DNA from: an uncultured Prevotellaceae bacterium
Lineage (GTDB): Bacteria > Bacteroidota > Bacteroidia > Bacteroidales > Bacteroidaceae
Direction: 5' to 3'
Length of the DNA stretch: 37,151 nt
NCBI GenBank assembly: GCA_947303855.1
Contig: CAMYZO010000028.1
Coordinates: 1-37,151 of the forward strand
Part shown: positions 1-37,151 of the stretch, one piece after another
How positions within the stretch are numbered: the stretch's first letter is position 1
Layout: the number at the start of each line of letters is the position of its first letter
Notes under the pieces: model-generated
Database searches by the model: none
Told to the model about the DNA's origin: nothing
What the model saw: the letters and a program-made list of their open reading frames with translations, nothing else
Position numbers and translations under genes: made by a program

Positions 1-67
1 GAAGATGTAACCTAAGACAAGAGCCGCAAGGCTCAGAATAAATGTAATCATTGCTCAATATGTTTTT

Positions 68-353
68 TTATTCTTTTTCCACCCGCGTCAGGTGGGCGGT
101 GATGGTGTAGGTGGTGCCGTCGGCGTGCCTAAGAAAAGCTTTATTGACCATCTTGCCGTTCTCGCAGGAGATAATTTCCCAGTTCTCGCGTCGCAATTCC
201 TTTCCTGGTTTCTGCCATCGGAAGCAGAACAAGGGTCCGTCGGCAAAGTATTCGGATAATACAGTCTCCTCTTCTACCCACTGCCCGTCGATGAGGTCAT
301 AATAGCTACAGGAACGTCAGCATGGCCGCGAGTATCAGGATAATCTTCTTCAT
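68..353 (-). pseudogene. small secreted lipoprotein gene, apparently frameshifted just at the lipobox
   Basis: Reading the minus strand from 353 gives MKKIILILAAMLTFL-stop (stop at 306-308). The adjacent frame continues from ~310 as CSYYDLIDGQWVEEETVLSEYFADGPLFCFRWQKPGKELRRENWEIISCENGKMVNKAFLRHADGTTYTITAHLTRVEKE-stop (stop at 68-70). Signal peptide and mature part are in different frames. Confidence 0.6.
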
Positions 354-758
354 TATACGGAGGTGATGACCAAGAAAATCGGCCATTCTTTTCACTGTGT
401 TGGCATTATTTAACTCTCTGCTGAACATAGACAATATATTTGGATGCAAAGGTACAAAATTTATTTGTGAATGACGAATGTTATGCGCAAAAAAGTAAGG
501 GGAAGGCCTGAACAGCGCAAAGGTATGAAATAATTCTGAACTATCCAAGGAATTAGGGCAAAATGATAGCAAAACGTGTAAGAATCTACGGAGGATGTTG
601 AAACCCTCCGTAAGTTTTGCATAAAAATACTCGCTGGGATATATAAAAAACAGACCCGACAGCTTGATAAATCAGAGGCTGCCGGGAATCAACGTTGCAA
701 AGATAGGAATAATTTCTGAATATTCCAAATATTTAAGCAATTATTTTTCGAAAATCGA

Positions 759-1451
759 TTATAAGCACATTATTTTGCTGCATGCGCTGCCTACATGGTC
801 AAGTCCAAACATTAATGAAGCCCCATCTATACCCATCCAATTGAAAAGTCGCATCATGCGAGCATACTGGTTTAGAGCATAGGATGTGTCAATAGCAGCA
901 TTTGGTCGGCTGAAACAAATAGGCTCATGATGAGCGATATGATTGCGTAACTTGTTGATGTAATCAAGTTCCTGGAATATATAGGAGTTGTCATATCGAT
1001 GCTGTCGAGTAGAGGTAGGCTTGTTGGGGAATATATGCAGCAACGATTGTCCCATGAGAGCATAGACAACGTTGGAAAACATGTATTTCCAGACACCGAA
1101 CTCCATTTCAGAAAGCAGTTTTGAATGACTGTAAGCGTTGCTTCTCATCAGCTCATTGTAAGCCTTTTCTATGATTTTTCGGGTCTTTTCTACTCGAAGA
1201 TCATAATAAAGTCTTCCATTAGGAATAACCGCATCACGTAACCAATCGTTACCAAGATTGGCAGTCAATTGCTTATCAATCTTGTTTCGCAATGCGACTT
1301 CAAAGCAACTGATTAACGTGAACATTTCTTGGGACAACTTAAGATTATAGCGATATAAAGTCATCGCTTTTTTGCTGTCGTTATTACATGCAAGCAAGTA
1401 CTTGCGCATGCGTTGTTGTGAGATAATATCTTCAAATTCAGAATACTTCAT
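759..1451 (-). CDS. Abi-like (Abi_2 / AbiD-AbiF type) HEPN protein
   Basis: 230-aa ORF with ATG; RNHIAHHEPI matches the HEPN RNxxxH motif, and the preceding 'YIFQELDYINKLRNHIAHHEPI' context is typical of Abi_2 proteins. Confidence 0.72.
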   Translation of the reverse strand: MKYSEFEDIISQQRMRKYLLACNNDSKKAMTLYRYNLKLSQEMFTLISCFEVALRNKIDKQLTANLGNDWLRDAVIPNGRLYYDLRVEKTRKIIEKAYNELMRSNAYSHSKLLSEMEFGVWKYMFSNVVYALMGQSLLHIFPNKPTSTRQHRYDNSYIFQELDYINKLRNHIAHHEPICFSRPNAAIDTSYALNQYARMMRLFNWMGIDGASLMFGLDHVGSACSKIMCL

Positions 1452-1512
1452 ATGCTCATTATTTTAGTGCAAAGTTACTAAATTCTTGGCAAAAGCCTGC
1501 CATCTTTTCCGT

Positions 1513-1809
1513 TTATTTTTGTTTTCTTGGGCACTTTCTCGTTTTATTGGAATGGTACATCAAACCAATTGGCGGAAATGCCCATAAATACGGGGCGAGT
1601 TTGCTCTTTAACAGCCCTGACCAACCCTGAAATGTTACTTTCAGGGGTATTAGCTTCTGTCTTAATCTCCAAACAAGGCTCACGCCATGTCTGCCGTTCC
1701 TTTCTGCTATGATGGCAGCGAACTGTCTTGTCTGCCTTTCGTTCGCGTCTCTGAGGTACTCCATTTCTTTGTCTGTTACTATATCTGCTGGATTATTCGT
1801 GACCTGCAT
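1513..1809 (-). CDS. hypothetical protein, possibly a gene remnant
   Basis: 98-aa ORF; a TACCTTTA-like -7 element reads minus-strand upstream (~1825-1835). No family recognised. Confidence 0.3.
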   Translation of the reverse strand: MQVTNNPADIVTDKEMEYLRDANERQTRQFAAIIAERNGRHGVSLVWRLRQKLIPLKVTFQGWSGLLKSKLAPYLWAFPPIGLMYHSNKTRKCPRKQK

Positions 1810-1887
1810 AACTGCTTGGAATTCAGCTATAAAGGTACGAATTTTTCAGCAGATTTAAGAATATAAAGCGTTAATAATCAATAAGTT

Positions 1888-2215
1888 ATGAATATAATTA
1901 GCATAAAAGCAAAAAACAATTTCAAAGAGATAAATAGAGATTTGGCGACTGCTCTTGTAGAGCGGGAATCGGCCCCTGTAAATGCCCCCTGCAAATGCAT
2001 CTGTAAAACTGAATAAGACTCAATTAGCCATTATAAAAGTTTTATTGAAGGATAATAGAGCTACTTATGAGGATTTAGCTAAAATCATCGGAGTGGACAG
2101 GACTACTATTAGACGTAATATTGCAGTATTAAAGGAAAAAGGTGTCATTAGACGTGTTGGTGAAGATAAAAATGGCTATTGGGAAGTGCTATTAGACATT
2201 AAAATTGTTGATTAG
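1888..2215 (+). pseudogene. C-terminal remnant of an AlbA_2-type ATP-binding / winged-helix regulator
   Basis: ORF 1982-2215 is a complete winged-helix domain (LNKTQLAIIKVLLKDNRATYEDLAKIIGVDRTTIRRNIAVLKEKGVIRRVGEDKNGYWEV) preceded in another frame by ...LATALVERESAPVNAPCKC. The NAP-VNA linker followed by wHTH resembles the C-terminus of AlbA_2/'ATP-binding protein' families; the N-terminal domain is missing. Confidence 0.5.
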
Positions 2216-2257
2216 TGGGCCTTATTTGGTGGTGCAAATGTGGTGCATTGCGTAAAT

Positions 2258-2301
2258 AGAAAAATCCACAAGAAACTGATATTCAGAATCTTGCGGATTT
2301 T
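2258..2301 (-). terminator. intrinsic terminator downstream of tRNA-Arg
   Basis: AAAATCCACAAG (2261-2272) pairs with CTTGCGGATTTT (2290-2301), 11/12; on the minus strand the hairpin is followed by a T-rich tract. Confidence 0.7.
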
Positions 2302-2307
2302 CTAAAG

Positions 2308-2381
2308 TGATCCCGTTGGGATTCAAACCCAAGACCTTCAGAACCGGAATCTGACGCTCTATTCAGCTAAGCTACGGGACC
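2308..2381 (-). tRNA. tRNA-Arg (anticodon CCG)
   Basis: Reverse complement GGTCCCG-TA-GCTTAGCTGAATAGAGC-G-TCAGA-TTCCGGT-TCTGA-AGGTC-TTGGG-TTTGAAT-CCCAA-CGGGATC-A folds as a full cloverleaf; anticodon loop TTCCGGT. Confidence 0.95.
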
Positions 2382-2401
2382 GATAGTGGTAAAATCGGCG
2401 A

Positions 2402-2409
2402 CAAAGGTA
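2402..2409 (-). promoter_or_regulatory. -7 element (TACCTTTG) for tRNA-Arg
   Basis: CAAAGGTA on the plus strand, 20 nt upstream of the tRNA 5' end; matches the Bacteroidota TAnnTTTG -7 consensus. Confidence 0.55.
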
Positions 2410-2417
2410 CGAATATT

Positions 2418-2452
2418 AATTGAGAATTGAGAATTGGGAATTGAGAATTATG
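2418..2452. repeat. 7-bp micro-array, unit AATTGAG, 5 units
   Basis: AATTGAG/AATTGAG/AATTGGG/AATTGAG/AATTATG. Confidence 0.9.
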
Positions 2453-2539
2453 ATTTCTTAACTGATAGGCAGAAGAGCGCAAATAGTTAGCAAAAATCAA
2501 GCATTTGTGTCATTTTGCGAAAATATTTCTTATTTCTAC

Positions 2540-2569
2540 TTGCATTTTAATATTTTATAGTTACCTTTG
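2540..2569 (+). promoter_or_regulatory. Bacteroidota-type promoter for asnA
   Basis: TTG (2540-2542), 19 nt spacer, TACCTTTG (2562-2569), 26 nt before the asnA ATG. Confidence 0.7.
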
Positions 2570-2595
2570 CACGCAAATTTGAAACGATTGACGCT

Positions 2596-3633
2596 ATGAG
2601 CAAACTAATCAAACCCATAAACTATGAACGTCTGCTGGACACCAAGCAGACGGAACAAGGTATTAAACTCATTAAGGAGTTCTTCCAGCAGAACCTGTCG
2701 ACGGAACTGCGGTTGCGCCGTGTGACAGCTCCGTTATTTGTGCTTCAGGGACTGGGTATTAACGACGACTTGAACGGTGTGGAGCGTGCCGTGACGTTCC
2801 CTATCAAGGACCTGGGCGATGCCCGGGCTGAGGTGGTACACTCGCTGGCCAAGTGGAAGCGGCTGTCGCTGGCAGAGTACCAGATAGAGCCGGGGCACGG
2901 TATCTATACGGATATGAATGCCATTCGCGCTGACGAGGAGCTGGACAACCTGCACTCGCTGTATGTTGATCAGTGGGACTGGGAGGCAGTCATCAACAAG
3001 GAGGACCGCACGCTGAGTTTCCTGAAGGATGTTGTGGAGCGTATCTATGCTGCCATTCGGCGTACGGAGTACTTGACATGTGAGACTTATCCACAGTTGA
3101 AGCCGTTCCTGCCGGAGAAAATCAAGTTCATACATGCTGAGGAACTGTTGAAGATGTATCCTGACAAGTCGCCGAAAGAGCGCGAGGATGCCATCTGTGA
3201 GGCTTACGGAGCTGTGTTTATCATCGGTATCGGCGGCAAGTTGTCCAATGGAGAGAAGCATGATGGACGTGCGCCAGACTATGATGACTGGTCGACGGTG
3301 GCTGAGGATGGCCGCGAGGGGTTAAACGGTGACATCCTGATTTGGTATCCTGTGCTGGGCCGCTCGTTCGAACTGTCATCGATGGGTATCCGTGTAGACA
3401 AGGAGTCGCTGCTTCGGCAGCTGAAACTGGAACATCAGGAAGAGCGCCAGCAGCTCTATTTCCACCAGCAGCTGTTGCAGGACAAGCTACCACTTAGCAT
3501 TGGCGGCGGCATTGGACAGAGCCGTCTGTGCATGGTGCTGTTGCATAAGGCGCACATCGGTGAGATTCAGGCCTCCATCTGGCCTGAGGCCATGCGACAG
3601 GAGTGCAAGGCACTGGGTATGCCGCTGATTTGA
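2596..3633 (+). CDS. asnA: aspartate--ammonia ligase (asparagine synthetase A)
   Basis: 345 aa; characteristic AsnA sequence (VTAPLFVLQGLGINDDLNGVERAVTFPIKD..., AVFIIGIGGKLSNGEKHDGRAPDYDDW, GGGIGQSRLCMVLL). Confidence 0.96.
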   Translation: MSKLIKPINYERLLDTKQTEQGIKLIKEFFQQNLSTELRLRRVTAPLFVLQGLGINDDLNGVERAVTFPIKDLGDARAEVVHSLAKWKRLSLAEYQIEPGHGIYTDMNAIRADEELDNLHSLYVDQWDWEAVINKEDRTLSFLKDVVERIYAAIRRTEYLTCETYPQLKPFLPEKIKFIHAEELLKMYPDKSPKEREDAICEAYGAVFIIGIGGKLSNGEKHDGRAPDYDDWSTVAEDGREGLNGDILIWYPVLGRSFELSSMGIRVDKESLLRQLKLEHQEERQQLYFHQQLLQDKLPLSIGGGIGQSRLCMVLLHKAHIGEIQASIWPEAMRQECKALGMPLI

Positions 3634-3655
3634 TGACTCAACGTGGTATTTGAAT

Positions 3656-3690
3656 ACAAAAAAAGGAACGGCTGTCCGTTCCTTTTTTGT
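3656..3690. terminator. bidirectional intrinsic terminator between convergent asnA and clpB
   Basis: ACAAAAAAAGGAACGG-CTGT-CCGTTCCTTTTTTGT hairpin with A and T tracts on both sides. Confidence 0.9.
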
Positions 3691-3701
3691 TTCTGATGTC
3701 T

Positions 3702-6212
3702 TTAGTTTCTGAAGACCAGACCGTCGCCGAACTCATCTACGATAATCGGTTTATCGCGGTTGACCTCGCCAGCCAGAAGTTTCTTCGACAGGTCGTTGAG
3801 CACCAGTTGCTGGATAGCCCTTTTCACGGGTCGTGCACCGAACTCCGGGTCGTAACCCTCCTGTGCCAGATAGTTGATGGCTTGTGGCGTGACCTCAAGC
3901 TTGAAGCCCTGCGGCTCCAGCATTTCCTGCACCTTACGAATCTGCAGACGCACCACGTCGGCAATCTGCTCGCGTGTCAGCGGCTGGAAGGTAATGATCT
4001 CGTCGATACGGTTCAGGAACTCCGGTCTCATCGTCATGCGCAGTTGTTCGCGGGTAGCGTTCGAGGTCATGATGATGATGGTGTTCTTGAAGTTCGCCGT
4101 ACGTCCCTTGTTGTCAGTCAGCCGCCCATCGTCCAGCACCTGCAGCAGGATGTTGAACACGTCAGGATGAGCCTTCTCAATCTCGTCGAAGAGCACCACC
4201 GAGTAAGGTTTGCGGCGAACGGCCTCCGTCAGTTGTCCACCCTCGTCATAACCTACGTAGCCCGGAGGGGCACCTATGAGTCGGCTAACGGTGTGCTTCT
4301 CCTGATATTCCGACATATCGATACGTGTCATCATCGTCTCATCATTAAAGAGGTATTCTGCCAGTGTCTTTGCCAGTTCGGTTTTTCCGACACCCGTAGT
4401 ACCGAGGAAGATGAACGAGGCGATGGGCCGTTTCGGGTCTTGCAGTCCGGCACGGCTGCGGCGCACGGCGTCAGAGACGGCTGTGATAGCCTCATCCTGT
4501 CCGATAACGCGTCGGTGCAGTTCCTCCTCCAGGTGTAACAGTTTCTCGCGCTCGCTCTGCAGCATACGGGTGACGGGTATGCCCGTCCAGCGGGATACGA
4601 CCTCGGCGATGTCGTCGGCGGTGACCTCCTCGCGAACCAGTGAGTTGCCGCCCTGAGTATTGGCCAGCTGCGCCTGAATCTGCTTGATGTCGTCCTCAAG
4701 TGCCTTCAGTTTCGAATAGCGTATCTCGGCTACGCGGCCGTAGTCGCCCTCACGCTCGGCACGTTCAGCCTCCAGCCTGAGGGTCTCCATCTCCTGCTTG
4801 TCCTGCTGGATTTTGTTGATAAGCTGGCGCTCGCCCTCCCACTTAGCGCGGAACTGCGTCTCCTGCTCTTTCAGCTCAGCAATCTCCTTGTCAAGTTGCG
4901 CAATCTTTGGCTCATCGCCCTCCCGTTTGATGGCCTCACGCTCAATCTCCAACTGAGCCAGTCGGCGGGTAATCTCGTCAAGCTCTTCAGGCACGGAGTC
5001 ACGTTCCATACGCAGTTTGGCGGCAGCCTCGTCCATCAGGTCGATGGCCTTGTCGGGCAGGAACCGCTCGCTGATATAGCGCTCCGACAGTTGGACGGCG
5101 GCAATACAGGCATCGTCCTGTATACGCACCTTGTGGTGGTTCTCATAGCGCTCCTTCAGACCACGCAGGATGCTGATGGCGCTCAGTTCGTCGGGCTCGT
5201 CGACCATCACCGTCTGGAAGCGTCGCTCCAGAGCCTTGTCCTTCTCAAAGTATTTCTGGTACTCGTTCAGCGTGGTGGCACCAATGGCCCGCAGTTCGCC
5301 ACGTGCCAGTGCCGGCTTCAGGATGTTGGCAGCATCCATAGCCCCTTCGCCGCCGCCGGCACCCACCAGCGTGTGAATCTCGTCGATGAAGAGGATGATA
5401 CGTCCCTCGGCCTTTGTCACCTCGTTGATTACACTCTTCAGACGCTCTTCAAACTCACCCTTGTACTTGGCTCCTGCCACCAGCGCACCCATATCCAATG
5501 AGTATAGCTGCTTGTCCTTCAGGTTCTCGGGCACGTCGCCACGGACAATACGGCCTGCCAGCCCCTCAACGATAGCCGTCTTACCCGTTCCCGGCTCGCC
5601 TATCAGTATAGGGTTGTTCTTCGTACGACGGCTCAGGATCTGCAGCAGTCGGCGAATCTCGTCGTCGCGTCCGATGACGGGGTCGAGCTTCCCCTGACGG
5701 GCCAGGTCAACGAGGTTCTTGGCATACTTCTCCAGCGACTGGTAGTTGTCGTCGGCACTCTGCGACTGCACCTTCTGTCCTTGGCGCAGTTCCTGGATGG
5801 CCTTCTGCATCTCCTTCTCCGTGCAGCCGGCATCCTTCATGATGCGTGCGGCTGTAGAGCTGACGGTAAGCAGTGCCAGCAGCAGCGGCTCCACAGAAAC
5901 GAACTCATCGCCCATCTTCTGCGACAGGTCTGTTGCCTTGACCAGTACCTGGTTTGACTCGTTCGAGAGATACGGCTGTCCGGCACCCTGCACTCGTGGC
6001 AGGTGCTTGATTTCCTGCTCTGCGAGCATCTCAATCTGCTGGCCGTTCACGCCCAGCTTCTGGAATACGAAGTTGGTCACGTCGCGTGCCTTCTCCAGCA
6101 CACCCTTCAGTATGTGTACAGGCTCAATGGCCTGCTGTCCGTTCAGCTGGGCTGAGTTCACAGCCTGCTGAACCGCCTCTTGGGCTTTAATGGTAAACTT
6201 GTCTAATGTCAT
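3702..6212 (-). CDS. clpB: ATP-dependent chaperone ClpB
   Basis: 836 aa; two Walker A motifs ([16 protein letters not shown]), Clp N-domain, coiled-coil middle domain, AAA+ motifs. Confidence 0.96.
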
Positions 6213-6283
6213 GTTTTTTCCTCCTATAGTTTAAATTGTTATCTGCTTTGTGAGCCACAAACAGCGTGCCGAACCAGCGGAAA

Positions 6284-6319
6284 CCGACAAAACGGCAGTT
6301 CTGTGTGACGTTTTGTCGG
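6284..6319. promoter_or_regulatory. inverted repeat in the clpB / MG2-protein divergent intergenic region
   Basis: CCGACAAAACGGCA (6284-6297) and TGACGTTTTGTCGG (6306-6319) are inverted copies, 13/14 identical, separated by 8 nt. Confidence 0.6.
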
Positions 6320-6379
6320 CAAATCGTTAAAGTTTCATATTTTAAAACGCTGTAGTCGGGTAGTGTCGGGAAAAATTGC

Positions 6380-6387
6380 TACCTTTG
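6380..6387 (+). promoter_or_regulatory. -7 element (TACCTTTG) upstream of the MG2-family gene
   Basis: TACCTTTG, 29 nt before the likely start ATG at 6417; no clear -33 TTTG. Confidence 0.5.
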
Positions 6388-6404
6388 CAGATAATGTTGC
6401 TTAA

Positions 6405-9400
6405 ATGACAAGTAGAATGAAGAATGTAGTGCTAACTGTGTTTTTTGCTTTGTTGAGCATGATGGTGGAAGGACAGACATATACTGAACTGTGGAAGCAG
6501 GCTGACGCGGCGGGGAATAAAGACCTGCCGCGCACAGAGTATGACGTGCTGATGAAGATAGTGGCGAAGGCCCAGAAAGATGGGCAGTACGGTCAGTTGA
6601 TGGCCGCCGAGCTGAGAGCCAGCAAGGTGATGTGCTCCATAGCCCCCGACTCGCTGCAGCCAGCCGTAGAGCGGATGGAGCAGCGCCGGCATCAGGCAAA
6701 GGACAAGGCGCTGGCCACGGTCTATGCCGTTGTGCTGAATAAGATTTATAAGGAGAACAGCAAGTTGGAGAAGCCCGACGGTCTGACGGTGACTCTCGAT
6801 GCCGAGACCTGCGAGCGTCTGGCTGCCGTTCAGGCCACGGCCTATAAGCCGCTGACCGTTGAGGGCCGCGACAGCCGCTGGTTTGGCGACGACCTGCTGA
6901 GTGTGGTGGGCTACGAACTGAAGGACTTCGGAGCGCTGAACACCTATTATAATAAGGTAGGCAACCGCGTGGCCTCGATGATGACCGCCCTGGAGCTTGC
7001 CAAACAAGGGAAACAATTCAGCAAAGCCGGACGTGAAGCCTATCTTGCCCAGCTCGACTCGCTGACAGCCCTATACGGCGACCTCCCGGAGTGTGGTGAG
7101 GTGGCCATTGAGCGTTACGACTGTCTGGAAGACTATGTGAATTGGTACGTCCGCGAACAGAGGGAAGAAACCCTGTGGAACTACCTGCAGGAGGCTCAGC
7201 AGCGTTGGGGCGGCTACGAGCGGATGAGCCAGTTGCGCAATGCCCAGCAGGAACTCACCCGACCGCGGTTCTATGCCTCGCTCTATAAGAAACTGGCCAT
7301 GCCCGACGAGCAGCAGAAGCTCGACATCCTCAATATCAAGAACCTCAACGGGCTGACCCTGCGCGTCTACCGCGTGAAGGTCGACGGCAACACCAACCTG
7401 AGTCCCAGCGACGAGAAAGACTACAAGAAGCTGAAGTCTCTGGCTACGGAGCTGCCCGAACTGCGGGTGACACGCACCTACAGCGGCAAGCCCAGTTACG
7501 AGACCTTTGGTGACAGCATCACGTTGCCGGGCCTGCCCGTCGGCGTCTATATGCTTGAGATGGAGAGCAAGCCTACCACCGAGGTGTCGCGCCAGCTCTA
7601 CTTCGTCAGCAACGTGCGTACGCTGGTGGTGCCCCTGCCCGACAACCGCCAGCGCTACGTGGTGGTCGATGCCATTGAGGGGCAGCCTGTCAAAGGAGCG
7701 ACCATCGAGTTGCGCGACTACCGGGGAGAGCGCGGCCAGAAGTTAGCTACGCTGACCACCGATGCCAAGGGTGAGGCCGTTCACCGATATGCGAAAGAGC
7801 GTCCGACACAGATCTATACCTATACCGCCGGCGACAGGGCCTGCCTGCCGATGAGCAGCTATGGCACCTACTACTATAACGACAGCCATCGGCGCGTGGA
7901 GCGTACCCATCTGTTTACCGACCGTGCCGTCTACCGTCCGGGGCAGACCGTCCGCGTGTCCGCCATCGTCTATGAGGTGGAGAACGGCTTTGAACAAAAG
8001 GCCCTGAATGATAAGAAGATGACGCTGACACTGCACGATGCCAATGGCAAGGTGGTGTCGGAGCAGACGCTCCGTACCGACCGCTTCGGTACGTGTTCCG
8101 CCGACTTCACGCTGCCCTCTAACGGTCTGACGGGACAGTTCACCGTGCAGGCCGCCAACAGCAGCCGTAACATCCGCGTCGAGGAGTACAAGCGTCCGAC
8201 GTTTGAGGTGACGTTCGACAAGGTGACAGCCGACTACAAGGACGGCGACACCGTCACCGTCAGCGGCACTGCCCGCTCCTATGCCGGCGTGCCCGTTCAG
8301 GATGCCAAGGTGAAGTACAGGGTAGAGCGCCGCGCTTCCATCTGGTGGTGGGCCGATGTTGACGAGGAGAAGGTAGCCGAAGGCGAGGCTGTGACCGGCA
8401 GCGACGGCAAGTTCACCGTCGCCATGCCTATGGTGCTGCCCAAGACCGAATCTCCGGCGTTCTATAGTTTCGTCTGTACAGCCGATGTCACCGACCAGGC
8501 TGGCGAGACCCATCAGGGCGTGACGTCGCTGCCGCTGGGCAACCGTAAGACCGCCTTCAGCGTCGACGTGCCTGATATGGTGCGTGCCGACGAGGGCGGC
8601 AAGGTGACGTTCCAGTTGCGCAATGCCGCCGGCAACCCCATTGATGCCACGGCCCAGTACCGTATCGACGCGCGGAAGTGGCTGTCGGCAAAGACCAATT
8701 GCCCCCTGGCGCTGCCCAAGCTGTCGAGCGGTAGCCACACCCTGGAGGCCGTCTGTGCCGAGGACACCGTGAAGGAGTCGTTCGTGGTCTTCTCGCTCGA
8801 CGACAAACACCCGGCTACTGAGACCGACGGCTGGTTCTACCAGTCGGCAGCGCAGTTCCCCAACGACGGCACGCCGGTCACCGTTCAGGTGGGGTCGTCG
8901 GCCAAGGATGTCCATATTGTCTACACCATCTTCAGCGACGACCGCGTGATTGAGAGCGGTGCCGTTGACCGCAGCAACGAGCTTATCAACCGCAAGTTCA
9001 CCTACAAGGAGGAGTATGGTAACGGTCTGGTGATGACCTACGCCTGGGTGAAGCAAGGCAAAACCCATACCTATACGGCCAAGGTGATGCGTCCGCTGCC
9101 CGACAAACGGCTGAAGCTGGAGTGGCAGACCTTCCGCGACCGCCTGACACCCGGCCAGCAGGAGGAGTGGCGCCTGACGGTGAAGACCCCCGACGGAACG
9201 CCTGCCGACGCCCTGCTGATGGCAACCCTCTACGACAAGAGTCTCGACCAGATAGCACGCCACAGCTGGTCGTTCTCGCCCTATCGCAATGTCATGATGC
9301 CCAGCGTCAACTGGCGTTACGGCAGCTGGGGCGGTGAGTCGCTCACGGGCCAGAAGAAGCTGAACCTGCTGGACGTCGGGTCAATCAGTTTGACACACTT

Positions 9401-11963
9401 TGACGATAACCTCTTCCCCCATTACTGGGACGGCCAGCGGCGCATGCTCCGCATGGCACGTACCGGGGCCGTGGCCAAAAACAGTACGGCGGTCTTTGAC
9501 TGCGTTGAGGAGAGTGCAGCAGCCCCCATGGCCGCAGAGCATGTTGAGGTCTTTGCAACCTCACAGAAAGCCGTCGCCGGCGACCAGGCCATTGGCTCGT
9601 TCGATGTTGGAGCGGACTCAGTCGCTGCCGGTAACGCTGCCGACGACCAGCAGCCCGACATACCACTGCGCGAGAACCTGCAGGAGACCGCCTTCTTCTA
9701 CCCGCAGCTGCAGACTGACTCCACAGGCATGGTGACGCTGAATTTCACCCTGCCCGAGAGTCTGACCACGTGGCGCTTCATGGGTCTGGCTCATACCGCT
9801 GACCTCTGCCACGGACTGCTGACGGGTGAGACCGTGGCCAAGAAAGACCTGATGGTGCAGCCCAACATGCCGCGCTTCGTGCGCGAAGGCGACCAGGTCA
9901 CCATCTCGGCCCGTATCATCAACACCTGTGATCGCAGCCTCAGCGGCAAGGCCTGGCTGACACTCATTGACCCCGAGACCGAAAAGACCGTCTATACCAC
10001 ACATACGCCGTTCGCCGTGGAGGCTGGCCAGACCGCGAGTGTAACGTTCACGGTCAGAGTTACAGCCGACTACCCGTCGCTGCTCATTGCCAAGGTGAGT
10101 GCCGCCGGCGATGGTTTCAGCGATGGCGAGCAGCATTACCTGCCCATTCTGCCTAACCGGGAGCGCGTCACCGTCACCGTGCCGTTCACGCAGAATGAGC
10201 CGGGCACGAAGACCATTGACCTGACGACATTGTTCCCCAAGACGGAAACACGCTCGGCCGAAGGACGCTTGCAAGGCAAGAACTCTACACTCTACACTCT
10301 ACACTCTACACTTACCATCGAATACACCAACAACCCCGCGTGGCTGATGATCCAGGCCCTGCCCGCCGTGGGCCATCCCTACGACGACTGCGCCATCTGT
10401 CAGGCCGCGTCGCTCTATGCCAACACCATTGGCAAGCATATCATCGACCAGGTGCCGCAGGCCAAGACGGTGTTTGAGCAGTGGAAGCGGGAAACGGGAG
10501 GGGGAACCTCCCTGAACAGCCAGTTGCAGAAGAACCAGGAACTGAAGGACCTGGTGCTCAGCGAGACCCCGTGGGTGGCCGATGCCGACAGGGAGCAGGA
10601 GCAGCGTGAGCGCCTGGCCGACTTCTTTGACGAGAACCTGATGCAGCAGCGCCTGCAGTCGGCTCTCGACAAACTCGGCAAGCTGCAGCGTGGCGACGGC
10701 TCCTGGAGCTGGTGGCCTGAGATGCCCGGTTCGGTCTACATGACCATCGCCGTGACGGAGATGATGGTGCGCCAGAACACCATGGTGGGCGAGCAGCAGC
10801 AGACCAGGCAGATGCTCACCAAGGCCATCCAGTTCCTGGGTCAGGAGATGGTGGAGCTGGTTCAGAAGATGAAACGCGACGAGAAGAAAGGCCACAAGCC
10901 CTACTTCCCCGGCAACAACGCCCTGCAGTGGCTCTATATCTGCACCCTCGACGGACGCCAGTTGCCCAAGAACGTGCAGGAGGCTAACCGCTATCTTGTC
11001 AACCTACTGAAGAAGGAAACCAAGAACCAAACCATCTACCAGAAGGCTCTGTCGGCCATCATCCTCAACTCGCCCACCTACATCAAGAGTTTGAAGGAGT
11101 TCACCGTCTACAAAGAGGAGATGGGCCGCTACTATGACACCCCGCGTGCCGGCTATTCGTGGCGCGACTACCGCATACCCACCCAGGTGGCCGCCATCGA
11201 GGCCATCCTGCGCCTGACCCCCAACGATCAGCAGACCCTCGACGAGATGCGCCGCTGGCTGTTGCAGGAGAAGCGCACCCAGGCCTGGGACACGCCGCTG
11301 AACAGCGTCGATGCTGTTTATGCTTTTATGGGGCCAATGGGGCTTATGGGGCCTATGAGGCCTATAAGCCTTATGGGCCCCAGGGCTCAGCTGTATCTCG
11401 ACGGCCAGGCCATTGATGCCCCGTCGGCCACCGCCGGCATCGGCTATGTGAAGACCGCCAAGCCCTACGCAGGCGAGAAGACCTTCGCCGCTGAGAAGAG
11501 CAGCGAAGGTACGTCGTGGGGAGCCGTCTACGCCCAGTTCATGCAGACCACCAGCGACATCAAGGATCAGACCAGCGGCATCAGCGTCAGGCGCGAGCTG
11601 CTGACGGCTGACGGGCAGCCGTTGCTGACGGCCAAGGTGGGTGAGCGCATCAAGTTGCGTCTGACCATCCAGAGCGAGCGCGACCTCGACTTTGTGCAGC
11701 TGCAGGACAAGCGTGCCGCCTGTATGGAGCCTGTCAGTCAGCTGAGTGGCTACAGCTGGCGCGGCGGCTACTACGTCACGCCACGCGACAATGTTACGAA
11801 CTATTACTTCGACCGTCTGCCCAAGGGCAAGCGCGTCATTGAGACCGAATACTACATCGACCGTGCCGGACAGTACGAGACGGGCACTTGTACCGTGCAA
11901 TGTGCATACGCGCCGGAGTATCGTGGCACGACACACTCCGTGAGTGTCAAGGTGAAAAAGTAA
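6405..11963 (+). CDS. alpha-2-macroglobulin / MG2 domain family protein, secreted (YfaS-like)
   Basis: 1852 aa; MG2-type segment (HLFTDRAVYRPGQTVRVSAIVYEVENG), A2M core (FFYPQLQTDSTGMVTLNFTLPESLTTWRFMGLAHT). The start may be 6417 (MKNVVLTVFFALLSMMVEGQ signal peptide). Confidence 0.88.
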   Translation: MTSRMKNVVLTVFFALLSMMVEGQTYTELWKQADAAGNKDLPRTEYDVLMKIVAKAQKDGQYGQLMAAELRASKVMCSIAPDSLQPAVERMEQRRHQAKDKALATVYAVVLNKIYKENSKLEKPDGLTVTLDAETCERLAAVQATAYKPLTVEGRDSRWFGDDLLSVVGYELKDFGALNTYYNKVGNRVASMMTALELAKQGKQFSKAGREAYLAQLDSLTALYGDLPECGEVAIERYDCLEDYVNWYVREQREETLWNYLQEAQQRWGGYERMSQLRNAQQELTRPRFYASLYKKLAMPDEQQKLDILNIKNLNGLTLRVYRVKVDGNTNLSPSDEKDYKKLKSLATELPELRVTRTYSGKPSYETFGDSITLPGLPVGVYMLEMESKPTTEVSRQLYFVSNVRTLVVPLPDNRQRYVVVDAIEGQPVKGATIELRDYRGERGQKLATLTTDAKGEAVHRYAKERPTQIYTYTAGDRACLPMSSYGTYYYNDSHRRVERTHLFTDRAVYRPGQTVRVSAIVYEVENGFEQKALNDKKMTLTLHDANGKVVSEQTLRTDRFGTCSADFTLPSNGLTGQFTVQAANSSRNIRVEEYKRPTFEVTFDKVTADYKDGDTVTVSGTARSYAGVPVQDAKVKYRVERRASIWWWADVDEEKVAEGEAVTGSDGKFTVAMPMVLPKTESPAFYSFVCTADVTDQAGETHQGVTSLPLGNRKTAFSVDVPDMVRADEGGKVTFQLRNAAGNPIDATAQYRIDARKWLSAKTNCPLALPKLSSGSHTLEAVCAEDTVKESFVVFSLDDKHPATETDGWFYQSAAQFPNDGTPVTVQVGSSAKDVHIVYTIFSDDRVIESGAVDRSNELINRKFTYKEEYGNGLVMTYAWVKQGKTHTYTAKVMRPLPDKRLKLEWQTFRDRLTPGQQEEWRLTVKTPDGTPADALLMATLYDKSLDQIARHSWSFSPYRNVMMPSVNWRYGSWGGESLTGQKKLNLLDVGSISLTHFDDNLFPHYWDGQRRMLRMARTGAVAKNSTAVFDCVEESAAAPMAAEHVEVFATSQKAVAGDQAIGSFDVGADSVAAGNAADDQQPDIPLRENLQETAFFYPQLQTDSTGMVTLNFTLPESLTTWRFMGLAHTADLCHGLLTGETVAKKDLMVQPNMPRFVREGDQVTISARIINTCDRSLSGKAWLTLIDPETEKTVYTTHTPFAVEAGQTASVTFTVRVTADYPSLLIAKVSAAGDGFSDGEQHYLPILPNRERVTVTVPFTQNEPGTKTIDLTTLFPKTETRSAEGRLQGKNSTLYTLHSTLTIEYTNNPAWLMIQALPAVGHPYDDCAICQAASLYANTIGKHIIDQVPQAKTVFEQWKRETGGGTSLNSQLQKNQELKDLVLSETPWVADADREQEQRERLADFFDENLMQQRLQSALDKLGKLQRGDGSWSWWPEMPGSVYMTIAVTEMMVRQNTMVGEQQQTRQMLTKAIQFLGQEMVELVQKMKRDEKKGHKPYFPGNNALQWLYICTLDGRQLPKNVQEANRYLVNLLKKETKNQTIYQKALSAIILNSPTYIKSLKEFTVYKEEMGRYYDTPRAGYSWRDYRIPTQVAAIEAILRLTPNDQQTLDEMRRWLLQEKRTQAWDTPLNSVDAVYAFMGPMGLMGPMRPISLMGPRAQLYLDGQAIDAPSATAGIGYVKTAKPYAGEKTFAAEKSSEGTSWGAVYAQFMQTTSDIKDQTSGISVRRELLTADGQPLLTAKVGERIKLRLTIQSERDLDFVQLQDKRAACMEPVSQLSGYSWRGGYYVTPRDNVTNYYFDRLPKGKRVIETEYYIDRAGQYETGTCTVQCAYAPEYRGTTHSVSVKVKK
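10283..10310. repeat. 7-bp micro-array, unit CTCTACA, 4 perfect units, inside CDS
   Basis: CTCTACA x4, translated as STLYTLHSTL within the MG2 protein. Confidence 0.95.
11328..11381. repeat. 9-bp micro-array, unit ATGGGGCCT, 6 units, inside CDS
   Basis: ATGGGGCCA/ATGGGGCTT/ATGGGGCCT/ATGAGGCCT/ATAAGCCTT/ATGGGCCCC, in frame as MGPMGLMGPMRPISLMGP. Confidence 0.95.
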
Positions 11964-11992
11964 AAAAGTAAAAAGGTAAGAAAGTCAGAAAG
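11951..11992. repeat. ~8-bp purine-rich micro-array (AAAAAGGT-like)
   Basis: GGTGAAAAAGTAAAAAAGTAAAAAGGTAAGAAAGTCAGAAAG spanning the MG2 stop codon and the gap before the DUF1573 start. Confidence 0.8.
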
Positions 11993-11993
11993 A

Positions 11994-13070
11994 ATGGAAT
12001 ATATAATAAATAAGGTGATAGGTATAGGGAAGAGGGTTCTGCCTTTTTGCCTTTTTGCCTTTTTACCTTTACAGATACAGGCGCAGCGCCTGTCGGTGGC
12101 GAATACAACCATTGATGTAGGGCGCACGGGCTATGAAATGCCCGTCACCGCCACTTTCGAAATGCGCAACAAGGGCCTGCGCAAACTGCTCATCCTGGAT
12201 GTGAAGCCCGACTGCTACTGTACCAAGATTGAATACCCTTGCGGCGAGATTGGCGTGGGCGATAAGTTCACCATCAGTATGACCTACGATGCGCGTCAGC
12301 TGGGCCACTTCAATAAGCAAGCCACCGTCTTGTCGAACGGCTCTAAGGAACCCGTCTATCTCACCATGACAGGCATCGTGCTGGCAGAGTTGAAGGACTA
12401 CAGCGGCACCTATCCCCACGACTTCCATAACCTGCTCAGTACGGCAAACGAACTGGAGTTCGACAATGTGAATAAGGGTGAGGAGCGTACATTTGAGATG
12501 CTGATTATGAACAACGGCACCAAGAAGATGCAGCCTAACGTGCTGCACCTGCCGTCCTACCTTTCGGCCAAGGTGTCGCCTGAGCACCTCTCGCCCGGAC
12601 AAAGCGGAAAGATACTCTTCACTTTACATTCAGATAAGATCCATAACTATGGTCTGACGCAGACAAAGGTCTATCTGGCCCAGCAACTGGGCGAGAAGGT
12701 AAAGAGCGAGACAGAAATGGGTGTTTCCGTGGTCTTGCTGCCACCGGTGACGCCTATGGAAAAAGCACCACAGCTGACGTTGTCAGACACAACATTGAAT
12801 CTGACCTTTGGAGGCAAGGATAAAAAGTCGGGTGAAATCACCTTGTACAACACTGGCCTGTCGCGTCTCGACTTCACGTCGCTACAGATGTTTACCAGCG
12901 GTCTGAAGGTCGAGCTTGGCAAGCGCCGTCTGGCTCCTGGTGAGCAGACAAAGCTGAAGATAACGGCCATTGCTAGCGAATTGAAGAAGGTACGCACCCA
13001 ACCCCGCGTGCTGCTCATTACCAACGACCCTCAGCGGTCGAAGGTCGTGATTACCATTAATGCTCATTAA
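11994..13070 (+). CDS. DUF1573 domain-containing secreted protein
   Basis: 358 aa; signal peptide ending LPLQIQAQ; DUF1573-type text (FEMRNKGLRKLLILDVKPDCYCTKIEYPCGEIGVGDKFTISMTYDARQLGHFNKQATVLSNG). Confidence 0.82.
   Translation: MEYIINKVIGIGKRVLPFCLFAFLPLQIQAQRLSVANTTIDVGRTGYEMPVTATFEMRNKGLRKLLILDVKPDCYCTKIEYPCGEIGVGDKFTISMTYDARQLGHFNKQATVLSNGSKEPVYLTMTGIVLAELKDYSGTYPHDFHNLLSTANELEFDNVNKGEERTFEMLIMNNGTKKMQPNVLHLPSYLSAKVSPEHLSPGQSGKILFTLHSDKIHNYGLTQTKVYLAQQLGEKVKSETEMGVSVVLLPPVTPMEKAPQLTLSDTTLNLTFGGKDKKSGEITLYNTGLSRLDFTSLQMFTSGLKVELGKRRLAPGEQTKLKITAIASELKKVRTQPRVLLITNDPQRSKVVITINAH
12041..12072. repeat. 8-bp pyrimidine-rich micro-array, unit GCCTTTTT
   Basis: GCCTTTTT x3 plus ACCTTTAC; encodes the hydrophobic core of the DUF1573 signal peptide. 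Confidence 0.92.
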
Positions 13071-13085
13071 ATCTTTACTCTTTCT

Positions 13086-14183
13086 ATGGAACATCCCGAA
13101 AACAGTCCCGAATATGCCGGTTTGCAGGTGAACAGCGGTGTGAGCCAGCAGTCAATCATCAACCCCTATCTGAAGCGTGGCCGCTTTCGTCGGCATGAAC
13201 TGTCGGTTGACGAGATGGTGGAGGGCATCGTGCGTGGCGACGTCACCATACTGAGCCAGGCCGTCACCCTCATTGAGAGCGTCAACCCCGACCATCAGCA
13301 GAAGGCCCAGGAGGTCATCAACCGTTGTCTGCCCTATAGCGGGCGGAGCATCCGCGTGGGCATCAGCGGCGTGCCCGGTGCCGGCAAGTCGACCAGCATC
13401 GACGAGTTTGGCATGCACGTACTGAAGGAGCATGGCGGCAAGCTGGCCGTTCTGGCTATCGACCCCAGCTCAGAGCGCACCAAGGGCAGCATCCTCGGCG
13501 ACAAGACGCGCATGGAGAAGCTGGCTCAGCATCCGGCGTCGTTCATCCGTCCCAGTCCGTCGGCGGGGTCCTTGGGAGGCGTTGCCCGTAAGACGCGTGA
13601 GACCATCATCCTGTGCGAGGCTGCCGGCTTCGACAAAATCTTTGTCGAGACGGTTGGGGTAGGGCAGTCTGAGACGGCCTGCCACTCCATGGTCGATTTC
13701 TTCCTGCTCATCCAGGTGGCCGGCACCGGCGACGAGCTGCAGGGCATCAAGCGCGGCATCATGGAAATCTCCGACGGCATCGTCATCAACAAGTGCGACG
13801 GCGACAACGTAGACCGCTGTCAGATGGCTGCCACCAACTTCCGCAACGCCCTCCACTTCTTCCCCATGCCCGAGAGTGGATGGTTGCCGAAGGTGATGTG
13901 CTACAGCGGTTTCTACGGTACGGGCGTGAAGGAAATCTGGGACATGATATACCAGTACATCGACTTTGTCAAGGCCAACGGTTACTTTGACTACCGGCGC
14001 AACGAGCAGGCCAAGTACTGGATGTATGAAAGCATTAACGAGCACCTGCGCCTTAACTTCTATAACAACCCCGTCATACAACAGCAGCTGGTGCAATCAG
14101 AAAAAACAGTCCTGGACGGCAGGAAGACAAGCTTCGTGGCCGCCCAGGAACTGCTGGACCTCTACTACAATCAGTTGAAGTAG
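13086..14183 (+). CDS. meaB: methylmalonyl-CoA mutase-associated GTPase MeaB (ArgK-like)
   Basis: 365 aa; GISGVPGAGKSTSIDEFG, AVLAIDPSSERTKGSILGDKTRM, FVETVGVGQSE motifs of the MeaB/ArgK G3E family. Confidence 0.94.
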   Translation: MEHPENSPEYAGLQVNSGVSQQSIINPYLKRGRFRRHELSVDEMVEGIVRGDVTILSQAVTLIESVNPDHQQKAQEVINRCLPYSGRSIRVGISGVPGAGKSTSIDEFGMHVLKEHGGKLAVLAIDPSSERTKGSILGDKTRMEKLAQHPASFIRPSPSAGSLGGVARKTRETIILCEAAGFDKIFVETVGVGQSETACHSMVDFFLLIQVAGTGDELQGIKRGIMEISDGIVINKCDGDNVDRCQMAATNFRNALHFFPMPESGWLPKVMCYSGFYGTGVKEIWDMIYQYIDFVKANGYFDYRRNEQAKYWMYESINEHLRLNFYNNPVIQQQLVQSEKTVLDGRKTSFVAAQELLDLYYNQLK

Positions 14184-14184
14184 G

Positions 14185-16800
14185 TTACTTGATGTTGACC
14201 GCGACGTGTTGCAGGTCGTTGTCGTTACTGCTTGTGCCTACCATGACATCGTACTTGCCGGGAACAACGCGCATGGTGTTGGTCGTTGCGTCCCAGCCCT
14301 CAAACGACTGGCGGGGTAGGGCGATGCTCACCATCTGCTGTTCGCCGGGCTTCAGTTCCACCTGCTTGTAGGCACGGAGAGTCTTTGCCGGTCCCTCCTT
14401 GTCGGCGGTACGGCGTATGTACACCTGTATGGTCTCCATGCCTTGTCGGCTGCCTGTATTCTTGACGCGCACTTGTACCTTATTGTTCATGTAAGCAGGT
14501 TTGCTGATGCTGAATGTCGTATAGCTCAGTCCGTAGCCGAAGGGGAATACCGGCTGTCCCTGATAGTAGCGATATGTGCGGTTCTTCATGGTGTAGTCCA
14601 GGAAGTCGGGCAGTTCGTTGACATCCTTATAGAACGTGATGGGCAGCTTTCCTGAGGGATTATAGTCGCCAAAGAGCACGTCGGCCAGTGCGCCACCCCC
14701 TTGTTCACCGTCGTACCACCACTGGATGATAGCATCGCATGTCTCCTGTTCGGGTGCCAGTCCCATGGCACCGCCCGAGCAGTTGACGAAGATGACTTTC
14801 TTGCCTGCCTGGTGAAGCATGGCCAGCATATCGCGCTGAGCCTGCGGCAGTTCGATGTCCGTGCGGTCGCCGCCTTTGAATCCAGGTTCGCTCACTTTCA
14901 TCTCCTCGCCTTCCAGTGACGGCGAGATACCACCGACAAAGACCACGGTGCCGGTGGCCCCGATTTCGGCCAGCAGACTTTCTGCCGTGGGCACTACGCG
15001 TTTCTTGATGTCGAAGTTCAGGGCTGCATAACCCGTTTCCTGAACGTAGTCTATCTGGATGCGGTAGTGCTGTCCGGCCTTGACGTTCACTTCCTTCTTG
15101 TCGCCCTGTATGCGGTGGCGCACCTTCCAGATGTCCACCAGCGTATCGCCGTTGACCATGAGGCGCAGTTTGTCGTCGGCGCTGATGTCAAAGACGAGGG
15201 TCTCGTCCTGTTTGGGAATAAACGTGCCGTCGAGTCGGGCAGAGAAGTTTTCGAGGTTCACGCCCGGCGCAAACACGGTGTTGCCGCCGTTGCTCAGTCT
15301 GACGGCCTGGCTGATGTTCACCACGGCAGCGGGCGTGCCCTCCATGCCGGTGTTGTTCCAATAGGCGGCCTGAATACCCTGGTTGCCTAATGGGTCAATC
15401 ACCTCGCTGAAGCGGCTTTCTGTCACCTCGTTGCGCGTCAGGCTGCACCCCTGGAGCAGTCTCACGCGGCTTTGGGGGTTCAGGGCCTTCGCCTTCCTGC
15501 AGATACCTTCCATGGCGGTGATGGTGCGGGTGGGGTAGCCGGCGTAGTTTCCCCACATCATGACCGAGTCGTTGGCATTGGGACCCATGACGACGATGTC
15601 GTCAGTCGAGCCTGCTCCCTTGGCAGAAGGATAGCCCAGTGGCAGCACGCTGTCCTTGTTCTGTAGCAGCACGATGCTCTTGAGTGCCATGCGGTAAGCC
15701 AGTCTCTTGTGCTCCAGCGATGCTACAACATCCTCCGGAATCTTAGTCCACGACACCAGCTCGTCGCTGTCGAAGTCGCCTAATTCCATGCGGGCTATGA
15801 GCAGGCGGCGCAGCGAGCGGTCGAGGTCGCTCTCCTTGATGTCGCCACGGCGGACGGCGGCAGGCAGGTTCTTGTATTCCGAGCCGCACTCCACGTCGGT
15901 ACCGGCCAGCACCGCCTTGGCCGATGCCTCGGCACCGTCCTTGGCTACCGCGTGCCAGTTCGGCAGGAAGTCGCGAATGGCGCCGCAGTCGCTCGTTATC
16001 AGACCTTTGAAGCCCCACTCGTCGCGCAGTATCTGCTGCTCGTACCGGCTCTGGGCACAGCAGGCCTGACCGTCAATGCGCTGGTAGGCACACATCACCT
16101 CGGCCACATCACCTTCTTGCACCAGTGCCTTGAACGCCGGCAGATAGGTCTCCCACAGGTCACGCTCCGGCAGGTTCTCAATGTTGAAGGTATGGCGGTT
16201 CCATTCCGGTCCGCTATGTACGGCAAAGTGCTTGGCACAGGCCAGCAGCTTCTTGTAGCGTTTGTCGAGCGGCTGTCCGTCGTAGGAGTAGCCCTGGAGT
16301 CCCCTGACGACGGCCAGGCCCATCTTGGCTGTCAGATAGGGATCCTCGCCGTAGGTCTCCTGTCCGCGTCCCCAGCGCGGGTCACGGAAGATATTGATGT
16401 TCGGTGTCCAGAACGACAGACTCTGATAGCGCTGAATGTTACCCTTGCGCTTGGCTTGCTGCGCTTTGACGCGGGCCTCGTCGCTGACGGCTGTAAACAC
16501 CTGGTGCAGCAGCTCGTCGTCCCATGAGGCGGCCATGGCCGTGGTGATGGGGAACACGGTGGCGAAGCCGTTGCGGCCAACACCGTGCAGGGCTTCGTTC
16601 CACCATTGGAACTGGGGGATGCCAAGGCGTTCAACAGCCGGCGACACGTCCATCATCAGTTTCACCTTCTCTTCCAGCGTCAGACGGCTAATGAGGTCAT
16701 CGGCCCGCTGTTCTGCCGCCAGTTGCGGATTCTGGAAAGGGTGCTGGGCTGATGCTGTGATAGCCAGTAGCAGCATGAGAGATGCTAACGTCTGTTTCAT
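14185..16800 (-). CDS. glycoside hydrolase family 3 with internal PA14-like domain (beta-xylosidase/beta-glucosidase type)
   Basis: 871 aa; signal peptide; GH3 nucleophile region GFKGLITSDCGAIRDF; inserted LDGTFIPKQDETLVFDISADDKLRLMVNGDTLVD (PA14-like); FnIII-like C-terminus. Confidence 0.92.
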   Translation of the reverse strand: MKQTLASLMLLLAITASAQHPFQNPQLAAEQRADDLISRLTLEEKVKLMMDVSPAVERLGIPQFQWWNEALHGVGRNGFATVFPITTAMAASWDDELLHQVFTAVSDEARVKAQQAKRKGNIQRYQSLSFWTPNINIFRDPRWGRGQETYGEDPYLTAKMGLAVVRGLQGYSYDGQPLDKRYKKLLACAKHFAVHSGPEWNRHTFNIENLPERDLWETYLPAFKALVQEGDVAEVMCAYQRIDGQACCAQSRYEQQILRDEWGFKGLITSDCGAIRDFLPNWHAVAKDGAEASAKAVLAGTDVECGSEYKNLPAAVRRGDIKESDLDRSLRRLLIARMELGDFDSDELVSWTKIPEDVVASLEHKRLAYRMALKSIVLLQNKDSVLPLGYPSAKGAGSTDDIVVMGPNANDSVMMWGNYAGYPTRTITAMEGICRKAKALNPQSRVRLLQGCSLTRNEVTESRFSEVIDPLGNQGIQAAYWNNTGMEGTPAAVVNISQAVRLSNGGNTVFAPGVNLENFSARLDGTFIPKQDETLVFDISADDKLRLMVNGDTLVDIWKVRHRIQGDKKEVNVKAGQHYRIQIDYVQETGYAALNFDIKKRVVPTAESLLAEIGATGTVVFVGGISPSLEGEEMKVSEPGFKGGDRTDIELPQAQRDMLAMLHQAGKKVIFVNCSGGAMGLAPEQETCDAIIQWWYDGEQGGGALADVLFGDYNPSGKLPITFYKDVNELPDFLDYTMKNRTYRYYQGQPVFPFGYGLSYTTFSISKPAYMNNKVQVRVKNTGSRQGMETIQVYIRRTADKEGPAKTLRAYKQVELKPGEQQMVSIALPRQSFEGWDATTNTMRVVPGKYDVMVGTSSNDNDLQHVAVNIK

Positions 16801-18632
16801 GGCAGTATGGTCTTTTTGCCGTTGATGATATAGATACCCTTGCGCGGCTGCTGCTTGTTGGCCACACGGCGTCCTGTCAGGTCGTACATGGCGTCATCGC
16901 CCTCCTTGACCTTCAGCATCTGTATGCCGTCTGTGTCGTTAGCAATGAAACGGATGGCAGCCAGGCGCCATTTCGTGCCTCCGGCAAAGAATTTGTAGGT
17001 CTTGTTAGCCTCCAGGGTATAGACGATGCCGTCCCACGCTGCAATTGCCGTAGCAGGTTTCTCACCGCTTGCAATCGTAGCCCCTGAGCTGAGCACGGTT
17101 CCTGTCAGGCCGTTCTCGCCTTCCGTCATGTTGACAGACTTGTTGGTGGCTATGCCGCCGCCAAAGAAGATCGTCAGCGTTCCCGCTTGTGTTGTTTCAA
17201 TGATGATGGGTGCGCCGTTTGCCTTATCGCTCTGTGTGTAGAATCCGTTGAGTTTTACACCGTCAACTTCCTGTGCGTCGCTACCGCTGCCGCCACTTCT
17301 CCAGTCGGTGACAGCCGGGTCGAATGTTACGGTGATACCGCCCACCTCTGTAATCTTGTCGCCGATGTGTGCATCGTCCTTTGTCATGACATAGACCGTT
17401 TCACCACTTTTGCTGCGCTCAGCCGTAGGGATGGTGGAGAGGATATAGGCGGCATCGTTACCCAGCGTGTTGCCGGCTCCCTCCTCGCCAGTCAGTGTGG
17501 CGGGCACGTCGGCTGTCGCTATTTTCGTGTACTGGTAGGGTACGGTTACTTCGCTGCCAACGGAAGGTGCCGAGAAACTGTTGTCGCGGGCTGTTACCTG
17601 ACGGCCGCTGCCACTGCCCGTCAGCGGGCTGTTCACACCTTTGGCAGCAAAGTTGCCTTCCACCAGCGCCTTGCAGTTTTCGTTGATGGTCATGCCGGCG
17701 CTGTTGCCGGGGCAGTTATGGTAGTTGTTGACCAGATGGACATAGCAGTCGCCGCATTGAGGCAGACGGCGCATGCAGCCCTCGCCCCAGATGTTGCAGG
17801 CAAAGGTGAGGTGGAGTGTCATCTTGCCATCAGCCCATCCGCATCCGCAGGTGTAGGCATGTGAGTAGCTGCGCTTGGTGTAGTAGAAGAGGTTAAAGGT
17901 ATAGGTGGCCCAGTCGCACACCTTGCTGTCGAGGGCTCCGTCCTGAGAGTCTACCAGCGTGCAGTGGTCAACCCAAACATGCGTTCCCTGATTGGTGATG
18001 AGGTCTACACCGTCGATGTCAACCGACCCCGGTCCTATGAGCGCGAGGTTGCGGATGATGATGTTCTCGCTCGAGGTTTCGATGTGGAAGATGCCAGCTT
18101 TGTTGGGCAGCGAATAGACGCCTGTTTTCTGGTATTGCAGTTCCATCATGGCCTTCTTGGTGAAGAAGGCGCGCTTGTCGCAGGTCAGCGTGGTTCCGTC
18201 GGGCAGGGTTCCGGTGTATTGGTCCGTACTGCTCAGTCCGTCCAGGTTCTGTTTCTTCAGATAGGCATTGTCCTCGTCGGTCAGGTAGAACTGTGTACAC
18301 AGGCGTGCGTTGTTGATGCCGATGATGGTCTTGTTCTTCAGCGAAGCCAGCTTCATCACCTGCTCAATGATGAAGTCGCCGTTGGAACCGTCGAGGATAA
18401 TGATGTCGTTCTTGGCTATGGCCTGCTTAATCTGGGTGTCGTCAGTCTGTCCGTTGCCAAGAGCTGTCAAGGTTGTCGACTTGGCGTCGGTGAAGTTGCC
18501 GCCGCTCAGGGTGTAGGCAGTGCCCTCTTCGTCGGAGCAGGTAGCCCAGCCCCAGGGAGCCACGTTGTTGTTGCCAGCCATAGCCGGTAGGAGTGCCATG
18601 GCACTCAGTAAGGTCATTAGTAGTTTTTTCAT
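16797..18632 (-). CDS. pectate lyase family 1 (PL1) with C-terminal beta-sandwich-like region and C-terminal tag
   Basis: ORF runs to 18677, but MKKLLMTLLSAMALLPAMAG at 18632 is the likely start because a TACCTTTG -7 element lies within the upstream extension. PL1 signature (IIGINNARL, HVWVDHCTLVDSQDGALDSK, MRRLPQCGDCYVHLVNNYHNC). Ends YDLTGRRVANKQQPRKGIYIINGKKTILP. Overlaps the GH3 start by ATGA. Confidence 0.88.
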   Translation of the reverse strand: MKKLLMTLLSAMALLPAMAGNNNVAPWGWATCSDEEGTAYTLSGGNFTDAKSTTLTALGNGQTDDTQIKQAIAKNDIIILDGSNGDFIIEQVMKLASLKNKTIIGINNARLCTQFYLTDEDNAYLKKQNLDGLSSTDQYTGTLPDGTTLTCDKRAFFTKKAMMELQYQKTGVYSLPNKAGIFHIETSSENIIIRNLALIGPGSVDIDGVDLITNQGTHVWVDHCTLVDSQDGALDSKVCDWATYTFNLFYYTKRSYSHAYTCGCGWADGKMTLHLTFACNIWGEGCMRRLPQCGDCYVHLVNNYHNCPGNSAGMTINENCKALVEGNFAAKGVNSPLTGSGSGRQVTARDNSFSAPSVGSEVTVPYQYTKIATADVPATLTGEEGAGNTLGNDAAYILSTIPTAERSKSGETVYVMTKDDAHIGDKITEVGGITVTFDPAVTDWRSGGSGSDAQEVDGVKLNGFYTQSDKANGAPIIIETTQAGTLTIFFGGGIATNKSVNMTEGENGLTGTVLSSGATIASGEKPATAIAAWDGIVYTLEANKTYKFFAGGTKWRLAAIRFIANDTDGIQMLKVKEGDDAMYDLTGRRVANKQQPRKGIYIINGKKTILP

Positions 18633-18664
18633 TGTTAGTTTGGTTTTGAAATTGTTTCTGGTTG

Positions 18665-18672
18665 CAAAGGTA
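18665..18672 (-). promoter_or_regulatory. -7 element (TACCTTTG) for the PL1-GH3 operon
   Basis: CAAAGGTA on the plus strand, 32 nt upstream of the re-assigned PL1 start. Confidence 0.5.
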
Positions 18673-18702
18673 CGCATTTTATTTCAGATAGCGATGGAAT
18701 TG

Positions 18703-18746
18703 AAGAAAAAAGCGGAGGACAGACAACACAGGTTGTCCGTCCTCCG
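18703..18746 (-). terminator. intrinsic terminator downstream of the 18768-20561 gene
   Basis: CGGAGGACAGACAAC-ACAG-GTTGTCCGTCCTCCG (one mismatch) followed on the minus strand by CTTTTTTC. Confidence 0.88.
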
Positions 18747-18767
18747 GAAAAGATGAAAAATCGTTGC

Positions 18768-20561
18768 TTACTTCAGCACCTTCTTGCCGTTCATGATGAC
18801 AACGCCCTTATAGTTGTTGTTCACCTTCTGGCCAGCCAGGTTGTAGAGAGCCTTGTCGGCAGCCTCTGCAGTCTTCACTGTAGCAATACCCTCGGTAGCA
18901 ACAGGATTAATCTCGATAGAAGAAACGAGGATGTTGCCAGTGCCAGAGTACTTCTTGAAGGTGTGCGTACCAGCACCCAGACCGAACTTCACGATGTTGG
19001 CATCGGGATTGCGCTTCAGGTCAGCAGCTTCGTTGCCCTCTGCGTCAACAGCGCTGTAGTTTGTACCGTCCACGTTGATGAAGCACTTGCGGTCATTGGC
19101 AACCTTCGAGCCCTCAGCATCCACCTCTTCGTCAGTCAGTGTGATGGTCTTGCAAGAATTCTTTGAGCAGGTAACAACAACGTCAACAGAGTCGCCCTCA
19201 GCCACCTGGAAGGTAATGATGTCACCGCTCATCATCAGGTAAGCCTGCTGTCCGGCGGGAACCTGATATTCAGCCTCTTCAACAACCTTGAAGCTGGTGT
19301 TTCTGATGAAGAAGAACTTCTTGTCGTGGTTCACGACACCATTCTCCACGATATAGTTGGGATCAGTGTCAGCCTTCTTCTCAGGATTATCCACGATGTT
19401 ACCAGAAACGGTCAGAGTCTGCTTGGCCTTGATGGGATCCAGTACATATACCTCCTGGGTGGTCTTCTTGGTTGTGAAGGTTGCGTATGTGCCGTTGACA
19501 ATCTGTGAGTAAGCCTCAACGGTAGCACTCTCAGTCAGTGTAGCGGCACTGCCTTCAACGGCCTCACCACCATTAAGAGAATAGAAGTTCTTGGCACCTT
19601 CGTAGGTAGAGGTGATGGTAATGTTGGCACCGTCAGCATTGATGGCGGGAGCGTCGAATGAGAATGAGACATTAGCCTCGTTGTCAGCACCGTCGCAGAT
19701 GAAGCCTTCGTCGGCACCCATACCCCAGTCTTGGTAAGCCTGGAACTTCACGGTCATATCGTTGTAGCACTTGATAGGAGCAGTGTAAACAGGGCTGCTG
19801 GCTGTAGGAGCAGTACCGTCGGTAGTGTAGGTAATGATAGTGGGGATAGCCTCGTCAGAACCTTCCATCTTGTAGGGGTTGGCCTTTGCACTGACCTCGC
19901 GGAACCACAGACCGCCTTCGAAGGTCTGCTCGCCCATCTTTACGGTCGGTGTACCAGGAGCCTCGTTAGCCTCGACGATGATGAAGCTGACGAACATATC
20001 GCCATTGTAAGAACCTACGTAGATAAGACCGTCGTCAGCAGCTGTCCACTCATAGCGGAAACCGGCATCCGTTGCAGGGAAGTCAGCACCGGGAGCAGCG
20101 TTCAGTGCATTGCTCAGGGCAGCATCGGTAGCAATCTTGGGGATACGGGCAGCAGTGCCGCTCTTGTTGTTACCCTGCAGGAAGAAAATCAGCTTTGTCT
20201 TGGCAGTCACCTTCATGGCAATGACGTCCTGGGCGTTCTTCAGACGAAGGAAGTTGTAGTGAGGACCAGCGTAGTCGGCACCGTATGTGTCGGCAATATA
20301 CTGATTGACGTGGTTGTCGTCGGCCTCGTTGACAACAGAGAGGTCTGCGGTTCCTTTGTTTGTAGCAGTAGAGCCGCCAGTGACGTCGAGGAAGTGGTCG
20401 GCGCCAAACAGTACGCCTTTGCCAGGACGGGCACCAAGGTCGTCACACACCAGCACATAGCTGTGCTTCAGCACTGCGATGTCGTCAACAGTAGCTGCGT
20501 TGGCAGCACCAGCGAAGCCCATCAGAGCGCAAACTAGAGTAAATAGTTTTTTCATATACAT
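18768..20561 (-). CDS. secreted protein of unknown function with chitobiase-C-terminal-like (CHB_HEX_C) segment and C-terminal tag
   Basis: 597 aa; signal peptide MKKLFTLVCALMGFAGAANA; PTIITYTTDGTAPTASSPVYTAPIKCYNDMTVKFQAYQDWG resembles CHB_HEX_C; ends ALYNLAGQKVNNNYKGVVIMNGKKVLK. Confidence 0.75.
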   Translation of the reverse strand: MYMKKLFTLVCALMGFAGAANAATVDDIAVLKHSYVLVCDDLGARPGKGVLFGADHFLDVTGGSTATNKGTADLSVVNEADDNHVNQYIADTYGADYAGPHYNFLRLKNAQDVIAMKVTAKTKLIFFLQGNNKSGTAARIPKIATDAALSNALNAAPGADFPATDAGFRYEWTAADDGLIYVGSYNGDMFVSFIIVEANEAPGTPTVKMGEQTFEGGLWFREVSAKANPYKMEGSDEAIPTIITYTTDGTAPTASSPVYTAPIKCYNDMTVKFQAYQDWGMGADEGFICDGADNEANVSFSFDAPAINADGANITITSTYEGAKNFYSLNGGEAVEGSAATLTESATVEAYSQIVNGTYATFTTKKTTQEVYVLDPIKAKQTLTVSGNIVDNPEKKADTDPNYIVENGVVNHDKKFFFIRNTSFKVVEEAEYQVPAGQQAYLMMSGDIITFQVAEGDSVDVVVTCSKNSCKTITLTDEEVDAEGSKVANDRKCFINVDGTNYSAVDAEGNEAADLKRNPDANIVKFGLGAGTHTFKKYSGTGNILVSSIEINPVATEGIATVKTAEAADKALYNLAGQKVNNNYKGVVIMNGKKVLK

Positions 20562-20617
20562 TTTGTTTTAGTTAATAAATAAAAGATGTTGTATTCTTGG
20601 TTTTGTAGAATTGCCCA

Positions 20618-20648
20618 CAAAGTTACGAATAAAATTCCGAACTCCAAA
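20618..20648 (-). promoter_or_regulatory. promoter for the 18768-20561 gene
   Basis: Minus strand: TTTG (20645-20648), 19 nt, TAACTTTG (20618-20625). Confidence 0.65.
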
Positions 20649-20710
20649 CAATTTTGATTATTTTTTGCCACGAAAAAGAGCGTAAAGGTTTACGTGGCGC
20701 ATCCGATGTC

Positions 20711-20744
20711 AAAAAAATGGAGACGGGAACTTTGTCCGCCTCCA
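20711..20744 (-). terminator. intrinsic terminator at the end of the susCD operon
   Basis: ATGGAGACGG-GAACTTTGT-CCGCCTCCAT (one mismatch) followed by a T tract on the minus strand. Confidence 0.8.
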
Positions 20745-20765
20745 TATCGTCTTTTCTTTCAGGTT

Positions 20766-21290
20766 CTACTGTTTGACGAGATAGGTCTGAGCCGGTGTGT
20801 CACCATAGTGTACGATGGTGATGGTTTCTGGCTGACCAACGACAGCAACACCTTCAAAGATGTCGTTCTTAGTCACCTTGCCCTTGTTCTCGACGCGCTG
20901 CTTAATCTTCAGTTTGCCAGTAGCAGCGCTATAGTCATATTCATACAGTGGCAGTTTTTCCGTGTTGGAGTCGTCTACCCAGGTACCTTCCGTAGTGCCC
21001 TGGCTCATCTTGACGGCTACCGAATCGGCCGACACAAAGTTGAGGCTCTCAACAAAGCCCTGCACTTCCTTGCCGTAAGCATTCACCTTGATGCCAGTAC
21101 CGCGTACCCACTGCGTTCCCGCAAGTGTTTCAGGGTGGGGGATTGCTGTCGAGTCAGTATAATTGCTAACCCATGACTTGTTGTTAGTGTCGGTATCCTC
21201 AAACTCGTTGGCATCGCTGCAGGCGGTGGTCAGGCTGATGCCTGCCACCACTGCCATGACAGCAAATATGGATTTCTTTATTGTCTTCAT
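20766..21290 (-). CDS. small lipoprotein of unknown function in the susCD operon
   Basis: MKTIKKSIFAVMAVVAGISLTTACSDANEF lipobox; ATG at 21288-21290 preferred over the TTG start of the supplied ORF (21299). Confidence 0.75.
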   Translation of the reverse strand: MKTIKKSIFAVMAVVAGISLTTACSDANEFEDTDTNNKSWVSNYTDSTAIPHPETLAGTQWVRGTGIKVNAYGKEVQGFVESLNFVSADSVAVKMSQGTTEGTWVDDSNTEKLPLYEYDYSAATGKLKIKQRVENKGKVTKNDIFEGVAVVGQPETITIVHYGDTPAQTYLVKQ

Positions 21291-21294
21291 ACTT

Positions 21295-21322
21295 ATCAAT
21301 TGTCAATTATCAATTATCAATT
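21295..21322. repeat. 7-bp micro-array, unit ATCAATT, 4 units
   Basis: ATCAATT/GTCAATT/ATCAATT/ATCAATT filling the gap between two operon genes. Confidence 0.93.
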
Positions 21323-23725
21323 CTATTTGTTCCTCCAACGAGCAGCACCTACATTATTCTTGTAGATGTCATTGTCGGTGTTCTTGAAGTAGAGGTTGAC
21401 ATTAAACTCACTGGCGGTTCCGTCGAGAGCATCAGCGCGGTGCATGTTCTGGTCTTCGGCTGTTGCTGCGATATGCGGCGGACATGGACTGATGAGCAGC
21501 TCTGTAGCCGAGATGTTGGCAACGTCAACCTTCAATGAACCGTTGAGTGTGGCCTTCTGGTTGGACACGAGGAACTCGAAGCCGTCCTTTGCATTCTCGA
21601 AAGCATTGGAACTGAAGACAGAGCCATTGGTCAGGTCGTTGTTCGTTGACCAGTTGTTGTGGAAGTTCAGCGTACACTGTCCTGACGAGCCGTCGCTGCG
21701 GTTCTCGGTACCGGTATCGCCGGTAATCTGTACACCGTATTGCTGGAGAACGCGCTGGTCGCCAGCCTGCTTGCAGAGCATAATCAGGTTGTTCTCAACC
21801 GTGAATGTCGATCCATCGGGAATGCGGCTCACCTTGAATATGGCACCGTTGCCACGGGTGTTGTAGTTCACCAGCGTGTTGTTCGAGAAGGTGATGTTCC
21901 ACTTTGAGTTGCCTTCGTACTTATAGGCATCGCCCAGTTGCTGCTTGATGAATGCCGGGAAGGGGCAGTCATAGAACGTGTTCTCAATGGCTTTAAAGTC
22001 GGCCAGCATGTTGGTCTTGCCATTGTTGCCGGCACCGTCAATCCAGCAATAGCCGCCGGCACCGCTGCTATAGTATCCGCAGTCGAAGAACAGGTTGTTC
22101 TTGATAAGCACGTGGTTCCAAAGCTTGTAGTTGGGACCCTGCTCACGGACGAAGCCGCGGACAATACGCTTGAAGGTGCAGTTCTCAATGACCAGTGAGT
22201 CGAGGGTGATAGCCATACCGTCGCTGAACATGTTGAAGAAGTAGTTACCGGTAGACTTGCCGATACCAGCTTTCTCATCACCGTAGTTGAAGCACATGGG
22301 GTTGTCGAAGTCGATGTCATAGAAGGCGAGCTTCTTCATGTAAATCTCACCGCCCTCACCAGCTTCCGGCGAGCGTCCGAAGGTGAACATGGAGTAGGGG
22401 CAGCCATCCCACTGATGACCTAGGTTGCCTTGACTGAAGTAGACCTCCTTGCCCTCGGGGCTGACACCAATGCCGCAGATAACCTTGGCGCGCTTGCCCT
22501 GGGCTACGTCGGCAGGATTGGTGCGCAGCACAAAGCCCTTACAGGTGATGTCGTTGCCGTCAAGATAATAGGTCTTTCCACCTTCAAGCAGGAAGGTCTG
22601 GCCCTCAGCATAGTTGGTGTTCGAGATGAAGTCATAGAGTGTCGGCGTCAGAGGAGCGGCATTGAAGTTGGCGGCATTGCCAAACACTTCGTCTCGGCCG
22701 TAGTCTTCCTTGTTGGGGATGCCAGCTGTTGTCTGTGTAGCCAGCAGCTCGTCGTGGCTGAGCAGGATAGGCTCGCCTGGCTGACCGTCGGAACGGGCTG
22801 TGCAGGTATTGTACTTGGCATCGATTTCTACGGGCACTGTCGGGTCGATAACGTCGATGACATACACCGAGTTGGCAGTGAGGCCGTCGATGACGACGTA
22901 GCCACGGGCGCGGTCTTCATCGGTAATCTCGTACTTCTTCCACTTCTCGTTAACCGTCGAGTTGGGGTTGTTGGGCGACGGTGATACGGTCAGGTACTTG
23001 TAACCGAAATTACCTTTCTCGTCAATGTTGAAGTTCTCGTAGTAGGCATCATACTTGTCCTTGTCGTCTTCGTCGGCGAGATTCAGGCCAAGGTCGTTGA
23101 TGTTGGTGTTGAAGTAGACGTGCATGTCGTTCTCCGTGGTCTCAGCCTGGTTCACGTAGATGGCCATGGGGGTGGGGTAGCGGTCATCGGTAGTGACACC
23201 AAACCACTCCTGCCACTGTCGGCCGTTGCCGTGGCCATACCAGTTGGAGGCATGTGCAAAGGTGCTCTCGTCGCCTTTGATGTTCTTGTCAAGTTTTGAC
23301 AGGGCACGGATGGCGAATCGGTAGTTGGTGGAGTACTGCAAGTCCTTGAGCAGCAGGTCGAGCTGTTTCGGACCCACGATGGTGTCGAGCAGCAGGTCGC
23401 TGGTGCCCTGCACCTTCTTCCAGGCATCTGCTCCACCGCTGACCTTGATTTGCAGACTCATCTGAATCTGGTAGCCGGCACAGTCGTTGACGCCATACCA
23501 GTAGAGGTGGATGGAGTTTCCGTGGGGCGAGTAGTTGTAGTCTTTCTCGCTGTTGTAAGGATAGTCGGTTCCTTTACCACGGGTGTTGTCGGTAATGAAC
23601 ATGGTCATAAACTCTCTGTTGGTGTTAGTCGATGAGCCATTGTCATCACTTTCCTTACACGACACCACTAACGCGGAAGTGCCTGCCAGCAGGAGTAACA
23701 TGAGGTTATTCAGTATTTTTTTCAT
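21323..23725 (-). CDS. beta-helix-like lipoprotein, DUF5123/DUF4957-like, pectin PUL type
   Basis: 800 aa; lipobox ALVVSCKESDD; fibronectin-like N-terminus, then parallel beta-helix-like repeats (SLVIENCTFKRIVRGFVREQGPNYKLWNHVLIKNNLFFDCGYY). Family naming from memory of pectin PUL components. Confidence 0.7.
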   Translation of the reverse strand: MKKILNNLMLLLLAGTSALVVSCKESDDNGSSTNTNREFMTMFITDNTRGKGTDYPYNSEKDYNYSPHGNSIHLYWYGVNDCAGYQIQMSLQIKVSGGADAWKKVQGTSDLLLDTIVGPKQLDLLLKDLQYSTNYRFAIRALSKLDKNIKGDESTFAHASNWYGHGNGRQWQEWFGVTTDDRYPTPMAIYVNQAETTENDMHVYFNTNINDLGLNLADEDDKDKYDAYYENFNIDEKGNFGYKYLTVSPSPNNPNSTVNEKWKKYEITDEDRARGYVVIDGLTANSVYVIDVIDPTVPVEIDAKYNTCTARSDGQPGEPILLSHDELLATQTTAGIPNKEDYGRDEVFGNAANFNAAPLTPTLYDFISNTNYAEGQTFLLEGGKTYYLDGNDITCKGFVLRTNPADVAQGKRAKVICGIGVSPEGKEVYFSQGNLGHQWDGCPYSMFTFGRSPEAGEGGEIYMKKLAFYDIDFDNPMCFNYGDEKAGIGKSTGNYFFNMFSDGMAITLDSLVIENCTFKRIVRGFVREQGPNYKLWNHVLIKNNLFFDCGYYSSGAGGYCWIDGAGNNGKTNMLADFKAIENTFYDCPFPAFIKQQLGDAYKYEGNSKWNITFSNNTLVNYNTRGNGAIFKVSRIPDGSTFTVENNLIMLCKQAGDQRVLQQYGVQITGDTGTENRSDGSSGQCTLNFHNNWSTNNDLTNGSVFSSNAFENAKDGFEFLVSNQKATLNGSLKVDVANISATELLISPCPPHIAATAEDQNMHRADALDGTASEFNVNLYFKNTDNDIYKNNVGAARWRNK

Positions 23726-23747
23726 ATCTTATGAATTCTTGGTTTTA

Positions 23748-25865
23748 TTAATACTCATAGCCATAATAATTCTTATAGACATCAGAAGAACGCTGTATCA
23801 CCTGGCGTGGATAGGGCAGGATGTAGCGTACCACGGGGAGTGTCTCAGTAGCAGGGATGCTGTTGAACTGCTCCTGCACACCATCGCGGATAATCCAGAT
23901 GTTACCGTTGTCGTCAGTGCGTATATAGCCATAGAAACTGTACTTACACTGGTTGTTGGGCTGTGCGGTAGCATCGTTGAACCAGTTATAGAACTTGGCA
24001 TTGCTCCATCCGTCGGCAGCAAATCCGAATGTGCGGATCTGGCTCGTGGTGGGCTGGCTGATACCCTTGTAGGCATTGTAGATACGCAGGCTGGGCAGCG
24101 ACTGGTTGGGATACATCAGGTCGAAACTGTAGGCATCATTCACGATATAGCCATACAGCTGGTTCTTAATCATGCGGTGTGCCATCATTTTCTGTTGATC
24201 GGTACCCTCGGTAGCATAATACTTGTGATAGTAGACAGTCAGCGGACGGTAGTTGAAGGTGTTGCCGTCGTGCTCGTTGATAGCACCTTCGAAGCCAGAG
24301 TCACCGGCCATGCCAGCAGCATGATAGCGCAGGAAGCTGTACATCAGCTCTTCGGAAATGGTGTTGGTACGCACCAGGTCGCGCCAGCGGATGTTCTCGC
24401 CGGCAAACTCCCATTTACGCTCGTCCATGATAGCCTTCTGGAAGGCGTCTTTGTTGGCCGTTGCAGCGCTGATGAACTCAGGGTCGCCGTCAGAGAAGGC
24501 ACGGGCATGTACCTTTGTCAGGCATTCTACAGCCTTTTCATCCTGCGGACCGCCATCAAGTTCGTTGGCAACCTCGGCATACATCAACAGCACATCGGCA
24601 TAGCGCATGTATGGGAAGTTGATGCCAGTAGAACCTGTAGAGGCGTTACCCAGGGCAGAGCCTTCTGCCGTCCACAACTTCGACCATTTGTTGTTATGAA
24701 CCGAGTAGTCGTTCCTAATCAGGATAGAGTCCACCTGTGTGTTGGTCTCGTCAATGCGGTAGGTGTAATACCATAAGCCATTGACAAACTCACGGCGCTT
24801 GTCGTTGTCGCGGAAGAGGAAACGGTAGAAAGCATGCAGGCGGCCATTGCCTTTGGTTTCACCCCAGGAGCCAGTGGTCTTGTTCTCGTATGATGAATAC
24901 GTGGGACCCTGAATGTAGCCGGTGTTGCCTGTCGACTCTTTGGCAAAGGGAATCTCGAAGATGGGGTCGTCGTTGTTGACAACCTGATAGTTGCACTCGT
25001 TGACAAACACGTTCTGATATTCGGCATTCAGATTGTGACTGCCGGCAGAAATGATAGAGTCGGTATAGTTACGCACCGTCTTGTAGTACTCCAGATAGTT
25101 GTCAGGGCGCTGCATGATACCGTAGCTGCGGTTGTCGCTCTTGTTGGGACGGAGTGAATATCCGCCTGCGGTCAGGGCAATACGAGCTATCATGGCCTGT
25201 GCAAACTCCTTCGAGCAACGCTCAACGGTAACGCTGCTGGCAGGCGACATGTTCTTAGAGGCTTCTTTCAGGTCGGCAATCAGGGCATCCTGAATCTCCT
25301 GGCGGTCGGTAACCGGGAACATGTATTCGGCACGCTTGGCTGCCGGCGTAAAGGTGAAGGGAACGTCGCCGAACATCACCACGAGGTCGTGGTAGATCAT
25401 GGCGCGCAGGCACTTGGCCTCACCAATCCACTGCAGCACCTGTCCGTCCTGAGTCCACTCGGGGTCATTCTCGGTGTTTACGTAGAACTTGCTGGTTTCC
25501 GCAGAGGCAATAAACTTGTTGCAATACTCAATGAGGTTGTAGGCAGCCGTCCAGAATTTCAAGATGTCGCCACCTTCGTCATCACAGTCATAGCGCGAAT
25601 AGCTGGTGTGCGAGTGGCTGCCAGTGGAACTGATTTGAATATCGACATCGCTGTTGTAGATGAATGTCGACTGGTAGGCATTGCCATACAGGTCACCGAC
25701 AAGGGCTTGAGAGTACACGCCGAAGAGGGCGCGCTCAATCTCTGTCTTTTGGCTGAAGACAAATTCCTCAGAGTAGGCCGACGGGGCATCTACCTCCAAG
25801 TAGTCGTTACATGAAGCCAATGCCAGTGCAGCTATTCCGGTCAGAAAAATATTCTTGATTTTCAT
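23748..25865 (-). CDS. SusD/RagB family nutrient-binding outer membrane lipoprotein
   Basis: 705 aa; lipobox LALASCNDYLEVDAPSAYSEEFVF; IRWRDLVRTNTI; follows susC by 17 nt. Confidence 0.93.
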   Translation of the reverse strand: MKIKNIFLTGIAALALASCNDYLEVDAPSAYSEEFVFSQKTEIERALFGVYSQALVGDLYGNAYQSTFIYNSDVDIQISSTGSHSHTSYSRYDCDDEGGDILKFWTAAYNLIEYCNKFIASAETSKFYVNTENDPEWTQDGQVLQWIGEAKCLRAMIYHDLVVMFGDVPFTFTPAAKRAEYMFPVTDRQEIQDALIADLKEASKNMSPASSVTVERCSKEFAQAMIARIALTAGGYSLRPNKSDNRSYGIMQRPDNYLEYYKTVRNYTDSIISAGSHNLNAEYQNVFVNECNYQVVNNDDPIFEIPFAKESTGNTGYIQGPTYSSYENKTTGSWGETKGNGRLHAFYRFLFRDNDKRREFVNGLWYYTYRIDETNTQVDSILIRNDYSVHNNKWSKLWTAEGSALGNASTGSTGINFPYMRYADVLLMYAEVANELDGGPQDEKAVECLTKVHARAFSDGDPEFISAATANKDAFQKAIMDERKWEFAGENIRWRDLVRTNTISEELMYSFLRYHAAGMAGDSGFEGAINEHDGNTFNYRPLTVYYHKYYATEGTDQQKMMAHRMIKNQLYGYIVNDAYSFDLMYPNQSLPSLRIYNAYKGISQPTTSQIRTFGFAADGWSNAKFYNWFNDATAQPNNQCKYSFYGYIRTDDNGNIWIIRDGVQEQFNSIPATETLPVVRYILPYPRQVIQRSSDVYKNYYGYEY

Positions 25866-25882
25866 ATCTCTTTTGCTTATTA

Positions 25883-28800
25883 TTAGAATGTAATGTTAGT
25901 ACCGAAAGTGAAGGTGCGACTACGTGGGTAGCGGTTGTAGTCCATGCCTGGTGTCAGACCAGTCTGGATGTCCACCTCGGGATCATAGCCCGTGTAACCT
26001 GTGATGATGAAGAGGTTAGAGGCTGAAACATAGAAACGAGCCTTAGAGATACCTGCTTTCTGGGTCAGCTTCTTAGGCAGTGTGTAGCCTATGGTGACGT
26101 CCGAACAGCGCAGGAACGAACCATCCTCAATGAAATAAGAATGGTTGACATTCTTTGTCACGTCGGTAGGATTCCAAAGATCGCGATGCGGGTTGCCCTG
26201 TTTGTAGATAGAAACGGGGTCGGACAGATAATATGCCTTGTAAAGGATGTCGCCTTTCGTACCGGTAATACTTCCGTCGATGTCGTTATACTGCCAGCCG
26301 TCGGCATAATCTGCCAGTACGTTGTAGAACTTCTGCTTGTTGCCGTTCGATGATGACAGAGCATAAGCCGTGGCATTGTTAATATCGAAGTCGAGCATAT
26401 AGGTGAAGTTGGCTGTAAAGTCGAAGTCCTTGTATGAACCGTTCAAGCCAAAACCACCCTGGAATTTCGGGTTGGTGTTACCGATGATGGTACGGTCGTT
26501 CTCAGTGATGCGGCCGTCGCCGTCCAAGTCCTTGAACTTGATTTTACCAGGCTGTGTGGCGATACCAGAGTTGGAAGAACCTGACACATCGTTGATAATG
26601 GTTACATAGCCATCCTCACGCGGAGCACAGTTGGATGATGTGTTGTTGTCGGCAGCTGTCGAACCCCAGGGGATAGCCTGGTAATTCTTCTGCGGGTCGA
26701 AATAGAACTCGTCGAAGGTGTAGAGACCGTCATAGACGAATCCGTAGATCAGACCCACCTCGTCGCCTACGCGCAGCAGGTAGTCGTTATAGCTTGACTT
26801 CCAGCGCTTGCCTTCCTCAAAGCGCTCGGTCTCGGTGCCGTTCAGCTTGTCAATCTTCATCTTGTTGTGACCAAAGGTCAGGCTGCCTGACAGGACATAG
26901 TCCTTACCCTGCAGGATGTCGCCGCTGATAGACAATTCGACACCCTTGTTGGTAACCTGGCCGATATTCTGCATCTGGCTGGTATAGCCAATCTGCAGCA
27001 GGTTCGACTTGTAAAGCAGGTCGCGGGTGGTGTTCCAGTACACCTCAGGTGTTACTGTCAGTCGTCCGTTGAACAGAGAGATGTCGGCTGCCAGGTTACG
27101 GGTGATAGTGGTCTCCCACTTAATCTCCTTGTTAAAGAACTGTGCACCGCTGTTGTTGCCATAGTACTGCTCGCCCATGGTGGTCACCTCGCCAAAGCCG
27201 GGGCCGTCGGTAGAGTTGATGGCATACAGTTCGCGATAGAGGTCGGCATCGATGCGGTTGTTACCGGCCAGACCGATGGCGGCGCGAATTTTCAGGTTGT
27301 TAATCCACTTGATGCCTTTCATGAACGGCTCTTCAGACATAACCCATGCACCCGAAATGGAGGGGAAGTAACCCCACTGATAGCCAGGAGCAAAGCGGGT
27401 AGAGGCGTCAGCACGCATGGTACCCGAAACGAGGTACTTGTGGTTGTAGTTGTAGCTGGCCTGTCCGAAGAACGATGCGGTACGGTCAGGGGTTGAGAGC
27501 GACGAGGTGACCTCGTACGGTGTACCGAAGTTCATGTTGTTCCAAGCCTCGCGGGCAGTGAAGGCTGCGGGGAAGAGGTGGTTGGTCACATTGTTCTTGC
27601 GCACCTGCGACTCATAGATTTCCTGACCCAGCAGGAACGACAGATTGTGTACATCCTTCAATGCCATGTTGTAGGAAGCCGTGTTCGTCCAGACGTAGTT
27701 CAGACGCTTGGTGTTGTTGATCTGTGCAAGCGGCTGGTTCTTATGCACCGTCTGAGAACCTGTGCTGGTGTAGCCACCGTAGAAGCGGCTCTGGTCGGTC
27801 CATTGCAGTCCTAAAGTTGCTTCCGAGCGCAGCTGCAGTCCCTTGATGGGCTTCCACTCCAAAGCAACGGCATTGGTATATGTGTAGCTGTGCTTGATGA
27901 GCTGGTTGATGGCGATGTCGCTCTTCGGGTTGGTATAGTTGAAGAGTTCTTCCTCAGCGGGGTCGGCGTATGCGGGGTCGATATAGCCGAACTCACGCAG
28001 ACCATTGGTGGGACGGTATTTCAGAACGTCGATGATACCGCCGGTACCTACATTCTCACCACCGGCACCCTCGTCACGACGGAACGAGAATTTGGGGTTG
28101 AACTGTATCGAGAAGTTCTTAGTTACCTGGACGTTGGTCTTAAAGTTGATGTTGGTACGACGTACGCCGGAACCAAGGATGATACCCTTGTCCTCACTCT
28201 GAGTCAGTGAGAGGTTGAACTTCACCTTGTCGGAACCGCCACCGATGGTGACGTTGGTTGAGTAGTTCAAAGGAGTCTCGCCCATCACCTCGTCCTGCCA
28301 GTCATGAGAGGGCAGGGTAGAGTACATGTCAAGGTCGTAGGGGTTGCCGAAGTTGGAACGGAAGAACTTACCGTTGCTGGAGCGTGTGCCGTCGCAGGAG
28401 TGCCACTGGTACTGGTAGTTGGCAAACTGCTGGGCATCCATCAGGTCGAGGGTCTTAGAGATGTGGCTGACGTTCAGGTTGCCGTTGAACGTTACCTGCA
28501 CCTTACCTTCCTTGGCCGACTTGGTGGTCACCACCACAACGCCGTTACCACCCTTGGCACCGTAGATAGCGGTCAGAGAGGCATCCTTCAAGACGTCAAT
28601 CGAGGCAATGTCCGAGGGAGGAATATCGTTGATGTTGTCCACCTGGAAGCCGTCGACGATGAACAGCGGGTGGTTCTCCTGTGTCACAGACGTGCCGCCA
28701 CGTACGCGGATGTTAACGTCGGCACCTGGCTGACCGTCAACGGTGGTTACCTGCACACCGGAAATCTTACCTTGAAGGGCTACGGCGGCAGATGTCACCG

Positions 28801-29206
28801 GCACGATTTCCAGTTTGGCACCCGAGATAGAACCTACCGAACCGGTCAGATCCTTACGGGCCTTGCTGGTGTAACCCACGACGACCACCTCCTCAAGGGC
28901 GGCATTGTCGTCCTTCAGTTGTACCTTCATGTTCTGTGATGCTGCCACATCCTGGCTAATCATGCCAATGTAGGAGATGGTGACAGTCTTGCCTTTCTGC
29001 AGCTTTAATGTGAAGTTACCGTCAAAGTCGGTTACTGCTGCATTCTTTGGGTTACCTTTCTCTACGACGGTTGCGCCGATAACGGGTTCGCCGGTAGCGT
29101 CTGTAACCGTACCCTTAGCTGTGGTCTGTGCTGACACATTCCCTGCAACCAAGAGCAGACACAACAAGAGTGTCGTTCGGAAAATACTCTTTAATTTAAC
29201 AGACAT
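25883..29206 (-). CDS. SusC/RagA family TonB-dependent outer membrane protein
   Basis: 1107 aa; carboxypeptidase-like N-terminal domain (GTVTDATGEPVIGATVVEKG), TonB box region, plug (GSVGSISGAKLE...VRGGTSVTQENHPLFIVDGFQVDNINDIPPSDIASIDVLKDASLTAIYGAKGGNGVVVVTTK). Confidence 0.96.
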   Translation of the reverse strand: MSVKLKSIFRTTLLLCLLLVAGNVSAQTTAKGTVTDATGEPVIGATVVEKGNPKNAAVTDFDGNFTLKLQKGKTVTISYIGMISQDVAASQNMKVQLKDDNAALEEVVVVGYTSKARKDLTGSVGSISGAKLEIVPVTSAAVALQGKISGVQVTTVDGQPGADVNIRVRGGTSVTQENHPLFIVDGFQVDNINDIPPSDIASIDVLKDASLTAIYGAKGGNGVVVVTTKSAKEGKVQVTFNGNLNVSHISKTLDLMDAQQFANYQYQWHSCDGTRSSNGKFFRSNFGNPYDLDMYSTLPSHDWQDEVMGETPLNYSTNVTIGGGSDKVKFNLSLTQSEDKGIILGSGVRRTNINFKTNVQVTKNFSIQFNPKFSFRRDEGAGGENVGTGGIIDVLKYRPTNGLREFGYIDPAYADPAEEELFNYTNPKSDIAINQLIKHSYTYTNAVALEWKPIKGLQLRSEATLGLQWTDQSRFYGGYTSTGSQTVHKNQPLAQINNTKRLNYVWTNTASYNMALKDVHNLSFLLGQEIYESQVRKNNVTNHLFPAAFTAREAWNNMNFGTPYEVTSSLSTPDRTASFFGQASYNYNHKYLVSGTMRADASTRFAPGYQWGYFPSISGAWVMSEEPFMKGIKWINNLKIRAAIGLAGNNRIDADLYRELYAINSTDGPGFGEVTTMGEQYYGNNSGAQFFNKEIKWETTITRNLAADISLFNGRLTVTPEVYWNTTRDLLYKSNLLQIGYTSQMQNIGQVTNKGVELSISGDILQGKDYVLSGSLTFGHNKMKIDKLNGTETERFEEGKRWKSSYNDYLLRVGDEVGLIYGFVYDGLYTFDEFYFDPQKNYQAIPWGSTAADNNTSSNCAPREDGYVTIINDVSGSSNSGIATQPGKIKFKDLDGDGRITENDRTIIGNTNPKFQGGFGLNGSYKDFDFTANFTYMLDFDINNATAYALSSSNGNKQKFYNVLADYADGWQYNDIDGSITGTKGDILYKAYYLSDPVSIYKQGNPHRDLWNPTDVTKNVNHSYFIEDGSFLRCSDVTIGYTLPKKLTQKAGISKARFYVSASNLFIITGYTGYDPEVDIQTGLTPGMDYNRYPRSRTFTFGTNITF

Positions 29207-29290
29207 AAATTTGGTTGTTTTAGTGAATTATTTAGAGGTTATTTTGTTTAGTTAGTTTGTACCTTTTGCCTGTTATGGCAATTTGTGGTG

Positions 29291-29298
29291 CAAAGATA
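29291..29298 (-). promoter_or_regulatory. -7 element (TATCTTTG) for susC
   Basis: CAAAGATA on the plus strand, ~85 nt upstream of the susC ATG; no good -33 TTTG at the expected spacing. Confidence 0.6.
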
Positions 29299-29337
29299 CA
29301 AATTAATTTTTAATAATCGTAAGGTAAAATAGTAAAT

Positions 29338-29359
29338 TTTTCGCAAACGATTGCGAAAA
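29338..29359. promoter_or_regulatory. LacI-type palindromic operator candidate upstream of susC
   Basis: TTTTCGCAAACGATTGCGAAAA: 22-bp palindrome with central CG and one mismatched pair. Confidence 0.6.
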
Positions 29360-29364
29360 TCTGT

Positions 29365-29405
29365 AAAAACAAAGCCACGCCGTCATATCCTGACGGCGCG
29401 GCTTT
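29365..29405 (-). terminator. intrinsic terminator downstream of the pectinesterase gene
   Basis: AAAGCCACGCCGTCA-TATCC-TGACGGCGCGGCTTT (one mismatch); T tract follows on the minus strand. Confidence 0.88.
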
Positions 29406-29431
29406 ACTAAGTAGCAGACGCTGTTTTGCGT

Positions 29432-32400
29432 TTACTTCACCACAACCTTGCGGCCGCCTACGATGTAGATGCCACGGGTGGCCTTCTTCACGCGCATACC
29501 TTTTATATTATAGATAGCGTCGTTGGTGATGCTTTCCTGACTTACCTCGCTGATGCCGTCGGTAGTGCCGACAGTGGCAGCCTCGCCCAGACCGCCCATC
29601 TCGTTGGCGGCACGGACGGCCCACGTAGCGGTGGCATCGTCAACGGTGTAGGTAGGCTCGGTTGTGAAGTCCACCACCTTGTTGTCCTTCACCACGGCCC
29701 AGCAGAGAGCGTAGTCGCTGCCGTCCCAGGTCAGGGTGGTGCCGGTGAGCGTCACGTTCTTCGGGGTGGGAGCCTGCTCGGTGAGCAGCGTGGGATCCCA
29801 GTCACCGTACATGCGGTGCAGGTCGCTGTTCTCCAGAGCCTCCTCGGCGGTCAGCACGGGGTTGTTGGGCTTGTCTGCCGGAATGGTGACACCATTTTCT
29901 TTATGCTCGCCGAACATCTTCTTACGTCCGCTCAGATCGATGACGCTGCCTGATGAGGTCATTGAGTTGTACTCAGCGAAGCGTGCAGGCCAGCCGCCGC
30001 TCATCTCGTTCCAGCCGATGGCTGACGGAACGACGTTCATTTTCGTGTCGATGAAGAGGGCAATCGGAGTGCCGCTGCCCCACGGACGACCGAGGGTGTA
30101 GTTGCCGTCAACACCGCTGCCTTCGCCGTTGATGACGCAGTCCTTGTAGATCCAGCCATACTTGGCAGGCTTCGACGGCACGGCAGCATAGCCACCGGCA
30201 ATCTGGCGCAGTTCAACGCCGTTCCAGAAGATGTCGCCCTTACCGCACATGTAGTCGGTACGTCCGCGGACATAGCCGCCTTCGAAGTAGTACAGGCCAT
30301 TGTCGTTGTTCGATGTCCAGGTGTCCTGATAGCCACGCAGGCCGACGTTCTTATAGACGTTCTTCGTGCCACGGTCTTGGATGGCCAGGTCGCGGCCTGT
30401 AGCATCGTCCATACCCGTCTCAACAGTCAGATCCTGCCAGTAGTAGCCCTGACCGCGCAGCTGGAACACGTCACTGTTGCCGATGCCGTCGTACTTCGAG
30501 GTTGTACCATACTGACCGGCGAAGGTGGCGTTCTTGTCGATACCGTTGGTGATGATAACGCCGTCGCGGCTCTCGCCAATCATCGACAGGTTGTCGGTGT
30601 TGATGAAGGTGATGCACTCAGGCACCTCGTAGCCGTTGCAAGTCTTCATGGTCGAAGACAGAGGAATGGTGTAGCTGCCGTTCTTGATGAAGATGCGGTA
30701 GCGGGTGTTCTTGTCGGTACGAGCCTGGGCGGCAGCGATGGCTTTTGTCAGCTCTTCCACTGTCGATACCACTGCATCGTACATGCCCTTCGTCACTGCC
30801 GGACGGTTCATGGTGGTGAACGTCAGGCTAATGGGCTCGGCAATCATGTTGTCAGTCAGGTCGCTCACAGTCTTGGCAGCCAGGACGAAGTTGTACTCTG
30901 TGCTGTATTCCAGTCCCTTGTAGGCGAAGGTGATGGTCTTGCCGCTGACAATGCCAGTAGTGGGATTCTGCGTGACGCTCTTAATCAGGGTGTTGTTGAT
31001 GTAGGCCATGGCGTTGGGAGCCAGTTTCACACGCTCGTTGAAGGTGAGCACAATCTTACCAGAAGCCGATGCACCAGTAGCGCCGTTGGCAGGCACGGTC
31101 GACACAAGCACGGGAGCCTTGCCGTCGTCAACGAGTTTCGGTGTGCCGGTGATGAAGAACATGGCCAGCGTGTTACCGTCGTTGGCTGAAGCAGCACCGT
31201 CCACCTTCGAGGTCTTGTCGGCCTTCATGCGGATGTATAGCTCCTTCTGGTTGTTGGCTGCGGCGGGCAGCTTCTCGCTGAATGTGCCAACCACGCGGGT
31301 GCCCTCCATGGTGACGCTGCCGAACTTCGTCCAGTTTTCGCCGTCGAGTGAGAACTCGGCATCGTAGGTCTGGTAGGCATTGTAGTTATACAGCATCTGG
31401 AACTGCACGTTGATGTCGGTGAAGGCCTCGGCATTGACCTTGGTCTGCCAGTGCCAGTTGCCTACGTCGCCATTGCTTGCGCCAGTGCGCCAGTTGACGG
31501 CAGCGCCCTTGAAGCTCTCATAGCCACCGCCGCCAAGCGTCGACTTGTCGAGCCAGCCCTGTGTCTCGCCGGTAGTTGTGTTCACCAGGTTCAGGGCGTC
31601 GGCATCGTTGTCCTGTGCGGCAAAGTCTGCCTTACGTCCGTTGCCACCTGCCTTGTAGAAGTCCCAGCCGGCGATGATGTCGGCCTGTGCGTAGAGGGCT
31701 GTCAGGTTGATGTCCTCGGTCAAGGACACAATCTTGCTGCTGCCGGTCTCGCCGTCGCTCCAGTTGGTGAAGGTAACAAGGCCCTCATACTGGTTAGCAT
31801 TGAGCTGCACGGCGGTGCCAGCCTCGTACATGTTCTTGCCGTCCACCACAGTGGGCTCGGGGCTGACGGTCACCATGTAGTCGCTCGTGCCGTCAACGGT
31901 CAGCTTCAGCTCGTAGGTCTCCACGGCCTTGAAGTTAGCGGTCAGCGTCTCGTTGCTGTTCACAGTGTACTTGAACTTAGCCTCGGTGGAAACCTCCTGA
32001 CCGGCGGCGTTCGTCCAGTTGACGAAGTCGAAGCCGAAGTTCTCGGTGGCGGTGAGTGTCACCTCACTGCCCTCCTCATACTCGTCAGCCTTCGGGTAGA
32101 CGTTGATGCTGCCGGCAGCCTCAGGAGCAACGGCGGTAGCCAGGGTGTACTTCTCTACTTGAGCAGCAGTACCATTGACAAAGCCCTCGATGATGACATC
32201 GCTGAAGCCGCCTTCTTTGGTATTGCCAACACCAATCGTAGCCGACAGCGTGAGTTCTTTTCCGGAAGCCAGTGCAGCCTGCTGATCAGCAGTAAGCTCT
32301 ATTTCCACGTGGTTAGTCCAGTTGCTGTTTTTGGCGAATTTATCTTTGTTTGCGTCTTGGTTAGCACGAGGAGCAGTGAAGTTACCCAGAGTAACCGCTT

Positions 32401-33955
32401 CGCTATCACCCACCTTCGCGTTGATGGTAACGCCGTTCTCAGCATCGGTGCCGAAACGCTGGATCCACATGCTCACCTTCGTTGGGGTGAATGTCAGTCC
32501 GGCTGCAGGTTTAGCCACCCATTGCATAGCAGTCGTTGAACCAGCAGGCTTGAGTTTAATAAACTTAATGCCATCGGCCAAGTTGTCTGCAGTACGGGTT
32601 GCAGCACCAGTAACAGTGAGGTCGCCAGCATTGACAGCAACGGTAGAGAATGCATCTTTTGGAGCGGCATTGTAGTCGGCAATGGTAGCAGGATCATTGA
32701 AAGGCCACTCAATGGTAGCTGCCACATTATCATAACTTTGGCCGCCGCCCTGGCTCTGTACCACGGGCAGTACCACCTGGATGTAGCGGTAGTAGCTGCC
32801 ATCGCCAATCACAACGTCAACCGTCTCAGCAGCACCGGCAATGGTGTAGCTGATGGTCTTGCCCTGCGTATAGTCTTTCTGTCCGTCGATAGTGGTTGTG
32901 GTGATTTCGCTGTAGGCTTCCATCGAGATGGTGGCACCCTTGCACGAAGGAACGGTGAACTTGGTGCCGCCATTCAGCTGTGCCCAGTCGTTCCAGTTGC
33001 CGTTGGCAAACTTACCGCCGTTGTTGGTGTCGAAGTCGGCCTTCACGTCGATGGTCTTGCCGTTGACGGTGGCCTGGCTCACCCAAATGCCTGTCTTGTT
33101 CTGATAGGCCACAGTGGGAGCACCGTCCTGACGCATGAAGTCGAACTTCACGGTGACAGGCTCCGTACGGTCGGCCAGCTTGACCTCGTTGGCAGTGAAG
33201 ACGGGAGTCAGTGCGACGGTCTCGGCCTCAGGAGCCTTGATGGTCTCGCCGGGAGCGTAGGTGTTTGTACCGTCAGTCCAGCCAGTCAGCGTGTAGCCCT
33301 CTTTGTAAAGGGTAAAGTTCTTCGGTAGGGTGTAGTCCTTACCTATAGCTACCGCCTCTGCTTCGGGAGCAACGCCCTCAGCCTCGCCAGCACTGAACGT
33401 GAACTTCACGTCGTTGGGAATCTGATTGGGGCTGACAGCCTCAACGGCGAAATATGGCGTGTAGCTGCCACCGCTGATGGTCAGCGTGGTAGGCTCGTTC
33501 ACCTTGTAATAAGCAAAGAGGACGTTCTCCGTTGGTTTGGCGTTGCTCCAGCAGGCACCGTTGTTGGTGTTGAACGTAGCAACAGTCTGGCCCTCGGCGT
33601 TCTTCACCGTAACATCGCCGCCCCATGCGCAACTGCCCATAGAGACCTTGACGGTACCCAGCACTTTAACGGTAGCCGAGAAGTTGCTAAGTCCGTGCTG
33701 GTCGCTGTGATACTTGCCAGTGATGACGGCATTGGCTGTGGCATCGTCGGCAGCAACGCGGGCGAATGTGCCGTCCTCGTTCATTTTCAGACCAGCCGAG
33801 GTGACGCTTGACTCCGAGGCTGTAAAGAACGAACCGTTGGTGAAGTCTGCCTTGATGTCGCGGAATCCGTCCTCTGCTTCAGCAGCAACTGTTCCCACAC
33901 CACAGAGCATGACGAGCAAACTCAGTAGTGAGAATCGTAAAAATTTGTAGTTCAT
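29432..33955 (-). CDS. multimodular pectinesterase (CE8) with long N-terminal non-catalytic region and C-terminal tag
   Basis: 1507 aa; CE8 motifs (GYQDTWTSNNDNGLYYFEGGYVRGRTDYMCGKGDIFWNGVEL, YTLGRPWG); Flg_new/InlB-like repeats, SbsA-like Ig domain; ends IYNIKGMRVKKATRGIYIVGGRKVVVK. Confidence 0.88.
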   Translation of the reverse strand: MNYKFLRFSLLSLLVMLCGVGTVAAEAEDGFRDIKADFTNGSFFTASESSVTSAGLKMNEDGTFARVAADDATANAVITGKYHSDQHGLSNFSATVKVLGTVKVSMGSCAWGGDVTVKNAEGQTVATFNTNNGACWSNAKPTENVLFAYYKVNEPTTLTISGGSYTPYFAVEAVSPNQIPNDVKFTFSAGEAEGVAPEAEAVAIGKDYTLPKNFTLYKEGYTLTGWTDGTNTYAPGETIKAPEAETVALTPVFTANEVKLADRTEPVTVKFDFMRQDGAPTVAYQNKTGIWVSQATVNGKTIDVKADFDTNNGGKFANGNWNDWAQLNGGTKFTVPSCKGATISMEAYSEITTTTIDGQKDYTQGKTISYTIAGAAETVDVVIGDGSYYRYIQVVLPVVQSQGGGQSYDNVAATIEWPFNDPATIADYNAAPKDAFSTVAVNAGDLTVTGAATRTADNLADGIKFIKLKPAGSTTAMQWVAKPAAGLTFTPTKVSMWIQRFGTDAENGVTINAKVGDSEAVTLGNFTAPRANQDANKDKFAKNSNWTNHVEIELTADQQAALASGKELTLSATIGVGNTKEGGFSDVIIEGFVNGTAAQVEKYTLATAVAPEAAGSINVYPKADEYEEGSEVTLTATENFGFDFVNWTNAAGQEVSTEAKFKYTVNSNETLTANFKAVETYELKLTVDGTSDYMVTVSPEPTVVDGKNMYEAGTAVQLNANQYEGLVTFTNWSDGETGSSKIVSLTEDINLTALYAQADIIAGWDFYKAGGNGRKADFAAQDNDADALNLVNTTTGETQGWLDKSTLGGGGYESFKGAAVNWRTGASNGDVGNWHWQTKVNAEAFTDINVQFQMLYNYNAYQTYDAEFSLDGENWTKFGSVTMEGTRVVGTFSEKLPAAANNQKELYIRMKADKTSKVDGAASANDGNTLAMFFITGTPKLVDDGKAPVLVSTVPANGATGASASGKIVLTFNERVKLAPNAMAYINNTLIKSVTQNPTTGIVSGKTITFAYKGLEYSTEYNFVLAAKTVSDLTDNMIAEPISLTFTTMNRPAVTKGMYDAVVSTVEELTKAIAAAQARTDKNTRYRIFIKNGSYTIPLSSTMKTCNGYEVPECITFINTDNLSMIGESRDGVIITNGIDKNATFAGQYGTTSKYDGIGNSDVFQLRGQGYYWQDLTVETGMDDATGRDLAIQDRGTKNVYKNVGLRGYQDTWTSNNDNGLYYFEGGYVRGRTDYMCGKGDIFWNGVELRQIAGGYAAVPSKPAKYGWIYKDCVINGEGSGVDGNYTLGRPWGSGTPIALFIDTKMNVVPSAIGWNEMSGGWPARFAEYNSMTSSGSVIDLSGRKKMFGEHKENGVTIPADKPNNPVLTAEEALENSDLHRMYGDWDPTLLTEQAPTPKNVTLTGTTLTWDGSDYALCWAVVKDNKVVDFTTEPTYTVDDATATWAVRAANEMGGLGEAATVGTTDGISEVSQESITNDAIYNIKGMRVKKATRGIYIVGGRKVVVK

Positions 33956-34028
33956 AAACGTTTAGTTTTTAGTTAATATAATGTAAGTAGGTTTCATCAG
34001 GTTTTGTAAGGTTTTGGCAATTCGGCGG

Positions 34029-34060
34029 CAAAGTTACGAAAAAGAATTTGAGTTGCCAAA
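34029..34060 (-). promoter_or_regulatory. promoter for the pectinesterase gene
   Basis: Minus strand: TTTG (34057-34060), 20 nt, TAACTTTG (34029-34036). Confidence 0.65.
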
Positions 34061-34071
34061 TGTTTATGTGA

Positions 34072-34101
34072 CAAAAAATGGGACGGCCTGACAGCCGTCC
34101 C
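34072..34101 (-). terminator. intrinsic terminator downstream of the 34141-35835 gene
   Basis: GGGACGGC-CTGACA-GCCGTCCC perfect stem followed on the minus strand by ATTTTTTG. Confidence 0.9.
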
Positions 34102-34140
34102 AGAGTTGATTGTAACTGTATTGGAAGGGTAAGTAGTTGT

Positions 34141-35835
34141 TTACTTCTTCAGCAGTTTCTTTCCGCCGACGATGACCATGCCTTTGTACTGGTCATCTAC
34201 CTTCTGACCGGCCAGGTTGTAGATGGCACCGTCCTTGGTGGTATCGGCAGTGATGGTGGCAATGCCGGTGGGATCTGCCGGATTGGTGCGTATGGTCTTG
34301 GTGTTGTCGATGACCAGGTGGCAGTTATTCACCGTCAGGTATGCGGCGATGTTGTGCTTGCTTGCCAGAAGGCTGGTGCTGAACGAGTACTTCACGTAGT
34401 AGTTCTTGCCGTTGGTTGCTTCAATATTAGCGTTTGCCGATACGACCTCGTTTTGGCGCGTGATGTCCAGTTTAACCTTGGCACCATTCATAATCTTTGA
34501 GATGTAGTCGGCGGCATAGTAGTCGTGCTGCCAGTTGTCTTCTGCCAGTAACACTTCTTTATATAAGCACCGGTTCGGACCGTCCGTGGTAGCGTAGAGC
34601 ACAGCGTAGAGAGCGTCCTCGAACGTATTATTGTTCATGTTGTCAATAACTACGATGAAGTTGTTCAGACGGCGGTTCATGATTTCGTCAAAATCAGTCA
34701 CACCGCTGTTGTCGGTCGTGTTGTTGACAAATTCCAGGTGCAGGGCTCCTTCGGCAGGGATGGTGTAGCGCACGGAGGCTGCCTTGCCCAACTTGGTGCT
34801 GTTGTCCTCGGCACCGATGGTGCTGGTCTCGGGGAAGCGGCTCACCGTCAGCGTTGTCACGCAGGTCTTGGTATTGCCGTTACGGCCCAGGTACAGTTTC
34901 TCGGCATCTTCCTTCAGTGTGAAGTACTCCACGACGGGGTCGTCTTCAACCAGACGTCCGTTGATAAACTGGCGGGTGGTGAAGAGCACCTTGGGCTTGT
35001 CGTCATTCAGGGTAAAGATGTCGATGGCAGCCTTTTTGGTGTCGTCGCTGTTGTTGAAGCCACCGGCAATGGTGATGATGTCGCCCTTCTTGAAGCCACC
35101 CTCCACGCTAATCATGGCATAGTTGGCGTTGAGGGCATCCTCAGTCATGTAGCCGTTGGGGAACTCGATGCAGGCATAGTCGGTCTTGTTCATCTTCAGT
35201 TTAACGCCGGTAGTGGAGATGTTGCCGCTTTTCGTGAGACCGTCCATAGAGGTGGGATAGCTGAAGATGTCGTAGCTCACGGGCTTGTCGCCTTCACCGC
35301 CGGGTGTCTCGTCGCCACGGATAACCTTCAGCGAGGTGATGCAGGTGCCGGTGTTGCCTGCGCGGCCTAAGAAAATCTCCCAGGTGTCCTCCTCCAGGGT
35401 GTAGGTCTGTTCCACGGGTTCACCGGCCGATGTACGTCCGTTGATGAATTGCTCTGTTGTCCAGACGGGCTCTTCAGACGTTGGGTCTATGCGGAAGGCC
35501 ACTGCTGCTTTCTTCGTGTCGTCTGCATTATTGAAGGCACCGGCAATCTTGATGACGTCTCCCTTCTTGAAGCCGCCGGCAATCATCAGGTTGATGTAAT
35601 AGCCCTCGGCACCATTATCGCCGAACTTGTAAGACTTGCCAATCTTGATGCAGTCAACGGCATCTTTGTTTGTGTGAATCTTCACCGTCGAGTAGCCAAC
35701 GTCTTCCGTTTCTGCCGTGCCGCTGTTGCTGTACAAGTAGATGCCATTCTTGGATGCCGGATAGTCAATCAGCGTTTGGGCGTGGATACTCATGGCTGCG
35801 ATGGCCATGGTCAAAAGAGTAAATAGTTTCTTCAT
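34141..35835 (-). CDS. secreted protein with two tandem CBM-like modules, a third C-terminal module and a C-terminal tag
   Basis: 564 aa; signal peptide MKKLFTLLTMAIAAMSIHAQ; duplicated FKKGDxIxIAGxFNNxDDTKKAA...TxQFINGR...LGRxGNTxTCxTxLxVxR blocks; ends IYNLAGQKVDDQYKGMVIVGGKKLLKK. Confidence 0.75.
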   Translation of the reverse strand: MKKLFTLLTMAIAAMSIHAQTLIDYPASKNGIYLYSNSGTAETEDVGYSTVKIHTNKDAVDCIKIGKSYKFGDNGAEGYYINLMIAGGFKKGDVIKIAGAFNNADDTKKAAVAFRIDPTSEEPVWTTEQFINGRTSAGEPVEQTYTLEEDTWEIFLGRAGNTGTCITSLKVIRGDETPGGEGDKPVSYDIFSYPTSMDGLTKSGNISTTGVKLKMNKTDYACIEFPNGYMTEDALNANYAMISVEGGFKKGDIITIAGGFNNSDDTKKAAIDIFTLNDDKPKVLFTTRQFINGRLVEDDPVVEYFTLKEDAEKLYLGRNGNTKTCVTTLTVSRFPETSTIGAEDNSTKLGKAASVRYTIPAEGALHLEFVNNTTDNSGVTDFDEIMNRRLNNFIVVIDNMNNNTFEDALYAVLYATTDGPNRCLYKEVLLAEDNWQHDYYAADYISKIMNGAKVKLDITRQNEVVSANANIEATNGKNYYVKYSFSTSLLASKHNIAAYLTVNNCHLVIDNTKTIRTNPADPTGIATITADTTKDGAIYNLAGQKVDDQYKGMVIVGGKKLLKK

Positions 35836-35875
35836 AATTATTAATTAGTTGTTATTAAATGTTCCCTTTTCGATG

Positions 35876-35907
35876 CAAAGATAACAGAATTATTTGTAAC
35901 AACCAAA
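35876..35907 (-). promoter_or_regulatory. promoter for the 34141-35835 gene
   Basis: Minus strand: TTTG (35904-35907), 20 nt, TATCTTTG (35876-35883). Confidence 0.65.
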
Positions 35908-35937
35908 CATTTTGCTCTTTTTTCCATTTTTTTTTTG

Positions 35938-35945
35938 TAACTTTG
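35938..35945 (+). promoter_or_regulatory. -7 element (TAACTTTG) for the GNAT gene
   Basis: TAACTTTG 38 nt before the ATG at 35984; upstream T-rich tract. Confidence 0.5.
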
Positions 35946-35983
35946 CAGCGACGTTACACTACAATGATAGCAGATGAATTAAC

Positions 35984-36457
35984 ATGAATATAAGAAAAGC
36001 AAACAAAGAGGATATTAAGTGTATTATTGAGCTGTTGCATCAGGTGAACATGGTGCATCATGTGCTGCGTCCTGACCTGTTCAAACCCCACACAACCAAG
36101 TATAATGAACAGGAACTCGAATCCATGCTCGATGACAACAGCAAACCCATATTCGTGTATGACGACGGTGGAGTATTGGGCTATGCATTCTGCCAGGTTT
36201 CTGAAGTTAAGAACCACTTGTTGCTTGAAGACATGAAGACGCTGTATATCGACGATATCTGTGTAGACGAAAATGCTCGCGGCAAGCATGTCGGTAAAGC
36301 GTTATATGAATATGTACGCGAATACGCAAGATCCATAGACTGCAACAATATCACCCTGAATGTTTGGGAGGGTAACACTCCCGCATGGCATTTCTATAAG
36401 GCTATGGGTATGAAGGTGCAAAAAACTACCATGGAGATTACTTTGAAAACGAAATGA
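35984..36457 (+). CDS. GNAT family N-acetyltransferase
   Basis: 157 aa; acetyl-CoA binding region IDDICVDENARGKHVGKALYEYVREYA and LNVWEGNTPAWHFYKAMGMKVQKTTMEI. Confidence 0.92.
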   Translation: MNIRKANKEDIKCIIELLHQVNMVHHVLRPDLFKPHTTKYNEQELESMLDDNSKPIFVYDDGGVLGYAFCQVSEVKNHLLLEDMKTLYIDDICVDENARGKHVGKALYEYVREYARSIDCNNITLNVWEGNTPAWHFYKAMGMKVQKTTMEITLKTK

Positions 36458-36459
36458 AG

Positions 36460-36823
36460 ATATCTTGGCTTCTGGAACATCTCAATCAGATGGTCCAAGT
36501 TAGTGGAGTTCTTCTTGCAGACAATGACGATGTTGCAGTCGTTTACCTGAGACTGCTTCAAGTTTCGCCAAATGTCCATAATGTTGTAGATGTCGATGAT
36601 GTTCTTCTGGCTCAGGTCATCAGACCTCTTGAAAAAGCGGAAGTCCTTCTTCATGCGTTATATCAATGCCACGGTCAAATGATAGCCCGATAATATCCTC
36701 AAAAGTGTCTGTCTTACCACACTGTATCTTTCCCAACAGCAGACCAGGCTCTTCGGTATGAGGCCCATCTTCCAACAGCTGATTCACACTGCCCTCCACG
36801 CTATCAATCTTTTCCTGTGGCAT
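36460..36823 (-). pseudogene. degraded P-loop ATPase (DEAD/Z1-like helicase) 5' fragment
   Basis: Frame 1: MPQEKIDSVEGSVNQLLEDGPHTEEPGLLLGKIQCGKTDTFEDIIGLSFDRGIDIT (Walker A GKIQCGKT). A different frame then continues KKDFRFFKRSDDLSQKNIIDIYNIMDIWRNLKQSQVNDCNIVIVCKKNSTNLDHLIEMFQ. Homology-like text stops at the GNAT 3' end. Confidence 0.6.
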
Positions 36824-36929
36824 TTCGCCGTAAGGTTAATTGATTTTTAAAGTGCGCCGATCTTTTCCGAGTGCCGTAACGATTCGCCGCAGGCAAATCG
36901 TGGTACAAGCGAGAGAAAAATGGGAAATA

Positions 36930-36961
36930 TTTGCTTGTTTCATATATTTGTTGTAAATTTG
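36930..36961 (+). promoter_or_regulatory. promoter for the right-edge CDS
   Basis: TTTG (36930-36933), 20 nt, TAAATTTG (36954-36961). Confidence 0.6.
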
Positions 36962-36991
36962 CAGCCTAATAGTGTAAAAAGGAGATTTATT

Positions 36992-37151
36992 ATGGAAGCA
37001 GTAACTATACAGGCAAAGCCGTTCACCCCATTCCAGATTGAGATGCTGGAATTGGTGTCCAGAGTATCCTCAGAAGTGGAAATGCAAGACATTCGACGCA
37101 TGCTTGGCCAGTATTTCGCCAAGCGAGCTGAGGATGCCATTGACCGTCTTT
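36992..37151 (+). CDS. partial CDS, possible type II antitoxin-like small protein (truncated by window end)
   Basis: AAGGAG upstream; MEAVTIQAKPFTPFQIEMLELVSRVSSEVEMQDIRRMLGQYFAKRAEDAIDRL... resembles small Bacteroidota antitoxins that precede PIN-domain toxins (recalled, not searched). Confidence 0.5.
   Translation, partial: MEAVTIQAKPFTPFQIEMLELVSRVSSEVEMQDIRRMLGQYFAKRAEDAIDRL

Follow-up and report, generated by a model that had tools for sequence, protein, structure and literature searches.

A conserved LacI-type operator upstream of a pectin-locus susC gene, with a candidate unlinked regulator and a divergent small RNA

The susC promoter of a pectin locus from an uncultured Prevotellaceae bacterium carries a conserved palindrome at a fixed distance from its -7 box. 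This palindrome is likely to serve as operator for an unlinked regulator of the LacI family, LacI-C, which would activate susC by a class-I mechanism. A LacI gene conserved along with the motif and a small RNA with a covarying terminator accompany it in the genus; binding and activation by LacI-C are what we infer. Prevotella and Segatella are major fibre degraders. The well-studied Bacteroides pectin loci are run by linked hybrid sensors; for Prevotella/Segatella the analysis yields a named regulator candidate, an operator of strict geometry, a short promoter list and a small RNA.

The palindrome and its promoter

The window, i.e. the whole stretch of DNA analysed (37,151 nucleotides), is one complete contig (C28), ending at 37151, of a 3.44 Mb assembly with 153 contigs and 82% completeness. 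The following features were considered:

14185-16800, minus strand: GH3 glycosidase at the locus end (Pfam Glyco_hydro_3, PA14)
16797-18677, minus strand: pectate lyase of the same locus (Pfam Pectate_lyase_4)
23748-25865, minus strand: susD (Pfam SusD_RagB)
25883-29206, minus strand: susC, TonB-dependent transporter gene, presumed to be the regulated gene (Pfam Plug, CarbopepD_reg_2)
29291-29298, minus strand: -7 element TATCTTTG of susC, matching TAnnTTTG and conserved in orthologs
29299-29341, minus strand: 43-bp spacer from the -7 box to the operator core, its length kept and its sequence mostly not
29337-29341, minus strand: promoter-side A-tract (AAAAA on this strand), seen when the 12 promoters with a 43-bp gap were aligned
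29338-29359, no strand: 22-bp near-perfect palindrome
29342-29355, no strand: 14-bp putative operator core CGCAAACGATTGCG (motif CGYAANCGNTTRCG)
29371-29405, minus strand: terminator-like hairpin belonging to the upstream gene (29432-33955), an inverted repeat in the sequence

Downstream of the promoter follow susC, susD and genes for proteins without Pfam match, for the pectate lyase and for the GH3 glycosidase. The 22-mer TTTTCGCAAACGATTGCGAAAA has a central CG and agrees with its own reverse complement at 20 of 22 positions, with a single base pair off. No dinucleotide shuffle of the window contained a palindrome match as good. The -7 box is separated from the 22-mer by 39 bp and from the 14-bp core by 43 bp. 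The -33 region of susC is poor in the window; TTTGG was found there in several orthologs. Among the window's main ORFs, Pfam revealed neither a regulator gene nor a linked hybrid sensor-regulator of the HTCS type, and no regulator was found beside susC in close relatives. One relative (G083) encodes an 802-aa AraC-type sensor-regulator (Reg_prop/Y_Y_Y/AraC, L170:6927-9335) about 10 kb downstream in its pectin locus; this protein is absent from the corresponding place in the window's locus. The features that an earlier note had read from this DNA, i.e. a near-perfect 22-bp palindrome with central CG about 40-70 nt upstream of a -7 element with a poor -33, in a locus without a regulator gene, were all found again. 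When the genome was searched for the palindrome, as that note had proposed, the 22-mer proved to be single copy (up to two mismatches allowed), and the strict core occurred four times.

Conservation upstream of orthologous susC genes had been set beforehand as the test that could refute this reading. The search of 200 genomes of the genus gave a close susC relative in 35 of them, with upstream sequence for 29 genes. The core CGYAANCGNTTRCG (at most one mismatch) was present upstream of 15 of the 29, in orthologs whose protein identity was as low as about 61%; shuffled upstream regions gave 0.12 on average and 2 at most. The test did not refute the reading. The conserved unit appears to be the 14-bp core with its promoter-side A-tract and not the full 22 bp. 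In the 12-promoter alignment the A-tract adjoining the operator was longer in most orthologs than in the window, and on the distal side the outer TTTT...AAAA of the window was not kept among susC orthologs. Searches with the full 22 bp, which returned only the window among 150 relatives and 14 scattered records in the genome collection, are uninformative because the 14-bp core is the conserved unit.

Elsewhere in the window, a 174-aa protein without Pfam match (20766-21290) is kept in the pectin locus of relatives, and an Abi-like (Abi_2) gene lies at the contig start (759-1451).

Candidate regulators and proposed mode of action

A search for LacI-family genes, also proposed earlier, gave three in this genome. 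LacI-A (C39:307-1377) lies beside altronate dehydratase (uxaA), antiporter and PfkB-type kinase genes, i.e. it has the catabolic linkage of KdgR and UxaR. LacI-B (C43) belongs to a starch sus locus. LacI-C (C26:7565-8584, 339 aa) is located on a contig other than the window's, upstream of Reg_prop sensor kinase, GH31 and GH2 genes; it lacks the linkage of KdgR and UxaR, with no pectin or uronate catabolic genes among its neighbours. Among solved structures, CcpA entries come closest to LacI-C; CcpA is a LacI-family activator or dual regulator. LacI-A, being linked to uxaA, was the first guess and was dropped on co-occurrence and promoter comparison.

When 30 genomes were compared, the upstream signature differed by LacI group. 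The lacI-C promoters carried CGTAAACGTTTGCG or a one-base variant in 22 of 22 genomes, 17-18 bp from their own -7 box, and the susC sites match this motif. LacI-B promoters mostly carried TGCAAACGTTTGCA, 54-56 bp from the -7 boxes on both sides (lacI and divergent susC). A central-CG palindrome, conserved at orthologous promoters and found again before a LacI gene, supports the LacI/GalR-type layout recognised in the earlier note. LacI-C was present in 15 of 15 palindrome-positive genomes versus 5 of 13 palindrome-negative ones (Fisher p=0.0004, kinship ignored). The supposition that control comes from an unlinked LacI-like protein is thereby supported on comparative evidence, with a candidate that has the motif in its own promoter. 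Against LacI-C count its sensor kinase/GH31/GH2 neighbourhood, its presence in five palindrome-negative genomes and the strong similarity of the LacI-B operator. As side observations, the LacI-B operator (L017:9528-9541 and 19 other genomes) sits one helical turn beyond the pectin spacing, and a fourth LacI group has two upstream sites CGCAANGCNTTGCG with a GC centre (L157, L162, L164-L167).

It is unlikely that LacI-A, the expected galacturonate regulator, occupies the site instead of LacI-C. Besides its linkage to uxaA and the PfkB-type kinase gene, the variant CGAAATCGGTTACG lies with a 43-bp gap between LacI-A and the kinase gene in this genome, and a variant motif precedes lacI-A itself in two genomes. 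Against this, lacI-A orthologs showed no consistent upstream palindrome, the recognition helix SVGTVDRV is unlike the LacI-B/C type, and LacI-A presence does not track the palindrome (13 of 15 positive versus 12 of 13 negative genomes). Binding by, or sharing with, the starch regulator LacI-B is quite improbable: its sites lie at 54-56 bp with mostly T/A outer bases, whereas pectin sites lie at 43-45 bp with C/G outer bases, and one genome (G031) has the motif while LacI-B was not found in it. Both proteins have the (A/S)TVSRAL helix, and the LacI-B operator of this genome, CGCAAACGTTTGCA, and the window core are unlike at one outer and one central base pair. Because these operators are nearly equal, LacI-B is a more serious rival for cross-talk than LacI-A.

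The distance from the core to TAnnTTTG was 43 bp in 12 of the 15 susC promoters; the remaining three had 44, 45 and 53 bp. The spacer sequence was poorly conserved apart from the operator-adjoining A-tract and the -33/-7 region. The degenerate module CAAANNTA-N42-46-CGNAANCGNTTNCG had about 150 occurrences among the matches listed and was present in 90 of 200 genomes; the reversed-pattern control gave 1. Genus-wide, strict-core gaps clustered at 17-18 bp (40), 42-45 bp (80) and 53-56 bp (13), with few others, the 149 gaps including related species and not being independent events. The step from 43-44 to 53-55 bp would correspond to one turn of DNA. A fixed position upstream of the promoter core, kept across orthologs while the flanking sequence diverged and shifted by about one helical turn, supports the activator-like placement that had been proposed from the window. 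In Bacteroides promoters the -7 box starts near -11. If so here, the operator centre would be near -61, by this estimate the classical class-I activator position.

LacI-C would thus bind some 61 bp before the susC start and help RNA polymerase to initiate there. The trigger would be pectin breakdown products sensed by its sugar-binding domain, presumably a pectin-derived sugar acid of the galacturonate or KDG type. Sites near -61, or one turn farther away, would serve activation, and those where the protein covers -33 repression. The operator-to--7 distance (17-18, 43-45 or 53-56 bp) may then predict repression or activation, and the arrangement offers a model of how a LacI-family protein would activate a Bacteroidota -7/-33 promoter.

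In the opposite reading, a LacI protein keeps susC silent until pectin products release it. Characterised LacI proteins are mostly repressors, and the operator at lacI-C itself covers the -33 region. However, at susC and the other targets a gap of 43-45 or 53-56 bp separates the -7 box from the operator core, which is thus upstream of and outside the core promoter, and repressor sites need no kept spacing, whereas here the spacing is kept and one-turn shifts are tolerated; repression of susC has a low probability. The terminator-like hairpin at 29371-29405, reading AAAGCC(A)CGCCGTCA...TGACGGCG(C)GGCTTT and then TTTGTTTTT on the minus strand, separates the upstream gene from the susC promoter. 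That the palindrome, lying just past this hairpin, is only an inverted repeat left from the upstream gene end, for example part of its terminator, is largely excluded and very improbable, as the hairpin has a T-tract of its own and the conserved core keeps its promoter spacing and recurs at many unrelated promoters.

Predicted targets and known systems

The four strict-core sites of this genome comprise those of the window and the lacI-C promoter and the first two below, to which a weaker one may be added:

C108: pectate lyase-pectinesterase gene, gap 44 bp
C104: fumarate reductase/succinate dehydrogenase operon, gap 18 bp
Fifth, weaker site CGAAATCGGTTACG: gap 43 bp, pointing at the gene divergent from LacI-A

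The visible N-terminus encoded by the latter gene reads like the PfkB-type kinase that relatives have there. Core-like matches on C5, C19, C48, C66 and C111 were in-gene or broken palindromes and were treated as chance. Relatives have sites with gaps of 43-45 or 53-56 bp in front of further pectinesterase/pectate lyase genes, a second susC and GH28, and also uxuA, gdhA, MFS transporter and phosphotransacetylase genes. Predicted targets of the pectin and uronate kind count for LacI-C. Strict-core sites at an amylase gene (G151) and a GH97 gene (G185) probably belong to the starch LacI.

Two further observations concern central metabolism. The gdhA (glutamate dehydrogenase) genes of several species have the operator exactly 43 bp away (L198:4069, L200:5002, L214:4540, L283:3625, L284:2784), which may link the pectin regulator to nitrogen assimilation. 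At the fumarate reductase/succinate dehydrogenase cytochrome b operon, a LacI-type core lies 18 bp from the -7 box in three close relatives (L015:1611-1624, L203:5202, L208:2773), which suggests that a LacI protein represses respiration genes. Despite the sites at gdhA, phosphotransacetylase and fumarate reductase genes, a global, CcpA-like regulon was set aside, since a genome has only about 1-7 strict sites.

In the single-contig genome of one relative (G045), the gene order resembles the published pectin loci of Segatella copri DSM18205; judged by gene order alone, this genome would be that strain or a close relative. Its sites have these gaps:

SusC: 43 bp
GH28-GH43: 43 bp
Second SusC: 44 bp
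Lone GH28: 53 bp

On pectic polysaccharides, GH28, GH43 and the second transporter cluster of S. copri were highly induced, as was a lone GH28, and on a glycan mixture both transporter genes rose 50-300-fold by RT-qPCR (PMC11784079). The G045 sites precede pectin genes most of which are reported as pectin-induced, which counts for LacI-C. In the same organism the first susC/D pair showed weak RNA-seq induction (PMC11784079), and this counts against activation by LacI-C. The LacI-altronate dehydratase-antiporter genes were not induced and the kinase gene was reported as induced (PMC11784079); no operator site was found upstream of the G045 kinase gene. As a separate observation, the window gene adjoining susC (29432-33955) encodes a secreted protein of 1507 aa that contains Big_5 and InlB-like repeats. 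In the S. copri-like genome, a homolog with 50% identity occupies the position of the paper's CE8 pectin methylesterase, and Pfam detected no esterase domain in the window copy.

KdgR, UxaR and UxuR are LacI-family uronate regulators predicted in Bacteroides, found via catabolic-gene linkage and grouped in a single branch of the LacI tree; some extracellular or periplasmic genes are said to belong to the KdgR regulon (PMC3878776, PMC4052901). LacI-C resembles them in family, and they regulate galacturonate/KDG catabolism; in contrast to them, it is not linked to uronate genes, and the available parts of these reports describe neither the activation geometry nor a divergent small RNA (PMC3878776, PMC4052901). 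Pectin/rhamnogalacturonan loci of B. thetaiotaomicron are controlled by HTCS whose genes are linked to the loci. As proposed here, susC/susD and pectinase genes are activated there, but no HTCS gene was found among the window's main ORFs and the site is a LacI-type palindrome (PMC3878776). Cra/FruR is a LacI-family activator or dual regulator (PMC4052901). With Cra/FruR and CcpA the site shares a central-CG LacI-type palindrome and, as proposed, activation or repression set by operator position; it differs in its Bacteroidota -33/-7 promoter, in a small pectin-centred site set in place of a global regulon, and in its divergent small RNA.

The small RNA divergent from lacI-C

In the lacI-C promoter the operator overlaps the -33 region, which is consistent with autorepression. 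The same operator is 43-45 bp from a divergent TAnnTTTG in 21 of 22 genomes, and no conserved divergent gene was found beside lacI-C. The divergent -7 box is followed by GAATGAGTAATGAATAGTTGATAATAAGTTAGTTAGAAA, a terminator hairpin and a T-tract, about 75 nt in length:

C26:8704-8778 of this genome (L016:8704-8778), plus strand: ~75-nt small RNA with invariant AGTAATGAATAGTTGATAATAAGTTAGTTAG and covarying intrinsic terminator

In the terminator stem, 8 of 11 pairs had changed on both sides, 93.9% of cells were paired and no shuffle attained the covariation score. Of 200 genomes of the genus, 91 gave a match to the covariance model. Its 31-nt 5' part was identical in 38 of 38 inspected cases, and in 35 of these lacI-C was divergent from it and the operator lay 43-45 or 53-54 bp away. 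The RNA has its own promoter, an intrinsic terminator, a conserved structure and no conserved open reading frame; two species have lost the ATG at nt 3 that could serve as a start. No match was obtained in Rfam and text searches of the papers covered did not find the sequence; the RNA appears to be unreported. Bacteroides BatR, too, is a short RNA from an intergenic region and has a -7 box of its own and an intrinsic terminator, but it differs in context and length, the RNA described here having a promoter with a LacI operator and 31 nt at its 5' side identical across species (PMC10861873).

LacI-C would repress its own gene and, from the same single operator, activate the divergent RNA. A few genomes keep the small RNA without LacI-C, and therefore it probably has a role beyond this link. 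That LacI-C and the ultra-conserved RNA form one genus-wide unit, in which pectin products lead the protein to activate, by a class-I mechanism, surface pectin genes together with the RNA, the latter acting in trans to adjust other metabolism, is a tentative proposal to which we give somewhat less than an even chance. If true, this would be a sugar-responsive protein-plus-RNA circuit of a kind not described for Bacteroidota in the literature searched.

Weak matches to the covariance model were not credible, except in another genus (g14), where they look like a related RNA. In several of its genomes (L234-L248) this RNA consists of GGTTAATAATTAGTTAGTTAGTTAATTAGTC and a TTCGTGAGAA-tipped hairpin with no LacI operator, and in two genomes it lies near tRNA genes.
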